Positions 1-64,000 of a DNA stretch of 64,000 nt are shown here, piece by piece (positions within the stretch are counted from its first letter, which is position 1; the number at the start of each line of letters is the position of its first letter). The DNA comes from Actinomycetota bacterium (GTDB lineage: Bacteria; Actinomycetota; Rubrobacteria; Rubrobacterales; Rubrobacteraceae). The translations under genes and the position numbers were made by a program. The notes under the pieces are model-generated. The model was not told the DNA's origin and did no database searches. It saw only the letters and a list, made by a program, of their open reading frames with translations. The stretch covers positions 1 to 64,000 of the forward strand of contig CADDYV010000014.1 of assembly GCA_902810695.1 (NCBI GenBank), written 5' to 3'.

Positions 1-1
1 G

Positions 2-361
2 GGTATCGGGGGGGTGCTGGAGCCGCCGGGCGCGATGCCGGTCGTGATCGAGGACGGGGCATTCGTCGGCTCGCGGGCCGTTGTCGTCGAGGGGGTGCAC
101 GTCGAGGAGGAGGCGGTTCTCGGAGCCAACGTGGTCCTCACGTCCTCGACCCGAATCATTGACGTAACCGGACCCGAGGAGGTCGTGTACAGGGGCCGCG
201 TCCCGGCCCGCTCGGTGGTGGTGGCCGGAACCCGCGCCAGGGAATTTCCTGCCGGGACATACCAGATCCAGAGCGCCCTCATCATCGGCCAGAGGCGGGA
301 GTCCACAGACCAGAAGACTTCGCTGAACGAGGCCCTGCGCGGATTCGGGGTGCCAACTTGA
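2..361 (+). CDS. dapD: tetrahydropyridine-2,6-dicarboxylate N-succinyltransferase, C-terminal part
   Basis: The gene enters from the left edge, so its start is outside the window; the frame is open from base 2. The visible part begins with GGVLEPPGAMPVVIEDG and continues with left-handed beta-helix hexapeptide character (EDGAFVGSRAVVVEGVHV, EEAVLGANVVLTSST), ending in a basic and polar tail. This is the DapD C-terminal pattern. The enzyme moves succinate from succinyl-CoA onto tetrahydrodipicolinate in the cytosol, in the succinylase branch of diaminopimelate and lysine synthesis. Its stop codon overlaps the TTG start of dapE by four bases (TTGA), so the two are translationally coupled. The following dapE makes this call much firmer than the fragment alone would. 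Confidence 0.85.
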   Translation, partial: GIGGVLEPPGAMPVVIEDGAFVGSRAVVVEGVHVEEEAVLGANVVLTSSTRIIDVTGPEEVVYRGRVPARSVVVAGTRAREFPAGTYQIQSALIIGQRRESTDQKTSLNEALRGFGVPT

Positions 362-1428
362 GAGACCGCCTGCTCGAAGCCCTGCTCTTCTTCCTCGAAC
401 GACCGAGCGTTACGGGCCGAGAGAAGCAACTCTGCGACGACCTGGAGAGGCGGATATCCGCCTCTCGCGGCTGGGAGACGCAGCGCATCGCCAACAACCT
501 CGTCGTGCGCCGGACAGATCAGGACTTCTCGCAGAAGAGGATCGTCTTCGCCGGACACCTGGATACGGTGCCGGAGCCAGCCCGAGGTCTCCCGGTGCGG
601 GTCGAGGGCGAGAAGGTTTACGGCCGGGGCGCCTCAGACATGAAGGCAGGAGATGCGGTGATGCTCGCCCTGCTCGAAAACTTCCGGTGGGAAGAGAGCG
701 GCTTCGAGCCCATCTTCGTCTTCTACGAGCGCGAGGAGGGGGACTACGCGGAGAACGGGCTGCAAAAGGTCTTCGGGAGATGCCCGCAGGTTCTGGAGGC
801 GGGCTTGGCGCTCGTGCTGGAGCCGACGGCGGGAGCCCTTGAGGTGGGGTGTGTGGGCACGGCGCAGGTCGAGGTAACGTTCCGGGGACGCGCCGCGCAC
901 GCCGCGAGGCCCTGGCTGGGGAAAAACGCGCTCACGGCGGCGGGCGAGTTTCTGGCGAGGTTGCACGAATTCCCGGCGGAAGCCGTAGAGATCGGGGGTC
1001 TCACCTTCTACGAGGTTCTGACGCCGACGATGGCGCGCAGCGGGGTTGCCAAAAACGTGGTGCCCGACGAGTTCTGGATCAACGTGAACCACCGCTTCGT
1101 TCCGGGCAGGGGTATCGAGCACGTGCGCAGCGTCTTCGAGGGGCTGCTGGAAAACTATCCCGACACCTCATACGAGATATCGGACTTCGCCGCGGGCGGG
1201 CCGGTAGATATGGAAAACCCGCTGTTGCAAAAGTTCATCTCCTCCGGCATCGAGGTTGGGGCCAAGCAGGGATGGACGGACGTGGCCCGCTTCGCGCAGC
1301 GCGGGCTGGCGGCGGCCAACTTCGGGCCGGGGCTGCCGGAGCAGTGCCACCAGGACCTCGAACACGCCGATATCCCGCTGCTCGAAACGTGCTACCGGCG
1401 TCTGGAAAAATTCCTGGCTGCGGGGTAG
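358..1428 (+). CDS. dapE: succinyl-diaminopimelate desuccinylase
   Basis: A 356-residue M20-family zinc peptidase that removes succinate from N-succinyl-LL-diaminopimelate. Metal and catalytic motifs are in order: GHLDTVP (H67, D69), GASDMKAG (D94), EREEGDY (E126/E127) and, near the end, a GLPEQCHQDLEH segment that would give the last metal-binding His. The central RGRAAHAARPWLGKNA segment is the usual start of the lid/dimerisation domain. Length fits the short actinobacterial form. The TTG start at 358 is supported by the four-base overlap with dapD and by the residues RDRLLEALLFFLERPSVTGRE, which align with the usual N terminus. Generic M20 peptidases look alike, but the dapD neighbour settles the substrate. 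Confidence 0.9.
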   Translation: MRDRLLEALLFFLERPSVTGREKQLCDDLERRISASRGWETQRIANNLVVRRTDQDFSQKRIVFAGHLDTVPEPARGLPVRVEGEKVYGRGASDMKAGDAVMLALLENFRWEESGFEPIFVFYEREEGDYAENGLQKVFGRCPQVLEAGLALVLEPTAGALEVGCVGTAQVEVTFRGRAAHAARPWLGKNALTAAGEFLARLHEFPAEAVEIGGLTFYEVLTPTMARSGVAKNVVPDEFWINVNHRFVPGRGIEHVRSVFEGLLENYPDTSYEISDFAAGGPVDMENPLLQKFISSGIEVGAKQGWTDVARFAQRGLAAANFGPGLPEQCHQDLEHADIPLLETCYRRLEKFLAAG

Positions 1429-1539
1429 TCCGGTAAAACTACGCCCCTTCTGAGGGTTCTTCTTCGGGAAACCATGTTAGGATTGTTGTGTCATCCACTC
1501 AGGGGAGACGCCTAGAAAGGTGGTAGCGCGCAGGGCAGC

Positions 1540-4344
1540 ATGGGTTCCGCAAAAGGGATTCCAAATAGTGCCGAGGAAGCTCGCAAGCCGGTAAACATAG
1601 TCGTTATCCCGCACTCCCACTGGGACAGGGAGTGGTACGCGACCTTTGAAGAGTTCCGTTTCTACCTGGTGGAGTTCATGGACGAGCTCCTGGAGCTTCT
1701 GGACGCCGACGAAGGTTTCAGAACCTTCCTCCTGGACGGGCAGTCCTCTCTTCTGGAGGACTACCTGGAAGTCCGGCAGGAGAAGCGGGACCAGCTTCGC
1801 AGGCTCGTTCAGGAGGGACGGTTGCAGATCGGGCCGTGGTACGTCCAGCCCGATGAGTTTTTGATCTCCGGCGAGGCACTGGTGAGGAATTTGCTGCGCG
1901 GCGACAGGGTGGCCCGCGCCTTCGGGCCGGTGATGAAGCAGGGATATGTCCCCGACACCTTCGGACATATCTGCCAACTGCCCCAGATTCTCCAGGGCTT
2001 CGGCATAAACACCTTCTACTTCATGCGCGGGCTCGCGGAAGATATCTCCGAGATGAAGTCCGAGTTCTGGTGGGAAGCTCCCGATGGCTCGAAAGTCCTG
2101 GCTCATTTTCTCTCGGAGACCTACTCGAATGCAGCGGTTTTGGGGAGCGATCCCGCGAGGATCTCCTTCCGCCACGACCGACTCGCCGAGCCGTCGAGCT
2201 ACTTCGTCAGCTACGACTCGCTCTTTGAGCTCAGAGACAGGCTGGCCTCCCGCGCAGCCAACGGGGTTGTGCTGTTCATGAATGGCAGCGACCACGTAAC
2301 CGTCCAGCCCCGCTTCGCCCGCTACATCTTCGACCTCAACCGCTCGATGGAAGATCACATCTTCAACGGCAGCCTGGCGGACTTCGAGCGGCTGGTTCTG
2401 GAAGGCAACCCCGAGTTGAAGACCTACTCCGGGGAGCTGCGCGCTGCTCGCTACCAGCCGATTCTGAGGGGAGTCTACTCTTCGAGGATCTACATCAAGC
2501 AGCAGAACGAGAGGGTCCAGCAGCTACTCGAAGGGCTGGCCGAGCGGGCGGCTGCCGCCGTCTACGCCATCGGGGGCCGGGACTTCTCGCCGTTTTTGCG
2601 CTACGCCTGGCGCGAGCTTATCAAGAACCACGCCCACGACTCGATCGGTGGCTGCTCCGCCGATGCCGTGCACCGGCAGATGATGGGGCGTTACGAGACC
2701 GCCACGCGCGTAGGGCAAAAGGTGGTCGAGGAGGCTCTGGATCACCTGGCCTCCCGCCTTGCGTACCCGCCGGATAACGACACCATCCCCATAGTCGTCT
2801 TCAACCCCAGCCCCTGGCGGCGCAGCGGTCCCGTCGAGGTTGACATCTCCCTCTACGCCGACGTCCCTTTCAGGCGCAGGATCTTCGACTGGACCGGGCA
2901 GAAGAGGCTGGATCTGGAGCACTACTCTCTGGTAGATCCCGCAGGCAGCGAGGTTCTCTTCGACGTGCGGGGCGAGACGCTGCATATCGAGGACGCCCTC
3001 TACCGCAGGAAGGCCGTTCGCCGGGCCACCATAGAGTTCGATGCCGCGGATGTCCCCTCGTTGGGCTACAAGGTCTACTACTTAAAGACAGCCCAGGAGA
3101 GGCGCAAGCGGAGATCCGCAGAAGAAAAGCCCTGGGACATCGTGCTCGAAAACGAGCACCTGAAGGTCGGTGTAGAGTCCGATTTCACCTTGAGCATCCT
3201 GGACAAGGCTTCGGGGCGAACGTATCCTGGCATGAACCTTCTGGTAGATGAAGGAGACGCCGGAGACGAATACAACTTCTCGCCTCCGGCCACCCAGAAG
3301 ACGTTTCTCTCCTCGGAGACCGACTGGGAGATCGAGTACGGTGAGGACCCGAACACCCTGTGGCTGCGCGGGACGCTCAGGCTGCCCAGGGGTCTTACCC
3401 CGGATCGGCTCGCGCGCTCCGGGGATCTGGCGCGGTGTCCCATCAACGTTAGCGTGCGGCTCGCTCCGGGCTCCAGGCGCGTGGAGATCAAAACCGAACT
3501 CTACAATCGCGTCAGAGATCACCGCTTCCGGGCGGTCTTTCCTACCGGCATCGAGGCGGAGGAGTCTGTTGCAGAGACCGCTTTCGGCACCATCCGGCGT
3601 CCCACCAGGCCCTGCAACAGCGAAGGCTGGCGGGAGAAAGAGAGCGCCACCTACGCCCAGCGGCGCTTCGTTTGCGTCGAAGACGGAAAGCGGGGCCTGG
3701 CCATTCTCAACAAGGGCCTGCCGGAGTACGAGGTTACGCCGGAAGGGGAGGTTCGCCTCACGCTGCTGCGCTCGGTCGGCTGGCTTTCCAGGAACGATCT
3801 TGAGGTTCGGGACGGGCACGCCGGACCGGAGCTCGCCACGCCGGAGGCGCAGTGCCAGGGGCGGCAGGTCTTCGAGTACGCCGTCGTTCCCTACGAGGAA
3901 AGCTGGCAGAAAGCCGGCATCTACCACGAGGCCGAGGAGTACTGGCTGCCGCTCGAAGCGAGGGCCATGCAGCGCAAGGAAGACGCTCCAGGACCGCCGC
4001 CGAGGAGCGCGCCGGAGTCCCTTCTCAAGATAGACGGCGAGAACGTGGTGCTAACCTGCTTCAAGAAATCGGAGGACAGGGAGGGTTTGATCCTGCGCTT
4101 CTTCAACGCCTCGGAGGAAGAGACGCAGGCGACTTTGAGGTTCGGCGTGCCGGTTTCTGTCGCCTACCGGACAAACCTCAACGAGGAGATAGTTGAGGAG
4201 CTGGCCCCGCGGAACAACAGGCTGCAGCTCACCCTGGGCGGGGCTAAGATCGAAACCCTCTTCGTCAAGCTGCGCCGCCCGGACAGGTGGGCAGAGAGGA
4301 TAAGGCGGGCATCCCGCTGGGGATGGAAGGAGGATCAGAGATGA
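1540..4344 (+). CDS. GH38 alpha-mannosidase (MngB-like)
   Basis: A 934-residue cytosolic glycosidase of family GH38. The zinc-site motif HSHWDREW is at residues 25-32 and the nucleophile motif PDTFGH at 138-143 (Asp139). The first 150 residues (LDGQSSLLEDYLEV, IGPWYVQPDEF) resemble bacterial mannosylglycerate-type alpha-mannosidases more than lysosomal ones. There is no signal peptide, so it acts on imported sugar. An AAAGGTGG-like site lies about 16 bases upstream of the ATG. The stop overlaps the next gene's ATG as ATGA, placing the enzyme first in an operon with an ABC importer. Substrate is inferred only: an alpha-mannoside such as mannosylglycerate or a mannan oligomer. Confidence 0.9.
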   Translation: MGSAKGIPNSAEEARKPVNIVVIPHSHWDREWYATFEEFRFYLVEFMDELLELLDADEGFRTFLLDGQSSLLEDYLEVRQEKRDQLRRLVQEGRLQIGPWYVQPDEFLISGEALVRNLLRGDRVARAFGPVMKQGYVPDTFGHICQLPQILQGFGINTFYFMRGLAEDISEMKSEFWWEAPDGSKVLAHFLSETYSNAAVLGSDPARISFRHDRLAEPSSYFVSYDSLFELRDRLASRAANGVVLFMNGSDHVTVQPRFARYIFDLNRSMEDHIFNGSLADFERLVLEGNPELKTYSGELRAARYQPILRGVYSSRIYIKQQNERVQQLLEGLAERAAAAVYAIGGRDFSPFLRYAWRELIKNHAHDSIGGCSADAVHRQMMGRYETATRVGQKVVEEALDHLASRLAYPPDNDTIPIVVFNPSPWRRSGPVEVDISLYADVPFRRRIFDWTGQKRLDLEHYSLVDPAGSEVLFDVRGETLHIEDALYRRKAVRRATIEFDAADVPSLGYKVYYLKTAQERRKRRSAEEKPWDIVLENEHLKVGVESDFTLSILDKASGRTYPGMNLLVDEGDAGDEYNFSPPATQKTFLSSETDWEIEYGEDPNTLWLRGTLRLPRGLTPDRLARSGDLARCPINVSVRLAPGSRRVEIKTELYNRVRDHRFRAVFPTGIEAEESVAETAFGTIRRPTRPCNSEGWREKESATYAQRRFVCVEDGKRGLAILNKGLPEYEVTPEGEVRLTLLRSVGWLSRNDLEVRDGHAGPELATPEAQCQGRQVFEYAVVPYEESWQKAGIYHEAEEYWLPLEARAMQRKEDAPGPPPRSAPESLLKIDGENVVLTCFKKSEDREGLILRFFNASEEETQATLRFGVPVSVAYRTNLNEEIVEELAPRNNRLQLTLGGAKIETLFVKLRRPDRWAERIRRASRWGWKEDQR

Positions 4345-5645
4345 CCGAGACGAAGGCGGTAAGCCGCAAGGAGTTCCTCAAGCTCGGCGGAGCCACGCTC
4401 GCGGGCGCGGCACTGCTGGGAGGCTGCGGCGGGGGCAACCAGTCCAGCAAGGGGTCCAAGGGCCCCATCCAGTGGCAGGCGATACCGACCTACTCCACAG
4501 AGCAGAACACCGACCAGCAGCGCGTCAACTACCTGAACAAGGCCATTTCCAACTGGGAGAATTCGAGCGGCTGGAGCATAAAGCCGCTGGTCAGCTCCTC
4601 AGACATAACCGCCGCCAACGCCAAGCTTCTGCAGCAGGCCTCCCAGGGCCGGGCGCCGGACATCTCGCAGGTCGACTCCTACATCTTCCCGCGCTTCTTC
4701 AAGTACGCCCAGCCGCTTGATGACTACCTGGACGGCCTCTCTTTAAGCGACTGGTTCCCGTTTGCAAGGGCCCACATGGTAAGCGGCGGCAAGGTGCTGG
4801 GGTTGCAGTTCACCACCGACGTGCGCGCCCTCTTCTACCGCAAGGACCTCGTCTCCAAGCCGCCAAAGTCCTGGGACGAGGTGCTCAAGGTCGGCAAGCA
4901 GCTCAAGGGCAAGGTCCAGACTCCCTTCCTGTTCCCGGCGGGCCGCGACGAGGGCACGATGACCACGACGCTTTTGCCGTACTTCTGGTCGCAGGGCGGG
5001 GAGCTTACGGACGCCTCCGGCAAGCCCGCTTTCGGGAAAGGCAAAAACCGCGATGCGATGCTCAGCAGCCTGGAGTTCATCCAGGAGTGCGTCAAGAGCG
5101 GCATCACTCCCAAAAAGGCAACCCAGTACGGTATAGAGACCGACATGGACGGCGACATCGCCTCCGGCAGCGTGGGGATGTTCCAGGGGGCGAACTTCCA
5201 GGTCCCGCTGCTGCAGCAGATCACGGGCAACAAGTTCACCTCGAAGTGGGAGGTCTCCATAATCCCTTCGAAGAGCGGCAGCAACTTCGTGACCTCTGCT
5301 GGCGGCCAGATGTGGGGAGTATTTACCAAGGACAAGAAGAAGCAGAAGGCCAGCGTGGACTTCCTCAAGGCGGCTTTCGTGGGCAATAAGGGGATGGCGG
5401 GCTGGTGCAACGTCGGCGGGTATCTGCCGGTCCGCAAGCCGGTCTACAACGTCCCGGCGTACAAGGGAGACAAGTACACTGCCACCTTCCGCGAGTTTCT
5501 CCAGAAGTACGCCCGCAACCGGCCCGGTGTGGACTCCTACCAGGACATCTCGACGGCCCTGCAGGTCGCGGTAACCCAGGTGGTCTCGGGCCAGAAGTCT
5601 CCCGCGCAGGCTCTCGACACCGCCGTAAAGACCGTCTCCGGCTAG
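4341..5645 (+). CDS. carbohydrate ABC transporter, lipoprotein substrate-binding protein
   Basis: A 434-residue extracellular binding protein of the MalE type (family 1). The start is taken at ATG 4341 rather than the in-frame ATG at 4287, because GAAGGAGGA lies eight bases before it and it overlaps the GH38 stop (ATGA). The N terminus has SRKEFLKLGG, close to a twin-arginine motif, then a hydrophobic stretch and the lipobox LLGGC with Cys29 as the lipidated residue. The mature part has the usual KAISNWENSSGWSIKPLV and DYPxSWDEVLK-like features. It delivers sugar to the two permeases downstream. The substrate is probably the one cut by the GH38 enzyme. Confidence 0.88.
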   Translation: MTETKAVSRKEFLKLGGATLAGAALLGGCGGGNQSSKGSKGPIQWQAIPTYSTEQNTDQQRVNYLNKAISNWENSSGWSIKPLVSSSDITAANAKLLQQASQGRAPDISQVDSYIFPRFFKYAQPLDDYLDGLSLSDWFPFARAHMVSGGKVLGLQFTTDVRALFYRKDLVSKPPKSWDEVLKVGKQLKGKVQTPFLFPAGRDEGTMTTTLLPYFWSQGGELTDASGKPAFGKGKNRDAMLSSLEFIQECVKSGITPKKATQYGIETDMDGDIASGSVGMFQGANFQVPLLQQITGNKFTSKWEVSIIPSKSGSNFVTSAGGQMWGVFTKDKKKQKASVDFLKAAFVGNKGMAGWCNVGGYLPVRKPVYNVPAYKGDKYTATFREFLQKYARNRPGVDSYQDISTALQVAVTQVVSGQKSPAQALDTAVKTVSG

Positions 5646-5657
5646 GAGAGCCAGAAG

Positions 5658-6566
5658 ATGTCCGTAAAAGCCGCGCGAAGGCGCTGGATAGAGGCGCTTG
5701 CCGGCTCCCCTCTTCCCTGGCTCTTGCCGCTCGCGCTCGTGCTCGCGTTTACCTTCATCTACCCCATCATCGAGATAATCCGCCTCAGCTTCACCAACGC
5801 GGGCCTTACGGGCGGAAACTACTCCTACACCGCAAGATCCTACAGGCTGCTGTTCGGCTCGCCGTACTTCTCGGACATGATCAAGGCGACCGTTATCTTC
5901 GTGTTTTTCAGCGTGATCTTCCAGATGCTCCTGGGATTCGTCATCGCGCTTCTGGTGGATCAGGGGGCGAAGCGGGGCATGCGGGCCTCCATAGTCACCC
6001 GCACGGCGGTGCTCTCGGCTTGGGCCATACCCGGTGTGATCATCGGGATCATCTGGAACATCCTCTACCAGGAGTCTGCGGCGGGGGTTCTCAACTACCT
6101 GCTCCACGCCCTGGGCTTCGGCTCCGTACCCTTCCTCTCGGATCCGGGCGCGGCTCTGGCTTCGGTTACGGTCGCCAACATCTGGCGCGGAACGGCTTTC
6201 TCCATGATATTGCTCTACGCCGGTATACAGACGCTGCCCGGCGACGTGCTGGAGGCGGCGAAGGTGGACGGGGCTAGCGCGTGGCAGCGGCTCACCCGCG
6301 TCATGCTGCCGCTTCTGGCACCGATCATCCTCATAAACCTGGTGATCGTCTCCATAGACACCTTCAACACCTTCGACATGGTGCTCGCGCTCACCGGCGG
6401 CGGGCCGGGCAGGAGCACGGAGGTCGTGGCCCTGAGCATCTATGATTTGATCTTCCAGCAGTTCCATCTCGGGCAGGGCGCGGCGACCGCCGTGCTGCTC
6501 CTGGCGATAAACGCGATCATGACCGCCATCTACCTGCGGCTGGAGCGGACCGAGGAGATCACCTGA
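5658..6566 (+). CDS. carbohydrate ABC transporter permease (MalF/UgpA type)
   Basis: A 302-residue inner-membrane permease with six expected helices, beginning LPWLLPLALVLAFTFIYPI. The EAA loop that contacts the ATPase is seen as EAAKVDGASAWQRLTRVMLP near residue 197. AGGAGAG precedes the ATG. The gene follows the binding protein by 12 bases and its stop overlaps the next start (TGATG), so the three transport genes are one unit. No ATPase gene is present in the operon; a shared MsmK-type ATPase elsewhere would be needed, which is common for this transporter family. Confidence 0.9.
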   Translation: MSVKAARRRWIEALAGSPLPWLLPLALVLAFTFIYPIIEIIRLSFTNAGLTGGNYSYTARSYRLLFGSPYFSDMIKATVIFVFFSVIFQMLLGFVIALLVDQGAKRGMRASIVTRTAVLSAWAIPGVIIGIIWNILYQESAAGVLNYLLHALGFGSVPFLSDPGAALASVTVANIWRGTAFSMILLYAGIQTLPGDVLEAAKVDGASAWQRLTRVMLPLLAPIILINLVIVSIDTFNTFDMVLALTGGGPGRSTEVVALSIYDLIFQQFHLGQGAATAVLLLAINAIMTAIYLRLERTEEIT

Positions 6567-7414
6567 TGTTCCGCAGCAGACGGCAGTCGGAGACATTGAC
6601 CAGAGCGGGGCTGTACGCGGCCTACGCGCTCATCATCATCTTCTTCCTATTCCCTATCTACTGGGTCCTCTCCATGTCGCTCAAGACGGTGCCGCAGCTC
6701 TTCGCGACGCCGCCGGTGTGGTTCCCGATCCCGCCGCAGTTCTCGAACTACGCCTACGTGTTCTCCGAGACGCCCATCCTGCGCTACCTCCTGAACTCGG
6801 CGATTATCGTCGTGCTGACGGTCTTCTTCGCGCTCTTGATATCCACCCTGGCGGCCTACGGGTTCAGCAGATTCACCTTCCGCTACAAGAAGCCCTCGCT
6901 ACTTGCGGTGCTGGTGTTCCAGATGATATCGCCGGTAGTCATCTCGATCCCGCTCTACAGGCTGTTCGAGAGCCTCAACCTGCTGAACAATTACGCGAGC
7001 GTGGTCCTGGTGTATGTGGCGGTGGTTCTGCCGTTTACGACGTGGTTTTTGAAGGGCTACTTCGACACCATTCCCTACGAGGTGGACGAGGCGGCGATCG
7101 TGGACGGGGCGACCCGCCTTCAGGTCCTCGGCAGGATACTTTTGCCGGTGTGTGCGCCGGGGATCGCGACGGCGGCGATTCTGGCGGCGGTGCTCTCGTG
7201 GTCGCAGTTCGTGATCCCGTTCATCCTGGTGGACAACCGCAACCTCTTCCCGGTCTCGGTGGGGCTGGTCAACCTGCAGTCGAGCACGGAGACGATAACC
7301 CTGCACTACCTCTCGGCGGCGAGCATCGTCGCCATAACGCCGGTCATCGCGATCTTCGTGTTGCTCCAGCGTTACATCGTCAGCGCCCTCACGAGCGGGG
7401 CACTCAAGGGTTAG
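6566..7414 (+). CDS. carbohydrate ABC transporter permease (MalG/UgpE type)
   Basis: A 282-residue second permease. It opens with a helix (AAYALIIIFFLFPIYWVLSM), then the family's typical SLKTVPQLFATPPVWFP segment. The EAA loop is DEAAIVDGATRLQVLGRILLP. The start overlaps the previous stop by one base. It is the last gene of the GH38-ABC operon and runs head-on into the AI-2E permease gene, sharing 11 bases with it at the 3' ends. Together with the preceding permease it forms the membrane channel of the importer. Confidence 0.9.
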   Translation: MFRSRRQSETLTRAGLYAAYALIIIFFLFPIYWVLSMSLKTVPQLFATPPVWFPIPPQFSNYAYVFSETPILRYLLNSAIIVVLTVFFALLISTLAAYGFSRFTFRYKKPSLLAVLVFQMISPVVISIPLYRLFESLNLLNNYASVVLVYVAVVLPFTTWFLKGYFDTIPYEVDEAAIVDGATRLQVLGRILLPVCAPGIATAAILAAVLSWSQFVIPFILVDNRNLFPVSVGLVNLQSSTETITLHYLSAASIVAITPVIAIFVLLQRYIVSALTSGALKG

Positions 7415-8576
7415 GTGTAGTACGCTTGCGAACTTCGGCGGGATTTTCCGTCCGCAAGCGGGCCCAGAAGAAATCGAAGAGGACGCGCAGGACGGCGAGG
7501 AGCGGGATGGAAAAGAGCACGCCCAGGAAACCGCCGATCTCGCCGCCCGCGATCACGCCCAAGAGCACCAGGATGGGGTGGATGCGCAGTGCCTGGCCCT
7601 GGATGCGCGGGGTGAGGATGTGGCTCTCTAGCTGCTGGATCAGGGCGTAGACGATGCAGACCAGGAGAGCGGTCGTGGGCGACTGCATGAGCGCCAGGAA
7701 GAAGGCGGGAATCCCCCCGAGGATGGCCCCGACGTAGGGGATTATCGCCGTGATCGAGATCCAGGCCCCCAACACCGCGGGGAAGGGTACGCCCAGGATC
7801 CACATTCCCAGCCCGGCCAGAACTCCTTCCGTGCCGATCACGAAGAGCAGCCCGCCGAGGTAGCGCGAGAGCGAGATGCCGAAGTCCTCCCAGAGCTCCC
7901 AGGCATCCCGCCGGTAACTTCGCGGCACTATCTTCAGGTAAACCGTCTTTATCTTCCGCACGTCAATCAGCAGATACACCGCGACGAAAAGTACCCCGAA
8001 GAGGGTTACGCCCGCGCTGAGCAGGCCGGAGACAAAGCCCGTAAGCCCTCCGAGCAGGTTCTGCACGACGCCCTGGAGACGACCGGTGATATTCTTCGTG
8101 GACCCGGATAATAGTTCCTTGGGCGTAGTTCCACCCGGCAGTTTTCGCTCGTAGAGCGGCCGGATATTGTGAAAGAAAAATTGCTTGGCGCTCGCTTCTA
8201 TCTCTGGCGCCTGGGTGACGAGTGCCCTCAACTGCTCCGACAGGACCGGGATAAGCAAGAAGAGTGCGAACGCAAACAGCCCGATCAGGAGCAAAAAAGT
8301 CGCCAGTATGGCCAGGTTTCGTGGCATCAGTCGCGAAAGCACCCGCACGGGAAACGAGAGGACTATCGCGAGCGTCATGCCGCCTATCGCGACGACCGCA
8401 ACGGTGGGAGCCTTGTAGATGACCCACGCGAGCGCGACCAGCAGGAAGATGAGGATAACAGCCATCGTCCGCCGCGAGATGAGTATCGGGGTGGGCATCC
8501 TCCACGGTCGAGGCGCCCTGCGCCAGATCCTCGATCTAATCCTGGCCTTGCTTTTGGCCCGCTTTGGTGGGCTCAC
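7404..8576 (-). CDS. AI-2E family transporter (PF01594-type permease)
   Basis: A 390-residue polytopic membrane protein. A very basic N-terminal tail (KRAKSKARIRSRIWRRAPRPWR) precedes a helical pair, then the family pattern of long hydrophilic loop (TQAPEIEASAKQFF...), and the conserved late segments LPFPAVLGAWISITAIIPYVG-like and IQGQALRIHPILVLLG. Members include AI-2 exporters and sodium/proton antiporters, so the family name does not fix the cargo. The GTG start at 8576 has a weak GGGAG upstream; an internal ATG before PTPILISRR is possible. Its 3' end overlaps the sugar permease gene on the other strand. Confidence 0.8.
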   Translation of the reverse strand: MSPPKRAKSKARIRSRIWRRAPRPWRMPTPILISRRTMAVILIFLLVALAWVIYKAPTVAVVAIGGMTLAIVLSFPVRVLSRLMPRNLAILATFLLLIGLFAFALFLLIPVLSEQLRALVTQAPEIEASAKQFFFHNIRPLYERKLPGGTTPKELLSGSTKNITGRLQGVVQNLLGGLTGFVSGLLSAGVTLFGVLFVAVYLLIDVRKIKTVYLKIVPRSYRRDAWELWEDFGISLSRYLGGLLFVIGTEGVLAGLGMWILGVPFPAVLGAWISITAIIPYVGAILGGIPAFFLALMQSPTTALLVCIVYALIQQLESHILTPRIQGQALRIHPILVLLGVIAGGEIGGFLGVLFSIPLLAVLRVLFDFFWARLRTENPAEVRKRTTPNP

Positions 8577-8738
8577 TCTGTGAGGCTCCCCGCTCGTACG
8601 TTTGCGTACCTTATTCTAAGGCCTATCGCGGGCTGAGGTTGCACGAATCGGCGCTATGCTTTTCATTCAACGCCTCGCCGCCAAATTTTGCGCTCTGCCG
8701 ACCACGCAAATGCCGTAAGAGGAGAAACGCTGCGAGAC

Positions 8739-9455
8739 CTACTCCATGTTGGCTTTGAGGGCCTCGGCGAGCTGGTAGACCGGGTCGAGCTTCCTGGGGT
8801 TCATCCGCTCCATGTACTCCACAAACTCCTCCTCCGAGGCGAAGTTCATCTTGGGATTGCCCTGCTTCTCCTCTCCCAGGGTCGAGTGTCTGCGGCCCTT
8901 GTAGTCGTGGCCAGGATAGATCAGCAGGTCGTCGGACAGGCTCCTGAAGGTGTAGTAGAGCGTGTGGTACTGCTGGGTCGCGTTGCCGTTCAGGAGATCG
9001 GTGCGCCCGCAGGAGCCGATCAAGAGCGCATCCCCCGTAAGTATCCTGTCGGGCAGGACTACGGAGATCAGGTCCTTGGCGTGCCCCGGCGTGTAGAGAA
9101 ACTTCAGCGGCAGCCCGCCCAGCCACAGCCTGTCTCCGTCCACGACGCGCAGGTCCACCCCGCTGGCGGGAGCCTTCTCATGCATGACGACTTTCGCCAC
9201 GGTCTTTTTCTTCAGCTCCCTCGCGCCCGAGATGTGATCCGCGTGGGTGTGGGTGTCGATGATGTAGGTGGGCTTCAGTCCATGCGCGAAGATGAAGTCC
9301 AGCATCGGCTCGACCATCTCGATCTCCGGGTCCACGATAGCGGCCAGCTTCGTTTCGGGATCAGCAACCAGATAACCCAGGCACCCGCGCGCGACCAGGA
9401 ACTGCTCGAAGATATATCCCGGCTCCGTTTCCTGTTTCTCTGGTTCGACCATCAT
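8739..9455 (-). CDS. ETHE1-like metallo-beta-lactamase (probable persulfide dioxygenase)
   Basis: A 238-residue cytosolic MBL-fold protein. The metal motif THTHADHISGA is at 68-78 (H69, H71, D73, H74); later come a TPGH motif, GSCGRTDLLNG and YPGHDYKGRRHSTLGEEK. The GRTD and DYKG/STLGEE segments are those of ETHE1-type persulfide dioxygenases, which oxidise glutathione or low-molecular-weight persulfides to sulfite, rather than of glyoxalase II. Start taken at ATG 9455 since AAGGAGAG lies just before it; the longer frame adds 21 unlike residues. It diverges from the epimerase gene across about 150 bases. The exact persulfide carrier is unknown. Confidence 0.78.
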   Translation of the reverse strand: MMVEPEKQETEPGYIFEQFLVARGCLGYLVADPETKLAAIVDPEIEMVEPMLDFIFAHGLKPTYIIDTHTHADHISGARELKKKTVAKVVMHEKAPASGVDLRVVDGDRLWLGGLPLKFLYTPGHAKDLISVVLPDRILTGDALLIGSCGRTDLLNGNATQQYHTLYYTFRSLSDDLLIYPGHDYKGRRHSTLGEEKQGNPKMNFASEEEFVEYMERMNPRKLDPVYQLAEALKANME

Positions 9456-9607
9456 GCCCGCTCTCCTTCGCGCCGCTATTCTCCACCACATTACTGCACA
9501 AAACGACCTCGGGCGCAAAGCCAGCCTGCGCCACAGCTTGTGCTACGATGCGTTTTTCGTGCACACACATCAAACCAGGATACGAATTAAGAGGAGATAT
9601 CGTTTCT

Positions 9608-10654
9608 ATGGACCGACAGCGGAGGGTTTTGATCACGGGCGGAGCCGGGTTTCTGGGGATAAACCTGATCCGGCACCTGCTGAGACGCGGCTACGCCCCG
9701 GCCTCGCTGGACATCGCGGACTTCGACTACCCCGAAAAAGACGGGGTAGAGGTCATCAAGGGCGACATCCGCAACAAGGCGCTGGTGGACCGGGCAGTAG
9801 AGGGCGCGGACTTCGTGGTCCACACCGCAGCGGCCCTGCCGCTCTACTCTCCGGATGACATCTACACTACCGACGTGGTGGGCACGCGCAACGTCCTCGA
9901 CGCCTCGTTGAGACATGGGGTCGAGCGGTTCGTCCACGTCTCCTCAACCGCCGTCTACGGCATCCCCGACCACCACCCGCTCTACGAAACCGACAGGCTG
10001 GAAGGCGTGGGACCTTACGGACAGGCCAAGATACAGGCCGAGATGATCTGCCTGGAATACCGCGCGAAAGGGCTCGTCGTGCCCATAATCCGCCCCAAGT
10101 CCTTCGTCGGTCCCGAGAGGCTTGGGGTCTTCGATCTCCTCTTCGACTGGGCCTACACCGGGCACAACTTCCCCATGATCGGGAGCGGCAACAACCGCTA
10201 CCAGCTCCTCGACGTGGAGGACCTCTGCGACGCGATCGCGCTGTGCCTGACCCTCCCCGAAGAGAACGTCAACGACACTTTCAACATCGGAGCCAAAGAG
10301 TTCACCACCATGAAAGAGGACTACCAGTCCGTCCTCGACGCCGCGGGCTACGGCAAGAAGATCATCGGCTTCCCGGCGGCGCCGGCGATCTGGGGCCTGA
10401 GGCTGCTCGACGCCCTGGGGATATCACCGCTCTACAAGTGGGTCTACGAGACGGCTTCCAAAGATTCCTTCGTCTCCATCGAGAAAGCCGAGAAACAGTT
10501 GGGCTTCCACCCGAAATACTCCAACAAGCAGGCCCTCCTCAGGAACTACGAGTGGTACGTGGAGAACAGGCCGAAGTTCGAGAAGGCTTCCGGCGTCTCC
10601 CACCGCGTTCCCTGGAAGCAGGGCGCTATTGGCCTGCTAAAGCGGTTTTTCTAG
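9608..10654 (+). CDS. NAD(P)-dependent sugar epimerase/dehydratase (extended SDR)
   Basis: A 348-residue extended short-chain dehydrogenase. Rossmann motif GGAGFLGINL is at residues 11-20; SSTAVYG carries the catalytic Ser/Thr, and YGQAK is the YxxxK pair. NDTFNIGAKEF is the usual substrate-side segment. Start chosen at ATG 9608, which has GAGGAG at 9591-9596; the frame is open 60 bases further but that part lacks a ribosome site and homologous residues. It resembles UDP-glucose 4-epimerase and related nucleotide-sugar enzymes, but the substrate cannot be read from the sequence. It converges on pgl with an 18-base overlap. Confidence 0.8.
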   Translation: MDRQRRVLITGGAGFLGINLIRHLLRRGYAPASLDIADFDYPEKDGVEVIKGDIRNKALVDRAVEGADFVVHTAAALPLYSPDDIYTTDVVGTRNVLDASLRHGVERFVHVSSTAVYGIPDHHPLYETDRLEGVGPYGQAKIQAEMICLEYRAKGLVVPIIRPKSFVGPERLGVFDLLFDWAYTGHNFPMIGSGNNRYQLLDVEDLCDAIALCLTLPEENVNDTFNIGAKEFTTMKEDYQSVLDAAGYGKKIIGFPAAPAIWGLRLLDALGISPLYKWVYETASKDSFVSIEKAEKQLGFHPKYSNKQALLRNYEWYVENRPKFEKASGVSHRVPWKQGAIGLLKRFF

Positions 10655-11359
10655 CAGCTTGGCTGCGGCCCGGTCGAGCATCCAGGTCAGCTCTCCGTCC
10701 GGCTGGATGAGTTTCGCCGGGTACTGGCGGGGGCTGCCGTTGCCTTCCAGGATCTCCCTCATGGCTTCTGCTTTGCCCTCGCCCGCGACCAGGAAGCTCA
10801 CTGCCCTGGATGCGTTTATGACCGGAGATGTCAGCGTGATCCGGGTGGTGCCGAGCTTCTCTACCGGGTTGGCGACGGCCCATCTCTCCCGCTCATCTAG
10901 GGCGGGAGTATCGGGAAAGAGGCTCGCCGTATGGCCGTCCTCTCCGGTGCCGAGCATGATGAGATCCAGGGTCGGAAACCCGACCGCACCGAAGAACTTC
11001 CGCAATTCCTCTTCGTAGGCGGCAGCCGCCTCTTCCGGGGGCAGTTCGCCGCGCATCCGGTGGACCCCGCCGACGGGGACGTGAGAGAGCAGCGCATCGT
11101 GGGCCATCCGGTAGTTCGAGTCTTCGTGGTCCGGGGGGACACCGCGCTCGTCGCCGAAGAAGATATGCACCCGGCTCCAGTCGAGCGCGTCGGCGTAGTC
11201 GCTCGCGAGCAGTTCGTATGTAGCCCTGGGAGTCGAGCCTCCGGCGAGCGCGACGGCGAAGCGGCCCCTGCTCTCGATGGCTTCATTCGCCCTGCGGACG
11301 AAATCCGCAGCAGCGGCCCCGGCGAGCTCTTGCGGGTTTTCGTAGACGAGAACTTTCAC
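10637..11359 (-). CDS. pgl: 6-phosphogluconolactonase
   Basis: A 240-residue enzyme of the DevB/SOL type that hydrolyses 6-phosphogluconolactone to 6-phosphogluconate. Signature segments: GGSTPRATYELL near 40, VHIFFGDERGVPPDHEDSNY and MLGTGEDGHTASLFPDTP. GTG start at 11359 overlaps the opcA stop (GTGA). Last gene of the tal-gnd-zwf-opcA-pgl operon, supplying step two of the oxidative pentose phosphate pathway. Confidence 0.92.
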   Translation of the reverse strand: MKVLVYENPQELAGAAAADFVRRANEAIESRGRFAVALAGGSTPRATYELLASDYADALDWSRVHIFFGDERGVPPDHEDSNYRMAHDALLSHVPVGGVHRMRGELPPEEAAAAYEEELRKFFGAVGFPTLDLIMLGTGEDGHTASLFPDTPALDERERWAVANPVEKLGTTRITLTSPVINASRAVSFLVAGEGKAEAMREILEGNGSPRQYPAKLIQPDGELTWMLDRAAAKLLEKPL

Positions 11360-12429
11360 TGGTCGAGCATCTCCGCGAGGATTTCGAGGGCGGCCCGGTA
11401 GCCCTCGTCCTGGCCGCGGTACTGCAGTTCCTCCCCCAGCACGGACTCCGGGTCGAAGTACCCGAGATGCACCGTGCGCCCGGCGAGAAGCTCATCACCG
11501 CGCATCACCGTAGCCCTGGCCTCAGAGGGCTCGCGGCACCGCGAGACCTGGAAGCTCATCTCTCCAGCCCGCAACTGTACCTGCTGCAACGCGGCGCGCG
11601 TAGACTCCTGACTCAACGAGACAACCACTCCTCCAGAAGGCCCCGAGAAGACGAACTCGCATCCTTCTGCGGTGTCTCTAGCAGATTCGGGTCCCCATCC
11701 CAGGGTCGAGGCGAGCCAGCCGGCGAGCAGTAGCGCCCTAGACTCGCCGTGGGGGGCGTGCAGGATCTCGACGCGTCCGATCTCACCGAGCTTGCCCGTG
11801 CGGTCTGCGGGATTGAACAGATCTGCTATGAGCGAGCGCCAGGGCGTGAGCGCGACCCACTGCAGGTCGCTTGCGTCCAGCTCCGTAGAGCCCTCGACCA
11901 GCCGGGCCATCTCGCGCAGGAAGTAGCGCTGGTTCTCCGCCGCGCTGGAGTCCACGATGAGCCGGTCGGCAAGCGATGCCACGCCCCTGAACTCCGGCGA
12001 GCCTGCGGCGAACGCTTCCGGGTAGAAGAGGAAGACGGGGAGATCCGGGATCAGGAGCGGACCGGCGAGGCTTTCGAGGTGGCGGGCGGGCGGTCCCTCG
12101 GCGTGGATGGTGATCTGCTCGGCGCAGACCTGGCTGCCTCCGCCCCGCGTGCTGCAGAATGCCGAGAGCCGGATGTCCACGTTCGCCTCTTCCTGATCGG
12201 GGTCGGATATCAGGACGACCGCCCGTAACGGGAACCTTCCCGAGAGCCCGGAGACGAGCCTGGTTACGCGCTCCGCTGACCTCTCGTCGGCAACCACGAT
12301 CAGGTTAAGAACGCTCGACCTGAGTCCCAGGGTCCCGTCCTCGTTCATCCTGAGCCGGGCGAGCTCGTGCTCTACCTGGTCCACGCTCATGTAGCCGGAG
12401 CCCGGCGAGGTGCGAGCCTCCTCCATCAT
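11356..12429 (-). CDS. opcA: glucose-6-phosphate dehydrogenase assembly protein OpcA
   Basis: About 357 residues. OpcA is an activator or assembly factor for glucose-6-phosphate dehydrogenase, known in cyanobacteria and actinobacteria. Recognised from its place between zwf and pgl and from segments such as NLIVVADERSAERV, HAEGPPARHLESLAGPLLIPDLPVFLFYPE and DSSAAENQRYF. Start taken at ATG 12429, which overlaps the zwf stop as ATGA; a GTG at 12441 in the same frame is an alternative. No enzymatic motif is expected or seen. Its presence implies that the dehydrogenase is regulated by redox or assembly as in other actinobacteria. Confidence 0.85.
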   Translation of the reverse strand: MMEEARTSPGSGYMSVDQVEHELARLRMNEDGTLGLRSSVLNLIVVADERSAERVTRLVSGLSGRFPLRAVVLISDPDQEEANVDIRLSAFCSTRGGGSQVCAEQITIHAEGPPARHLESLAGPLLIPDLPVFLFYPEAFAAGSPEFRGVASLADRLIVDSSAAENQRYFLREMARLVEGSTELDASDLQWVALTPWRSLIADLFNPADRTGKLGEIGRVEILHAPHGESRALLLAGWLASTLGWGPESARDTAEGCEFVFSGPSGGVVVSLSQESTRAALQQVQLRAGEMSFQVSRCREPSEARATVMRGDELLAGRTVHLGYFDPESVLGEELQYRGQDEGYRAALEILAEMLDQ

Positions 12430-13961
12430 GGCCTGCGCCACTCCCGCCCGTCGCGCGCGAGCAGCTTATCCGCCTCCTCCGGTCCCCACGTTCCGGCGGG
12501 ATAGTGCGCAACCTCGCCGTCTTGGGCCCAGGATTCCATCACGGGCTCCAGGATACGCCACGCGCCCTCGGCCTCATCCGCCCTTATGAAGAGCGTCGGA
12601 TCGCCGAGCAGCATGTCCAAAAGCAGGCGCTGGTAGGCGTCGGGGACTTCCTTCGAGAAGGCCGTCCCGTAGAGCAGGTCCATGTTTACCGAGCGGATCT
12701 CAAACCCCGAACCGGGAACCTTGGCCCCGATCTTCAGGGAGACACCCTCTTCTGGCTGGATACGGATGACGAGCAGGTTCGGCTCTAGGCCCTGGGTGTC
12801 GTTGCCGGAGAATGGGGTGTGCGGCGTCTTGTGGAACTGGATGGCGATCTCCGTCGCCTTCTTGGGCAGACGCTTGCCCGTGCGGACGTAGAATGGAACC
12901 CCGGCCCACCTCCAGTTATCCACGTATAGCTTGAGCGCCACGTAGGTCTCGGTCTCGGAGTCAGGGGCGACATCGTCCTCTTCGCGGTAGCCTCTGACCT
13001 CCTTGCCGAACACCCAGCCCCTGTCGTACTGGCCCCGTACGGCTACGTTTTTCACCTCATCCCTCGGGATGGGCCGGACCGCTTTGAGCACCTTCACCTT
13101 CTCCTCGCGCACCGACTCGGCGTCGAAGGCCACCGGCGGCTCCATCGCCGTGAGACACAGAACTTGCATCATGTGGTTCTGGACGATGTCTCTCAGAGCT
13201 CCGGCTTCCTCGTAGAAAGCGCCGCGGGTGCCGACCCCGATATCCTCGGCGACCGTGATCTGGACGTGGTCCACGTAGTGCTGGTTCCAGATGGGCTCGA
13301 AGATGCCGTTACTGAATCGCAGCGCCAGGATGTTCTGGACGGTCTCCTTGCCGAGGTAGTGGTCTATGCGGTAGATCTGGTCTTCCCTGAAGTGCTCGCG
13401 GATGTCGTTGTTGAGCTCCCTGGCGCTTTTGAGGTCCCGCCCGAAGGGCTTCTCGATCACGATGCGCGAGTAGTGGCCATCCTCCTCCCGGCTCATCCCC
13501 GCCTCGCCGAGCCTCTCCACGATGGTCGGAAACAGCGAGGGCGAAGAGGCCATGTAGAAGGCCCGATTCCCCTCCGTCCCCCGCTCGTCATCGAGCTTCT
13601 TCAGAAAGCCCTTCAACTCCTCGTAGGTCGCCGGGTCCTTGGAGTCTCCTGGCAGGTAGAAGATGCCTTTGGAGAACGAGTCCCAGACCTCCTCGCTCAC
13701 CTGACCCGGTCGCTGCTCCTCAAGCGCCTTGCGGAGCCTTTCGCGGAACTCGTCGTGGCTCATCTTCGTGCGCGAGATGCCCACCACGGCGAACTCCATC
13801 GGCAGCCTCCGCTGGGCCGCAAGATCGTAGAGAGCGGGTACGATCTTGCGGCGCGTCAGGTCCCCCGAGGCCCCGAAGATAACCACTACTCCGGGTTCGG
13901 GCGTCCGGGGCAAACGCCCTTCCTCCCGGAGCACGTTCTCCTGAACTTGCGTCGTGGCCAC
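12426..13961 (-). CDS. zwf: glucose-6-phosphate 1-dehydrogenase
   Basis: A 511-residue NADP-linked enzyme making 6-phosphogluconolactone. The N-terminal nucleotide site FGASGDLTRRKIVPALYDL is at 29-47, and the substrate-binding and catalytic motif RIDHYLGKETVQN lies near residue 200. Other family segments (IEKPFGRDLKSA, PFYVRTGKRLPKK) are intact and length is normal. GTG start at 13961, 10 bases after gnd, with only a weak ribosome site. Central gene of the pentose phosphate operon. Confidence 0.95.
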   Translation of the reverse strand: MATTQVQENVLREEGRLPRTPEPGVVVIFGASGDLTRRKIVPALYDLAAQRRLPMEFAVVGISRTKMSHDEFRERLRKALEEQRPGQVSEEVWDSFSKGIFYLPGDSKDPATYEELKGFLKKLDDERGTEGNRAFYMASSPSLFPTIVERLGEAGMSREEDGHYSRIVIEKPFGRDLKSARELNNDIREHFREDQIYRIDHYLGKETVQNILALRFSNGIFEPIWNQHYVDHVQITVAEDIGVGTRGAFYEEAGALRDIVQNHMMQVLCLTAMEPPVAFDAESVREEKVKVLKAVRPIPRDEVKNVAVRGQYDRGWVFGKEVRGYREEDDVAPDSETETYVALKLYVDNWRWAGVPFYVRTGKRLPKKATEIAIQFHKTPHTPFSGNDTQGLEPNLLVIRIQPEEGVSLKIGAKVPGSGFEIRSVNMDLLYGTAFSKEVPDAYQRLLLDMLLGDPTLFIRADEAEGAWRILEPVMESWAQDGEVAHYPAGTWGPEEADKLLARDGREWRRP

Positions 13962-13971
13962 CGGAGAGCCC

Positions 13972-14889
13972 TTACTTCTCGTACTCCGTGCTCGCCTCTT
14001 TGACGGCGTGGCCTCCGAACTCGTTCCTCAAGGCGGCTATCACCTTCATCGCGAAGGACTCCTCCTGGCGGGAGGCGAACCTGGCGAACAGCGAGCCCGC
14101 GATGGTCGCCGCCGGAACGTCTTCTTCTATCGCCTCCAGGACCGTCCAGCGGCCCTCGCCGGAGTCCTCGACATAGCCGGCGATCTTCTCCAGGTTCGCG
14201 TCTCTCTCGAAGGCGTCCTCGGCAAGCTCCAGGAGCCAGCTCCGCACGACGCTCCCCTGGTTCCAGAGGTGGGATATCGCCCTCAGGTCGTAGTCGTAGC
14301 GGCTTTTCTGCAGGATCTCGAACCCCTCGGCGTACGCCTGGAGCATCCCGTACTCCACCCCGTTGTGGACCATCTTGGCGAAGTGCCCTGCTCCCGCATC
14401 TCCCAGGTAGGCGTAGCCGTCTTTGGGGGCGAGCGTCTTGAGCGCGGACTCTACGTGCTCGAAGGCGTCGGCGTCGCCTCCGACCATCGTGCAGTAGCCC
14501 ACGTCGTAGCCCCAGATGCCGCCGCTTATGCCGCAATCGAGCCACCGGAAGCCTTTGGAGCGTATCTCCTGCGCCCGCCTTACCGAGTCGCGGAAGTAGG
14601 AGTTGGCCCCGTCCACGATGATGTCGCCCTCGTCGGCGTGCTCGGTGAACTGGCGCAGCATGTCCTCCGTAACCTCGCCGGCAGGCAGCATACTCCACAG
14701 CACACGCGGAGGCTCCAGCTTTCCGACGAACTCCTCCACGGAGTAGGCCCCTTCTGCGCCCTGCTTTACCGCATCATCTACCTTGCCGGGAGAACGGTTG
14801 CCGGCGACGACGCGGTGATCTCCCTTCTCCACCAGGCGCCGGACCATGTTGAAGCCCATCCGGCCCATACCCCAGATCCCCAAGTCCAA
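13972..14889 (-). CDS. gnd: 6-phosphogluconate dehydrogenase, decarboxylating (short type)
   Basis: A 305-residue enzyme converting 6-phosphogluconate to ribulose 5-phosphate and CO2. The N terminus has the dinucleotide motif GIWGMGRMGFNMVRRL; GISGGIWGYDVGYCTMVGG is the substrate motif, and GHFAKMVHNGVEYGMLQAYAEG carries the catalytic Lys. At about 300 residues it belongs to the short, often NAD-preferring class, not the 470-residue E. coli type; cofactor use is an inference. TTG start at 14889 is supported by AAAGGAG five bases upstream. Confidence 0.92.
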   Translation of the reverse strand: MDLGIWGMGRMGFNMVRRLVEKGDHRVVAGNRSPGKVDDAVKQGAEGAYSVEEFVGKLEPPRVLWSMLPAGEVTEDMLRQFTEHADEGDIIVDGANSYFRDSVRRAQEIRSKGFRWLDCGISGGIWGYDVGYCTMVGGDADAFEHVESALKTLAPKDGYAYLGDAGAGHFAKMVHNGVEYGMLQAYAEGFEILQKSRYDYDLRAISHLWNQGSVVRSWLLELAEDAFERDANLEKIAGYVEDSGEGRWTVLEAIEEDVPAATIAGSLFARFASRQEESFAMKVIAALRNEFGGHAVKEASTEYEK

Positions 14890-14920
14890 TTTGACTCCTT
14901 TCGTTCGGCGGCTCTTATTT

Positions 14921-16021
14921 TTACGACTGGCGGGCCAACTGGCGACCCTTGTTCTTTATCTCGTCGAGGAGCTCGTGGAAGGGGTCGGCGAACTTCTGGA
15001 TGCCCTCCTGCTCCAGCGCGTCCGTCACGTCCTCGTAATCCAGGCCCGCTTCCCGGAGCTGCCTGAGTAACTCCTGGGCCTCTCCGATGCCCCCCTCCAG
15101 GGTAGGCCGGATCTCGGCGTGGTCCATGGCCGCCTCTATAGTTTTCTTGGGCATGGTGTTCACCGTCTCGGGACCGATGAGGTTTTCCACGTAGATTACG
15201 TCGGAGTAGTCGGGGTTCTTGGTGGAGGTGGAGGCCCACAGGAGCCGCTGCTTGTTGGCGCCCCTCTCCTCCAGCGACCGCCACCGAGAGCCGCCGAAGA
15301 TGTCCTTGTAGATTTTGTAGGCCAGCTTGGCGTTGGCTATGGCGAGCTTGCCTTTGAGGTCGTCCGCCCCGAGTTCCTCCAGACGCCGGTCGGCCTCGGT
15401 GTCTATCCTGGAGACGAAGAAGCTCGCCACCGAGCGCACGCCCGAGGGGTCGCCGCCGCTCTCTATGAGCCTCTTTATGCCCCGGATGTAGGCGCGGGCC
15501 ACCTCCCTGTAACGCTCCAGAGAGAAGATGAGGGTTACGTTTATGGAGCGTCCGCGGGAGATCATCTCCTCTATCGCCACCAGCCCTTGCAGGGTGGCCG
15601 GTATCTTGACGAAGAGGTTGGGACGATCCACCATCTCGTGCAGGCGGGTGGCCTCCTCGATGGTGGCCTGCGTGTTATAGGCGATGTCCGGCTGGACCTC
15701 CAGGGAGACGAACCCGTCCTGCCCCCCGGTCCTCTCGTAGGTGGGCATGAGGATGTCGCAGGCATCCCGGATATCTTCGCGGGCGATCTCCCAGAAGATC
15801 TCCTTCGGGTCGTCCTCCTTCTGCGAGAGCTCCTGGAGCTGCTCGTCGTAGAGCTCGGAGTTGGCAATGGCTTTCTGAAAGATGGCCGGGTTGGAGGTAA
15901 CACCCACGATCCCGTCCTCGATCAACTCCTGTAACCCGCCCTGCTGGGTGTCCTCGCGCGAGATCTCATCCACCCAGGGCGCCTGCCCGATCTCGTACAT
16001 CCTCTGCAACCGCTCGTTCAT
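14921..16021 (-). CDS. tal: transaldolase (actinobacterial long form)
   Basis: A 366-residue transaldolase that moves a dihydroxyacetone unit between sugar phosphates. GVTSNPAIFQKAIANS is near residue 40, and NLFVKIPATLQGLVAIEE carries the Schiff-base lysine; TLEGGIGEAQELLRQL and EEGIQKFADPFHEL mark the C terminus. Start set at ATG 16021, since GGGAGG lies nine bases before it; the open frame runs 60 bases further without support. It is the first gene of the minus-strand pathway operon. A TATATAAC box at about 16090 on the minus strand is a possible promoter element. Confidence 0.92.
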   Translation of the reverse strand: MNERLQRMYEIGQAPWVDEISREDTQQGGLQELIEDGIVGVTSNPAIFQKAIANSELYDEQLQELSQKEDDPKEIFWEIAREDIRDACDILMPTYERTGGQDGFVSLEVQPDIAYNTQATIEEATRLHEMVDRPNLFVKIPATLQGLVAIEEMISRGRSINVTLIFSLERYREVARAYIRGIKRLIESGGDPSGVRSVASFFVSRIDTEADRRLEELGADDLKGKLAIANAKLAYKIYKDIFGGSRWRSLEERGANKQRLLWASTSTKNPDYSDVIYVENLIGPETVNTMPKKTIEAAMDHAEIRPTLEGGIGEAQELLRQLREAGLDYEDVTDALEQEGIQKFADPFHELLDEIKNKGRQLARQS

Positions 16022-16236
16022 GCCGTATAACCTCCCGAATATTCCTCGTGGTATGGCTTGCTCCGATAAGACAGTTTTCATCTGTTATATACCCTGGCGG
16101 TCGTGCAAATAAAATCCTCCAAGCCGCGCCGGTATATTCCGTGCGCCCCCGACCCAGAGAGGGTATACTGCCCGGCATGTAGCAAACTCCTTTGCATCAG
16201 GTTCGTCGCTTCCATCTCCCTGCAAAGGAGTTCTCC

Positions 16237-17850
16237 GTGCTCGCCCAACTTACAGACATCTCGCTCTCATATCCTGACAAAAATGTTCTCGATGGCGTCT
16301 TCCTGACCGTCTATCCGCGAGACAGGATCGCGCTGGTCGGCGAGAACGGGTCGGGCAAGACGAGCCTGTTTCGCATCCTGACGGGCCGTCTGAAACCTGA
16401 CTCGGGAGAGCTCTCGCTCGCCAGGGACACCCGCATCGGGTATCTCGAACAGGACTTCGCGAGCCTGGAGAGGAACCCGGAGCGCACATGCCTCGAAGCG
16501 GCGTTAGAACCTTTCGCGCATCTGATGGAGCTGGAGCACAGGATCGAAGCTCTCTCCGCCGCGCTGGCCGAGGAACGCGAAGAGGAAAGAACAGCAAGAC
16601 TTCTGGCGGAGATGGGTGAGGCGCAGCACCGGTTCGAGCTAGAGGGCGGCTACAACATCAGAGCGCGCGTCGAGGCTACTCTGGCAGGGTTGGGGTTGCG
16701 CGAGGATATCTGGAACCGTCAAATCGTCAGGATGTCTTCGGGAGAGAGGATGCGCCTGGCGCTCGCGCGCATCCTGCTCGGAGATTACGACCTGATCCTC
16801 TTCGACGAACCGACCAACCACCTGGACATCCCGGCACGCGAGTGGCTCGAAGATCACCTCGCAGGTCTGCGCCGGGCCTACGTGGTGGCCTCCCACGACC
16901 GCCGCTTTCTCGACAAGGTCGCAACGAAAGTCGCCTACCTCGACCGTGGCGAACTCACGCTCTACTCCGGGAACTACTCGGCCTTCCGCCGCCAGCGGCA
17001 AGAGCAGGAGGAGGCAGGCTGGCGCAGCTACGAGAAAAGCCAGAAGAAGGCCCGAAAGCTGCAGCGGCAGGCGCAGGCTTACCGGAGTTGGGCTGGCACC
17101 GCGGAGAAAGAGAAGCGTGGCGCCGGCGACAAAGGCTTCGTAAGCCACAAGGCGGCCAAGCTGATGAAGCGCGGCCTGGCGGTCCAGCGAAGACTCGAAG
17201 AGGCCGCCGAACAGGCCAGATCCGCGAAGCCTTTCGAGAAGGACCCCATCAAAATAGACTTCCGCACCCCCGGCGCGCGTAATCTGCTCTCGGTCGAGAA
17301 CCTTGCGGTCGGCTACACCGGAGACTACCCACTCGCCGCAGAGATTTCCTTCGACCTCTCATCTGGCGGGAAGATCGCAGTTCTGGGTCCGAACGGCTGC
17401 GGCAAGACCGCGCTCCTGCGAACCATCGTGGGAGAGATACCGCCTCTGGCCGGCGGATTTCGCCTAGCGCCCTCCGCGCGGGTCGGATACTTCGATCAGG
17501 ACGCGCGCCGAGTCCCACGCGATGCTACGGCTCTGCGGGCCGTGCTGGAGACGGGTCGGGATGAGACGCTCGCCCGCACCGTAATGGGCAGGATGCGGGT
17601 CAGGCGCGAGACCGTCAACAAACCAGCCAGGGAGCTAAGCTCCGGTGAACGCGCCAAGGTGCTGCTCGCGAAGCTCATCCTGGGCGAACACAACCTGCTC
17701 GTCCTCGACGAGCCCACCAATCACCTCGACATAGAGACCCAGGATGTGCTCCTGGACGCCTTAAAAGAATTTCCGGGGGCGGTACTCTTCGTCTCTCACG
17801 ACCGGCACTTTATCGAAGCCCTGGCTACCGAGACGCTGTCGCTTGGATAA
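16237..17850 (+). CDS. ABC-F family ATP-binding protein
   Basis: A 537-residue soluble protein with two ABC ATPase domains and no membrane segment. First domain: Walker A GENGSGKTS and signature MSSGERMRLALAR, with DEPTNHLD as Walker B. A charged linker (QKKARKLQRQAQAYRSWAG) separates it from the second domain: GPNGCGKTA, LSSGERAKVLLAK and DEPTNHLD. ABC-F proteins bind the ribosome E site and act in translation or antibiotic protection. Start is GTG 16237, because AAAGGAG at 16224-16230 sits six bases upstream; the frame is open to 16192 but without a site. Which subfamily (Uup, EttA, ARE) cannot be told. Confidence 0.88.
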   Translation: MLAQLTDISLSYPDKNVLDGVFLTVYPRDRIALVGENGSGKTSLFRILTGRLKPDSGELSLARDTRIGYLEQDFASLERNPERTCLEAALEPFAHLMELEHRIEALSAALAEEREEERTARLLAEMGEAQHRFELEGGYNIRARVEATLAGLGLREDIWNRQIVRMSSGERMRLALARILLGDYDLILFDEPTNHLDIPAREWLEDHLAGLRRAYVVASHDRRFLDKVATKVAYLDRGELTLYSGNYSAFRRQRQEQEEAGWRSYEKSQKKARKLQRQAQAYRSWAGTAEKEKRGAGDKGFVSHKAAKLMKRGLAVQRRLEEAAEQARSAKPFEKDPIKIDFRTPGARNLLSVENLAVGYTGDYPLAAEISFDLSSGGKIAVLGPNGCGKTALLRTIVGEIPPLAGGFRLAPSARVGYFDQDARRVPRDATALRAVLETGRDETLARTVMGRMRVRRETVNKPARELSSGERAKVLLAKLILGEHNLLVLDEPTNHLDIETQDVLLDALKEFPGAVLFVSHDRHFIEALATETLSLG

Positions 17851-17868
17851 AAAACGGCGGAAACCGCC
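17849..17868 (-). terminator. intrinsic terminator of ssb
   Basis: Read on the minus strand, the stem GGCGG-TTT-CCGCC is followed by G and six Ts. It lies just past the ssb stop codon and overlaps the end of the convergent ABC-F gene (stop 17848-17850). On the plus strand the same stem has no T-run, so it acts mainly for ssb. Confidence 0.7.
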
Positions 17869-17880
17869 CCCGGATGTCCC

Positions 17881-18288
17881 CTAGAATGGGATGTCGTCGA
17901 AGTCCTCTTCGCTTACCTCCACATCGTCGCGGGAGCCCTGGCCCTGCCGGCTGCCGGCTTCGCCTCCGTCGCCGCCGCGTCCGAGAAACTGTATGTTGTC
18001 GGCCACAACGTCTACCTTGCTGCGCTTGGAACCGTCCTGGGCCTCCCAGGTGCGGTACTGGAGGCGTCCCTCGACCAGCACGGGTGAGCCTTTGCTCAGA
18101 TAGTTGGCTACGCGCTCCCCGAGATCCCTCCAGGCCGAGACATCGAAATAGTCCACCTCCTCGGTCTTGGAGAAGACCCGATTTACCGCGAGCCCGAAAC
18201 CGCAGACAGGAACCCCGCCCTGCGTGAACCTGAGCTCCGGGTCGCGCGTGAGGTTCCCGGCGAGTATGACCTTGTTGAAACTTACCAC
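17881..18288 (-). CDS. ssb: single-stranded DNA-binding protein
   Basis: A 135-residue OB-fold protein: VSFNKVILAGNLTRDPELR at the start, FGLAVNRVF and KGSPVLVEGRLQYRTWE in the fold, a glycine/glutamine-rich linker, and the acidic tip EEDFDDIPF that recruits partner proteins. GTG 18288 is preferred because GAAGG lies seven bases upstream; the ATG at 18306 has no ribosome site. It stands alone, not with rpsF/rpsR, so it may be a second or competence-type SSB. A ComEC-like hydrolase gene lies upstream on the same strand. Confidence 0.92.
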   Translation of the reverse strand: MVSFNKVILAGNLTRDPELRFTQGGVPVCGFGLAVNRVFSKTEEVDYFDVSAWRDLGERVANYLSKGSPVLVEGRLQYRTWEAQDGSKRSKVDVVADNIQFLGRGGDGGEAGSRQGQGSRDDVEVSEEDFDDIPF

Positions 18289-18347
18289 CTCTATACCTTC
18301 CTTCATCTTGATTATGTAGGTCCAGTCTACAAAAACATCTCTTTATC

Positions 18348-19235
18348 TCAAGGCTTTGTCACGGCCACCTCCACATCATCGTCTTTTACGGTTACGATCA
18401 CATCCCCGTCCTCGTCGGTGCGGAAAACTTTGGCTCCCGCGACCTTCAGGCGCCGCAAGGTCTGGGGCGTGGGATGCCCGTAAGGGTTATCCGCCCCGAC
18501 GGAGATCACGGCGATACTGGGCCGGAAGCGGCTCAGCAAGAGCGGGGTTGTGCTGGTGTTAGAGCCGTGATGGTTGACCTTCATAACGGTCAGAGGACCA
18601 GCATAAGGCCCCAAGCTCATGTACCGCTCCGCCGGAGCTTCCGCGTCCCCGGAGAGCAGGATGCGCGCCGTACCGCGGGTGAGCAGGATAGATACAGAGT
18701 TGTCGTTGGGCTCCGGGAACAGCCCGCCCTCCGAGTCCGGCGGCGGTGAAATGACGGTCGCGTCCGTGCCGCCCCAGTCCATCCGCATCCCGGCTCGGGA
18801 CTGGACCACCCGCGCCCCCTCGTCGCGCACGCTTCTTAGAAACGTGCCGAAGGTCGATGTTCCCTTGGTGTCGCCGGAGAGGTAGACGGTCGAGACATCG
18901 AAGGCATCGAGCACCTGCGGAAGCCCGCCAACGTGGTCGGCGTCGGGGTGGGTGGCGACGAGCCCGTCGAGTTTCTGCACCCCGCGGCTGCGCAAAAAGT
19001 CCACGACTTCCGGCCCCGCCTCGTACCTGCCGCCGTCTATGAGATAGTTCTTGCCACCGGACTGGATGAGGGTCGCATCGCCCTGCCCCACGTCTATAAA
19101 ATTCACTACCAAAGCATCCGCAGGCGCAGGATGCTCGCCCAAAGTCTTTCCGGGAGCCACGCTGCATCCGGTGCCGAGCAGCAGGGCGAAGAGAACCAGG
19201 AGCAATAAGCACCGTAGCCTTGCGTAATTTTTCAT
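18348..19235 (-). CDS. secreted lipoprotein with ComEC-type metallo-beta-lactamase domain
   Basis: A 295-residue protein. The N terminus is a lipoprotein signal (RLRCLLLLVLFALLLGTGC) with the lipobox Cys at about 24. The mature part is the MBL fold found at the C terminus of ComEC/Rec2: NFIDVGQGDATLIQSGG, LIDGG, ATHPDADHVGGLP, then SGDAEAPAE and VNHHGSNTST. In ComEC this domain is thought to degrade the non-entering DNA strand; stand-alone secreted forms are common and of unproven role. The channel part is absent here. It lies 59 bases upstream of ssb, which could suggest a DNA-uptake or nucleic-acid role. Confidence 0.8.
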   Translation of the reverse strand: MKNYARLRCLLLLVLFALLLGTGCSVAPGKTLGEHPAPADALVVNFIDVGQGDATLIQSGGKNYLIDGGRYEAGPEVVDFLRSRGVQKLDGLVATHPDADHVGGLPQVLDAFDVSTVYLSGDTKGTSTFGTFLRSVRDEGARVVQSRAGMRMDWGGTDATVISPPPDSEGGLFPEPNDNSVSILLTRGTARILLSGDAEAPAERYMSLGPYAGPLTVMKVNHHGSNTSTTPLLLSRFRPSIAVISVGADNPYGHPTPQTLRRLKVAGAKVFRTDEDGDVIVTVKDDDVEVAVTKP

Positions 19236-19469
19236 CGCACCTCAAAGCAGGTGTGATCCGGCGTGGATGTCATCATCCTCTCTCCACTACATTTCCTTGC
19301 ATAAACTTCGGCCTACACCGTCCAGACTTCTTATCGAATCCGGACGGCAGAAACTTTAGCTTCCAGCAAAATCAGTCTTTTGACCGATGCCGCGCTACCA
19401 GAGTCCGGCTATGCTACGGCTCGCTACACATATCCACAAAAGAGACATCCTGATAGAAAGAAATAAAGC

Positions 19470-20306
19470 ATGACTACACGATTTCCACCTTCTCCAGAGG
19501 ATCACCGCCAGATGGCTTTTGAAGGCCGCCCGCGGATGACCGCTGTGCTCGCCCTGTTCAGACGGCACCCGGTGATCTCGGCGATGGTACTCTTCGCCGC
19601 GGACCTCGCGGTCGTCGTGCTCGCTGGTATCGTGGCGAAGGCTCTTGGTGCCGGGGGTATGCAGGCTGCGTTCGTCGCCCTCTGCTTCGACACCGTTCTC
19701 GTCGCCGTGCTGCTCGGGGCGCTCGGCTGGTGGCGCGCAGCCGGGTTCAACCGTCCTGCCCGGTGGCGCAACCTGCGCTTGCTGTGGATACCGGCCGCAG
19801 CATTAATCGTCCTGCCCCTCGTTGCAGGCGTACACACGCTCGCGCCCTCGACAGCCGCCTACCTCGTGGTGGCCTACGCGCTGACCGGCTTTACCGAGGA
19901 GGCGTGGTATCGTGGCCTCCTGCTGCGTGTGCTGGGGCCCCTCGGACCGCGGCGGGCGGTTTTTCTCTCGGCGGCGTTGTTCGGGGCGGCCCACCTGGTG
20001 AACCTCATGTTCCGCGCCAACCCGTTCCTCGTCTTCGCCCAGGCGATCGGCGCATTCTCGGAAGGTGTGGGCCTCGCCGCCTTGCGGCTCAGGATAAATA
20101 CCATCTGGCCGCTCATCACCCTGCACTTCTTTGAGGACCTGCTACTGCACTTCACCCGGCTGCCGGTGATTCCGGTAAACGTCGTTCAGAGCATCATCCT
20201 GCTCGTCTACGGTCTGTACCTGATCCGGAACCGGCAGGCGCTGGAACCTGCGCAGATTGATGAAGCCACCACAGGTTACGTTGCGGAAGAGGGAGCTCGG
20301 GCATAA
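19470..20306 (+). CDS. CPBP family intramembrane glutamic endopeptidase
   Basis: A 278-residue polytopic membrane protein with about eight hydrophobic segments. The Abi/CAAX-like motifs are present: EEAWYRG (EExxxR) and, about 30 residues later, FGAAHLVNL (FxxxH). Members process prenylated proteins or bacteriocin-related targets; no target is visible here. ATG start with a weak GAAAG site. The 234 bases upstream have no gene, only an imperfect hairpin at 19318-19347 (arms CCGTCC/GGACGG). Confidence 0.82.
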   Translation: MTTRFPPSPEDHRQMAFEGRPRMTAVLALFRRHPVISAMVLFAADLAVVVLAGIVAKALGAGGMQAAFVALCFDTVLVAVLLGALGWWRAAGFNRPARWRNLRLLWIPAAALIVLPLVAGVHTLAPSTAAYLVVAYALTGFTEEAWYRGLLLRVLGPLGPRRAVFLSAALFGAAHLVNLMFRANPFLVFAQAIGAFSEGVGLAALRLRINTIWPLITLHFFEDLLLHFTRLPVIPVNVVQSIILLVYGLYLIRNRQALEPAQIDEATTGYVAEEGARA

Positions 20307-20352
20307 CCGGTTCTCGCGCGTAACGACTGGAGGTCAGAAACCCTGCTCTGAA

Positions 20353-21072
20353 CTACTCGCGATCCTCCGGGGTCAGGCGGTCTATCCACTCGTCGGCCTC
20401 GGCGCGGGTGAGGTCGGCGAGAGGTTTGCCGATCCGCTTCTCCAGCCGCTCCACTCCGTTCTCGCCGCGCAGCTCCTCGGCCAGGGTCCGCAGGAGATCC
20501 ACCTGGCTCTTGCGGGCTTTCTGAGAACTTCTGGAGCCTGAGCGGGATCTCCTCTCCCGACCGTTCGAGTCGGCTCCCTGCTCCTCTGCTGCGGGTTCCG
20601 CTCTGGTCCTCTGCCTCGCCGCGCTCTGGGAGGCGTCCCGTAAGACCGGGCGTGAGGAATCAGAACGGTAGCTACCCCCCTGATTCTCACCCGCAGAGCG
20701 CCGGGGTCTCTCTGCATGGCTCGCAGGCGGGGCGTCATCGCCATCGGAGAGCTCTTCGAGGGCTGTGGCTGCGACGTTCACCGCGTCGCGCAGGGCGCGG
20801 GCTTTTGCGCGGGTTTCTGCCATCCGGATCAGGTGCGGCGCGATGTTGCGTCCCACGTTTTGCGGCGAGGCGTCCCCGATGCCGCTGAAGGTGCGTCCGT
20901 CCTCCATCTCGACCATCGCCTTGACCACTGCGGTGTTGCCATTGGACTCTTCCGGGACCTGGATCAGCTCCGTGTCTATCCCCCTCAGGCCGCGGCTGTG
21001 CGCCTCGTCCAGAAGCCCGGCAAACAGCACGTACTGCTTGCCCTGGCGTGTGATCATAAACTCGTCTCTCAT
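20353..21072 (-). CDS. putative ssDNA-annealing (Rad52/DdrA-like) recombination protein
   Basis: A 239-residue protein that I recognise only by pattern. Residues 1-110 have an alpha/beta core: VEMEDGRTFSGIGDASPQNV followed by IAPHLIRMAETRAKARALRDAVN, reminiscent of Rad52/DdrA-type single-strand annealing proteins. A low-complexity Arg/Ser-rich linker (about 115-180) follows. The C-terminal 50 residues, with KPLADLTRAEADEWIDRL, resemble the small helical tail of several such proteins. The start overlaps the DnaC-like stop (ATGA). Its place after a DnaD-like and a DnaC-like gene supports a replication or repair role. Family assignment needs a profile search. Confidence 0.5.
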   Translation of the reverse strand: MRDEFMITRQGKQYVLFAGLLDEAHSRGLRGIDTELIQVPEESNGNTAVVKAMVEMEDGRTFSGIGDASPQNVGRNIAPHLIRMAETRAKARALRDAVNVAATALEELSDGDDAPPASHAERPRRSAGENQGGSYRSDSSRPVLRDASQSAARQRTRAEPAAEEQGADSNGRERRSRSGSRSSQKARKSQVDLLRTLAEELRGENGVERLEKRIGKPLADLTRAEADEWIDRLTPEDRE

Positions 21073-21932
21073 ACGCTTTTGCGGGCCTCCAGTTCTCTAT
21101 AGTCCTCGCCCTCGAGCGATATCCACTCGCACATCGAAATGATCCGGCTCGCCGTTCTCTCCCCGAGTTGGGCCGCAAGGTCTTTCGGCCCGATATTGGA
21201 AGTAAAGATCGTCGGCAACTCCTCCCTGTAGCGGTGATTTACCACCACGAACACCCTTTCCTGCACCCACTCGGTGGGCCGCTCCGATCCCAGGTCGTCC
21301 AGCACCAGAAGGTCGGCGTTTTTGACGTGCTCCATCCACTCATCTATGTCTCTGCCAGGGTCATTGTAGGCCCCGCGCAGATTGTCCAGAAGCTCCGGAA
21401 CGGTAACGAAGAGCGAGGGGACCCGCTTCCTCTGGATCAACTCGTTCATAACCGCGACCGCGAGATGCGTCTTGCCGGTTCCCACCCCGCCGCAGAAGTA
21501 GATGCCCCGGCCAGCCTCCCGGTTTTCTTCCCAGTTCTTGAGGTAGGTCTCCACCTTCTCGGCGGCTCTGGTGGCGCTGGGGCTCACGTAGGGCTTGAAG
21601 GTCGAGAAGGTGTAGCCCTTCATGCGCTTGGAGAGGCCGCTGCGCTCACGCAGGGCGACGACGCGGGCGTCGCGGCGCATCAGCTCCCACTCGCGCCGCT
21701 CGTTCTTGGCCTCGCACTCAGGGGTGCAGGGGAGGTAATCCCACTCGCCGCTCTTGCCGTACTTCTGCTTGAGGGCTGGAGGAAACTCCACCCACTCGGC
21801 CTGCAGTTCCCTGCCGCAGTGAGGGCAGATCTTGTCGTCGAGCCTCAGCGCCTCCGCCTGGCGCCTCCTATTCGCCGAAGAGCCACTCATAGCCTTCCCG
21901 GCGTCGGGCAGCAGATTGTCTATCCGCTCCAC
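21069..21932 (-). CDS. DnaC/DnaI-like helicase-loader ATPase with zinc ribbon
   Basis: About 287 residues. An N-terminal Cys4 zinc site (CPHCGREL ... CTPECEAK) precedes an AAA+ ATPase: Walker A GGVGTGKTHLAVA, Walker B LLVLDDLGSE, sensor-type TIFTSNIGP and an arginine-finger-like GERTASRI. This is the DnaC/DnaI/IstB class that loads the replicative helicase onto ssDNA. Start is GTG 21932, six bases after AGGAGG (the adjacent GTG at 21935 is three bases from it). It overlaps the 3' end of the DnaD-like gene by about 65 bases. IstB is less likely because no transposase is adjacent. Confidence 0.8.
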   Translation of the reverse strand: MERIDNLLPDAGKAMSGSSANRRRQAEALRLDDKICPHCGRELQAEWVEFPPALKQKYGKSGEWDYLPCTPECEAKNERREWELMRRDARVVALRERSGLSKRMKGYTFSTFKPYVSPSATRAAEKVETYLKNWEENREAGRGIYFCGGVGTGKTHLAVAVMNELIQRKRVPSLFVTVPELLDNLRGAYNDPGRDIDEWMEHVKNADLLVLDDLGSERPTEWVQERVFVVVNHRYREELPTIFTSNIGPKDLAAQLGERTASRIISMCEWISLEGEDYRELEARKSV

Positions 21933-22710
21933 CACTCACCTCCTCTCTGAGCTTCATCGCCCCGCCCCTCACGGCACCACTCTCTTCGACGAGCCTCAGC
22001 TTCCTGTCCTTCTCGAACCTCTCCACATCCTCAAGCGTCCTGACACCCCGCTCCACCCACCTCTCCAGGATGCTCCTGACGTAGCCGACCTTTCGGGCAT
22101 CCCGCTCGCTGGCGATTCTCAAAGCCTCCCGCACCACCTCTGGCGACATGCCGTCCCGCCCACAGTAGCTATTCAGGAACTCCAGGATGTGCGGAGCAGG
22201 CAGGCTTCCCATGAACCTGAAGTAGTCGTCCGGCGTAACCCCCTCCGGCTCCGCCTTCACGACCTCCACGTCGCGTTCGGAACGTTCCTCAGCAGGCTCA
22301 CTTTTCTCTTCACGAACACTTCTCGCAACCGGCGGATGCTCTGCGACCTCCAGCCAATCTCCGCGCCGGGAGATAAATCCGGCCCCGATCAGGGTTTCCA
22401 GCGACTCACCGACGCTCTCCGGCGTGGATCCGAGAAGTTCCGCCGCTTCGTCCGGGTCCAGCTCGTCTATCCCGGCGTCGGGCAGTACGCGCAGAAGCTC
22501 GTAGAGGGCCACAGCCTCGGCGCCAAGATGCGGCATCCAGCGGATGTAGAGCCTGGCGCGCTCTCCCCGCGCCCTTATCTCTCCCGGAGGTGTGAGCCGG
22601 ACTCTTTCCACGTCCTGTTCAGTATACCGGTCATACGCCCGGCTCTCTACGATCGGATGGGGACGTGTTGCTCCTGGTGAGCAAACGCAGGAAAACAATT
22701 GAATTTGCAA
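21868..22710 (-). CDS. DnaD-like replication initiation protein
   Basis: A 280-residue frame. Residues about 55-125 form a winged helix (LYIRWMPHLGAEAVALYELL ... LIGAGFISRRGDWLEV); residues about 165-235 are a DnaD-type DNA-binding domain (MSPEVVREALRIASERDARKVGYVRSILERWVERGV); the protein ends EGYEWLFGE. DnaD proteins remodel the origin and help load helicase, mainly in Firmicutes and phages; few actinobacteria have them. The start is unclear: TTG 22710 and TTG 22698 both lack a good ribosome site, and the first 30 residues may not be coding. First gene of the three-gene module. Confidence 0.7.
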   Translation of the reverse strand: MQIQLFSCVCSPGATRPHPIVESRAYDRYTEQDVERVRLTPPGEIRARGERARLYIRWMPHLGAEAVALYELLRVLPDAGIDELDPDEAAELLGSTPESVGESLETLIGAGFISRRGDWLEVAEHPPVARSVREEKSEPAEERSERDVEVVKAEPEGVTPDDYFRFMGSLPAPHILEFLNSYCGRDGMSPEVVREALRIASERDARKVGYVRSILERWVERGVRTLEDVERFEKDRKLRLVEESGAVRGGAMKLREEVSGGADRQSAARRREGYEWLFGE

Positions 22711-22734
22711 CCTGTCAATACATTGCTGTATGAT
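22705..22734 (+). promoter_or_regulatory. candidate promoter of the sedolisin gene
   Basis: TTGCAA at 22705-22710 and TATGAT at 22729-22734, separated by 18 bases. Transcription from here would give a leader of about 100 bases. That leader contains a long-range stem (CGGCGGC 22743-22749 with GCCGCCG 22799-22805). Confidence 0.4.
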
Positions 22735-22839
22735 GCATCAGTCGGCGGCTTTGGAGCTTTCCGATAGGGGTGAAACTCGTTCTCCGCATTGCGGTCTGGC
22801 CGCCGGAGGCAGATAAACTGCAGGGAAGGGAGAAACTGA

Positions 22840-24779
22840 ATGGACCATCCGCAACGGCGGGGGAAGCTTGCGCTTGCCGTCATCCTTGCCATCGTGTTAG
22901 CGAGTCTGGGTTTAGGAACTCAAGCCCTCGCCCAGGGTAAGAGCCACGTGTTGCTGAGGGGCAGTTCCCCGGCCTGGGCGAAGCCGTCTAATGAGATCAG
23001 AGCCGCATCGAAGACGAGGTCTGTCAGTGGGCGCGTCTACCTGAAACCTCGCCACAAAGGGGAGCTAGATGCTCTGGTACGCGCCGTATCAGACCCCTCC
23101 AGCAAGCAGTACCGGCATTTCATCACCCCGGCCCAGTACCGATCCAGGTTCGGGCCCACAAGCTCGGATGTGAGCGCGGTGAAGCACTGGCTTACCGGAG
23201 CAGGGCTGCACGTTACAAACGTTAGTGCCGAAAATCGCTACGTGGCCGTGCGGGGGACCGTCGCCCAGGCCCAGAAGGCTTTCGGAGTCAAGTTCAAGCT
23301 CTACCGGCACCGCGGTAAGGAAGCCCTCGCCCCGGCAGGAGACCTCTCCGTGCCGAAGCAGGTCTCCGATAAGGTGCTCGGCGTGACCGGCCTGGAGTCG
23401 CCTCAGCCCATCGTGAAGCCGGTAAAGATGGGCAGCGCCCCGCCCCCTCCCGGCTTCCGCAACGCCCGTCCGTGCTCGCTCTACTACGGGCAGCTCATAG
23501 CCAGGTATAAGGCCAACTACAAGACCCCGCTTCCGAAGTTTCAGGGCAGCTACCGCCCCTACGCCGTGTGTGGCTACGTTCCCTCCCAACTGCGCGGAGC
23601 CTACGGGGTAACCAACAGCAGCTTTACCGGCAAGGGCGCCACGGTCGCCATCACCGACGCCTACGCCGCTCCCACGATCCTCAAGGACGCCAACAAATAC
23701 GCCACCAGGCATGGAGACCAGGCGTTTCGAACGGGCCAGTTTAGCCAAATCCTGCCGAAGAAAGGCTTTGTAAGGCACCCGAAAATTTGTCAACCACCAG
23801 GTCTTTGGTACGGAGAGGAGACCTCGACGTAGAGGCCGTCCACGGCATGGCGACCGACTCGGACGTTCGCTACTACGCATCGAGAAGCTGCACTGATACT
23901 GATTTCATAGATACTCTGGCCCGGGTGGTAGACGATAACAAGGCTTCCATCGTCACCAACTCCTGGGGAGGTCCATCCTCCACGGAGACGAGCGGCCTGA
24001 TCCACGCCTACGAGGCGATATTCGAGCAGGGTGCAGTCCAGGGCATCGGCTTCTTTTTCTCCTCCGGAGACAGTGGCAACGACCTCGTCGCCACCGGCCA
24101 GATACAGACCGACTACCCGGCCTCCGACCCCTACGTAACCGCCGTGGGCGGGACGACACTCGCCGTCGGAGCCACCGACAACTACGAGTGGGAGACGGGC
24201 TGGGGCACAGACAAGTACGCACTTTCGAGTTCGGGCAAGTCGTGGGTGCCGCTCGGATTCCTCTACGGTGCAGGAGGTGGTTTTAGCACGCTGTTTAACC
24301 GTCCTGCGTATCAGCAGGGCGTGGTACCCGGACGCTCACCGGCGGGCCGCGCCGTACCCGACATCAGCCTGGACTCGGACCCCACAACAGGTATGCTGAT
24401 CGGGGAGACACAGACCTTCCCCAACGGCGTCTACTACGGCGAGTACCGCATCGGGGGCACCAGCCTGGCTTCACCGCTGATGGCCGGCATGCAGGCCCTC
24501 GCGACCCAGGCGCAAGGCGGCCGTCTCGGTTTTGCCAACCCGCGTATCTACAACCTGGCGCGCTCCGGCAGCAATGCCTTCCGCGACGTTACATCAGCGC
24601 ATGACCCAGATGCCAACGTACGCCCTGACTACGCCAACGAGGTGAATGCAAAGGATGGCATCCTCTACAGCGTCCGTACATTTGATGACGACTCGAGTCT
24701 CAACACGGCTCGCGGCTGGGATGACGTAACCGGAGTGGGGTCTCCCAACTCTGCGTACTTCAAAGCAGGAAGCAAGTAG
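22840..24779 (+). pseudogene. sedolisin (S53, kumamolisin-like) acid peptidase, frameshifted
   Basis: The two halves are read in different frames: 22840-23829 and, from about 23822, on to 24779. Together they form one S53 peptidase: a signal peptide (about 1-33), a propeptide (about 60-190), then the catalytic domain with the oxyanion-side NSWGG and SGDSGND and the nucleophile motif GGTSLASPLMAG. The C-terminal calcium site GWDDVTGVGSPN is present. The break is after WYGEET, where ACCTCGACG would need one more C (ACCCTCGACG) to give TLDVEAVHGMA. Ribosome site GGAAGGGAG precedes the ATG. All other residues look intact, so the loss is recent or a base-calling error in a C run. Confidence 0.85.
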
Positions 24780-24805
24780 CAAACCGCACAGAAGAGGCAG
24801 TTCTA

Positions 24806-24834
24806 GCGGAGCCTGGTGATTCACCGGGCTCCGC
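24806..24834 (+). terminator. strong hairpin after the sedolisin gene
   Basis: GCGGAGCC-T-GGTG-ATT-CACC-G-GGCTCCGC forms a 13-pair stem (one T-G wobble) with a three-base loop, 27 bases past the sedolisin stop. No T-run follows, so it is a terminator without a U-tract or an mRNA 3' stabiliser. Confidence 0.55.
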
Positions 24835-24867
24835 CGTGTGTATCGCGCCTACCTGCACCTTCCCCAG

Positions 24868-24873
24868 TATAAT
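24868..24873 (+). promoter_or_regulatory. -10 box, probable leaderless start
   Basis: A perfect TATAAT sits nine bases before GTG 24883, and there is no ribosome-binding site in between. No convincing -35 is seen. Confidence 0.5.
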
Positions 24874-24882
24874 CTCCATTTT

Positions 24883-26298
24883 GTGAGGTTCGAACGCGCG
24901 CTACCCGGCACCAACGAGGTCTTTCTCCCTGACGGAAGCCCGCGACCCGTCTACGAGTCCGTCCTCGGAGAGCTGGAGCGCGCCGGGGTCGCGCGCTGGC
25001 AGGAGAAGTTGCGTCGGGCACACGAGCTTCTGCTGGAGGAGCAGCATGCCTTCGGTATCCTGGAGGGTGACAAGACGCATCCGACCGAGTGGATCCCACG
25101 CATCGTCCCGCGCTCCGACTGGGAGCGCCTCGAACGCGGCCTCATCCAGCGCCACGCCGCGATCAACGAGTTCCTGCGCCGTCTCGAAGCCGGTAAAGAG
25201 GAGATCGTGCCGCAAGAGGTCGTGGAGTCGAGCATCCTCTACGACGCCTCTACGAAAAACCGCTTCGGGCCGGTGCCGGTGCGCCAGATCGCCTTCGACG
25301 TCGTGGCCGTAGAGAGCGAGCGCGCGGGAGAGACCGGCGGCTTCGACTACGTCGTGATCGAGGAGAACGCCAAGATGCCGGTCGGGCTCGCCGCTATGAC
25401 CCGCCGCCGCAGGATGACGAGCGAGGTCTTCTTCCCGGACTCTTACAAAAAGCTCCCGGTCCGCCCGCTCGACGGCTGGTTGCAGCGTCTCGGCGACACT
25501 TTGCGCGCTGCATCGCCGAAAGGTTCCGAAGCGACGCTCGCCGTCGTCTCCAGCGGCCCCGACGACCAGTTCTACCTCGACCACCACATCTACGCCGAAG
25601 AGATGGACGCCATCCTCGCCGAGACGAAGGATCTGGAGGTAGACGGAGAGGGATACCTGGTGCATCAGGGTTCGGGACGGCGTATAGATGTGATCTACGA
25701 GCGGGTGGACGAGGATAAGCTCTACGCCGAGGTTCCGGGGCTTCTGGAGTGCCACGTGGAGGGCAAGGTGCATGTACTCTTCGCCCCGAACACGGAGATC
25801 ATAGACGACAAGGGCGTCTACCCCTTCATTCCGGAGATGGTCCGCGTTTATCTCGGCGAGGAGCCGCTGATACAGAACGCGGAAACCTGGTCGCTCGCGA
25901 TCGAAGAGGACCGCAAGTACGTCATGGGGCGTTTCGGGGAGCTGGTGGTAAAGAGCCGGGGCGGCTACGGGGGCAAGGAGGTCATGATCGGACCGGAGGA
26001 AACCAGAGAGTCCATCGAGCGCTTCCGCAAGAAGGTCGAGGAGAACCCCATCGAGTACATCGCCCAGGAGGTCATAGACTTCTCGACCCACGTCGTCTGC
26101 GAAACAGAAGGAAACGACTTCGTCCTGCGCGACTCCTACGCCGACTACCGGATGCTCTCGCTCGCGCCCGACCCGCTGGACCCTGGGATCATCGAGATGG
26201 TCCCCGGCTCGCTCACCCGCGTCGCCGCTCCCGGGAGCCATCTGGTCAACATCTCCAGCGGCGGCAGGATGAAAGATACCTGGGTGCTCTCGCGTTGA
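24883..26298 (+). CDS. circularly permuted type 2 ATP-grasp protein (DUF404/DUF407)
   Basis: A 471-residue cytosolic protein. It starts VRFERALPGTNEVFLPDGSPRP, the usual opening of this family; conserved segments follow (DYVVIEENAKMPVG, LAVVSSGPDDQFYLDH, VVKSRGGYGGKEVMIG, RDSYADYRML). The family is an ATP-grasp fold presumed to ligate an amino acid or peptide; partners are usually an alpha-E domain protein and a transglutaminase-like protease, neither present here. Start set at GTG 24883 because the residues before it do not match and a TATAAT box lies where a promoter should be. The TTGA overlap with the next gene implies joint translation. Confidence 0.78.
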   Translation: MRFERALPGTNEVFLPDGSPRPVYESVLGELERAGVARWQEKLRRAHELLLEEQHAFGILEGDKTHPTEWIPRIVPRSDWERLERGLIQRHAAINEFLRRLEAGKEEIVPQEVVESSILYDASTKNRFGPVPVRQIAFDVVAVESERAGETGGFDYVVIEENAKMPVGLAAMTRRRRMTSEVFFPDSYKKLPVRPLDGWLQRLGDTLRAASPKGSEATLAVVSSGPDDQFYLDHHIYAEEMDAILAETKDLEVDGEGYLVHQGSGRRIDVIYERVDEDKLYAEVPGLLECHVEGKVHVLFAPNTEIIDDKGVYPFIPEMVRVYLGEEPLIQNAETWSLAIEEDRKYVMGRFGELVVKSRGGYGGKEVMIGPEETRESIERFRKKVEENPIEYIAQEVIDFSTHVVCETEGNDFVLRDSYADYRMLSLAPDPLDPGIIEMVPGSLTRVAAPGSHLVNISSGGRMKDTWVLSR

Positions 26299-27242
26299 AC
26301 TATGGCGAGATCATCTCCGAAGCATTCCGGCTCACCTGGCGCAACCGCTTCCTGTGGTTCTTCGGGTTCTTCGTAGCGGGAGCCGGTTCGTTCAACTTCC
26401 CTTCGGGCTCTGGTGGAGTGCCCGGCGGTAATACGGCAGGAGATAGAAACCGCTTCGCCTCCCGGATATCAGAGATGGGAAGCGCGTTCTCCGAGCACGC
26501 TGCTGCGATCCTGGTCGGCTTGCTCGTTACGGCGATCGTGATATTCCTGGTATTTCTCGTCCTCTCCCTGATCTCGCGGGGCGCCCTGGTGGATGGCGTC
26601 ACCGCGCTCCACCGGGGCGAGAGGCGCGGGTTCTTCACCGCCTGGAGAGCAGGAGCGGCCAGTTTCTGGCGCGTGCTCGGGCAGGGGCTTATTTTCCTGC
26701 TTCTCACGCTGGCCATCCTGGTCGTACTCGCCGTCCCGTCTGTGGCCGGGGTGGTGGCTACCCTTGCCCTCACGCAGTCGGTAGGGCCCCGAGTGCTGTT
26801 CATCGCGCTCATCGTTCTCCTCTTCATCGCCCTGCTTATCGCGCTGCTTGTCCCCCTGAGCATAGTCGGCCAGTTCGCCCTGCGAGAGCTGGTGGTGGGC
26901 AGAAGACCGGTCATCTCTTCGATCGGTGGTGGCTTCAGCCTCTTCCGGCGAAACCTCGGAAGAAGCTTTCTCGTGTGGCTGATAGCGTTGGGGCTCTCGT
27001 TCGGGATAGGGGCTGGGGCGTTGGTTGTATTTTTGCTGCTGGGGCTCGCTCTGATTGGACCGGCCATCGCGTTAGTCGCAGCTGGTTATGACGTTGCAGC
27101 CATCGTCATCGGGGTCGCGGGTGGTTTGATCTTCCTGGCGCTGGTATTCGTGATCTCCGGCGCCATCGGCACCTTCAGGCACGCTTACTGGACGCTCGCC
27201 TACCTGCGCCTCGCCACTCCGCCTGCGGAAGGAGTCGCGTAG
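26295..27242 (+). CDS. polytopic membrane protein of unknown function
   Basis: A 315-residue membrane protein starting at TTG 26295, which overlaps the ATP-grasp stop (TTGA); the open frame continues far upstream but only inside the neighbour. It opens NYGEIISEAFRLTWRNRFLW, typical of multi-pass proteins with an N-terminal amphipathic segment. Five to six hydrophobic stretches follow, among them ILVGLLVTAIVIFLVFLVLS and GLIFLLLTLAILVVLAVPSV. No catalytic motif is visible. It takes the place that an alpha-E protein holds in other ATP-grasp loci, so it may work with that enzyme; this is inference. Confidence 0.7.
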   Translation: MNYGEIISEAFRLTWRNRFLWFFGFFVAGAGSFNFPSGSGGVPGGNTAGDRNRFASRISEMGSAFSEHAAAILVGLLVTAIVIFLVFLVLSLISRGALVDGVTALHRGERRGFFTAWRAGAASFWRVLGQGLIFLLLTLAILVVLAVPSVAGVVATLALTQSVGPRVLFIALIVLLFIALLIALLVPLSIVGQFALRELVVGRRPVISSIGGGFSLFRRNLGRSFLVWLIALGLSFGIGAGALVVFLLLGLALIGPAIALVAAGYDVAAIVIGVAGGLIFLALVFVISGAIGTFRHAYWTLAYLRLATPPAEGVA

Positions 27243-27307
27243 TCCCGCCGGAGCCGTGGTAGGCTATCCCCGTTTTTGAGAAAGCTATCTAGGAAAGGGT
27301 GTTTCGC

Positions 27308-28054
27308 ATGGCGAAGCTGGATGGCAAGGTTGCGGTGGTAACGGGGGCTTCCAGCGGCATCGGCGAGGCGACCGCCGAGGCTCTGGCCGCGGAGGGAGCG
27401 ACGGTAGTGGCCGCAGCCCGGCGAGAGGAGCGGCTGCAAGAGCTTACGGGAAGAATAGAGGGCTCAGGAGGGCGTGTGATCTCCGTCCAGTGCGACGTAA
27501 CCGACGAGGAGCAGGCGCACGAGCTCATACAGCGCGCGGAGCAGGAGTTCGGGCGCGTGGACATACTGGTCAACAACGCCGGGGTCATGCTGCTCTCCAA
27601 GATAGAAAAAGGACTCTCCGAGCAGTGGCGTCAGATGTTCGACGTGAACGTGCTCGGCCTGCTCTATGCCACCGACGCGGCGATCCAGGTGATGAAGCGC
27701 CAGGGCGCGGGGCACATCATTAACATCTCAAGCGTCGCCGGGCGCAAGGTCCGTCCCACCGGCGGGGTATATTCCGGGACGAAGTGGGCAGTAAACGCCA
27801 TCTCGGAAGGCTTGCGGCAGGAGCTTCTGGAAGACAACATCAGGATCACGGTCGTCGAGCCGGGAGCTGTCGAAACGGAGCTTGCGAGCCACATAACCGA
27901 CGAGGAGGTCGTCCAGGAGCACAAGCGGCGCTTCGGCTCGATAGAGATCATGCAGCCGGAGGATATAGCCGGAGCCATTACCTACGCGGCCACCCAACCC
28001 GAGCGGGTGAGCGTGAACGAGATCCTGATCCGCCCCACCCGGCAGGCGAACTAG
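27308..28054 (+). CDS. short-chain dehydrogenase/reductase
   Basis: A 248-residue classical [18 protein letters not shown] binds the nucleotide, NNAGVML is the conserved structural motif, and the catalytic triad is ISSVAG (Ser) with the YSGTKWAV (Tyr-x-x-x-Lys). Start is ATG 27308, eight bases after AGGAAAGGG; the GTG at 27299 adds only three residues. Such YdfG-like enzymes reduce small hydroxy acids or ketones; the substrate is unknown. Its end overlaps the convergent DUF1385 gene by four bases. Confidence 0.85.
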
Positions 28055-28878
28055 AAGCGGGCCGGAATCCGCGCAGGCTTTCCCCCGACTGGCCTGTTGC
28101 CCTCCTCGGCTTCGAGGAGCCTCTTCAGCGACTCCACGGCGACCTCGAGCTCGGTCCGTCCCGGTTCCGTGGTGGTGCAGAACCTCTGCAGAAAGTTGCC
28201 CACAGCGATGGACGGGCGGGTCTTGCCCAGGGTGAACCAGGCCTCGGATATCAGGATGAACTGCAGGATGGAGTAGCCCCACCAGTTTATGAACGGGTCG
28301 AGCAGCGCCGCGATGAGGATGTAGATCAGGATGTTCGTCCCGCAGCGCGGGTGTATCCTGGAGCAACTCTTCGCGTTTTCGATGGTGACCTCGCCGTACT
28401 TCTCGTAGGCGGCCACTGCCTTGTGCTCGGCGCCGTGGTAGCGCCCGATGGAGGTAAACCTCATCGCCAGGAAGAACAAGATCAGGAGCGGAATGATCGG
28501 GAACTCCGCCAGAAATCCCAGGATCCCGCCCACCGAGCCGAGCCCGCTCCCTGCTTCGAGCAGCCGTGATAGAGCCCACAGCGCGGCTATCGAGGCCCCG
28601 AAGTAAACCAGGGTCCAAAGCGAGCCCGCGACCTGGATCAACAACCTTCCCCAGAGCAGGAGCGAGCGAAGGATAGGCCACCTCAGAACCCGCTCCAGCG
28701 CAGGGTCTTTGGGCTTCCAGACCTTCACGCGCTCGATGTGGACGAAGATCTCGGCGTCCTTGCGGTACGCAGCGCTCATGTAGTTCGGTCCGAAGAGGTC
28801 CAGGCCGCCCCAGCGCGCCATGCCGCCGAGGAGCAGAGGTTCTTTCTTCTCTTTCTCCAGGATGGCTTTCTCCGCCAA
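28051..28878 (-). CDS. DUF1385 membrane protein
   Basis: A 275-residue protein. It begins with a soluble region ([37 protein letters not shown]), then several helices, then the family core [22 protein letters not shown] followed by HPRCGTNI. The conserved GAEHK and HPRCGT residues look like a metal site, but no function is established for the family. TTG start with AAGGAGAG just before. It is often near prfA or rpmE in other bacteria; that context is not seen here. Confidence 0.8.
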
Positions 28879-28946
28879 AGCTCTCCTTCTTCTTTAGATC
28901 TCGGAGAAAATCTTAAAAAAGATTAGCACGCCCGCGGGGCAAACGG

Positions 28947-30323
28947 CTACGCGGAGACAGAGGCGAGCCGCAAAAGCCCCTTCTCGTTCCTCAACTCCCG
29001 CTCCTTTAGGAAGCTCGTCGGGACTCCGCCCCGCTGGAAGTCCTCATCTTCCAGAACGGCCAGGTGCAGCGGCAGCGTCGTCTCCAGGCCCGCGATCGCG
29101 AACTCGTCCAACGCGCGCACGCCGCGCCGGATCGCCGCCTCCCTGCTTGCGGCGTGGACGATGAGCTTGGCAAGAAGCGAGTCGTAGTGCGCAGGAATCT
29201 TGTAGCCGGGGTAGAGGTGCGAGTCTACCCGTACGCCGGGACCTCCAGGTGGATTGTAGAACTCCACCGTGCCAGCCTGGGGCATAAAGCCCCGCCGGGG
29301 GTCTTCGGCGTTGATGCGGAATTCGATCGCGTGTCCTTTGGCGGGAGGTGCCTCTGCCGGATCAAGCGGTTCTCCGGCGGCGATTTCGAGCTGTTCAGCA
29401 ACGAGGTCCACCCCGGCTATCATCTCGGTTACGGGGTGCTCGACCTGCAGCCGGGTGTTCATCTCGATGAAGTAGAAGTTTCCCTCCGAGTAGACGAACT
29501 CGACCGTACCCGCTCCCTCGTATCCCAGAGAATCGGCCAGCGCGGCAGCGGAATTCATCAGACCCTCGCGAACTTCCTGCGGGATGTGAGGCGCCGGAGA
29601 CTCCTCGACGAGCTTCTGGTAGCGGCGTTGGATCGAGCAGTCCCGCTCGGGAAAGGTCAGGACACTGCCGTGGGCGTCGGCGAGGACCTGTACCTCTACG
29701 TGCCGCAGTGGCTCCAGGTACTGCTCGACGTAAACCGAGCCGTCGCCGAAGCTCGCTGCAGCTTCCCGGCTGGCTGCGGAGAAGGCGCCTGCAGCCTCCC
29801 TCTCGCTCTCGACCACGCGCATCCCCTTGCCCCCGCCTCCGGCGCTCGCCTTGATGACCAGCGGGTAGCCGACCTCCGCGCCTACCCGCTTCACCTCGGC
29901 GGCGCTCGCGCAGACGCCGGTGCTGCCCGGCGTTATCGGGACGCCTGCCTCCGCCGCAAACACTCGTGCAGCGGCTTTGTCGCCCATCTGGGCTATAGCC
30001 TGCGAAGACGGCCCGATAAACTTGATGCCGACGCGCTCGCAAATCTCCGCAAACCGGGAATTCTCGGACAAAAACCCGTAGCCGGGATGGATGGCATCCG
30101 CCCCGGCAAGCTCGGCGGCAGAGATGATCGCAGGTATGTTCAGGTAGCTCTTGCTCGCGTTCGGCGGGCCGATGCAGATCGCCTCGTCGGCCAGCATCCG
30201 GTGTAGCGAGCCCGAGTCGGCTGTGGAATAGACCGCCACGCTGCGGATTCCGGCCTCCCGGCAGGCCCGGATGACGCGCAGCGCGATCTCACCGCGGTTG
30301 GCAACCAGAACCTTGCCGATCAC
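28947..30323 (-). CDS. accC: acetyl-CoA carboxylase, biotin carboxylase subunit
   Basis: A 458-residue ATP-grasp enzyme that carboxylates biotin on the carrier protein, the first half-reaction of fatty-acid synthesis. N terminus VLVANRGEIALRVIRACRE; ATP loop KASAGGGGKGMR; catalytic and metal segment EMNTRLQVEHPVTEMIAG. Length and motifs are normal. GTG start at 30323, five bases after accB. It is a stand-alone subunit (AccC type), not the fused AccA3 of mycobacteria. Confidence 0.95.
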   Translation of the reverse strand: MIGKVLVANRGEIALRVIRACREAGIRSVAVYSTADSGSLHRMLADEAICIGPPNASKSYLNIPAIISAAELAGADAIHPGYGFLSENSRFAEICERVGIKFIGPSSQAIAQMGDKAAARVFAAEAGVPITPGSTGVCASAAEVKRVGAEVGYPLVIKASAGGGGKGMRVVESEREAAGAFSAASREAAASFGDGSVYVEQYLEPLRHVEVQVLADAHGSVLTFPERDCSIQRRYQKLVEESPAPHIPQEVREGLMNSAAALADSLGYEGAGTVEFVYSEGNFYFIEMNTRLQVEHPVTEMIAGVDLVAEQLEIAAGEPLDPAEAPPAKGHAIEFRINAEDPRRGFMPQAGTVEFYNPPGGPGVRVDSHLYPGYKIPAHYDSLLAKLIVHAASREAAIRRGVRALDEFAIAGLETTLPLHLAVLEDEDFQRGGVPTSFLKERELRNEKGLLRLASVSA

Positions 30324-30328
30324 GCGCC

Positions 30329-30823
30329 CTACTCTTCGGGCCGCAGATAGAAGAGCGGCTGGTCGTACTCCACACCCTCAGCATTTTCGGCCAGGACCTC
30401 GACCACCTCCCCCGAGACATCCGCGGGGATCTCGTTCATCATCTTCATCGCCTCGATGATGCAGAGCGTCTGCCCGGCCTTCACCCTGTCTCCTACCTCA
30501 ACGTAGGGCTCCTCTCCCGGTGCCGGGGATCGGTAGAAGGTTCCCACTACCGGCGAGCGGACCTCACACAGCCCGTTGCGCTTCGGTGAAAATTCTTGTG
30601 CCGCCTCGGAAGCCGGCTCCGGCACGGCTTTGTGGTGGCTGATGGCAGGAGCAGCAGACAGAAGAGGTTCGGCTCTGGCCTTGACCGTGATCTCCAGTTC
30701 TCCCCTTCGCACCTGGATCTCCCCCACATCGCTCCTCTTGACGAGATCCACGATCTTCTCGACTTCATCCAGAGGCAGCGGCTTCTGCGGGCTCTCCCCC
30801 GCTCTATTCGACGTCTCGCTCAT
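30329..30823 (-). CDS. accB: acetyl-CoA carboxylase biotin carboxyl carrier protein
   Basis: A 164-residue carrier. The C-terminal biotinyl domain has EAMKMMNEIPAD, with the central Lys as biotin site, and ends VEYDQPLFYLRPEE. The N-terminal half (EKIVDLVKRSDVGEIQVRRGELEITVKA) is the usual AccB helix-strand region, followed by a variable linker. ATG 30823 (MSETSNRAG) is preferred over TTG 30835 because AGAGA precedes it. Divergent from mutL, about 110 bases apart; a TAGAAT box on the minus strand near 30865 may be its -10. Confidence 0.92.
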   Translation of the reverse strand: MSETSNRAGESPQKPLPLDEVEKIVDLVKRSDVGEIQVRRGELEITVKARAEPLLSAAPAISHHKAVPEPASEAAQEFSPKRNGLCEVRSPVVGTFYRSPAPGEEPYVEVGDRVKAGQTLCIIEAMKMMNEIPADVSGEVVEVLAENAEGVEYDQPLFYLRPEE

Positions 30824-30932
30824 GTTTCTCTGCAATCCTTATCGTCGTACATAGCCCGCAATTCTACACGTCCACCGATGGGAAATTCTTCCCCTGATTG
30901 TAAAATGCTTGAAGTTTTATGGTGGAGTTTTC

Positions 30933-32726
30933 ATGAGCATTCGCATCTTGGATCCCCTGGTGGCCCAGCAGGTCGCCGCCGGGGAGGTCGTTGACCGTCC
31001 GGCCTCGGTGGTCAAGGAGTTGGTCGAAAACTCCCTGGACGCCGGAGCCTCGCGCGTGGAGGTCGAGTTGGGCGCAGGGGGGACCTCGCGCATCATGGTG
31101 CGCGATGACGGCTCCGGGATGTCCTCAGAGGACGCGAAGCTCTCCGTCCTGCGGCATGCGACGAGCAAGATCGGCTCCGTCAAAGACCTCGAATCCGTAA
31201 CCACCCTGGGATTTAGAGGCGAGGCCCTGCCCTCGATCGCAAGCGTCTCCTCGTTCCGACTCGAAACCTCGACGGGCGAGGGCGCGGGCACGAAGGTCGT
31301 CGTGGAAGGCGGCGGCGAGGCAGATATCTCCCCCGCCTCCCACCCCAGGGGGACCACGGTCCTCGTGGATCGTCTCTTCTACAACGTTCCCGCGAGAAGA
31401 GCCTTCCTCAAGGGCTCCCGCGCCGAGCGCGCCGCGATAGTCGAGGTCCTGACCCACCTCGCCGTCGCCCACCCGGAAGTAGCCTTCCGGCTGACGGAGG
31501 GAGGCCGCGACTACCTCTCGCTGCCCGCCTCAAGAGACCTCCGGGAGCGGCTCGCCCAGGTCTACGGCGTCGCCAAGGCTCGCTCCTTCCGCGAGGTTGC
31601 TTATGAATCCGGAGCGTTCAGAATAACGGGCTACGCCGCCCTGCCGAGCCTGACGGAGAGCAGCCGCGCCTGCCAGACGATCTCGGTGAACGGCCGGTGG
31701 GTCCGGGCGGATAACCTCAATCGCGGCCTCGACGACGCCTACCGGGCGACGATACCCGCCGGGCGCTACCCTCCGGCGGCGCTGGAGATCGAGGTGGACC
31801 CCCGAAGGGTGGACGTGAACGTGCATCCTACCAAGCAGATCGTGCGCTTCTCCGAGGAGCGGGCCGCCCGCGAAGCCCTGGCCGCCTCGGTACGCGCCGC
31901 CATCGAGTGGCGGCCTCCCCCGCCCGCCGCAGCCCCGCGCCAGACCGAGCCCACCTTCGCCCAGGAACGCCTCTCCGCCCGGCCTTCGGGGGACTACTCC
32001 TTCCGCGTGGCCGAACGCAGACCGGATTATCCGGCTCCGCCCGCCAGGGATCTCAAAGAGGCGCAAGAAAAAATCTCCGAGGCTTCGAAGCCGCTGTCGG
32101 AGCAGCGTCCGGAGCCTCTGCAACCAGCCGGGGATCTTCCGGAGCGCGGCGCGTTGCCTTCGCTCGAAGAGCTTCGGATCATAGGCCAGCTCGCGGCTGG
32201 TTACATCCTCGTCGAAGACTCCGAGGCGCTCTGGATCGTTGACCAGCACGTCGCCCACGAGCGTGCCATCCTCGACCGCCTCTCCGACTCGGACAGCCCG
32301 GCAACCGTTCAGAACCTCCTGGTTCCCGAGGTGGTCGAGCTATCTCCGTCCGAGGCCGAGCGCGCAGCCGAGAGCCTGGAAGAGCTCTCCGTCTACGGGT
32401 TCGAGGCGGAGCCCTTCGGGCCGCGCTCGGTTCGCGTAACTTCGGTAATCTCCACCCTGTCCGACCGGGACGTGGCCGGGGCGTTCAAGGATGCCCTGGC
32501 TGCGATCTCCGGCACCGAACCCGGCCACCGCCGCGAGGACCGTATTCTCGCCACCATCGCCTGCCACTCCGCCGTGAAGATGGGAGATCGTCTCTCAGAA
32601 GCGGAGATGGAGAGCCTCATCCGGGACTGGCTCACCAGCCGCCTGCCCGCCACCTGTCCTCACGGGCGCTCCATCTGCTACCGCACGAGCCTGGGTGAGA
32701 TCGCCAGAAAGCTCGACAGGCATTAG
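30933..32726 (+). CDS. mutL: DNA mismatch repair protein MutL
   Basis: A 597-residue protein with an N-terminal GHKL ATPase: ELVENSLDAGA (about 34-44), RDDGSGM and FRGEALPS. The middle is a proline/acid-rich linker (about 325-415). The C-terminal domain has VDQHVAHERAILD, close to the endonuclease motif DQHA-x2-E-x4-E but with Val for Ala and a final Asp for Glu, plus ACHSAVKMG and TCPHGRSI, which fit the metal-site motifs. Start is ATG 30933 with GGTGGAG five bases upstream. Most actinobacteria use NucS instead of MutS/MutL, so this gene marks a deep-branching lineage. Confidence 0.93.
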   Translation: MSIRILDPLVAQQVAAGEVVDRPASVVKELVENSLDAGASRVEVELGAGGTSRIMVRDDGSGMSSEDAKLSVLRHATSKIGSVKDLESVTTLGFRGEALPSIASVSSFRLETSTGEGAGTKVVVEGGGEADISPASHPRGTTVLVDRLFYNVPARRAFLKGSRAERAAIVEVLTHLAVAHPEVAFRLTEGGRDYLSLPASRDLRERLAQVYGVAKARSFREVAYESGAFRITGYAALPSLTESSRACQTISVNGRWVRADNLNRGLDDAYRATIPAGRYPPAALEIEVDPRRVDVNVHPTKQIVRFSEERAAREALAASVRAAIEWRPPPPAAAPRQTEPTFAQERLSARPSGDYSFRVAERRPDYPAPPARDLKEAQEKISEASKPLSEQRPEPLQPAGDLPERGALPSLEELRIIGQLAAGYILVEDSEALWIVDQHVAHERAILDRLSDSDSPATVQNLLVPEVVELSPSEAERAAESLEELSVYGFEAEPFGPRSVRVTSVISTLSDRDVAGAFKDALAAISGTEPGHRREDRILATIACHSAVKMGDRLSEAEMESLIRDWLTSRLPATCPHGRSICYRTSLGEIARKLDRH

Positions 32727-32743
32727 GCATGCTGAATCGAGAA

Positions 32744-33787
32744 TTACCCTAAAAAAGTTCTAACTGGGATTCCTGCGGGGTTCGCAACCCTACGTCCAAC
32801 CGCAGGGATGAGAAATTCGTCTGGTATTCCGAGTTCGGCTGCTCTGTCTGCGGTGAGGAAAAAGAATTCATTGGCACCTGTGGCGATGCCGCGCGACACA
32901 CTTGCAAAGTCTGCCAGGACCGGAGTGGTAGGGCGCTCCTCGGCAGGTGCTCTGGACAGCCCTGTAGACAAACCTTCAATTAACTTCCGTTGATGAACGA
33001 TAAACTTTTCTCTGCTCGCTCCCCGAAACCCTGAAAAAATCCACAGTTCAAGGTCCCTGATTTGAGATTCGGTACACCTAGCCCAAAGAAATTGTTCCTG
33101 CGGCTCAGCGTTTTCGATCATGAGAATAACCGGGTTCGTATCTACCCGCCGAAATGGAGACGCCTCCGGGGTAAAGGTAACTACCGCCTCCAGACGGTAA
33201 TTTCTCGAGATCCAAGCCCACAATGTTTGGGCAAAAACTCCCTCGCACGTATCAGCGGGCATGATAAACGCCAGACGCCCATTCTCGCTCAACAGATGTA
33301 GAGCCTGCAGCAAAAAATAGACATGCAGCCCCGCACGACCATCGAGGGCTTCACCAATCACCTCTGCACCGAGATTTCTAAGCTTCTCCTTGGTGGATTT
33401 CGGCAAACGATGGTGCCGGATGTATGGCGGGTTGGCAACTATGGCATCGAAAGAATCTTCTGGCGGGTTCAAGACAAAGTCCCTTATCTGAACACCAGAG
33501 AGATCTTCTTCAGATAGTCCGTTCTGGCGGGCCTGTTGCAGAGCGGCAGGATCTACTTCCGTACCCAGAAGTTTGATCTTCCTGCCAGATTCTCCAGCTA
33601 GAGATTTGGTAGCCTCAAAAAATGCTCCTGCTCCGACAGCGGGATCGAATCCGCTGTTGCTTCCACCAGCCAGGACGTACCCGACCATCGCCCGCGCAAC
33701 CCAACCAGGTGTCCAGAACTGTCCTTTCTGCCTGAGAGCCTCCCTCTCCGGTCCCGAATTGGGCAGTTTTTGCAAATACTCCTTCAC
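32744..33787 (-). CDS. N6-adenine DNA methyltransferase, apparently C-terminally truncated
   Basis: A 347-residue gamma-class adenine methylase. Motif I (AdoMet) FDPAVGAGAFF is at about 47-57, motif IV NPPY at 119-122. QKGQFWTPGWVARAMVGYVL is the usual opening of type II enzymes that pair with a separate endonuclease. The target-recognition part begins (VSRGIATGANEFFFLT) but stops after about 60 residues, where related enzymes are much longer, so specificity is probably lost. GTG start overlaps the endonuclease stop (GTGA). Ends 17 bases from the convergent mutL. GC is lower than in neighbours. Confidence 0.75.
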   Translation of the reverse strand: MKEYLQKLPNSGPEREALRQKGQFWTPGWVARAMVGYVLAGGSNSGFDPAVGAGAFFEATKSLAGESGRKIKLLGTEVDPAALQQARQNGLSEEDLSGVQIRDFVLNPPEDSFDAIVANPPYIRHHRLPKSTKEKLRNLGAEVIGEALDGRAGLHVYFLLQALHLLSENGRLAFIMPADTCEGVFAQTLWAWISRNYRLEAVVTFTPEASPFRRVDTNPVILMIENAEPQEQFLWARCTESQIRDLELWIFSGFRGASREKFIVHQRKLIEGLSTGLSRAPAEERPTTPVLADFASVSRGIATGANEFFFLTADRAAELGIPDEFLIPAVGRRVANPAGIPVRTFLG

Positions 33788-34792
33788 TCGATCGCTCGTC
33801 TCTGGCTACATAAGTCGTCCAGGATCTGCAAAGCTTCAGCACTCATTGCCAGTCGTCCGCCATCGAACCTCACATAAGGCAAAATGTGCCCGTTCTTGTC
33901 CACTATATGGTCGGCTACGAGGGTTGGTTCCTCTTGTGATTCGCCAAGAAGGTAAGCATAATGATAGTAGATGGAGTAGGTAACCTTCTCAGTCGTGGAC
34001 CCGCCTGGAGCCTAGTAAGTTTGTACTCTTGGCTCTATCTTCCCGCTGCCGATCAGCTTCTCCGCTTCATCCAGAGATATACCGAACGCCATATCGTAAA
34101 ACACGTGCCAGATATGAATCTTTAAGCTCTGCTGCTTTTGCCACTGGTGCAAGGGAGCCCTGTCCTCGTCCTTCACGATAACCGTGGGAAGCACCGCTGA
34201 TTTTGGCAGCCCAAGCTCTCCTCCAAGCCTTCTCATTGGCCTTAGTTCTGAGCCGTAGTCCGGCATCTGGTGAGCCTTCCACAAACTATTCTCACACTCT
34301 ACTGCAACGACGGCTTTCGAGAGCAATTCTCTCATACCCGTCTCTTGTTCGGTTGTGAATGGCAACTCTTGACTCCTCCGAGTTGCTGAACGATTTCTCC
34401 AACAGCGTTTTCGTCAGACTTGCTGAAAATTAGCAAGTCTGGGCGCTTGATGTTCAAACCAAGCCCTGCCTGCTCTAAACGCTCGAAATAAAGCTCGAAT
34501 TCTTGTATGTCGTCGGGAGCGACACCGCTCTGGGTCCATATGGCAGGGCAAAATATCTGTCTGTCTCGTTTACAGCCTGCGTCACACGGTCCTCACTCCA
34601 GCGTCCTTGAGACCACCGCATCAAGAAATCGCTGCCCCGTAGGCGGCGGGGGTTCAGTAGGAAGTCAGGCCAAGGGATGGTGCGGCTTTCCCTGAGTTTG
34701 ATCTCTACGTCCTCCATCGGAACGCTGAGAACCCTATCGAAAAGACGCATGTTCCTGTCCTCTGTCAAGCTCTTGATGTTTTCGTGACCCAA
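33784..34792 (-). pseudogene. type II restriction endonuclease, decayed
   Basis: Three pieces read as one protein. From 34792, SVPMEDVEIKLRESRTIPWP up to YFALPYGP; a frameshift near 34528-34536 moves to VAPDDIQEFELYFERLEQAG and KRPDLLIFSK; a second near 34366-34380 moves to PFTTEQETGMRELLSKAVVAVECENSLWKA and IHIWHVFYDMAFGI. An in-frame TAG at 34012-34014 then interrupts before STTEKVTYSIYYHYAYLLGE and the true stop at 33784. RPDLLIF and VAVECEN fit a PD-(D/E)xK-like core. With two frameshifts and a stop it cannot make active enzyme. Overlap with the methylase start shows an original R-M operon. The exact family is not identified. Confidence 0.75.
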
Positions 34793-35201
34793 CGGATTTT
34801 TGCCTGTTTACTGTTGCGCGCAGCATAGCGCAGAACATGATAAACAATCCGGGCAGCATCTACTACAGATAAGGTCTAGTAAGCTTAGCCCTCGCGTATT
34901 TCACGCTGACGGCGCAATGCATCCACGCTGAACCAACTCGCCCGTGAGAGTGGCATCCAGCACAGGTTCCCTCCGCTAATGGTGTGGGTTCCGGAGCAAC
35001 CTAACCGAGCAAAATTTCCGGGTAGCATTGTAAGTCTTGCGACAGTAAATCACCATCAAGATTCGGTCTGCACCATCGAAGGTACAGGATCACCAGAAAC
35101 CGCTCGATAATGCCCTGGATCTCTTGGCTCTTTCGCTCCAAAGCGGGTAACATGTTACCCTACACCGGCTATGTTTACTGTCAAAAGAGGTCTATAGAGA
35201 G
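34793..35201 (+). other. intergenic region without a recognised gene
   Basis: About 410 bases, less GC-rich than the flanks, between the start of the decayed endonuclease and the TlpA-like gene. No frame here looks coding and no known RNA or riboswitch pattern was recognised. It contains a perfect 16-base palindrome (35145-35160) close to the downstream gene. It may include the promoter of the endonuclease (minus) and scar DNA from the cassette's insertion. Confidence 0.5.
35145..35160. promoter_or_regulatory. perfect 16-bp palindrome, candidate operator
   Basis: GGGTAACATGTTACCC is an exact inverted repeat with no spacer, 41 bases before the TlpA-like start codon. Size and symmetry fit a dimeric repressor site. 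The regulator is not identified. Confidence 0.45.
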
Positions 35202-35828
35202 ATGTCCCGAAACTCCGCATCCGGCGAGGTTCGCAAGAGGACCGCCAAAAAAGGTGCTCCTTCGGGGGGAGACAGGACCATCGTTCTCATCCTGGCTGCA
35301 TTTACGGCGCTCGCTATCGCCGCGATAGCCGTCATCGCCGTCCTGAGTTCCAGCGGATCGGGAAGCTCCGGTAACTTCACCCCCAACAACCAGGGTCTGC
35401 TCAAGGTTGGATCCCAGGCCCCGGACTTCACCATCAACACCGTAAACGGCGGAAGCGCCTCCCTCAAAGGGTCGAATGAGGCGACCATGCTGGTCTTCTT
35501 CGCCACCTGGTGCCCGCACTGCAACAGGGAAGCCCCGATCCTCAGCGAGATCTCCAAAAACTACAGCAATCTCCGGGTGATGATGATTAGCGTACCGCAG
35601 AAGAAAACCGGCTGGGAGGCGGGAGACAGCCCGCAGAAGGTGCGCGAGTTCGTCAACCACTACGACATAAAGGGTCCTGCAGCTTACAACCCCGCACTCG
35701 GCGAGCGGTACAAGGTAACCGGCACCCCGACGATCTACATCCTCAACAAGAACGACAAGATCGTCGCTGCCAACACAGGTGAGGTCCCGGAAGACGTTTT
35801 GAAGGGTTGGATCCAGAAGGCCCTGTAG
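35202..35828 (+). CDS. membrane-anchored TlpA/ResA-like thiol-disulfide oxidoreductase
   Basis: A 208-residue protein. A charged cytosolic N terminus (about 1-25) is followed by one membrane helix (IVLILAAFTALAIAAIAVIAVL) and an extracytoplasmic thioredoxin fold. GSQAPDFTINTVNGGSASL opens the domain; ATWCPHCNREAP holds the CxxC redox pair; VTGTPTIYILNKN has the cis-proline. Such proteins reduce cytochrome c apoprotein or other extracellular thiols. AGAGAG precedes the ATG. No cytochrome biogenesis gene is adjacent. The upstream palindrome suggests regulated expression. Confidence 0.85.
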   Translation: MSRNSASGEVRKRTAKKGAPSGGDRTIVLILAAFTALAIAAIAVIAVLSSSGSGSSGNFTPNNQGLLKVGSQAPDFTINTVNGGSASLKGSNEATMLVFFATWCPHCNREAPILSEISKNYSNLRVMMISVPQKKTGWEAGDSPQKVREFVNHYDIKGPAAYNPALGERYKVTGTPTIYILNKNDKIVAANTGEVPEDVLKGWIQKAL

Positions 35829-35856
35829 CTTTCTAGCCTCGGACAAAGGAGAGGCC

Positions 35857-36984
35857 ATGCCGATAGAGTTCAAGACCGGCGGCGGCAGCTACACTCTAGG
35901 AGTCGAGGAAGAGCTGCACATCGTTGACGGCTCCACGGGAGAGCTGGTACCCAAGATCGAGGAGATCATGGGCCGCCTCCCCGAAGACCTCGCAGAGTTC
36001 GTCTCCTACGAGCTTTTCCAGTCCGTCCTGGAGATAAAGACCCCGGTTTGCACCTCGGTCGCCGAGACGAAGCAGCGTCTGCGCGAGTTGAGGGGCAGGG
36101 TCGGTTCATGGGCCGCCACCTGCGAAGCCTCGATCGCCTCCGCCGGAACGCACCCCTTCAGCCGCTACAAGGACCAGAAGATAACCGAGCAGGAGCGTTA
36201 CGAGCACGTCATAAAGACTTTGCGCTGGATCGCCGAGCGCGAGGTCATCTTCGGCCAGCACGTTCACGTCTCGGTCCCCGGACCGGAAGAGGCCATAGAG
36301 GCCCACAACCGCCTCTCGGAGCAGGCGCCGCTCCTCCTGGCGCTCTCGGCCAACTCCCCATTCTGGCAGGGTTTCGACACCGGCTTCGAGTCCACGCGGG
36401 TCAAGATCTTCGAGTCCTTCCCCCGCGCCGGGCTTCCCCCAGCTTTTCCGACCTACGAGGCTTTCGAGAATTACGTGGATCTCATGGTCGAGGCCGGGGC
36501 GATGGATGACTACACCTTCTGCTGGTGGGATGTCAGGCCGCACTCGAAGTTCGGCACCATCGAGCTAAGGGTCCTCGACTCCCAGACGAGCCTCTCCTTT
36601 GCAGCCTCCCTGACGGCCCTGACCCAGTGCCTCGTCGCCCGCGCCCTGGAAGAGGGGACCCGAAGAGGCCCGTATAACCGGGATCTGGCGCTAGAGAACA
36701 AGTGGCGCGCTGCCCGCTACGGGATGGACGCCGTCTTCTACGATCCCGCACAGAGGACCTCCACCCCGGCCCGCGACATGGCCCGCACTCTTATAGAAGA
36801 GTTGCGACCTCACGCCCAGGATCTGGGCTGCGAGGACGAGCTACTCGAAGTCTCCGAGATAGTCGAGGGCGGAACCGGCAGCCAGCACCAGCGTCGCATC
36901 TACCAGGAGAATAGAGACTTTCTCGACGTGGTCGCCTACCTCATAGAGAACACCCGCCCGGCGCTCGCCGGAGAGCCGAGCTGA
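35857..36984 (+). CDS. carboxylate-amine ligase, YbdK/GCS2 family
   Basis: A 375-residue enzyme of the glutamate-cysteine ligase type 2 superfamily. TLGVEEELHIVDGSTGELVP is the conserved start, with the Glu cluster of the metal/ATP site; FGQHVHVSVP, WWDVRPHSKFGTIELRVLDSQ and GSQHQRRIY are later family motifs. YbdK itself is a weak gamma-glutamylcysteine synthetase; in actinobacteria relatives may serve thiol or other amide synthesis. AGGAG precedes the ATG, 28 bases after the thioredoxin-like gene, so the two may be co-transcribed. Confidence 0.85.
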   Translation: MPIEFKTGGGSYTLGVEEELHIVDGSTGELVPKIEEIMGRLPEDLAEFVSYELFQSVLEIKTPVCTSVAETKQRLRELRGRVGSWAATCEASIASAGTHPFSRYKDQKITEQERYEHVIKTLRWIAEREVIFGQHVHVSVPGPEEAIEAHNRLSEQAPLLLALSANSPFWQGFDTGFESTRVKIFESFPRAGLPPAFPTYEAFENYVDLMVEAGAMDDYTFCWWDVRPHSKFGTIELRVLDSQTSLSFAASLTALTQCLVARALEEGTRRGPYNRDLALENKWRAARYGMDAVFYDPAQRTSTPARDMARTLIEELRPHAQDLGCEDELLEVSEIVEGGTGSQHQRRIYQENRDFLDVVAYLIENTRPALAGEPS

Positions 36985-36985
36985 A

Positions 36986-37066
36986 TCAGCTTTCAGCCGT
37001 TAGCCGTCAGCAAGGTTATTAATGGTCGAGATAGAGGTCTCCCAAAAGCCGGCGGCTGAAAGCTGA
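36986..37066. repeat. inverted repeat element after ybdK-like gene
   Basis: TCAGCTTTCAGCCG (36986-36999) pairs exactly with CGGCTGAAAGCTGA (37053-37066) across 53 bases. The flanking text (CAGCCGTTAGCCGTCAGC, GACTGCTGATAGCTAACAAGCTG) is rich in the AGCTGA/TCAGC words typical of small dispersed intergenic repeats. It lies between convergent genes and could act as a terminator. Confidence 0.6.
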
Positions 37067-37101
37067 CTGCTGATAGCTAACAAGCTGAAATGCTGGCCGC
37101 T

Positions 37102-37383
37102 CTACTCCTCGAACCCGAGCGACCACACTCTATCGAGGTCATAGTTGGAGTAGGTGCGGAAGGCGACCATCGTCTCGGTGCGGGCAACTCCAGGGACCTG
37201 GGCTATCTTCTCCGGTACTATTTCGGCGAGCTTCTCGAAGTCGGAGATGCGGACCATGACCACGATGTCGTAAGGGCCTGTAACGGAGTAGGCTTCCGTA
37301 ACACCTTCTATGTCCAGCATGGCCTGGGCCGCCTCCTGAACCCTCTCCCCTTCTGTCGTGACGAGCACTACCGCCGTTACCAC
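37102..37383 (-). CDS. stand-alone Lrp/AsnC ligand-binding (RAM) domain protein
   Basis: A 93-residue protein with the ferredoxin-like RAM fold of Lrp/AsnC regulators (VTAVVLVTTEGERVQEAAQAML, GPYDIVVMVRISDFEKLAEIV, VARTETMVAFRTY) but no DNA-binding helix-turn-helix. Such small proteins bind amino acids and may modulate full-length Lrp partners. GTG start at 37383 with AGGAGG five bases upstream. It follows the membrane-anchored unknown by nine bases. Confidence 0.85.
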   Translation of the reverse strand: MVTAVVLVTTEGERVQEAAQAMLDIEGVTEAYSVTGPYDIVVMVRISDFEKLAEIVPEKIAQVPGVARTETMVAFRTYSNYDLDRVWSLGFEE

Positions 37384-37392
37384 GCTCTCCTC

Positions 37393-38379
37393 CTACATCC
37401 CGAAGGTAACAGTTCCCGTCAGGGTGTTGTTCCTGGTGTACTTCTCGTATTTTACAGGCCCAACCTTGACGCTGACCTTGGCGGACTCGTTTAGCTCGCC
37501 GGGGCTGAAACCCTTGATCTTTACCGTGGCGGACCTTTTCGGCTTCATCTCCTGTATCGTCGCAGCCTGCGACTGGCGTTCGGCCTTCGTGTTCATGACG
37601 ACCTCCACCGGCACGTTGGTCTCCGTCGCGTCGCCCCCGTTGGTCACGGTAACGCCGAAAACCGGCGTCTCCGAGCCGGTCAGGGTTACGTTTCCGCCCT
37701 GGTAGAGCGTCTGGCCTCCGATCTTGACGCCGGAGACCTCTACGCCGTGCAGGACGTTGGGGTTACTCTCAGAGGCGTAGCTACTCGCCGAAGAGCTGAC
37801 CTTGAAGCCCAGAGCACTGTAGTCCATAAACGGACGAGGCTGGTAGAGGTTGCTCCGGTCCTCGTCGAGCTGGCCGCTCTTCTCCAGGGCGTCCTTCGTA
37901 GCCGGTATGTAGTGCTCGGCGATGATCGCGTCGCTCAACCTGTAGCTCGCCACGGACCTGGAGAGCTGCTGCCTGAAGCCACTGGCGTCCCCGGAGGCGG
38001 CCTGCTCCAGGTTCTCGGTAGCTGTCGCCCGGATTCCCAGAGCACTCTCCATGTAGTGGTGGGCTTCCTTGAACTCTTTGGGGACCGCCTCGTCGTCGAG
38101 CGTCCGCCGGTAGAGACTCTGGGAGTGATTCGCCACTCGCTTCAGCGCCTTCTGGTTGATCTTCGCCGGGTTTCCGCCCGCTTTCTGCAAGATGCTCTCG
38201 AGATCCCGGTTTCCGGTGCTCGCCGAGTCGGTGAGGATGGAGTCCGAGGTGGTTACATACTTGCGCACCTGGGTCGCCTGCTGGTTGGCGATGCACCCGC
38301 GGGCGACGAAGATAATAAAGGCGAATATGAGTAGCAGAACCAGGATGGAGCCCAGCATGGTCAGCCAGGGCGGTAGCAC
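37393..38379 (-). CDS. membrane-anchored extracytoplasmic protein of unknown function
   Basis: Not recognised. The frame encodes a strongly basic region (ARKARRQNRQPGKHRRRR), one membrane helix (MLGSILVLLLIFAFIIFVA), a helical extracytoplasmic part of about 180 residues, and a beta-rich C-terminal third (GQTLYQGGNVTLTGSETP, SATVKIKGFSPGEL) like a CARDB/Ig-type fold. The 5' end is unresolved: the frame runs back into the tRNA gene, where GFESPLAH is just translated tRNA. GTG 38379 is the first usual start outside it; GGGGAGG at about 38465 hints at a start near 38457, using a rare codon, which would include the basic region. Confidence 0.6.
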   Translation of the reverse strand: MLPPWLTMLGSILVLLLIFAFIIFVARGCIANQQATQVRKYVTTSDSILTDSASTGNRDLESILQKAGGNPAKINQKALKRVANHSQSLYRRTLDDEAVPKEFKEAHHYMESALGIRATATENLEQAASGDASGFRQQLSRSVASYRLSDAIIAEHYIPATKDALEKSGQLDEDRSNLYQPRPFMDYSALGFKVSSSASSYASESNPNVLHGVEVSGVKIGGQTLYQGGNVTLTGSETPVFGVTVTNGGDATETNVPVEVVMNTKAERQSQAATIQEMKPKRSATVKIKGFSPGELNESAKVSVKVGPVKYEKYTRNNTLTGTVTFGM

Positions 38380-38476
38380 CCTCCTGCGCCGGTGTTTTCC
38401 AGGCTGCCGATTCTGGCGCCGGGCTTTGCGCGCTGGCCTGTGGCCCCTACGCTCTACGAAGACCTCCCCTGCACTG

Positions 38477-38560
38477 TGGGCGAGGGGGGACTCGAACCCC
38501 CACGGCCTCTCGGCCACTAGACCCTGAACCTAGCGCGTCTACCAATTCCGCCACTCGCCC
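38477..38560 (-). tRNA. tRNA-Leu (CAG)
   Basis: An 84-base class II tRNA on the minus strand. Acceptor arms GGGCGAG/CTCGCCC pair, with discriminator A; D-loop AATTGGTAGA; anticodon stem CTAGG/TCTAG with loop TTCAGGG, so anticodon CAG; a long variable arm (GTGGCCGAGAGGCCG) and T-arm GGGGGTTCGAGTCCCCC. CCA is not encoded. A TACAAT box on the minus strand at 38585-38590 lies 24 bases upstream. It diverges from the kinase operon. Confidence 0.95.
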
Positions 38561-38653
38561 GTGACAAGTCCAGAACCCTGCGAGATTGTATCAAGGTAGC
38601 GGCCCGACGGCTACGGGTTGAGGCAAGGTATCAAAACCCTTGTAGATAAGCTA

Positions 38654-38659
38654 TACAAT
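38654..38659 (+). promoter_or_regulatory. -10 box before the kinase operon
   Basis: TACAAT nine bases before ATG 38669, with no ribosome site between; fits a leaderless transcript for the whole envelope-signalling operon. No clear -35. Confidence 0.4.
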
Positions 38660-38668
38660 ACACCGGTA

Positions 38669-40225
38669 ATGGCCGAGGCAAGGGTTATCGAGGGCCAGGG
38701 ACGCTACGCGCTCTCCGAGATGATCGGGCGCGGCGGTTTCGCGACCGTCTGGCGAGCAAAGCCGCTGGGCGGCGGCAGGGATGTCGCGATCAAGGTTATC
38801 CCCGTTTACAGCGCCGCCGAACGCTCGCGCGCCTTGCGGGAGGGCCAGATCGCCGAGGGCCTGCGACACCCCAACATCGTCGAGACCCTGGAGGTCATCC
38901 CCGGAGATCTGGAGGTCTACCTGGTAACGGAGTACGTCCACGGGATGCCTCTGGATGAAGCTGCTAAAGGCTACGACATAGCCCAGATCGTGGACGCCCT
39001 CTCGCAGATCCTGGAAGCCCTCTCTTACGCCCACGATCAGGGCATCATCCACCGCGACATAAAGCCGCAAAACGCCCTGGTAGACAAGCGGGGCACGGTG
39101 AAGCTCACGGACTTCGGGATAGCCTACCGGGCCGGAGACACGCGCCTGACGCGCGTGGGATACGCCGTCGGGACGCCCGGCTACATGGCGCCGGAGATCA
39201 TGGGCTCCTCCACCGATCCCAGCGAGCTTACCGACATCTACGCCGTCGGGGCTACGGCCCGCACCCTGCTCGCCAACCATCCGCAGGAGCCGCCTCCGCG
39301 CCTCAAGGAGTTCGTAGACCGGGCGACCTCCCCCAACCCGGCCCACCGGCCCCAGAGCGCCCGCGAAGCCCTCAGGCTGCTGACCGGGCGCCGGGAACCC
39401 CTCGTGAAGCTCCCTTCCCTACCTTCCGGCGGGCGCCTCGTCTCCGAAGCGTACTCCGAGCGTGTGCTGCGCGGAGCCAACGGCCTCGTCGCGGGCTGGC
39501 TCGGCTACTACTCGGCGGAGCTTCTCCTGAACGGCGCCGCCTCTATGGGAATTGCCGCGGGGTTGGCGGTTCTGGGCTACCTTCTGCCCCGCCTCGGCGC
39601 TCTGGGTGTGATAATCGCTCTGGCGGTGGCACTCTTCCAGAGCCACCTCGGTCTCGGGCTCGTAGGGCTTTTGCCCGCCATCGGGGTACTCTGGATCGCC
39701 GCGAGCAGCGCGAGCTGGAGCGTGGGCAGGCTTCCCCTGGGGCCCGTGCTCGCCGTGCCGCTCTCTGCGGCGGGGCTCGGGGCGGGGCTGCCGCTCCTTT
39801 TCGGGGCGCTCATGCGGCCCCTGGGGGCGGCGCTCTCGGCGGCTGCCGGAGCCGCGGCGCTCGTCGCCTACGAGCTTACCGTCGGCGACGGTACGATTCC
39901 CTACGTCGGCATCACCCTCCAGAAGCTGCCATTGACATCGGGGCCGGGACAGCTGTTCCAGTACGGAGAGGGAATCGTGCAAAGCTACCACCAGCCGGCT
40001 CTCATGGTCGCGCTGTGGGCGGCGATGGCTGCTGTAGTGTCGGTCGCTGAAAGGCTCGGGCAGTGGCTCGTCGGGCTCGTGTTCGCGGTCGGCGGGGGTG
40101 TGATCGGCTACGCGCTCCTCGTATCCGCCACTCCCGATGCTTTGAGCAGGGCGATGGCGTCTTTGGGGTTCGCAGCTATAATGTATGGCATATTGAGGTA
40201 TCTCGGGTCTCGCGCGGGAAGGTAG
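38669..40225 (+). CDS. serine/threonine protein kinase with polytopic membrane C-terminus
   Basis: A 518-residue protein. The kinase domain fills about 1-250: IGRGGFATVWRAK (P-loop), DVAIKVI (Lys), HRDIKPQNALVD (catalytic loop) and LTDFGIAYR (DFG). After it come about eight to nine hydrophobic segments (LLNGAASMGIAAGLAVLGYLL, LGVIIALAVALF, and on to GFAAIMYGILRYLGSRAG) in place of the single helix and PASTA repeats of PknB. Start set at ATG 38669; the frame opens 51 bases earlier without support. First gene of the FHA/phosphatase/RodA/PBP/PknB operon, where PknA normally sits later. It likely senses a membrane signal; that is inference. Confidence 0.85.
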   Translation: MAEARVIEGQGRYALSEMIGRGGFATVWRAKPLGGGRDVAIKVIPVYSAAERSRALREGQIAEGLRHPNIVETLEVIPGDLEVYLVTEYVHGMPLDEAAKGYDIAQIVDALSQILEALSYAHDQGIIHRDIKPQNALVDKRGTVKLTDFGIAYRAGDTRLTRVGYAVGTPGYMAPEIMGSSTDPSELTDIYAVGATARTLLANHPQEPPPRLKEFVDRATSPNPAHRPQSAREALRLLTGRREPLVKLPSLPSGGRLVSEAYSERVLRGANGLVAGWLGYYSAELLLNGAASMGIAAGLAVLGYLLPRLGALGVIIALAVALFQSHLGLGLVGLLPAIGVLWIAASSASWSVGRLPLGPVLAVPLSAAGLGAGLPLLFGALMRPLGAALSAAAGAAALVAYELTVGDGTIPYVGITLQKLPLTSGPGQLFQYGEGIVQSYHQPALMVALWAAMAAVVSVAERLGQWLVGLVFAVGGGVIGYALLVSATPDALSRAMASLGFAAIMYGILRYLGSRAGR

Positions 40226-40228
40226 TTT

Positions 40229-41071
40229 TTGGGTTTTCTCAGGGTTATCGAAAAGAGGATGGAGTCGCTGGTCGAGGGCATGTTCGGGAAGGCTTTCCGG
40301 CGTCAGATCCACCCGGTCGAGATCGCCAAGGGTCTGACCAAGCAGATGGACGAGGGCCGGATGGTTTCGGTGTCGCGCACTTACGCGCCAAACGACTTCA
40401 CCGTCCACCTCTCCAAAGGAGACGCGGAGTCCATCCGTGCCTACCAGGACGCGCTGAAGGACGAGCTGACCCAGTACGTCTCGGCCCACGCCCAGGATAG
40501 AGACTACCACCTGATGACGCCGCCCAAGATCAAATTCGCCATCGAGGACACTCTACGCTACGGAGAGTTCGGCATCACCGCCAAGCTGACCGGGCCTTCC
40601 GACGGCTCGCGCGAGAAAGGCGCACCGCAGGACACCTCGGGGCAGACCCGCATCTTCCGCACCGAGAACGCCGAAGGAGGGGGCCAGGGCACCTCTGCGA
40701 TCTCCGAGGAGGAAGCCCGCAGGTACGGCCTGACGCGTGAGGTGATCCAGATTGTGGTGGCCGACAAAACCTATCCGCTCGAAGGTCAGGGACCGTGGAG
40801 CATCGGGCGTTCGCAGGAGAACGACGTGGTCATCTCCGACCCGAACGTCTCCCGGCGGCACGCGAGGATATCGCGGCAGGATAACGGCTTCGTCATCGAG
40901 GACCTCGGCTCGACCAACGGGACCATGCTCGACGGGGTGCCCATAGACCGCGAGCGGATAGACAACGGCGACGAGCTGACCTTCGGACAGACCACGGCCC
41001 GCTTCGTCCGGCGCAGCGAGACTTCCGGGGGAGCCTCGACCCGGTTCGACAGGAGCTCCGGGAGGCGCTAG
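40229..41071 (+). CDS. fhaA: FhaA: DUF3662 and FHA domain protein
   Basis: A 280-residue cytosolic adaptor. Residues 1-115 are the DUF3662 domain (RVIEKRMESLVEGMFGKAFRRQIHPVEIAKGL); a variable linker follows; the FHA domain is at about 175-270 (WSIGRSQENDVVISDPNVSRRHARI, DLGSTNGTMLDGVPI), binding phosphothreonine on kinases and MviN-type partners. TTG start at 40229, just after GGAAGG and three bases past the kinase stop. In mycobacteria FhaA controls peptidoglycan synthesis at the pole. Confidence 0.92.
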   Translation: MGFLRVIEKRMESLVEGMFGKAFRRQIHPVEIAKGLTKQMDEGRMVSVSRTYAPNDFTVHLSKGDAESIRAYQDALKDELTQYVSAHAQDRDYHLMTPPKIKFAIEDTLRYGEFGITAKLTGPSDGSREKGAPQDTSGQTRIFRTENAEGGGQGTSAISEEEARRYGLTREVIQIVVADKTYPLEGQGPWSIGRSQENDVVISDPNVSRRHARISRQDNGFVIEDLGSTNGTMLDGVPIDRERIDNGDELTFGQTTARFVRRSETSGGASTRFDRSSGRR

Positions 41072-41076
41072 AAGCC

Positions 41077-41556
41077 GTGGACCTCCAGATCCCCCTGCTG
41101 GCAGCTAAGGCTTTGCTTTTGCTGCTGCTCTTCGCCTTCATCTACGCGGTGGTGAGAAGGGGGATCGGGGATCTGCGCTCCATCCCCGACGACGAGCCCT
41201 ATCGGCCCGGCGCGCCGGCTCCGGCCAGAGAGGACCGTCACCGGATAATCTCCAAGGGCATCCCCGAGATGGTGGTAGAGAGCTCGGATATTCTGGCCCC
41301 CGACACCCGCTTCCCGATCGGGGACGGGACGATGAGCATCGGGCGATCTTCCTCGAGCGACGTGGTTCTGAAGAGCGACGACTACGTCTCGGGGCGGCAC
41401 GCCAGGATCACCCACCACGCGGACCTGCTCTACATAGAGGACCTGAACTCCACCAACGGGACTTTTGTGAATGACCGCAAGACAATCGGCGCGACGCCTC
41501 TGCGCTCTGGAGACACGGTAAGGATAGGCTCGACGATCTTCAGGTACGTGGAGTAA
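41077..41556 (+). CDS. fhaB: FhaB/FipA: membrane-anchored FHA protein
   Basis: A 159-residue protein: one N-terminal helix (LAAKALLLLLLFAFIYAVV), a short linker, and a C-terminal FHA domain with SIGRSSSSDVVLKSDDYVSGRHARI and DLNSTNGTFVNDRKT. GTG start with GGGAGG 12 bases upstream, five bases after fhaA. It recruits phosphorylated division or elongation proteins in actinobacteria. Confidence 0.9.
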   Translation: MDLQIPLLAAKALLLLLLFAFIYAVVRRGIGDLRSIPDDEPYRPGAPAPAREDRHRIISKGIPEMVVESSDILAPDTRFPIGDGTMSIGRSSSSDVVLKSDDYVSGRHARITHHADLLYIEDLNSTNGTFVNDRKTIGATPLRSGDTVRIGSTIFRYVE

Positions 41557-41559
41557 CGT

Positions 41560-42780
41560 TTGCTAGATATGATTTTCCTCGAACACTTTGGCATTACAGA
41601 CGCGGGCAAAGTCCGCCAGAACAACGAAGACTCCCTGCTTCTCGGCGAAGGGCGCGACCCGACGCTGTTCGCCGTCGCGGACGGTATCGGGGGCTTCGAG
41701 GCCGGGGAGGTCGCAAGCTCCATCGCCATCGAGGTGCTCAAAGGGATGGGCCCCGATGAATCCTTCGACTCGGCCATCCAGGAAGCGAACCGCCGCATCC
41801 TGGCCGCAGCCCGCGAGGACGAGAGACGCCAGGGCATGGGGACGACGGTCGTTGCCATGCGCTTCTCCGGCTCCCAGGAGCAGCCTGAAGCCGAGATCGC
41901 CCATGTCGGGGACTCAAGAGCATACCTTCTCCGGGACGGTAATCTGCGCCCCCTGACTGAAGACCATTCGCTGGTTGCCGAACTGGTCAAGAGCGGCGAC
42001 CTTACCCGCGATGAGGCCGCCGAACACCCGCAGAAAAACCTCATCACGCGCGCCCTCGGAGCCGAGGAAGAAGTCGAGGTGGACATCTCCACCCTTCCGG
42101 TCGGGGCAGGAGATACGATCCTCCTCTGCTCCGATGGCCTCTCGGATATGGTTTCTGAGGAGGAGATCCAGAGAATCCTGACCGAGTCCTCGGATGATCT
42201 GGAGAAAGCCGGGCGACGACTCGTTTCCGCCGCGCTCGAAGCCGGGGGGACGGATAACGTTACGGTCGTCGTCGCCAGCGTGCGGGAGCAGGAGGAAGCC
42301 CCCGCAGACCCGCCTCGCCGCGCAGAAGATACGACCGAGTTCGGCCCTATCGTGCCCGCGGCGGATCACGGTGGCCGCTCCAGCAATCGGAAGGTAAGCA
42401 CCGCTACCCGAGATCCCCAGAAGGCCCGGCGCGCCCGCAGCGAGGCGCGAAGGAGGCGCAGGAAGCGGGCCAGGCGCGTTGGACAGGCTCTGGCGGCTCT
42501 GGTAAGAGGGTTGGCGGCGCTCGTGGTGGTGGCGGCGCTGCTCTCGCCAATATACATCTGGGGCAACAGCCGGTACTATCTCAGCTTTCAGAACGGGGAG
42601 ATTATCGTCCACCAGGGGTTGCCATATACGGTTGGAGGGGTAAAGCTCAACAAAGTCTCTGAGCGGACGGGGCTCAAGAAGTCGCAGGTCAAAGGCCCGT
42701 ACCGCAACCAGATACAGAAACACAGGCTCTACACCAAAGATGAGGTAACGAAGATTTTGCGGGATCTCAGGAGGAGCTAG
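41560..42780 (+). CDS. pstP: PP2C-family serine/threonine phosphatase
   Basis: A 406-residue membrane phosphatase. Residues about 1-245 are the PPM/PP2C domain with VRQNNEDS, ADGIGGFEAGE, GDSRAYLLRDG, SDGLSDMV and GGTDNVTVVV, which supply the metal-binding Asp residues. An Arg-rich stretch (ARRARSEARRRRRKRARR) leads into one helix at about 310-330 and a 75-residue extracytoplasmic tail. It reverses PknB and partner phosphorylation. TTG start at 41560 is spaced six bases from GGAG; ATG 41569 is the alternative. Confidence 0.92.
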   Translation: MLDMIFLEHFGITDAGKVRQNNEDSLLLGEGRDPTLFAVADGIGGFEAGEVASSIAIEVLKGMGPDESFDSAIQEANRRILAAAREDERRQGMGTTVVAMRFSGSQEQPEAEIAHVGDSRAYLLRDGNLRPLTEDHSLVAELVKSGDLTRDEAAEHPQKNLITRALGAEEEVEVDISTLPVGAGDTILLCSDGLSDMVSEEEIQRILTESSDDLEKAGRRLVSAALEAGGTDNVTVVVASVREQEEAPADPPRRAEDTTEFGPIVPAADHGGRSSNRKVSTATRDPQKARRARSEARRRRRKRARRVGQALAALVRGLAALVVVAALLSPIYIWGNSRYYLSFQNGEIIVHQGLPYTVGGVKLNKVSERTGLKKSQVKGPYRNQIQKHRLYTKDEVTKILRDLRRS

Positions 42781-42785
42781 AGAAG

Positions 42786-44087
42786 GTGGCCCGACGCGCG
42801 ACGATCCCGCTGATCCTGGCCCTCCTGATAACGGCTTTAGGGTTCGCCACCCTCATCGTCGTACGCGGAGCGACGAGCCCGCCTCTTATCTACGGTGCTT
42901 CCTACGCCGGAATGCTCATCATAGTCTACATCGTGACCAGGGTCTGGCTGCCGCACGCCGACGCCCTGCTGCTAGCGGTAGTTGCGCTGCTTACCGGGAT
43001 CGGGCTGGTGATGATCTTCCGGCTGACCTACGACGTAAAGGGGATAGAGAACCTGGCGACCACGCAGGTGCTCTGGATCCTGATCGGGAGCGCGGTTTTG
43101 CTTTTTATAGTCCTCTTTTTCCGCAACTACGAGCGTCTCTTCGACTACAAGTACCTCTTCGCGCTGGCGGCGATAGTGTTCATGGCCTCAGTGGCGACTC
43201 CCCTGGGCTACGAGGTCAACGGGGCGAAGCTCTGGCTACACCTCGGTCCGGTCAGCATTCAGCCCTCGGAGTTCGCCCGCATCGCCCTCGTGATTTTCTA
43301 CGCTGGCTACCTCGCTGACAAGCGCGAGGTGATGGCCGCTACCAGCCGCAGCTTCCTCGGCATACAGCTTCCCGCCCTCAAGTACTTTGGACCGGTTGCG
43401 GCGGTGTGGGTGGCCTCCCTGGTTCTCCTGGTTCTGGAGAACGACCTGGGAGATAGCCTGCTCTTCTTCGCCGTACCGCTTTTGATGCTCTACGTGGCTA
43501 CGGGCCGGGCGGCGTATGTGATCCTGGGTGTGATCCTCTTCGCGATAGGCGCTCTCGCGGCGTACAACTTCGTCGGCCACGTTCAGCTAAGGGTCGAGGC
43601 CTGGCTCAATCCGTGGCCCCACGCCCAGCAGCAGTGCTGCTACCAAGTCGTCCAGAGCCTCTTCAACATCGCCGATGGCGGGATCACGGGTACGGGACTG
43701 GGCGCGGGCTTCTCGCAGACCATCCCCGAAGTCCAGACCGACTTCATCTTCGCGTCGGTAGCGAGCGAGTTCGGACTGCTCGGGGCGACTGTAGTGCTAC
43801 TTGCCTTCCTGGTCTTCGTCTACCGGGGGATAAAAATCTCCATGCTCGCCCAGGACCCCGCTTCCAAGCTCCTCGCCTTCGGCGTTACCGCCATGTTCGC
43901 CATCCAGACGCTCATCATCGTCGGCGGGGTTACCAAGGCGATACCGCTCACTGGTGTAACGCTGCCGTTTGTCTCCTACGGTGGTTCCTCGGTGGTGGGC
44001 AGCTTCGTCCTGACGGGGCTGCTCCTGGTCATCTCGGAGAAGGCCGGCAAAGCTTTTGGCAGCGAGTCCGCCTACAAGGGAGCCTAG
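42786..44087 (+). CDS. rodA: SEDS peptidoglycan glycosyltransferase RodA/FtsW
   Basis: A 433-residue protein with about ten to twelve helices. SEDS signatures: YEVNGAKLWLHLGPVSIQPSEFARIALV, ENDLGDSLLFFAVPLLMLYVATGR and TLPFVSYGGSSVVGSFVLTGLLL near the end. It polymerises lipid II into glycan strands with the class B PBP encoded next. GTG start with AGGAGG 11 bases upstream. The pair with pbpA and the FHA genes indicates the elongation-type enzyme, although FtsW is similar in sequence. Confidence 0.93.
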   Translation: MARRATIPLILALLITALGFATLIVVRGATSPPLIYGASYAGMLIIVYIVTRVWLPHADALLLAVVALLTGIGLVMIFRLTYDVKGIENLATTQVLWILIGSAVLLFIVLFFRNYERLFDYKYLFALAAIVFMASVATPLGYEVNGAKLWLHLGPVSIQPSEFARIALVIFYAGYLADKREVMAATSRSFLGIQLPALKYFGPVAAVWVASLVLLVLENDLGDSLLFFAVPLLMLYVATGRAAYVILGVILFAIGALAAYNFVGHVQLRVEAWLNPWPHAQQQCCYQVVQSLFNIADGGITGTGLGAGFSQTIPEVQTDFIFASVASEFGLLGATVVLLAFLVFVYRGIKISMLAQDPASKLLAFGVTAMFAIQTLIIVGGVTKAIPLTGVTLPFVSYGGSSVVGSFVLTGLLLVISEKAGKAFGSESAYKGA

Positions 44088-45515
44088 ATGAACAAGCACC
44101 TGCGGCGCATCTTCTACCTGTTCTCCGCCGGATTTGTCGCGCTGGTGGGGGTTCTCGCGTACTGGCAGGTCTACGCCAAGCAGTCCCTCGCCGACAACCC
44201 CAACAACGGCCTGCAGAGCCGCCGCGAGGTTCAGGCTCCGCGCGGCCTCATACTCGCTAACAACGGCCAGACCGTGCTGGCGAAGAGCGTCAAGAACGGC
44301 AGCGAGTACAAGCGGGTCTACCCTCAAGGGCCCCTGTACGCGAACGTGGTCGGCTACTGGAGCCAGAGATACGGGGCGACCGGCATGGAGCTCGGAGAGA
44401 ACAGCAACCTCTCGGCCACGGCGGAGCCCCGGACGCTCGACGAACTGATAAACCAGATGTCCGGCGGACCCCAGCCCGGCAACAACGTCGAGTTGACGCT
44501 GGACCCCAAGCTCCAGCGCCTCTCCTACAACCTGATAAAAAACAGCAGCAGTGGGCAGGGCTCGGTGGTCGCCCTCGACCCCAGAACCGGGGAGATCAAA
44601 GCCATGGTCTCCTACCCTTCCTACGACCCGAACAACATAGACAAGCGTTTCCCCCAGATCGAGAAAGACCCCAACCACCCGCTCCTCGACCGCGCCGCCC
44701 AGGGCCTCTACGTCCCCGGCTCCATAATGAAGACGATCACCGCCGCCGCGGCGCTGGAGAAGGGTGTGAAGCCCACAGATGTCTTCAACGACCCTGGCTC
44801 CTACTACCCGATGGGCGCGGGGTACGCCGTTACCAACTACAAGGGAGCCTCCTACGGAAACGTAACGTTCACCAAGGCGCTGGATCTCTCCATAAACGTC
44901 ATCTTCGCCAAGGTGGCTGTGGAGCACGTGGGCGCGAAGGCTCTCTACGACATGGCCCAGAAGTTCGGCTTCGGCGACACCTACGACCAGTTCCCGCTCC
45001 AGGTTACCCCCAGCAGCATGGGTCCTCCCCCGTCCAAGTGGGACAACAACTACCTAGCGACCGCCGCCTTCGGGCAGGCCCAGGTGCAGACCAACACCTT
45101 CGAGATGGCCCAGGTAGTCGGAGCCATCGCCAACGGCGGGGTCATGATGCAGCCGAGAATAGTCAAGGAAGTCCGCTCCCCAGAGGGCGTCATCCTGGAC
45201 AGACCCCATCCCAGCGTAAAGCGTCGCGTGCTCGACCCGCAGACGGATGAGACGCTGAACCAGATGTTGCGGAGCGTCGTGACGCAGGGAGACGCGGGCG
45301 GGGCCAAGATACCGGGAGTTGCAGTGGCGGGCAAGACGGGTACTGCCGAGACACCTTCGGGGGCTCCCAACGCCTGGTTTATCTCCTACGCGCCCGCCAA
45401 CAACCCCAGGATCGCGGTCGCCGTCCTGATCGAAAACGGGGGCGACAGCGAGACGCACGCCGTGCCGCTGGCGCAGAAGATAATGGCAGCCGCGCTTAAA
45501 GAAACTCAACACTAG
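44088..45515 (+). CDS. pbpA: class B penicillin-binding protein (PbpA type)
   Basis: A 475-residue transpeptidase. An N-terminal helix (IFYLFSAGFVALVGVLAYWQV) anchors it; a short dimerisation region (RRE, RGLILANNG) follows. Catalytic motifs: GSIMK (SxxK), SIN and KTGTAE in order. It crosslinks peptidoglycan outside the membrane with RodA. The ATG directly follows the rodA stop with no gap. Length and order match PbpA of mycobacteria. Confidence 0.93.
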   Translation: MNKHLRRIFYLFSAGFVALVGVLAYWQVYAKQSLADNPNNGLQSRREVQAPRGLILANNGQTVLAKSVKNGSEYKRVYPQGPLYANVVGYWSQRYGATGMELGENSNLSATAEPRTLDELINQMSGGPQPGNNVELTLDPKLQRLSYNLIKNSSSGQGSVVALDPRTGEIKAMVSYPSYDPNNIDKRFPQIEKDPNHPLLDRAAQGLYVPGSIMKTITAAAALEKGVKPTDVFNDPGSYYPMGAGYAVTNYKGASYGNVTFTKALDLSINVIFAKVAVEHVGAKALYDMAQKFGFGDTYDQFPLQVTPSSMGPPPSKWDNNYLATAAFGQAQVQTNTFEMAQVVGAIANGGVMMQPRIVKEVRSPEGVILDRPHPSVKRRVLDPQTDETLNQMLRSVVTQGDAGGAKIPGVAVAGKTGTAETPSGAPNAWFISYAPANNPRIAVAVLIENGGDSETHAVPLAQKIMAAALKETQH

Positions 45516-45528
45516 TTGGACCTGCCTG

Positions 45529-45534
45529 TATAAT
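45529..45534 (+). promoter_or_regulatory. -10 box before pknB
   Basis: A perfect TATAAT nine bases upstream of ATG 45544 and after the pbpA stop, with no ribosome site in between. It suggests that pknB also has its own leaderless transcript inside the operon. Confidence 0.45.
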
Positions 45535-45543
45535 GAGCCAAGC

Positions 45544-47646
45544 ATGATGCAGCAACTGGTAGACAATCGCTACCGAATAAAGAAGCCGCTGGGCAGCGGA
45601 GGCATGGCGGATGTCTACCTCGCCCACGACAACGTCCTCGATAGGGATGTGGCGCTCAAAGTCATGAGCGAACGCTACGCCAAGGACGAGGAGTTCGTCG
45701 AACGCTTCCGCAGAGAGGCCCAGAGTGCTGCCGCCCTCTCCCACCCCAACATCGTCTCCATCTACGACCGGGGCTCTTCAGAGGATGGCACCTACTACAT
45801 CGCCATGGAGTATCTGCCTGGTGGTACTTTGAAGGACCGCATCCTGAAGAAGGGTGCTTTGCCCCCCAGGACGGCGGCTCAGGTTACGCTGCAGATCGCA
45901 GAGGCTCTCAGGGCTGCCCACAACAGCGGCGTGGTCCACCGCGACATAAAGCCGCACAACATCTTGATCACCGCCGATGGGGACCTGAAGGTTACGGACT
46001 TTGGCATAGCGCGGGCGGCGACCTCCTCCACGATGACCAAGACTGGTCTGATCCTGGGCACGGCCCACTACATCTCTCCCGAACAGGCGATGGGCGAGCC
46101 GGTAGGCCCGGCCAGCGATCTCTACTCTTTGGGGGTGGTTTTCTACGAGATGCTCACGGGGCAGCTACCTTACGATGCGGACACCCCCATAGGGATCGCC
46201 ATGAAGCACGTAAACGGCTCCTTGCGGCCCCCCAGAGAGGTTGACCCCACCATCCCCGGCGGCATAAACGCCATAGTGGTGAAGCTACTCTCCAAGGATC
46301 CCAAAGACCGCTACCAGAGCGCCTCGGAGCTCATAGAGGATCTGGAGAAGGTTATCGAGGGTGGGGAGCCCGAGAACGCCACGACGCAGGCACTGGGACA
46401 GGTTCCGCCTGCCAGGACCGGGGATACCATAGCCTATCCCTCACCCGCCGCCAGAGAGAAAGCAAGCCGGGAACGCGACAAGAAGAGGAGAAGGCGGGGT
46501 TTTCTGCCCGCTGTGGTGGTTCTACTGCTTCTGGCGCTCGCAGCATTACTGGCGGGGGCAGGATACTACCTCTCTGGCGGGAATAGTCAGCAGGGGAACA
46601 ACGCTCCGGCGATGGTCTCCGTGCCCAACATGGTTGGCATGAAGCTCGATGAGGCGAAAAGCAAGTACGGCGGCGACTTCAACATCGTCGTCAAAGACCA
46701 CGTAAAGGGCAAAGACCCCAAAGACACCATAACCAAGCAGGATCCGAGCGGCGGTAAGGCCAAGAAAGGCTCGGATATCGCGGTGGTGGTAGTCGGGACG
46801 CAGGTGGCCGATGTGCCAGACGTTACAGGCAAGTCAGAGAGCGACGCCCGCAACGCCCTCACAGACGCCGGATTTAACGTCAACGTCAACAAGCAGCACA
46901 GCTCCCAGGTGCCCCAGGGCTCGGTAATAAGCCAGAGCCCGAACGGTGGAAATAGCGCGCAGGTAGGCTCGACCGTAACGATTACGGTGAGCAGCGGGGT
47001 GCAGATGGTCAAGGTCCCGGACATACCCTACGGTTACACTGCCGCCCAGACGCAGGCTCTGCTGCAGAAATACGGGCTCAAGCTCGGCTCGCAGAGCTCG
47101 GCCTACAACAGCCAGATCGCAAGAGGCGGGGTCATAAACCAGGACCCCAAGCCGGGAGTTGAGGTACGGCCCGGCAGCACGGTCAATATCACCCTGAGCG
47201 CCGGCCCGAAGCCGGTTACGGTTCCGGGCGTCATAGGAGAGGATATAAGCTCGGCTGAGCAGGATCTGGCGAATGCGGGGCTCGGGTACAAGCTCGTCCA
47301 GGTTCAGAGCAACAAGCCTGCTGGCACGGTGATCTCGGAGAATCCGTCACCGGGGACGCAGGTGGACCCCGGCACCTACGTAACGCTCACCTACAGCTCG
47401 GGTCCGCCGCCGGCGAAGACTACTCCCAAGAGCACGCCAAGCTCTTCCAACTCGCACCCTTCTTCCGGGAAAGGCTCCTCTAACTCGCCTCCCTCCAGCT
47501 CGAAGAACTCCGGGGCCGGACAACCTCCACCAGGCTCGGGCTCCGGGGTGAAGCCCGGAGCAGGCTCGGGGGTTATCAAGAAGCAAGGCCCGGCGGACAA
47601 ACTTTTCCAGGACATCCAGAAAAAGGTTCAAGGAAAAGGCGACTGA
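45544..47646 (+). CDS. pknB: serine/threonine protein kinase PknB with PASTA repeats
   Basis: A 700-residue receptor kinase. Kinase domain about 1-270: GSGGMADVYLAHD, DVALKVM, HRDIKPHNILIT, VTDFGIARA. A basic linker (KKRRRR) leads to one helix (about 320-345). Outside are four PASTA repeats, beginning at VSVPNMVGM, ADVPDVTGK, VKVPDIPYG and VTVPGVIGE, which bind muropeptides or lipid II. A Ser/Pro/Gly-rich wall-spanning tail of about 80 residues ends the protein; such a long tail is unusual for PknB. ATG 45544 or 45547. Last gene of the envelope operon, eight bases from a convergent small gene. Confidence 0.95.
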   Translation: MMQQLVDNRYRIKKPLGSGGMADVYLAHDNVLDRDVALKVMSERYAKDEEFVERFRREAQSAAALSHPNIVSIYDRGSSEDGTYYIAMEYLPGGTLKDRILKKGALPPRTAAQVTLQIAEALRAAHNSGVVHRDIKPHNILITADGDLKVTDFGIARAATSSTMTKTGLILGTAHYISPEQAMGEPVGPASDLYSLGVVFYEMLTGQLPYDADTPIGIAMKHVNGSLRPPREVDPTIPGGINAIVVKLLSKDPKDRYQSASELIEDLEKVIEGGEPENATTQALGQVPPARTGDTIAYPSPAAREKASRERDKKRRRRGFLPAVVVLLLLALAALLAGAGYYLSGGNSQQGNNAPAMVSVPNMVGMKLDEAKSKYGGDFNIVVKDHVKGKDPKDTITKQDPSGGKAKKGSDIAVVVVGTQVADVPDVTGKSESDARNALTDAGFNVNVNKQHSSQVPQGSVISQSPNGGNSAQVGSTVTITVSSGVQMVKVPDIPYGYTAAQTQALLQKYGLKLGSQSSAYNSQIARGGVINQDPKPGVEVRPGSTVNITLSAGPKPVTVPGVIGEDISSAEQDLANAGLGYKLVQVQSNKPAGTVISENPSPGTQVDPGTYVTLTYSSGPPPAKTTPKSTPSSSNSHPSSGKGSSNSPPSSSKNSGAGQPPPGSGSGVKPGAGSGVIKKQGPADKLFQDIQKKVQGKGD

Positions 47647-47653
47647 GCCCTTT

Positions 47654-47914
47654 TCAGGAGCCTTCCAGAAGTTCTCGGCGGACGTAGTCTCGCAAGGTGG
47701 AGACAGACATCTCCGGAGATCGGGGGACTTCGATAAAGCTGTGGCGACCGATGGCGTTCTCTTTGAGCCAGCTCTCTTCGACCGGCTTGGAGCTTTCGAG
47801 GTCGTAGCCGCTCTCGTAGTAGAGCGTTCTCAGTTCGCCAGAAGCAAGCTCGACTACCAGTATCGGGTAGCGCCCCGGAGAGTGGGCGCGCACTTTCACG
47901 TTGCTCTCAACCAT
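47654..47914 (-). CDS. small protein of unknown function
   Basis: An 86-residue soluble protein, not recognised. It begins VESNVKVRAHSPGRYPILVVELASGELRTLYYESGYDL, a small beta-sheet pattern, and ends in a helix (STLRDYVRRELLEG). No Cys, no membrane segment. ATG start, weak ribosome site. It faces pknB with eight bases between stops and may be transcribed from the 127-base gap before the coiled-coil MBL gene. Confidence 0.55.
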   Translation of the reverse strand: MVESNVKVRAHSPGRYPILVVELASGELRTLYYESGYDLESSKPVEESWLKENAIGRHSFIEVPRSPEMSVSTLRDYVRRELLEGS

Positions 47915-48041
47915 ACCCGGAGTCTATATGAAGATTGCCGGAAATAAAAGTTTTGCAGGAAAAAGAGCCAGAAGGGACCGTGATAGAATTTGAAATGTAT
48001 GAAAACTGCAAATGAAATTTACATGCACGGAGGAAATTTCC

Positions 48042-50513
48042 ATGTCAGATCCCATACCTCAAGATGGAGAAATTGAAGCAGCGGAAGAAAATACCCATGA
48101 AGATTCCACGAAGCGAAAACTACCGCCTGAAGGGCTGCCAGAGGAGCTGCTCCAGCGGCGGCTCGGACGGCTGGACACGAGAAGAGCCCTCGCCAACCTC
48201 TGTAAGAACGTTCCGGGGCTCGATGAGATCCTGCTGCCCCGCGGCATCCAGGCCGACGCCTTAACGCGCAAGTCCGGCGGCAGCACGCAGATGCTGCGCG
48301 GCATCTCGCGCAGAATCCTGCAGGATGAAACCGCCTGGGATGCCTTTCGAACGGCCATATCCGAGCAGATCCCACCGGAAACCTTCGAGGCGCTAAAGAA
48401 AATCTCCAGGGAAAATCTCGATGAGCTCACGGAAGCCTACAGCACGGAGGGGCTCTTGTTCGCCGCTCTGAGCGACGACGAGAATCCGGGCGAAGATGTT
48501 GTGGAAGCCCTCATCGAGACCTGGAAGGAAGAGAACCAGCAGGCCCAGAAGCAAGCCTCCAAAGACGCCCGCGTTAAGGAGCTTGAGAAGCAGCTCGAAG
48601 AACTCAAAAAAGAGAACGAGCAGCTTCAGTTCACCGCCCGCAGCGCCAACGAGCGGGCGGCGGCCCTGGGTGAGGAAGTTGAGGTCTTGCGCAAGGAACG
48701 CGAGAGCGCCGCGGCGCAGGTAAAGAAGGCCGAGGAACGCGCAGAAGCGGCTCTTGAGACTCAAAACCAGCTAAGCGCGCGGGCTGCTGAACTGCAACGA
48801 CGCAGCGTCCATCTGGAGCGAACGCTGGAGAGCGAACGAACGGCCTACAAGACTGCAGCCCAGCGCGTAGAGGAGCTTCACGAGGAACTCGGCCACATCG
48901 GCGAGGAGCGGGACAGGATCCAGGACGCTTTGCAGAACGCCCGTTTCACCGATCCTGGCTTCGGAGATCTGCTGGTCCGGGCGGTCAAAAACGAGGTCAG
49001 CGCGCTGCCCGATTCCCTCGACTCTGCGGCCAAGACCGCCCAACTGCTGGAATTTATGGGGAAGGTACTGCAGGCCCACTCGGAATTGCGCGAATCCCAT
49101 TTGCAGCATCCCAGAAGTAGCTCCCGTTCGCGGTCTGCGCGGGAGGAAGAGGAGGATTCGGATCCCTCTTTAGCTAGCAATGTCAACCTCAGAGAACACA
49201 ACGGCAGGCCGGCGGTTGAGGTACGAGCCCGGCCCCGGCCCACGCTCTCTTTCAAAGCCCTCGGAGGGGCTGGCGAAGTAGGTGGCAGCAGTCATCTGCT
49301 GGACTTCGGGCGCGCCAGGGTACTCGTAGACGCCGGAATAAAACCCGATGGGCATGGACCTGCGGCGCCGAGCTTCGGCAAGCTCGAAGGGATAGACGCC
49401 ACGGTCATAACGCACGCGCATCTGGACCACTGCGGGGCACTGCCGCTCCTGGTGCGGGACAATCCGAACCTGCCGATCTACTGCACGCCTCCTTCCGCCA
49501 GGCTCATCCTCTCGGCGCTCAACGATCACGCGGCGATGGGCGGCGGGTTGCCGGGAGGAGCCCCGATCCACGAGGTCAAAAAGAGGCTTACAACCGTGCC
49601 TTTCGGCAAACCCTTCAACATCGGAGGAGCCAGGATCACGCTGACCGAGAGCGGCCATATCCTCGGGGCGGCGAGCGTGCTGCTACAGTCGGAGTCGGCG
49701 ACGGTGTTTCACACCGGTGACATCTGCATGGAGGATCACTTCTCCATCCCCTCGGCGCGGCTGCCGAAGGTCAGAGACATAGATCTGCTCATCATGGAGG
49801 CCACCCTGGCCGACCGCAAGCCCCAGCCCTTCTCCGAGTCTATCCGGAAGATGGTCGAGGTCATCAACGAGACGACGCAGGAGAGGGAAGGAACGGTTCT
49901 CATCCCGACCTACGCCCTCGGCCAGGCGCAGGAGATCATACTCGGCCTCAAGCGTTACGGTGAGGAGTACGGGCTGGATCCCGACGTGTTCATCTACGTT
50001 GACGGCTCGGTCGTAACGACCTCCGAACGCCTGTATGCCGACCAACTCGGCTACATGAAGCCCTACCTGCAGCACACCGATCCCAAGGAACTGTTCTTCT
50101 CCGAGAACATCCGGGCGGTCGCAAACGATGACGGAGCGCGCGAGCGCATCCTCTCGAATCCGTGCGCGATCATCGCCTCACCGGTAACCATGCAGGGCGG
50201 AGCGAGCGCGTTCTACCGCAAGCGCCTGCAGAAGAGCCCGAAGAACGCCGTGATCCTGCCCTCCAACGCGGCTTCTTCCTACGGTACCCACCGGGCCGAG
50301 GGAGAGAAGGAGAACTGGCGCGTCGAGCGAGTGAGCTTCGCCGCGCACTGCACCCAGGATGAGCTCCTCAACATCACCGAGAAGCTGAACCCGCGCCAGA
50401 TCATCCTGATCCACGGCTCGAAGAGGCGCATAAGCGACCTCGCCTACCGTCTCTCCCCAAAGCACAAGATCCACACCCCCGCCGTCGGCGAGACGGTTCG
50501 CACCGTGCTCTAG
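48042..50513 (+). CDS. coiled-coil metallo-beta-lactamase/beta-CASP protein (putative RNA nuclease)
   Basis: An 823-residue protein. Residues 1-155 are helical (RRLGRLDTRRALANLCKNVP, ISRRILQDETAWDAF); about 160-300 form a long charged coiled coil (KELEKQLEELKKENEQL); 330-370 is a Ser/Arg/Glu linker. From about 400 comes an MBL domain, GGAGEVGGSSHLL, HAHLDH at 458-463, HTGDICMEDHF, with beta-CASP motifs IMEATLADRKPQPF, VLIPTYALGQAQE, ASPVTMQGG and ILIHGS. This is the CPSF73/RNase J-like nuclease arrangement, but the N-terminal half is not part of known families I recognise. ATG 48042 has GGAGGA eight bases before. A small winged-helix gene follows after two bases. Confidence 0.8.
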   Translation: MSDPIPQDGEIEAAEENTHEDSTKRKLPPEGLPEELLQRRLGRLDTRRALANLCKNVPGLDEILLPRGIQADALTRKSGGSTQMLRGISRRILQDETAWDAFRTAISEQIPPETFEALKKISRENLDELTEAYSTEGLLFAALSDDENPGEDVVEALIETWKEENQQAQKQASKDARVKELEKQLEELKKENEQLQFTARSANERAAALGEEVEVLRKERESAAAQVKKAEERAEAALETQNQLSARAAELQRRSVHLERTLESERTAYKTAAQRVEELHEELGHIGEERDRIQDALQNARFTDPGFGDLLVRAVKNEVSALPDSLDSAAKTAQLLEFMGKVLQAHSELRESHLQHPRSSSRSRSAREEEEDSDPSLASNVNLREHNGRPAVEVRARPRPTLSFKALGGAGEVGGSSHLLDFGRARVLVDAGIKPDGHGPAAPSFGKLEGIDATVITHAHLDHCGALPLLVRDNPNLPIYCTPPSARLILSALNDHAAMGGGLPGGAPIHEVKKRLTTVPFGKPFNIGGARITLTESGHILGAASVLLQSESATVFHTGDICMEDHFSIPSARLPKVRDIDLLIMEATLADRKPQPFSESIRKMVEVINETTQEREGTVLIPTYALGQAQEIILGLKRYGEEYGLDPDVFIYVDGSVVTTSERLYADQLGYMKPYLQHTDPKELFFSENIRAVANDDGARERILSNPCAIIASPVTMQGGASAFYRKRLQKSPKNAVILPSNAASSYGTHRAEGEKENWRVERVSFAAHCTQDELLNITEKLNPRQIILIHGSKRRISDLAYRLSPKHKIHTPAVGETVRTVL

Positions 50514-50515
50514 CA

Positions 50516-50836
50516 GTGGCCGCGGTGCTGCCGGAGGTTACGAGGCTCTACGACGCCAGGGGGGAGCGCCCGGAGAACGCCGCGGTCGCGGGCGGCATCT
50601 GGTACGAACCGGAGATCTGGACGCTCCCCCTCTCCCCCGCCGCCCGCGTGCTCTACGCGGGCCTCTGCTCATATCTGGGGCACGGCGAGATCAACCGCCA
50701 CGACCTGCGCAATACCCTCAAAGACTGCCCCGACGCGGAGATTGCCGCAGCTCTGGAGGAGCTAGCCAGCCACAGGCTGCTGCAGCCTGTTCCGCAGGGC
50801 TACGCGATACACTCCGTCAAAGAGTTCGAGAGCTAG
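50516..50836 (+). CDS. small winged-helix (DnaD-N-like) protein
   Basis: A 106-residue protein: GIWYEPEIWTLPLSPAARVLYAGLCSYLGHGEINRHDLRNTLKD and then EIAAALEELASHRLLQPVPQGYAIH, a winged helix-turn-helix of the phage/DnaD N-terminal type. No other domain. GTG start two bases after the coiled-coil MBL gene, so the two proteins are probably made together. It may bind nucleic acid for the nuclease-like partner; this is inference. Confidence 0.6.
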   Translation: MAAVLPEVTRLYDARGERPENAAVAGGIWYEPEIWTLPLSPAARVLYAGLCSYLGHGEINRHDLRNTLKDCPDAEIAAALEELASHRLLQPVPQGYAIHSVKEFES

Positions 50837-50854
50837 ATCGCGCCGTGCGCCTTG

Positions 50855-50860
50855 TATACT
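50855..50860 (+). promoter_or_regulatory. -10 box, leaderless start
   Basis: TATACT with six bases to ATG 50867. No room for a ribosome-binding site. Confidence 0.5.
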
Positions 50861-50866
50861 GCTTGT

Positions 50867-51676
50867 ATGAGGCCCATATGCTTCATATCGGACTACGGCC
50901 TCGCCGATGACCGGGTGGGCTCTTGCAAAGGTGTGATCGCAAGCATCGCGCCGCAAACTACTGTGATAGACCTGACCCACGGCATCTCCGGGTTCGACAT
51001 CACGCGGGGAGCGGAGATCCTCCGTAACGCGACGCGGTATATGCCCGAGGATACCGTGTACCTGGCCGTCATAGACCCGGGCCTGAAGAGCAAGAGGCAG
51101 GCGATCGCGATCCAGGCCCGCAGCGGCGCCCACCTGGTCGGCCCAGATAACGGCCTCCTTCTGCCGGCAGCCGGAGATCTCGGCGGCATCGAGCAGGCTG
51201 TGCATCTTACGAATCCCCGGTACCACATAACGCCCGTCTCCGACGCTTTCCAGGGACGAGACATCTTCTCATCGGTTGCGGCCCACCTGGCCGCCGGGGT
51301 GAGTCTCCGAGATCTCGGGGACGAGGTGGATCCAGCCTCGCTGGTCTCCACCAACTTCCCCGAAGCCCAACGGGCACCCGATGGCGGACTTACGGCGGAG
51401 ATAATAGATATAGATCGCTTCGGGAACGTCAGGCTCTCGGCGACGCAGAAAGATCTGGACCTCCAGTATGGCGCTCCCGTGGAGATCCGAGTCCGGGACG
51501 AAGTCATGGACGCGAGGTACGTAAGGACTTTTGGAGACTCGAAGCTAGGGGACCTGGTCGTGGTCCCGGACTCCCACTGGCGTCTTAGCCTCGCGATCAA
51601 CCAGGGAAACGCCGCCAGGGCGCTCCTGCTTTCGCTCAGGGACAGGGTTCGCGTGGATCCCGCCCCGACTCAGTAG
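50867..51676 (+). CDS. SAM hydroxide adenosyltransferase (DUF62 family)
   Basis: A 269-residue protein of the fluorinase/chlorinase-like family. CFISDYGLADDRVGSCKGVI, IDLTHGISGFDITRGAEIL, VYLAVIDPGLKSKRQAIAI and LVGPDNGLLLPA cover the SAM-binding N-terminal domain; a C-terminal beta barrel follows. Most bacterial members hydrolyse S-adenosylmethionine to adenosine and methionine rather than halogenate. Start set at ATG 50867 (the frame opens 15 bases earlier). Its 3' end overlaps the convergent phosphoesterase by seven bases. Confidence 0.85.
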   Translation: MRPICFISDYGLADDRVGSCKGVIASIAPQTTVIDLTHGISGFDITRGAEILRNATRYMPEDTVYLAVIDPGLKSKRQAIAIQARSGAHLVGPDNGLLLPAAGDLGGIEQAVHLTNPRYHITPVSDAFQGRDIFSSVAAHLAAGVSLRDLGDEVDPASLVSTNFPEAQRAPDGGLTAEIIDIDRFGNVRLSATQKDLDLQYGAPVEIRVRDEVMDARYVRTFGDSKLGDLVVVPDSHWRLSLAINQGNAARALLLSLRDRVRVDPAPTQ

Positions 51677-52479
51677 CCGGGCTGACCGGTAAACCCGGCC
51701 CCGACCTTCTCGTCGAAGCGCAGGTAGTCCTGGGTCCTGGGATTGAAGCTGACCGCAAGCTCTTGCCGTTTGAAAGGATACTTGCGGAAGACCGTTACCC
51801 GCCCGTCCTCTATCTCGATGATGTTGTAGCAGGGCCGGCCGTTTCCCCTCACGCGCAGAGTCGAGGCGGTCCCGGCGTTTACGATCAGCATCTGCTCCAG
51901 CTTCCAGGAGTGCGGAACGTGCTTGTGCCCGGAGAGCACCAGGTCCACCCCCGCCTGCGTGAGCCTCTCCAGAATGTCTCCCGCGTCGAAGATGATGTTC
52001 CGCTCTCGCCCGGTCCCCGGCAGCGGGATGAGATGGTGGTGGATGATGAAGATCTTGAGCTTATCTTGGGCCTCGGAAAATGTTTTGGTGATGAAGTCGT
52101 AGTGCTCGCGGCCCACCTGACCGTCGTTGAGGTCTGGCTCTGAGGAGTCAACCCCGACCAGCACCACGTTGTCGAGGTCTATGACCGAGTGGCGCTCCCC
52201 GAAGAGGCGTTCGAAGTGGATGTAGCCCACGTTCCGGGCGTCGTGGTTGCCGGGCACCACCATGATGTTCTCGCACCGGATCCGGCCGATATATTCTGCC
52301 GCCTGCTCAAACTCCTCCCGGTAGCCAGCGTCGGTAAGATCACCCGAGACGACCACCACGTTCGGGTCCACATCGTTTATCTCGACTATCGTTCTATCCA
52401 GCAGATCGGGGATGAAGCGGGCGTTGCCACAGTGGATGTCGCTGATCTGGCATATCGTCAGCCGATTGTTCCTGGTCAT
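51670..52479 (-). CDS. calcineurin-like metallophosphoesterase
   Basis: A 269-residue enzyme. Metal-site motifs in order: ISDIHCG, SGDLTDAG, VPGNHDARN, IHHHLIPLPG and SGHKHVPHSW. The arrangement fits the cyclic-nucleotide phosphodiesterase-like (CpdA/Rv0805) branch; substrate unproven. ATG 52479 has GGGAAGG four bases upstream; the frame continues four codons to a TTG. Divergent from nothing coding: upstream is the BNR remnant. Confidence 0.85.
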   Translation of the reverse strand: MTRNNRLTICQISDIHCGNARFIPDLLDRTIVEINDVDPNVVVVSGDLTDAGYREEFEQAAEYIGRIRCENIMVVPGNHDARNVGYIHFERLFGERHSVIDLDNVVLVGVDSSEPDLNDGQVGREHYDFITKTFSEAQDKLKIFIIHHHLIPLPGTGRERNIIFDAGDILERLTQAGVDLVLSGHKHVPHSWKLEQMLIVNAGTASTLRVRGNGRPCYNIIEIEDGRVTVFRKYPFKRQELAVSFNPRTQDYLRFDEKVGAGFTGQPGY

Positions 52480-52649
52480 AAACCTTCCCAACTACAAGCC
52501 ACACCTTCACGAGCAGAATCTCTCCCAAGGAGATCCCACGCTCACCTGTATTTCACCCCGGACCGGGATTATAACGCGACTCGCCGCCGAAGATGTCGCC
52601 CGCTGGACTGAAATTTCTGACATCGTGTATCATTTTTGCTCAGCGTGGG

Positions 52650-53045
52650 AACCTCTGGGAAGGGGCCTGGCAGCAAGACCGCTGGAACAACGGCGGCGCG
52701 CACGGCCTAGTAGTCGCCTACAGCTCCAACGGCGGGAAGAGCTGGTCCAGGCGCGTCCGATCTACGACTCCGGCATAAACAACTCCACCATCGGCAACCA
52801 GATCGTCGTGACCCCGAAGGGTACTCTGTACGACTTCTTCACCCTGACAAGAGGAAACAGCGTCTTCCTCGCGGCCATCCGCTCTACAAAACCACGGCAA
52901 GAGCTGGTCGAAGCGCCCGATCATCTCGCCCGGCAGACCTTCCGCGGCGCTTTCCTGCCGCTGTTCATCCAGGTCAACAACGGCAAGTCCCAGAACCGTA
53001 CCGACGCTTTCTTCAGCGAGGTGGCTTCCGCAAGTAGCGACTCGA
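52650..53045 (+). pseudogene. fragment of a BNR-repeat/sialidase-like protein
   Basis: Three frames carry pieces of one beta-propeller. First GNLWEGAWQQDRWNNGG and VAYSSNGGKSWSRRV, with the Asp-box SSNGGKSW; after a shift near 52760 comes IYDSGINNSTIGNQIVV and GTLYDFFTL, VFLAAIRS; another shift near 52890 gives HGKSWSKRPII, a second Asp-box. No start, signal peptide or end is present. It is a decayed internal fragment of a secreted sialidase or related glycosidase. The remaining 170 bases between 52480 and 52650 hold nothing recognisable. Confidence 0.6.
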
Positions 53046-53086
53046 AAACAAGGTGCCGTGGGGAAAAGTTCCTCGCAGGCGTCTTT

Positions 53087-53614
53087 TTAGTACGTTCCTT
53101 TTCTCGGTCCCGATTTCCCGAAAACCAGCGTAAGCTCGCCGTTGATACGCGGCGGCATGTAGAACTCGTTCAACTTCCCCTCGAAACCGCCGTGGGAGCC
53201 GGATCCGCTGTTGCCCGCACCGAAAGTGGTTTTTATGTGGCTGATCTTGCCGCTCTTTCTCCAGTTCACATGCCCTCCGGCGAAGCGGCCCCTTAACGAA
53301 CCCCCGTTTCCGAAGACGCCCCATTGTCCGCTGATGATGTGGTTTTTGCTGTAGGGACCGTGGTGGGGAGGCCTGTAGTTTATGGACGCAAACATCACTC
53401 CCGGATGCGATCCCTCCACGATCCCGATGAAGGTGGCGCCGTGCATCTCGCCGCCCTCCGGCATGCCGGGCCAGATCTCGATCCCTCTCACCCGCTCCAC
53501 GAGGCTCCCCGATGCCGGTGAAGCCAGGACGGCTCCAGCCAGAGCTGTAAAGACTACCGCCACAACAAAAAGCGCCACCGCGCCTCTACAAACTTTGTTT
53601 CCTATACTCGACAA
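53087..53614 (-). CDS. secreted protein of unknown function
   Basis: A 175-residue protein with a clear signal peptide (about 1-32: AVALFVVAVVFTALAGAVLAS) and a Gly/His-rich mature part (GMPEGGEMHGATFIGI, FGAGNSGSGSHGGFEG). The pattern suggests a small secreted beta-sheet protein; no family is recognised. TTG start at 53614 with AGGAGG nine bases upstream, which supports a real gene. It faces the BNR remnant. Confidence 0.6.
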   Translation of the reverse strand: MSSIGNKVCRGAVALFVVAVVFTALAGAVLASPASGSLVERVRGIEIWPGMPEGGEMHGATFIGIVEGSHPGVMFASINYRPPHHGPYSKNHIISGQWGVFGNGGSLRGRFAGGHVNWRKSGKISHIKTTFGAGNSGSGSHGGFEGKLNEFYMPPRINGELTLVFGKSGPRKGTY

Positions 53615-53697
53615 TCCGAAGGTCCTCCTGGCAATTTTTATGGGCGTACAATCCTAGCGCCGTTTCACGGGAAAATCCCGATATGCTCCGTTCCCGA

Positions 53698-54336
53698 TCA
53701 AGGGCTGAAGCGGGGTAGCCGCAACTCCGTCGGGTAACGCTTGCTCCTCTGCCGGTGGTCGAGGAGCGTGTAAGAGCCTTCGGCCCACCTTTTGCCCACG
53801 CCGCCGGTGAGCGTGGCCAGGTCTATGAGCCTCCCGGTTATCCTGAGGCAGAAGCCGTTCAGGATGTCGTCTGCATCATCGGTGCGGCCGCGGGCGCGGG
53901 CGACGAAGACGCCCTTGGTTTTCCAGAGCCCGTCGCGGTAGACGGCGAAGGTCTGGCACGCCTCCTCCCCCACTTCCTCCGACCAGCCGAGAATGCGCCC
54001 CGAGTAACCGGAAGGGTCGAGGCTGTAGCGGCTGAGGTCCTCGTGCATCAGATCCTCGTCAGTCTCCGCCGCCACCCCCCTTACGAGGCCGAAGGCGACC
54101 TCCGCCTCGGCGCCGGGCGTGGCCTCGACCCGCATCGTGAAGATCCCCCTCTCGCTCTCGGCCTCGATGTCGAAGCCCGCCTCGCGCCCAAGCTCGGCCG
54201 CGTACTCCAGCCCATCGAACAGCCGCTCCGAGAAGGCGCGGGCAACCTCCTCGGTCTCCCGCATGAGCGTGAGCGAGCGGTCGGCCTCCTCGCGGTACTG
54301 GCGGAACCTGGAGATCGCATTCTCCCTGAAGCCCAT
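53698..54336 (-). CDS. soluble protein of unknown function
   Basis: A 212-residue protein, not recognised. A helical N terminus (about 1-55, ADRSLTLMRETEEVARAFSERL) is followed by a beta-rich part (GIFTMRVEATPGAEAEVAFGL) and KTKGVFVARARGRTDDADDILNGFC. No membrane segment. ATG start three bases after the stop of the SDR gene upstream, so the two are an operon. Confidence 0.55.
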   Translation of the reverse strand: MGFRENAISRFRQYREEADRSLTLMRETEEVARAFSERLFDGLEYAAELGREAGFDIEAESERGIFTMRVEATPGAEAEVAFGLVRGVAAETDEDLMHEDLSRYSLDPSGYSGRILGWSEEVGEEACQTFAVYRDGLWKTKGVFVARARGRTDDADDILNGFCLRITGRLIDLATLTGGVGKRWAEGSYTLLDHRQRSKRYPTELRLPRFSP

Positions 54337-54339
54337 CTC

Positions 54340-55125
54340 TCAATCCCTCGCCCACGCCCGGAGCGCCAGGTCGGTTATTCCTGGCATTAACATCGTCCCT
54401 GCCACGAAGATGCGATCCATGAGCGTTACGTACACGTCCCTACCTCCACGTTCTGCTGCGCGGATTATCTTTTCGGCAACCTTCTCCGGCTCGACTCCTC
54501 CGGGCCGCCAGCCGCGTTTCTCGTCTTTGGTGCGCCGCGAGTTCTCGCGGAAAGCGGTGCGGGTCGTCCCGGGATAGACGGTGGTAACGGTTATGTTCCT
54601 GTCGGAGATCTCGACCCTCAAAGCGTCGGAGATGGCGTTCAGGGCGAACTTGGTGGCGCAGTAGCCCCCGACCTTGGGGATGGCCCGCTTGCCAATAACA
54701 GAGGAGACGTTGATGATGCGACCGCCGCGATTCATGTGCGGCAATGCGGCCTGGATGCAGTTTAGAGCTCCGATCACGTTGACCTCGAAGACGTATCTCA
54801 GATCCTCGCTGCGCAACTCCGCGATGCGCCCGGAGAGCCCGACCCCGGCATTGTTTACCAGAATGTCAATAGCGCCGAACCCGGCGATGGTACGCTCCAC
54901 CATCTTCCTTATAGAGGATTCGTCCGCCATGTCGGTCTTCACCGCCAGCGTCCGGCCCCCGGAAGCCGAGATCTCTTTTTCGAGCGCACCCAGCTTTTCT
55001 TCATTGCGCGCCGCGAGCACAACTGCCGCGCCCCGCCCGGCCAGCAACTTCGCGGTCGCCCGCCCGATGCCGCTCGAAGCCCCGGTAACAATGGCTACTT
55101 TGCCCTTTAGAGTCTCGCTCGTCAT
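54340..55125 (-). CDS. short-chain dehydrogenase/reductase
   Basis: A 261-residue classical [41 protein letters not shown] (Ser) and YCATKFALN (Tyr-Lys). A C-terminal extension (REGGRDVYVTLMDRIFVAGTMLMPGITDL) is hydrophobic and may touch the membrane, as in DltE-like SDRs. ATG 55125 chosen (a second ATG lies at 55134); a TAAGAT box just upstream could be a -10. Operon with the unknown gene after it. Confidence 0.82.
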   Translation of the reverse strand: MTSETLKGKVAIVTGASSGIGRATAKLLAGRGAAVVLAARNEEKLGALEKEISASGGRTLAVKTDMADESSIRKMVERTIAGFGAIDILVNNAGVGLSGRIAELRSEDLRYVFEVNVIGALNCIQAALPHMNRGGRIINVSSVIGKRAIPKVGGYCATKFALNAISDALRVEISDRNITVTTVYPGTTRTAFRENSRRTKDEKRGWRPGGVEPEKVAEKIIRAAERGGRDVYVTLMDRIFVAGTMLMPGITDLALRAWARD

Positions 55126-55232
55126 GGTCCACATCTTACCGGCTCAAAGCGCGGGTGTGTCCCTTTTATGGGATCGTGTTATCTTTCTGGTTTGATCTTC
55201 TGGCGTGCTCTTTCTGCTCGTGGAGAACAGGT

Positions 55233-55790
55233 ATGAGTGATTCCAAAAACGTACTCGTCGGGGTAACGGGCAGCATCGCGGCGTACAAGGCCCCGGGCGT
55301 CATCCGCCGCCTGCGCGAAGCGGAATATGAGGTGGAGGTGGTGGCAACTGGGGCAGCCTTCCGTTTCGTCCCGGAGGAAACGCTGTCCATCGCCGCTGGC
55401 AGGTCCATCCACACAGACAAGAGCTGGTGGGAGCATTCCGGGAGGATCGAGCACGTGAGCCTGGCCCGCTGGGCGGATATCGTCCTCATAGCTCCGGCAT
55501 CCGCCGACGCGATCGCGCGGGCAGCCATCGGTCTCGGCGACGACTTGCTCTCCGCGATCATCCTGGCCGGAGCGAAGAAAGTCCTCTGGGCCCCTGCGAT
55601 GAACCCGGAGATGTGGGAGAGTCCCGCAACCCGCCGCAACGTCGAGACCCTGAAAAGCTGGGGCCACAGCTTCGCCGGACCTGCAGAGGGACTGATGGCT
55701 TCCTCCGAGGAGGAGCCGGGGGTCGGACGACTGGCCGACGAAGCGGATATCGTGGCCGCGGTAAAAAAGTATTTGTCCCCACCCGGCTAA
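55233..55790 (+). CDS. CoaC-like flavoprotein (phosphopantothenoylcysteine decarboxylase type)
   Basis: A 185-residue FMN protein. VLVGVTGSIAAYKAPGVIRRL binds flavin phosphate; RIEHVSLARWADIVLIAPASADAIARAA has the catalytic His; WAPAMNPEMWESPATRRN is the PxMNxxMW motif; EEPGVGRLAD the late loop. The CoaB synthetase half of the usual CoaBC fusion is absent, so it is either a lone CoaC or a related decarboxylase of peptide cysteines. ATG 55233 has GGAG seven bases before; the frame opens 78 bases earlier. Confidence 0.75.
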   Translation: MSDSKNVLVGVTGSIAAYKAPGVIRRLREAEYEVEVVATGAAFRFVPEETLSIAAGRSIHTDKSWWEHSGRIEHVSLARWADIVLIAPASADAIARAAIGLGDDLLSAIILAGAKKVLWAPAMNPEMWESPATRRNVETLKSWGHSFAGPAEGLMASSEEEPGVGRLADEADIVAAVKKYLSPPG

Positions 55791-55846
55791 CAGAAGAGCG
55801 GGGGCAATATGTCCGATCAGATGGACTTACCGGTTCTGCTGATCAC

Positions 55847-56107
55847 CTACTGAGCCTGAACCAGGAGCCTGGCGAAACCAACGGCCACGGTCACTCCGAC
55901 AGCCACCATCATAAAAATCAGGCCGGCATCGAGTAAGTCCCTGAAGCCTACGACCAGCGGCAAGAGAACCCAGCCGGCGAGCACCGTAAGCAGGAAAGCT
56001 CCCTGATCGTCCACTACCGAGGAGATGACCAGCCCGGATAGCAGTATACCGACAATCACGGACTTCAAGCCTTCGCGGATGCGGATCCAGCCTCTCCCCG
56101 AACTCAA
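55847..56107 (-). CDS. small membrane protein at the end of the sulfate operon
   Basis: An 86-residue protein with two or three helices: [36 protein letters not shown] and [18 protein letters not shown]. Not recognised. TTG start overlaps the cysA stop (TTGA), so it is translated with the transporter. A role in sulfate uptake is possible from position only. Confidence 0.6.
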
Positions 56108-57081
56108 GGATGCACCTCTTCTGCCGGCCTGCCGAAGACCCTGCTGTGGCCAACGCTGACATAAACGAGTTTGCCGGATTCCAGCTCCAGGCTTTTAGCC
56201 TCCTCGCGCCTCAGTTGAGCCCAAAGGTTGCGTCCGTCTTTGAGCGTCAACTCGGCCCGCACTTCGAACCCGAGATAGATGAGATGGTCCACTGTAGCCT
56301 CGTGGGTCGAGCCATTCGGGGTAAGACGTATCTCGATGTCGTGGGGCCGGATGAAGGTCTGGCCGAGCCTGTTTACCGGTCCGATGAAGCCCATGACAAA
56401 TTCGCTGGCCGGATGCTCGTATAGTTCCTGTGGGGCTCCGACCTGCTCGACGCGCCCGTGGTTCATGACAACGATGCGGTCCGATACTTCCATCGCTTCT
56501 TCCTGGTCGTGGGTTACCAGGATGGTTGTAACCCTCATCTCCTCGTGTAACCGCCGCAGCCAGACCCTCAGCTCCTGGCGTACCCGGGCATCGAGCGCAC
56601 CGAACGGCTCGTCGAGGAGAAGCACCTCCGGCTCGATAGCGAGCGCACGGGCGAGAGCCATCCGCTGGCGCTGACCTCCCGAGAGTTGGGCGGGGTAGCG
56701 ACCGGCGAACCCTTCGAGCTGGACCAGTTCCAGGAGTTCGTAGACCTTCTGGTTTATAGCTCCCCTCGGTTGCTTACGGATCTTCAGCCCGAAGGCGACG
56801 TTTTCGAAGACAGTCATGTGTTTGAAAGCCGCGTAGTGCTGGAAGACGAACCCGACCCCACGCTTTTGAGGCGGCAGTCCGGTCTTATCCTCGCCGGAGA
56901 TAACCACCTGACCCGAATCCGGCTGCTCTAAGCCGGCGATCACGCGCAGCAGGGTTGACTTGCCACCCCCGCTGGGACCGAGCAAAGCGGTCAGCGAGCC
57001 GGTGGGAGCTTCCACGCAAACGTCATCCAGCGCGACGAAGTCCTTGAATTTCTTTGATACGTTGCGAGCAGCGATGCTCAC
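56104..57081 (-). CDS. cysA: sulfate/thiosulfate ABC transporter ATP-binding protein
   Basis: A 325-residue ATPase. Walker [14 protein letters not shown]-loop [12 protein letters not shown], signature [15 protein letters not shown], Walker [13 protein letters not shown] and switch [13 protein letters not shown]; the C-terminal regulatory domain starts near [11 protein letters not shown]. Start is GTG 57081, seven bases after GGAGG and overlapping the cysW stop; the longer open frame upstream belongs to cysW's other strand frame and is not coding. It powers the two permeases. Confidence 0.92.
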
Positions 57082-57872
57082 TACTGTTCCTCCTTGGGCT
57101 TGAAAAGGTCGGTCAAGAGCAGCGTCGCTATGGCGATCAGGGCGAGCACGACCGCGGCGGCGTAGCAGCCTACGAGGTCGAAGTTCTGGAAGCGGTCCTG
57201 CACGTAGACGGTCATCGTCTCGGTGAGACCGGAGATCCTGCCCGAGACAACACTCACCGCCCCGAACTCGCCGATGGCCCGGGCGGTAGTAAGCACGACG
57301 CCGTAGGCCACACCCTGGCGGATCGCAGGCAAAGTAACCATCCAGAACGTCTGAAACGGAGAGGCTCCGAGCGTGGAAGCCGCCTGCTCCTGCTCGGTGC
57401 CTATCTCGCGCAGGACGGGCATCACCTCGCGCACCACGAAGGGGAGCGAGACGAACATGGTGGCCAGCACGATTCCCGGTGTCGAGAAGATAACCCTGAT
57501 CCCATGTTCGGCGAGCCATCCGCCCACGGGAGCGGTGCGACTGTAGAGGATAAAGAGCGCCAGACCCACGACCACCGGCGAGACTGCCAGCGGCAGATCC
57601 AGCACCGCGTTCAAGAGTCCCCGCCCGCGAAACCGGTGGCGCACCAGGACTATGGCGCAAACGATGCCGAAGACAGTGTTGGCAGTTACCGAAATCGCGG
57701 CGACCAGGATAGTCAGCCAGAGGGCGTGCAGGGCGTCTGGACTTGTGACGGCCGCCCACGCCGCGCCGACGCCCTTCTCGAAGGTACGCGCGAAGACCAT
57801 GGCCACGGGGAAGACGAGCAAGAGCGCCAGGTAACCGAGCGCCACAACACGGAGACTTATCCTAGCGGTCAT
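57081..57872 (-). CDS. cysW: sulfate ABC transporter permease CysW
   Basis: A 263-residue permease with six helices; ends in [20 protein letters not shown]-like and the EAA-type loop [24 protein letters not shown] 57872 is preceded by GGGGGA and overlaps the cysT end by 11 bases; the frame upstream to 57908 is not needed. Pairs with CysT. Confidence 0.9.
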
Positions 57873-58692
57873 GGCGTGTCCCCCAGCGGTTGAGACCGCT
57901 GATCGCAAGCAAAATGAGCAGTGATATCACCAGGAGCAACACCGATACCGCAGCAGCGCCGGAGACGTTGTCTGACTGGATCTGCCCGTAGATGTAGACT
58001 GAGGCGACCTCGGTCTTGAACGGCACGTTACCGGTGATGAGGACTATCGAGCCGAACTCGCCCACCGAGCGGGCGAAGCTAAGGGCGGTCCCGGAGAGGA
58101 TCGCTGGCAGCAGATTCGGCAGGATCACCCTCCTGAAGCTCGCGATCGGACTCGCCCCGAGCGAATACGCCGCTTCTTCCATTTCGTGGTCCAGTTCCGC
58201 GAGCACCGGTTGCACGGCCCGGATGACGAACGGGAGCGTGACGAAGAGCAGGGCCATTATGATCGCCGCTTTTGTGTAGGCGATGTTGAGACCGAGCGGG
58301 CTTTTGGGGCCGTAGAGCGCGAGCAGCGTAAGGCCCGCGACTATCGTCGGCAGGGCGAACGGGAGGTCTATAAGCGCGTTGACGAACCCTTTACCCCGAA
58401 ACGAGTCCCGCACAAGCACCCAGGCGATCAGGGTCCCGCTCACCACGTTGATAAGCACCACAACCAGCGAAGCCAGAAGGGTGAGCCTGAGCGCGGCGAT
58501 GGCTTCCGGGTTGGACACTTGTTGCAGGAATCCTCCGGCCCCGCCTTTGGCCGACTGCCAGAGGACCGCTGCGAGCGGGATGAGCACGATGAGGCTCAGG
58601 TAGATCACCGTGGACCCTCGGGAGAGGACCTCGTTTCCCCTGAGCCTCGATGCCTTCGCAGGCGCCGCACCGCTCTCGCCTGCGGTGCTCAC
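57862..58692 (-). CDS. cysT: sulfate ABC transporter permease CysT
   Basis: A 276-residue permease: helices such as VIYLSLIVLIPLAAVLWQ and a typical FVNALIDLPFALPTIVAGLTLLALYG; EAA loop EEAAYSLGASPIASFRRVILP. GTG start overlaps the sbp stop (GTGA). With CysW it forms the channel for sulfate or thiosulfate. Confidence 0.9.
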   Translation of the reverse strand: MSTAGESGAAPAKASRLRGNEVLSRGSTVIYLSLIVLIPLAAVLWQSAKGGAGGFLQQVSNPEAIAALRLTLLASLVVVLINVVSGTLIAWVLVRDSFRGKGFVNALIDLPFALPTIVAGLTLLALYGPKSPLGLNIAYTKAAIIMALLFVTLPFVIRAVQPVLAELDHEMEEAAYSLGASPIASFRRVILPNLLPAILSGTALSFARSVGEFGSIVLITGNVPFKTEVASVYIYGQIQSDNVSGAAAVSVLLLVISLLILLAISGLNRWGTRHDR

Positions 58693-59729
58693 TGGGTCGG
58701 CTTCCCTAGCTGGCGGTTGATCTTGGCCATGATGCCGTGCTGCGGGTCGAAGAACTTCGTATCAACCTTGTTCCAGCCACCGAGGTCCCTGATCGTGAAC
58801 AGCTCGGGAGGCTTGGGGTAGTTGAACTCGCCGAGTACCTTCTTGTCGACCGGGCGGTAACCTTCCTCGCCGAAGATGCGCTGCCCTTTCGATGAGTGCA
58901 GGAAGCTGACGAAAGCCTTCGCCTGCTGGGGATAGTTCGTGTCACTGGTTACGGCGATGGGGTTCTCGATCAGGATCGTCTGTTTGGGATCTATGTACTG
59001 CAGGCTCTTGTCCTGTCGCTTGGCGAGGATGGCCTCGTTTTCGTAGCTGATCAAGACGTCCCCCTCGCCGCTGGTGAAGGTTTGCAGCGCATCCCGGCCA
59101 CTGCTCGGCTCCACCGGCACGTGGGAGAAGAGCTTCTTGAGGTACGCCCTCGCCTGCGCGGGAGACTTCCCCTGCTTGAGCTGCGCCCCGTAAGCGGCCA
59201 TGATGTTCCACTTCGCGCTGCCGGAGGAGAAGGGGTTGGGAGTTATCACCTTCACGCCCGGCTTGGTCAGGTCGCTCCAGGCATGGATGTGCTTGGGGTT
59301 GCCCTTTCTCACCACCAGGGCGACGACCGAGTCGGTTACCATCCCGTGGTACTTGTTCTTGTCCCAGTTGGGGCTTACGAGCTTGGCATCTACCAGCCGG
59401 GTCATATCCGGGGCAAGCGAGAACGCCACCACATCGGCAGGCTGCCCGGACGCCACGGCGCGGCTCTGGTCACCCGAAGGACCGTAGGAAGTCTTGAACG
59501 TAACGCCCTTACCGGCACCGGTCTTCTTGAAGGCGGGGATCAGCTTCGCATACGCCTCGCTTATGGTCGAGTAACCCACCAGATTGAGCGTCGCGCTCCC
59601 GCCCCCACCTTTGGACCCTGAGCCTCCGCTACTCGCCCCGCCACAACCCGAGAGTGCCACTACGGCAAACAGAGCAACCAAAACAGCCAGTAACCTCGCG
59701 AGTGCCGTGAACTTCCCGTAATTTCTCAT
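58689..59729 (-). CDS. sbp: sulfate-binding lipoprotein
   Basis: A 346-residue binding protein. The signal ends in VVALSGC with the lipid Cys near residue 29, followed by a Gly/Ser linker. Mature motifs of Sbp/CysP: TISEAYAKLIPAF, YGPSGDQSRAVASG, PNPFSSGSAKWNIMAAYGA, SGEGDVLISYENEA, FGEEGYRPVD. First gene of the operon sbp-cysT-cysW-cysA-small membrane protein; ATG preceded by GGAAGG. The upstream region holds three inverted repeats, which suggests sulfur-responsive control. Confidence 0.92.
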   Translation of the reverse strand: MRNYGKFTALARLLAVLVALFAVVALSGCGGASSGGSGSKGGGGSATLNLVGYSTISEAYAKLIPAFKKTGAGKGVTFKTSYGPSGDQSRAVASGQPADVVAFSLAPDMTRLVDAKLVSPNWDKNKYHGMVTDSVVALVVRKGNPKHIHAWSDLTKPGVKVITPNPFSSGSAKWNIMAAYGAQLKQGKSPAQARAYLKKLFSHVPVEPSSGRDALQTFTSGEGDVLISYENEAILAKRQDKSLQYIDPKQTILIENPIAVTSDTNYPQQAKAFVSFLHSSKGQRIFGEEGYRPVDKKVLGEFNYPKPPELFTIRDLGGWNKVDTKFFDPQHGIMAKINRQLGKPTQ

Positions 59730-59739
59730 CTCTTCCTTC

Positions 59740-59839
59740 CTAACCCGGTTAGCCGTAAACCTTGATCAACCTATCCCGCTGCCGCGGGATGCTCCTACAT
59801 CGAACAAAGATTTCTATGTTTTCTCTACTATCTTTGTTC
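59740..59839 (-). promoter_or_regulatory. leader of the sulfate operon with three inverted repeats
   Basis: In order on the minus strand: GAACAAAGAT (59830-59839) pairing with ATCTTTGTTC (59802-59811), 18 bases apart; the hairpin ATCCCGC-GGCA-GCGGGAT (59773-59790); and CTAACC-G-GGTTAG (59740-59752), next to the sbp ribosome site. The first could be an operator, the others mRNA structure. No known riboswitch was matched. Confidence 0.5.
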
Positions 59840-59979
59840 ACAATCACGCTGAAATTATCTGAAGTCCGGGATTCAAAGTCAAGCTTTGGCTACAAAAATG
59901 ATAGAGAATAGGTTCTGGGCAGAAGCGCAGGGAGTCTACGAAGGTCGTGTGTCGAAGTTGCTCTACGCTACGAGATGCC

Positions 59980-60486
59980 TTAATGGCGCAGTCTGAGGTA
60001 ATCCTTGAGCGCGTGTTTGGTGCTGGGAAAGGCAAGGTCTTTCCAGGGGAGATCTCTGCGGGGAAAGCTCCTTACCGCCATCGTCTCGTCCTGGGGAATC
60101 ATCTCGCCGCCTACGGCGCGGGCGGAAAATGCGGCGATGGCCGGGATCTGACCTTCATAAGAGTACAGCCCGATGATGCCGCGGACCTCGATCTCGACCC
60201 CACACTCCTCCAGCGCCTCGCGCCGGGCAGCCTCCTCCGCCACCTCGCCGCGTTCGACGAATCCCCCCGGAAAGGTCCACTTGCCGTAGCCCGGCTCTAT
60301 GGCGCGCTGGATCAGGACTATCCCGCCGTCCATCTCGAAGATTGCACCCGCGACCAGTTTCGGCCCCATGTAGAACACGAACCCGCACTCACCGCAGACC
60401 AGACGCTGCGGCTCACCATCCTTTATGGTGCGGCTCTCCAGAGGCCCTGCGCACCGGGGACAGAAGTTGTATTCGGGCGATTCCAA
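59980..60486 (-). CDS. Nudix hydrolase with N-terminal zinc ribbon
   Basis: A 168-residue enzyme. A zinc ribbon (C9-x2-C12 ... C31-x2-C34) precedes a Nudix domain: GKWTFPGGFVERGE and then EEAARREALEECGVE, the Nudix box with its metal-binding Glu residues. The Zn-ribbon plus Nudix pattern is that of NudC-like NADH pyrophosphatases or ADP-ribose hydrolases, but at 168 residues it lacks the NudC N-terminal domain. ATG start. Divergent from tRNA-Gly. Confidence 0.82.
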   Translation of the reverse strand: MESPEYNFCPRCAGPLESRTIKDGEPQRLVCGECGFVFYMGPKLVAGAIFEMDGGIVLIQRAIEPGYGKWTFPGGFVERGEVAEEAARREALEECGVEIEVRGIIGLYSYEGQIPAIAAFSARAVGGEMIPQDETMAVRSFPRRDLPWKDLAFPSTKHALKDYLRLRH

Positions 60487-60522
60487 GTCCTTCTAAGGAT
60501 ACCGGAGCTACGCCCGCCGTGG

Positions 60523-60528
60523 TAGAAT
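60523..60528 (+). promoter_or_regulatory. -10 box of tRNA-Gly
   Basis: TAGAAT 11 bases before the mature tRNA 5' end. No clear -35. Confidence 0.45.
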
Positions 60529-60539
60529 ACGCTCCGCGC

Positions 60540-60612
60540 GCGGACGTAGCTCAGTTGGTAGAGCGCCAGCTTCCCAAGCTGGAGGTCGCGGGTTCGAAAC
60601 CCGTCGTCCGCT
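60540..60612 (+). tRNA. tRNA-Gly (CCC)
   Basis: A 73-base tRNA: acceptor GCGGACG/CGTCCGC with discriminator T, D-arm GCTCAGTTGGTAGAGC, anticodon stem CCAGC/GCTGG with loop TTCCCAA (anticodon CCC, reading GGG), T-arm CGGGTTCGAAACCCG. CCA is not encoded. A TTTTT run follows at 60614-60618. Its 3' flank carries a copy of the sdhB end. Confidence 0.95.
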
Positions 60613-60616
60613 CTTT

Positions 60617-60647
60617 TTATCCTCCGTTCCGGGAGCCATTTCTGCGG
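60617..60647 (-). repeat. duplicated 3' end of sdhB
   Basis: Read on the minus strand this encodes RRNGSRNGG and a TAA stop. The true sdhB end encodes [13 protein letters not shown] and TAG (62350-62392). The 18 bases at 60630-60647 match 62375-62392 at 17 positions, and the last 10 coding bases are identical. It is a remnant one RNGS unit shorter, lying right after tRNA-Gly. Confidence 0.7.
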
Positions 60648-60968
60648 ATCCCTCACCCTAAACTCAAAAGCTCTCTTAGCTAAAAACAACTTCGATGTGG
60701 CTTGGCGGTTTTGTAAAGCTAGCTGCCTTATTTGCTATGGTTGCTACGTGGCTTGTCACCATACGAGCATATTGAACTCTTCAAAAAGCTCACAGAATGT
60801 TAAATATAGTTCTACTGGCCGATAAAGTTATGTCGAATGGCCAATTGGCGAAATTCCCAAAGTGCTCTCTAATTTGTAATAAGAGTAAGGCCAGAATCAG
60901 CAGTTGGATTCCGGCCTTGACGACAAGGTAGACGGTTTCGAGAAAAGAGTATTTCAGGAAGCTTGATT
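60648..60968 (+). other. intergenic, lower-GC leader of the GH5 gene
   Basis: About 320 bases, clearly more AT-rich than most of the window (for example TTAAATATAGTTC, AATTTGTAATAAGAG). No convincing frame. It contains a hairpin at 60887-60918 and ends with the GH5 ribosome site AGGAAG. With the next gene it forms the segment between the two sdhB-end copies. Confidence 0.5.
60887..60918. promoter_or_regulatory. hairpin upstream of the GH5 gene
   Basis: AAGGCC-A-GAATC and GATTC-C-GGCCTT pair across eight bases: an 11-pair stem with one A/C mismatch. No T-run follows. It could be an operator or a leader hairpin. Confidence 0.45.
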
Positions 60969-62156
60969 ATGCGGAAGAGAAGTCGCAGGGAATTTCTGGC
61001 GCTCACTGGCCTGGTTGGGGCGGGCGCAGCGCTGTACGTGCGTCCTCGCTCGGCGCAAGCGGCAACTCATAATGGCTACCCTGATGCCTTGACCCATAAG
61101 ATTATGAGCGAAATAAAGACATTCCATTCCTGGGCTTCTGGACACGGCATCTTCATTGGAGAAGTCGGGATACCTACGAACCTCGGTTCTCATAGAAGTA
61201 CCTTCTACGACCAAGCACGGTGGGCGGCGCTCGCCAGAAACTACTACATTCCCTACGCCAACGCCAACAGAATTCCTGTAACGTGGCAAGAGTGCTCAGA
61301 GCGATATTACCGCATGAAAATCGGCGGCTATTACGCCTCGATATACCTCTGCCCCGGAGATGACATCCACAAGGTGGTGGACCGTCCTGGATATGCGGCC
61401 TCAGTGATCGAGGCTTCTGCTGGAAGGGCGGCGCTCGGCATCAAATTCTCCGAGGGCCAGTGGTTCGATGAGAGTGTGCAAAACAACCAAAACCCCGGAA
61501 CCTATGACGTGGACTACTGGTATGCGACAGTCGGCTCGAACCCTATCTCGCCCAACACGAACATGAACAGCTTCCAGTACCTTGCAAGCCGGGGTATCCG
61601 CCACGTGAGAATAGGATGCCGCTGGGAGCGGATACAGAGGACGCTTGGCGGGCCGTTAGATAAAACTGAGCTTGGATATCTCAAGGAGGCGGTTGCCAAC
61701 GCCAACGCTGCAGGGCTTCATGTTATCCTGGACCTTCACAACTTCGGCGGCTACGTAACTCCTACTGGAAGGAAGCCCATAGGCTCCACCGGCTGTACGG
61801 TATCACGATTTGTGGACGTCTGGAGGCGACTCTCTGCCAACTTTGCAGGGCAGGTCTTTGCTTACGACCTGATGAACGAGCCGTATAACCACGGCGGTGT
61901 GGTAGGTGGAGCCCGCGGCTGGCAGAGCTATAGCCAGCAGGTGGTAAACGCCATAAGAGCTCGCGGGGACAGCACCCTCATCATGGTCCCAACCTACTCT
62001 AACGTCAAGAATCTGCTGGAGTCCCACACCAGCCCCTGGATAAAGCACGGCGGGTCCATACGCTACACCGCCCACCACTACTGGGATGGCCATGGCGGAC
62101 ACTTCGACTATTCATACTCCTACTATAACCAGCTGGCAGCTAAGCGAGGATACTAG
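60969..62156 (+). CDS. Tat-exported GH5-like glycoside hydrolase with permuted order
   Basis: A 395-residue exported protein; the twin-arginine motif SRREFLALTG is at residues 6-15 and the signal ends near AQA. Residues 45-125 (GIFIGEVGIPTN with Glu65, DQARWAALARNY, IPVTWQECSERYY) look like barrel strands 7-8 of GH5 cellulases, including the nucleophile region. From about 185 (NSFQYLASRGIRHVRIGCRWERIQ, HVILDLHNFGGY, YDLMNEPYNH with Glu304, RYTAHHYWD) come strands 1-6 and the acid/base. The protein stops after the strand-6 region, where strands 7-8 normally follow. ATG 60969 has AGGAAG seven bases upstream. GC is below that of its neighbours. Confidence 0.72.
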   Translation: MRKRSRREFLALTGLVGAGAALYVRPRSAQAATHNGYPDALTHKIMSEIKTFHSWASGHGIFIGEVGIPTNLGSHRSTFYDQARWAALARNYYIPYANANRIPVTWQECSERYYRMKIGGYYASIYLCPGDDIHKVVDRPGYAASVIEASAGRAALGIKFSEGQWFDESVQNNQNPGTYDVDYWYATVGSNPISPNTNMNSFQYLASRGIRHVRIGCRWERIQRTLGGPLDKTELGYLKEAVANANAAGLHVILDLHNFGGYVTPTGRKPIGSTGCTVSRFVDVWRRLSANFAGQVFAYDLMNEPYNHGGVVGGARGWQSYSQQVVNAIRARGDSTLIMVPTYSNVKNLLESHTSPWIKHGGSIRYTAHHYWDGHGGHFDYSYSYYNQLAAKRGY

Positions 62157-62349
62157 GATGTGAGGATGAAAGAGATCAGATCGTCCACAGAACAAGGTCT
62201 CGGCCTGCTTGCTGCTCCTGTCCGTGTATCGGGGCACTTGCGGGAACTACCTTCGTTTCGCGGTTAGACACGGGTTTTGGAGACAACCCCAAGAGCGGTG
62301 CCGCTATTTGCAGGACTTCTTGCTTGAGTAAGAGTTATCTTCCCAAGCT

Positions 62350-63186
62350 CTATCCTCCGTTGCGGCTACCGTTTCGGGAGCCGTTTCTGCGGCCCCGGAT
62401 CTTGCGCATCAGCCACTTGGCCGGGTCGTAGTACTCGGCGGCGACCCGCTCCTTCAACGGAATAATTGAGTTGTCGGTGATGTGGATGCCGACCGGACAG
62501 ACCTCGGTGCAGCACTTGGTGATGTTACAGTAACCGATACCGTTGTCTTCCTTGAGGTCATGCAGCCTGTCCGCCTCGTCCATCGGGTGCATCTCGAGCC
62601 ACTGGTTCCTGACGAAGAAGCGCGGGCCGGCGAACTCGGCGTGCTTGTGGTGCGTCCTCAGCACGTGGCAGACGTCCTGGCACATGAAGCACTCGATGCA
62701 CTTCTTAGGCTCGTAGAGGCGCTCCACGTCCTCCTCGTACATCGTGAACGGCGCCTTCTCGCTCGTGGTGAAAGGCGTGATGCCCTTCGAGACCTCGTAG
62801 TTCCAGGAGACATCCGAGACGAGATCCTTTATTACCGGGAAGGCCCGCATGGGACCGACGTGGATCTCCTCGTCGCCGTACTCTTCGATGCGCGTCTTGC
62901 ACATCAACCTGGGGACGCCGTTGATCTCGGCGCTACACGAGCCGCAGTGGGCCGCCTTGCAGTTCCAGCGCACCGCCAGGTCGTTCGCCTGGTGCGCCTG
63001 GATGCGCAGAACCGCATCCAGCACGACCATCCCCTCGACGAGCGGGGTTTCGTACTCGACCTCCTCACCGCCTTCGGCGTCGCCGCGGAAGATCTTGAGC
63101 TTCGCCGTTCTGCCGGTTCCGCCGAGATCCTCCTCGCCAACTGGCGCGTGCGCCTTGGAAGTAACGTTGTGGTTCTCTTCTGTCAT
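62350..63186 (-). CDS. sdhB: succinate dehydrogenase/fumarate reductase iron-sulfur subunit
   Basis: A 278-residue subunit. The N-terminal ferredoxin domain has [17 protein letters not shown] and a later LMCKT for the 2Fe-2S cluster; [13 protein letters not shown] and, further on, [14 protein letters not shown] ligate the 4Fe-4S and 3Fe-4S clusters. It carries electrons from SdhA to the membrane quinone site. The C terminus is an odd RNGS repeat ([13 protein letters not shown]), partly duplicated beside tRNA-Gly. ATG overlaps the sdhA stop (ATGA). No membrane-anchor subunit is in the window. Confidence 0.93.
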
Positions 63187-64000
63187 ACCTTGGCCTTCTC
63201 CTCCTTGAACAGCGCGGCCAGGTGCTCCGGCATCGGTGGTATCTCCCGCTTCTCGATGCCGACCTCGCCCTGCTCGTTCCTCTTTACCACGAAGTTGATC
63301 TTGCCGAGCTCCTCATCCGGGCCGTCGTAGTCGAGCCGCCACTGCGCCCCGCGCCTCTCCTTGCGCTCCAGCGCGCAGCGGATGATGATCTCGGAGATCT
63401 GGGTGAGGTATCTCACGTCCTGGGCCGCATGCCAGCCGGGGTTGAACAGCCGCGTCCCCCCGACCTTGATGTTCGGCAGGCGGTCCTTGATCGCGAGGAT
63501 CTTACCGAGCCCCTCCTTCAGGGAGTCTCCGTCGCGCATGAGGTTGGCGTGCTCCATCATGGCTTCCTGCAGCTCTTCCTGGAGGAGATAAGGGCTCTCG
63601 TCCTTGTCGCTCGCGGGCTTCTCCAGCGGCTCCAGGACGCGCCCGATCTCAGTCAGGATCTCCTCTTCCCCGGTCTGCGCCGAGTGGGTGCTCTGCTCGA
63701 TGTAGTCCGCCGCCCCGTCTCCTGCGCGCCTGCCGAAGACTAGCAAGTCTCCGAGCGAGTTGCCTCCCAGGCGGTTGGCGCCGTGCAGTCCGCCCGCCAC
63801 CTCGCCGGCGGCGAACAGACCCGGTACGTGGGTCGCGCAGGTCTCGGGCTCCACCTTGATGCCGCCCATGTTGTAGTGAACGGTCGGGAAGACCTCCATC
63901 GGCTCGCGCGCGATATCCACGTCGGCGAGCTTCAGGAACTGCTCGTGCATCGTCGGGAGCCTCTTCATGATCTCGTTGTAGCCGAGATGCGTGATGTCCA
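63183..64000 (-). CDS. sdhA: succinate dehydrogenase/fumarate reductase flavoprotein subunit, C-terminal part
   Basis: The 5' part lies beyond the right edge; 272 residues are visible, beginning [52 protein letters not shown] and [19 protein letters not shown] belong to the FAD-binding and substrate region; the C-terminal domain has [18 protein letters not shown]. It oxidises succinate to fumarate in the TCA cycle. Four-base overlap with sdhB. Confidence 0.93.

Follow-up and report, generated by a model that had tools for sequence, protein, structure and literature searches.

A predicted CPSF-type beta-CASP nuclease with a helical head and a long coiled coil in Rubrobacteraceae

The CPSFcc locus and its neighbours

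The window, by which we mean the whole 64,000-nucleotide stretch that was analysed, carries on its plus strand a gene (48042–50513) for an 823-aa protein that we call CPSFcc, a predicted CPSF-type beta-CASP nuclease with a coiled coil. The gene starts with an ATG at 48042 (MSDP...), a start kept in relatives, and its stop codon occupies 50511–50513. Upstream, on the minus strand, lies orf86 (47654–47914), which encodes 86 aa without a Pfam match. The two genes diverge from a 127-bp intergenic region (47915–48041) in which both strands carry conserved -10-like elements, the plus-strand element being TGATAGAAT at 47981–47989. Downstream of CPSFcc a small, putative winged-helix gene of 106 aa (wHTH; 50516–50836, plus strand) begins with a GTG at 50516, two bases past the CPSFcc stop. 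In the window this pair is followed directly by a SAM hydroxide adenosyltransferase-type gene (SAM_HAT_N/C) at 50852–51676.

When the neighbours were checked in 31 relative loci, as far as the flanks reach, we found the order ftsW, pbpA, pknB, orf86 (divergent), CPSFcc, wHTH where present, a 212-aa gene, an SDR gene and a flavoprotein gene. The exceptions were pbpA, unmatched in locus L064, and the 212-aa gene, unmatched in L041 and L045. orf86 was present at 30 of the 31 loci, the remaining locus beginning inside CPSFcc, and it was detected in 27/27 family genomes and 0/269 others. This small gene, absent from the earlier note on this DNA, is the constant neighbour of CPSFcc.

The 106-aa protein of the window gave no Pfam match, and HTH_36 (PF13730) was matched in 4 of 19 members of its family (best E 3.3e-4), which hints at a winged-helix protein. 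Nineteen loci gave a wHTH match, and 18 of them, all but L047, were aligned together with the window to represent this family. A small winged-helix gene two bases after the nuclease had been described earlier; the spacing holds firmly and the winged-helix nature tentatively. We found wHTH in 24/36 family genomes, the window's own included, and in a second, overlapping sample in 20/27 family genomes and 0/269 others. Of the 12 genomes lacking it, G006, G031 and G035 stop within the nuclease gene itself, and in G024 and G033 the contig ends no more than 350 bases from that gene. Since these five absences are contig ends, seven are informative, and they include two near-complete genomes, G004 and G016. 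When its presence was mapped onto a tree of 36 nuclease rows, of which 26 have wHTH, 8 lack it and 2 are of unknown state, at least three changes of label were needed. Thus wHTH appears to have been gained or lost at least three times while the nuclease stayed, which argues that it is a facultative neighbour and not an obligate partner. The nuclease was found in all 39 Rubrobacteraceae sampled, and wHTH as its constant partner is not supported.

These data bear on the reading that CPSFcc is part of a regulated module, with the wHTH protein or orf86 as its obligate partner or regulator. The two-base spacing of wHTH, the divergent orf86 in all 27 family genomes and the conserved shared promoter region would fit such a module. 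However, the absences and changes of state of wHTH speak against it, and the neighbourhood of orf86 shows no interaction. We consider this reading unlikely.

Toxin-antitoxin cassettes were seen directly after the nuclease stop in three relatives (L039 8548–9015, L040 4327–4832 and L051 8528–9270). The L040 cassette encodes RelB-like and ParE proteins, over the Pfam cut-offs, and the L039 stretch is related by DNA similarity; the L051 cassette gave a weak RelB-like match and DUF5615. Past the L051 cassette (9304–9381) the last ~26 nuclease codons are repeated at 85% identity, as if the insertion had duplicated the 3' end. Separately, the nuclease frame at L065 (G004) is broken next to a C run near residues 149–153, possibly through an assembly error; in the sister genome G016 it is open.

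A catalytic core of the CPSF type

The catalytic MBL/beta-CASP/RMMBL region of CPSFcc (residues 399–823, 49236–50510, plus strand) was delimited by Pfam and motif residues. Lactamase_B_2 (63.3 bits, cut-off 27), Beta-Casp (46.9 bits, cut-off 27.7) and RMMBL (37.4 bits, cut-off 21.6) were all matched between residues 411 and 810. For conservation we aligned 25 sequences, namely the window and 24 of the 31 relative loci, leaving out L047, a near copy of L049, and L050, L054 and L059–L062, which are cut at contig ends; a further, smaller alignment comprised 17 of the 25. D430, H458, H460, D462, H463, H539, D560, E586, H769 and H791, which we take to be the metal-site and beta-CASP motif positions, were invariant in 25/25 sequences. 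With these domains over their cut-offs and these residues intact, CPSFcc is classed as a CPSF-type member of the beta-CASP nucleases. This bears out the earlier call of a beta-CASP nuclease and adds that the protein is of the CPSF type and distinct from the genome's own RNase J gene.

Matches among PDB sequences were PH1404/FttA, TTHA0252, Cas14, CPSF73 and INTS11, all within residues 394–820, with E about 1e-37 for CPSF73 and INTS11. The alignment with two archaeal aCPSF1 structures extends at the C-terminus as far as their ETVR end, and H791 lies in an HG motif aligned to the HG motif of PH1404. In CPSF-73 the extra histidine His418 is reported to bind the second metal and to be absent from DNA-cutting MBL relatives (PMC8450076). 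We infer that H791 is probably the counterpart of this residue. In MTH1203 the C-terminal region is reported to make the dimer (PMC3095777).

The best NCBIfam profile was aCPSF1 (TIGR03675), at 195 bits against a cut-off of 580.2, and the alignment spans profile positions 177–629 only, with the KH part unmatched. The Cas14 profile (NF045584) reached 154 bits against a cut-off of 800, and the RNase J profile (TIGR00649) 42.8 bits against 400. By these profiles CPSFcc is placed outside aCPSF1, RNase J and Cas14, sharing an MBL/beta-CASP core with the Cas14 of type VII CRISPR and the beta-CASP superfamily with RNase J. Judged from sequence, then, the core of CPSFcc is typical of an established enzyme group.

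In a catalytic tree of 35 rows, which has one aCPSF1 row and three RNase J rows and lacks CPSF73, TTHA0252 and Cas14, the eight Rubrobacter proteins are monophyletic (100/100) and sit at the end of a long branch (1.19). This clade falls inside the CPSF-type side, and a branch of 3.01 (100/100) lies between it and the three RNase J rows. As its sister, the tree does not resolve between a clade of Deinococcus, cyanobacteria and Herpetosiphon and a second group that holds aCPSF1 along with further bacterial proteins.

Genes for RNase J, RNase Y and Rho were all found in the same genome, and RNase E/G gave no match there. CPSFcc would thus be an additional RNase. We rejected a role as a replacement for RNase E, as RNase Y and RNase J are present although RNase E/G is unmatched. 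An FttA-like role by necessity, for want of Rho, was likewise rejected, as Rho is present. On one contig (G000:C49:4707-13072) the RNase Y gene is found ~5–6 kb from the RNase J-like gene.

CPSFcc could still be a bacterial counterpart of FttA/aCPSF1, cleaving nascent RNA at RNA polymerase and so promoting termination, with head and coil replacing the KH domains. It shares with the archaeal enzyme the MBL/beta-CASP/RMMBL core, the ETVR end and an extra module before the core, and aCPSF1 is its best NCBIfam profile. FttA is reported to be a dimeric MBL/beta-CASP RNase set at the RNA exit by Spt5 (PMC11616081). In contrast, CPSFcc has a helical head and a 149-residue coil where aCPSF1/FttA has KH domains, its 195 bits are far below 580, the genome encodes Rho, and the tree does not group CPSFcc with its one aCPSF1 row. 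We therefore regard a direct FttA counterpart as quite improbable.

The N-terminal arm and its spread

Some 400 residues had been reported to precede the MBL domain, and in the model we saw a helical head, a long helix, a hairpin and a low-confidence linker there. The full AlphaFold2 model, from 25 sequences, was poor (pLDDT 60.3, pTM 0.38). Its helices comprise the head (34–144), a single helix (151–298) and two further helices (305–320 and 326–351), with low confidence at residues 348–401. The head modelled alone (residues 28–166) gave a pLDDT of 79.1 and a pTM of 0.73. From conservation, this head-only model and library searches the head domain is placed at residues 28–150 (48123–48491, plus strand); conservation and the model place a conserved helical hairpin at residues 300–352 (48939–49097, plus strand). 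Mean column identity among the 25 sequences was 0.88 at residues 28–80, 0.60 at 81–97, 0.88 at 98–115, 0.68 at 116–165, 0.67–0.76 in the coil, 0.82 at 300–345, 0.52 in the linker and 0.87–0.91 in the core. Parts of the head thus match the enzyme in conservation.

The coiled coil occupies residues 151–299 (48492–48938, plus strand), as seen from the model, a heptad score and a length count. Across residues 160–300 the heptad score, a crude home-made measure and not a trained coiled-coil predictor, was 3.80 against 1.84 +/- 0.27 in 500 composition-preserving shuffles (z 7.2), and none of the 500 equalled it. Seven of the 24 relatives were tried and gave z values from 5.1 to 7.4. The long coiled coil of ~140 residues noticed earlier is borne out by this score together with the model helix. 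Of 34 sequences compared, 33 have a coil of 149 residues and the remaining one has a coil of 145. The linker (residues 353–398, 49098–49235, plus strand), predicted to be disordered from a pLDDT below 50, varied from 32 to 101 residues among the same number of sequences. Coil length is kept and linker length is not. Low indel rates are common in coiled coils and alone are no proof of a ruler. With a helix rise of 1.5 angstrom per residue, 148 residues would make a rod of ~22 nm if they form one straight helix.

Coiled coils usually oligomerise, and CPSFcc may be an autonomous RNase whose head and coil merely oligomerise or autoinhibit it, with no outside partner. The flexible linker would permit folding back, as autoinhibition would need. 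However, residues 28–80 of the head are as conserved as the core, which goes beyond the need of an oligomerisation cap, and we consider this reading rather unlikely. The head could nevertheless be regulatory or structural, partnerless beyond the dimer.

The earlier note had also suggested tethering through the coil. In RNase Y the coiled coil follows a membrane anchor, and tethering of CPSFcc to membrane or chromosome in that style would fit a coiled coil adjoining the nuclease and the ftsW, pbpA and pknB genes nearby in relatives. RNase Y-like nucleases have an N-terminal transmembrane segment, whereas no such segment was found in residues 1–398 of CPSFcc, where the highest 19-residue Kyte-Doolittle mean is only 0.46. 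A membrane tether through a transmembrane segment is thus not supported. For the chromosome, the head matched no DNA-binding family over the Pfam cut-offs, and neighbourhood alone is no proof of location. Tethering of either kind seems very unlikely. Net charge is -5 for the head and -10 for the coil. Such an acidic arm makes a protein partner likelier than RNA or DNA and disfavours RNA binding by the arm.

Relatives of the N-terminal region were searched for in several libraries. Neither the window nor the 25 head sequences matched a Pfam family over the cut-off in this region; the weak matches were to Symplekin_C (E 0.028) and, in 7 of the 25, DUF4351 (best E 0.0059), and no KH family was among the matches of the head sequences. 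NCBIfam gave no match over the cut-off and PDB sequences none (best E 0.38). Fold searches with the head reached a Foldseek E of 3.7 and a VIA Z of 3.6 at best in the PDB, and a Foldseek E of 4.9 in BFVD. Matches to HOOK, SMC, Rad50 and JetC fell mostly on the coil and were taken as coiled-coil cross-matches. A defence system was set aside, PADLOC having given these coil matches only and the locus being fixed in relatives. KfrA proteins are reported to be head-plus-coil DNA binders (PMC7821693); a KfrA-like role was considered, and KfrA is not among the Pfam matches of CPSFcc or the head sequences. The earlier note's proposal turned on the N-terminal region having no characterised relative, and such a match was looked for in Pfam, NCBIfam and the PDB and was not found. 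Literature searches found no paper on a beta-CASP or metallo-beta-lactamase protein with a coiled coil in Rubrobacter, nor on Rubrobacter ribonucleases or RNase J. Among the titles and abstract openings listed for beta-CASP coiled-coil or N-terminal extensions in bacteria, the layout is not described.

A head profile matched 39 of 396 Actinomycetota genomes sampled: 39/39 Rubrobacteraceae, the window's own included, and 0/357 others. The catalytic profile (E 1e-20) matched the same 39 and, outside the family, 15 genomes out of 357. Of these 15 genomes 13 were examined, and 12 had open frames of 467–572 aa; a 1247-aa frame in G205 (L147), a candidate for a further long extension, was judged an antisense frame of GC-rich DNA. 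In a contig scan with CPSFcc 31 of 58 pattern stretches were relatives, titled Rubrobacteraceae, Rubrobacter or Actinobacteria/Actinomycetota, and the head was found in 0 of 4 viral contigs; both scans detect close relatives only, distant heads in other phyla being beyond their reach.

Among plasmids, tblastn found relatives in Deinococcus (34% identity), Herpetosiphon, Nostoc and Crinalium and in haloarchaeal aCPSF1, and none of the 262 records covers 80% of the CPSFcc query. These bacterial plasmid proteins share the core, as does Thermus TTHA0252, with up to 34% identity, and in none of the plasmid relatives was the head found. TTHA0252 starts at the MBL domain, whereas CPSFcc has ~400 residues first. 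The Nostoc and Crinalium proteins (L139 2323–4545 and L142 2263–4731) carry other N-terminal extensions, of 226 and 246 residues, without a Pfam match. Archaeal aCPSF1/FttA has KH domains N-terminal of the core (PMC3095777; PMC11616081). Taken with the cyanobacterial proteins, this indicates that N-terminal extensions recur in the CPSF-type group, and the general rule given earlier, by which RNase J and CPSF-type proteins begin with their MBL domain, does not hold. In CPSF73/INTS11, which share the core, the extra part is C-terminal (PMC11616081), and in CPSFcc it is N-terminal. The arm of head, rod and linker is a lineage-specific addition with no known relative in the libraries searched.

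A proposed role for CPSFcc

We favour, with a probability of roughly 0.55, the reading that CPSFcc is a zinc RNase, probably a homodimer, with its head and fixed-length coil as a cytosolic arm that recruits it to a protein partner. The enzyme would belong to the CPSF-type (aCPSF1/CPSF73-like) branch and depend on zinc to cut RNA, and two chains would pair as a homodimer. The helical head would bind the partner, the rigid rod of ~22 nm would fix the distance to it, and the flexible linker would let the core reach RNA close to the partner. RNA as the substrate, the dimer and recruitment through the head are what we infer from these comparisons. CPSFcc would work alongside RNase J and RNase Y, not instead of them.

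A bolder version can be offered as speculation. CPSFcc might be a fixed-distance CPSF/FttA-like factor in the ftsW-pbpA-pknB region, acting at RNA polymerase, the ribosome or the degradosome as a bacterial 3'-end or co-transcriptional cutter without KH domains; we hold this to be improbable. In archaea and eukaryotes, CPSF-type nucleases generate the 3' ends of RNA, and to our knowledge little is known of the role of their bacterial relatives. If true, it would mean that bacterial CPSF-like RNA processing has been built without KH domains, on a 22-nm rod and an orphan head.

Rubrobacter is a lineage of soil bacteria. CPSFcc is kept by all Rubrobacteraceae sampled, beside separate RNase J and RNase Y, and parts of its lineage-specific head are as conserved as the enzyme. 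The partner of CPSFcc would reveal how a bacterium steers a nuclease of this type.

Follow-up and report, generated by a model that had tools for sequence, protein, structure and literature searches.

The 395-residue protein encoded at positions 60969..62156 (+) of the window, the whole 64,000-nucleotide stretch of actinomycetote DNA analysed here, is in our judgement a TIM-barrel glycoside hydrolase of family GH5 (subfamily 5-like) that has undergone natural circular permutation, with a probability of roughly 0.92. The coding sequence starts with ATG and homologues were found. It opens with a twin-arginine RR-x-F-L signal of the Tat type (MRKRSRREFLALTG...), which occupies residues 1-31 (RKRSRREFLALTG...; 60969..61061, +) and gave sub-threshold matches to Pfam TAT_signal (E 0.014) and TIGR01409 (E 0.031). 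The RR-x-F motif is also present in relatives, and a scan of the protein against NCBIfam gave no match above cut-off. Residues 38-146 (61080..61406, +) run α6-β7-α7-β8-α8 and correspond by profile and model to the part that lies C-terminally in ordinary GH5 domains, with matches to canonical GH5_5 chain residues ~226-308. Residues 157-395 (61437..62153, +) correspond to the normal N-terminal part, β1-β6 plus a loop helix, as judged from Pfam, PDB matches and the model. Between them lies the putative new linker (approximately residues 147-156; 61407..61436, +), which is gappy in A1 and modelled with modest confidence. The strand order is 7-8-1-2-3-4-5-6, as opposed to the usual β1 to β8 of GH5.

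The reordering had been proposed from sequence motifs in the original prediction, whose reading-frame coordinates and residue numbers were right. The strand 7-8-like motifs IFIGEVGIP (containing Glu65), DQARW and PVTWQE all precede DLMNEP (Glu304) and AHHYWD, and the protein does end soon after the latter, with about 22 residues remaining past AHHYWD (368-373). In A1, an alignment and profile of ten relatives sharing 35-50% identity with the window protein, the nucleophile Glu65 and the His-x-Tyr motif are invariant and the Asn-Glu pair nearly so, in the same order across separate genomes. The Glu65 codon (61161..61163, +) lies at the end of β7, and that of the acid/base Glu304, after Asn at the end of β4 (LMNEP; 61878..61880, +), aligns to the MNEP of solved GH5 enzymes; both glutamates are invariant in A1. 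The GH5 H-x-Y motif of β6 is supplied by His369-His370-Tyr371 (62073..62081, +; A1 residue columns).

Pfam family PF00150 (curated cut-off 23.5 bits) matches residues 197-378 of the window protein only, covering profile positions 22-204 of 272 (E 8.6e-28, 98 bits). When residues 32-149 were placed behind residues 150-395, the match became a single stretch covering positions 22-266 of 272, and the score rose from 98 to 104.9 bits. The N-terminal segment alone, searched as single sequences, had no Pfam match.

Comparison with solved structures placed the two segments in the positions that the original prediction had expected, the N-terminal one at the ends of GH5 chains and the remainder at their beginnings. 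The family profile matched canonical GH5_5-like PDB chains as two pieces in swapped order. On PsCel5A (4lx4), A1 profile positions 168-404 correspond to chain residues 12-218 and positions 63-90 to residues 235-262; on XacCel5A, positions 170-402 correspond to residues 25-234 and positions 59-128 to residues 245-308. A5, a profile built from just the N-terminal piece, was searched against 177,635 PDB sequences and gave 18 matches at E up to 1, all of them to the C-terminal region (chain residues ~219-308) of GH5 endoglucanases, which argues that the likeness of this segment is more than chance. The best of these was RBcel1 (E 7e-7), whose Glu245 aligns to the invariant Glu of the family. In RBcel1, Glu245 is the catalytic nucleophile, Glu135 the acid/base and Tyr201 a highly conserved tyrosine (PMC8900817). 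The best PDB matches include RBcel1 and PsCel5A (both assigned to GH5_5 in PMC8900817) as well as XacCel5A. Against the PDB the N-terminal piece was detected with profiles only; with phmmer, rotation of the single sequence brought no gain (90.6 vs 91.5 bits).

The original prediction had left two origins open, a natural circular permutation, which is well supported by our data, and the joining of a GH5 tail to a GH5 that had lost its own, which is disfavoured. According to the latter explanation, the tail of one GH5 gene was attached by chance to a different, tail-less GH5, giving a hybrid barrel or two half-domains; the variable junction linker and the decayed N- or C-part fragments that occur in the family (L084, L086, L008) would fit such an event. 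Against this, the same order is conserved at 35-50% identity, the structure prediction gives one domain, and the closest canonical-order relatives, L021 and L028, which both lie in phage tail-protein contexts, are the closest canonical relatives of both pieces. The ends that are new in the permuted chain are adjacent in these two sequences: the segment that closes the permuted protein ends at 292 in L021 and 783 in L028, and the segment that opens it starts at 295 and 786, respectively. With only 2 residues between the pieces in each case, a fusion of unrelated halves is disfavoured. For the C-part, L021 and L028 rank top; for the N-part they take the second and third ranks, the first going to L024, which matches the window protein there over 24 residues only. 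Moreover, when 14 canonical sequences are compared with the permuted family, N-part similarity correlates with C-part similarity (Spearman 0.78, p 0.001). The shared closest relatives and the correlated similarities make it more likely that one gene was permuted than that two were fused; this matched affinity of the two pieces largely refutes the fusion, which we regard as very unlikely.

Permutation of a single gene would have produced the chain α6-β7-α7-β8-α8-linker-β1...β6, the old N- and C-termini being joined by a short linker of ~10-20 residues and the new termini being placed in the β6-α6 connection. By analogy with GH70 (PMC4919382), the route may have been permutation by duplication, in which a gene duplication would have been followed by loss of both outer ends. 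Some viral-contig proteins (L029, L035 and L043) contain more than one GH5 copy per chain, indicating that the duplicated precursor state exists, in more distant relatives. In a tree of 37 rows, all 16 permuted rows group with L008, L021 and L028 (96/89), with two order changes, and canonical L021 groups with permuted L022 and L025 (97/95). Since both orders thus occur in one well-supported clade of viral contigs, it is conceivable, though rather less than an even chance, that the barrel order changed more than once in this GH5 lineage, being either permuted twice or permuted and then reverted, with phages or integrative elements as carriers between bacteria. A single clade of all permuted rows was not rejected by the AU test (p-AU 0.17), and for this reason we do not claim a second permutation event.

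As the original prediction anticipated for a permuted barrel, the AlphaFold2 model of the window protein is a single domain containing all eight strands (pTM 0.81, mean pLDDT 74). The input alignment was a restricted set of sequences, and loci retrieved by genome search did not enter the structure predictions. The elements, named from our reading of the DSSP string and given in model numbering (model residue + 31 = protein residue number), follow the order α6, β7 (30-36), α7, β8 (73-78), α8, β1 (125-129), β2 (181-187), β3 (220-226), β4 (267-269), β5 (306-310) and β6 (333-340). Closure of the barrel in the model is not independent proof, because AlphaFold has seen GH5 folds. Foldseek, which aligns strictly in sequence order, matched the window model to the best XacCel5A and PsCel5A structures over 223-230 columns (TM 0.53-0.56 normalised by target), covering about three quarters of the canonical barrel. 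As a control, the model of the canonical sister L021 (pTM 0.79) aligned to the same targets mostly over 303-316 columns with TM 0.69-0.74 (for example 307 of 314 at TMt 0.74). Partial coverage by the window model against near-complete coverage by L021 is the pattern that permutation predicts. A BFVD fold search returned partial GH5 matches only.

It might be argued that the N-terminal segment is a separate domain that folds alone or binds something, leaving an incomplete or inactive barrel. The β8-α8 loop of the model is of low confidence (pLDDT below 50), Pfam sees the β1-β6 part only, and some relatives are degenerate, L009 being without the Arg, the His and the Asn of NEP. However, the segment carries the invariant nucleophile Glu together with GH5 strand motifs, a barrel built without it would have no nucleophile, and the pTM of 0.81 refers to the whole chain. 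Taken with these points, an independently folding segment is highly improbable, and a permuted barrel remains the preferred reading.

Homologues with the same order, which the original prediction had suggested looking for, were found both in other genomes and in viral contigs. Intact permuted proteins number 12 in 9 actinomycetote genomes, the window protein included; the other carriers are G020, G026 (two), G030 (two), G032, G073 (two), G094, G115 and G337, and decayed or fragmentary copies occur in the window's own genome (G000), G032, G037 and G203. Some match was present in 66 of the 397 genomes sampled from the phylum; beyond the permuted proteins and fragments, these were weak, incomplete matches of the kind that distant canonical GH5 should give. 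We reject a class-wide trait, since strong matches were present in 6 of the 40 genomes of the class sample, one of them a C-part-only fragment. The IMG/VR contigs L020, L022 and L023 have the permuted order; L020 lies beside a portal protein and L023 beside a major head protein, so phages are among the carriers of the domain. Scanning viral sequences with A3, a mixed alignment, gave no conserved pattern. An assembly or annotation artefact, for which one might cite the fragmentation of this genome into 148 contigs, is rejected as having a negligible probability, because the same order stands in one open frame with no internal stops and recurs in many separate genomes and in viral contigs of other, independent assemblies.

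Several members of the family are unusual. In L022 the permuted GH5 domain is embedded in a 1759-aa viral-contig protein (661-5937) and flanked by many short VALSGTSSLTA-like repeats. L025, also permuted and from a viral contig, has an in-frame TAG (2785-2787) inside the β8 motif (HTT-TAG-WASG) with the frame continuing beyond it; recoding of the stop codon, splitting of the gene and an error are the candidate explanations. The permuted homologue L009 (G073:C50) has changes in the Arg and His columns and REP in place of NEP, and is probably catalytically dead or repurposed. L008 (G037:C305) keeps β1-β6 but is without a recognisable N-terminal segment or nucleophile, and is a pseudogene, truncated or mis-assembled.

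The window gene lies in a ~1.77-kb insert between a tRNA-Gly (CCC) (60540..60613, +), which forms the left border of the gene-carrying segment and is directly adjacent to sdhB in several relatives, and sdhB itself (62350-63186, -), which flanks the insert on the right. In L096, L097, L107 and L112 no more than tens of bases separate the tRNA from the end of sdhB. The right border is marked by an 11-nt sequence repeated from the tRNA-Gly anticodon arm, CTTCCCAAGCT (62339..62349, +), the other copy being at 60570-60580; the window contains 2 matches to this sequence, against 0.09 expected by chance. There is also a 24-nt direct repeat with its left copy at 60624..60647 (+) and its right copy, 92% identical, at 62369-62392 in the 3' end of sdhB. 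The GC content of the insert is 0.49-0.57, compared with ~0.61-0.65 in the flanking genes. Overall, the insert looks like the product of integration at a tRNA, with no integrase left.

The folded barrel would rebuild a normal retaining active site, with Glu65 as nucleophile, Glu304 as acid/base and Arg214, His257, Asn303, His369 and Tyr371 as supporting residues. Eight residues are strictly conserved in GH5 and define the family, namely Arg, His, Asn, Glu, His, Tyr, Glu and Trp (PMC3978015). By alignment, seven of the eight are present in the window protein (Arg214, His257, Asn303, Glu304, His369, Tyr371 and Glu65), the β8 Trp being replaced by Gln107, which indicates a GH5-derived protein with one altered site. 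Gln occupies the β8 column also in L003, L004 and L006; Trp is kept there in L005, L007, L009, L015, L016, L020 and L022, and all eight residues are found in the permuted L005, L007, L015, L016, L020 and L022. The β8 Trp of GH5 enzymes supports the sugar in subsite -1. In view of its replacement, the window subclade may have changed this subsite, perhaps for a non-cellulose substrate, and activity or specificity may differ.

The protein is likely to be a secreted retaining β-glycanase that would hydrolyse a β-linked polysaccharide outside the cell, Tat export being followed by retaining double displacement as in RBcel1. Exopolysaccharide is suggested by the genes that surround relatives. The copies in G026 and G030 lie among glycosyltransferases, a ParA-type ATPase resembling the ATPases of Wzc kinases and a Wzy_C ligase, the G026 copy additionally near a Wzz protein and a flippase-like protein. 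A sugar transferase and a methyltransferase are encoded near one of the G073 copies. In the window's own genome, a decayed second permuted GH5 is located in a locus with sugar transferase, glycosyltransferase and dTDP-rhamnose genes; this copy (L084 ~2140-2485; own contig C2 ~103640-103985) comprises the α6-β7-α7-β8 part in broken frames. It has been proposed that RBcel1 takes part in cellulose synthesis and that PsCel5A substitutes for BcsZ (PMC8900817). A role in trimming or turnover of exopolysaccharide is suggested only tentatively for the window protein, since the locus of its gene is not an exopolysaccharide locus.

GH5 is a large and well-studied cellulase family, and all GH5 structures matched here share one strand order. 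A conserved natural permutant with its nucleophile in the N-terminal quarter indicates that evolution can reorder a clan GH-A barrel while preserving the catalytic residues, and living relatives in both orders make the permutation-by-duplication route testable. It also exposes a blind spot in annotation: profiles see β1-β6 only, so that such enzymes resemble truncated cellulases. In addition, the family offers natural templates for permuted glycosidases. In the open PMC literature on GH5, cellulases and clan GH-A we came across no previous description of natural circular permutation in GH5, the natural carbohydrate-enzyme permutation that surfaced there being that of GH70; as subscription papers were outside the scope of this search, we regard this as a first report provisionally.

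Among known systems, the window protein shares both segments, the catalytic Glu pair, H-x-Y and the predicted strands with the GH5_5 endo-1,4-β-glucanases RBcel1 (4ee9) and PsCel5A (4lx4) and the close XacCel5A (4w7u) and Xac0029 (5hos). The GH5_5 enzymes, in contrast, run from β1 to past β8, whereas the window protein starts at α6 and ends after β6, and where they have the β8 Trp, the window subclade has Gln. The canonical GH5 domains of L021 and L028 are 41-43% identical over the β1-β6 part and belong to the same tree clade, but they have the normal order, are embedded in phage tail proteins and show no Tat signal. Work on sTIM11 and related designed TIM barrels has established that a circularly permuted barrel with a helix at the N-terminus is tolerated (PMC13105402), although sTIM11 is designed, not natural, and without a GH5 active site. 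A natural circular permutation of a catalytic (β/α)8 barrel is known from GH70 relative to GH13, the GH70 chain starting with helix α3 and permutation by duplication having been proposed (PMC4919382). No GH13 or GH70 family was among the Pfam matches of the window protein. GH70 resembles it as a permuted barrel in a carbohydrate-active enzyme whose chain starts at a helix, and differs from it in clan (GH-H), cut point, chemistry and domain set.
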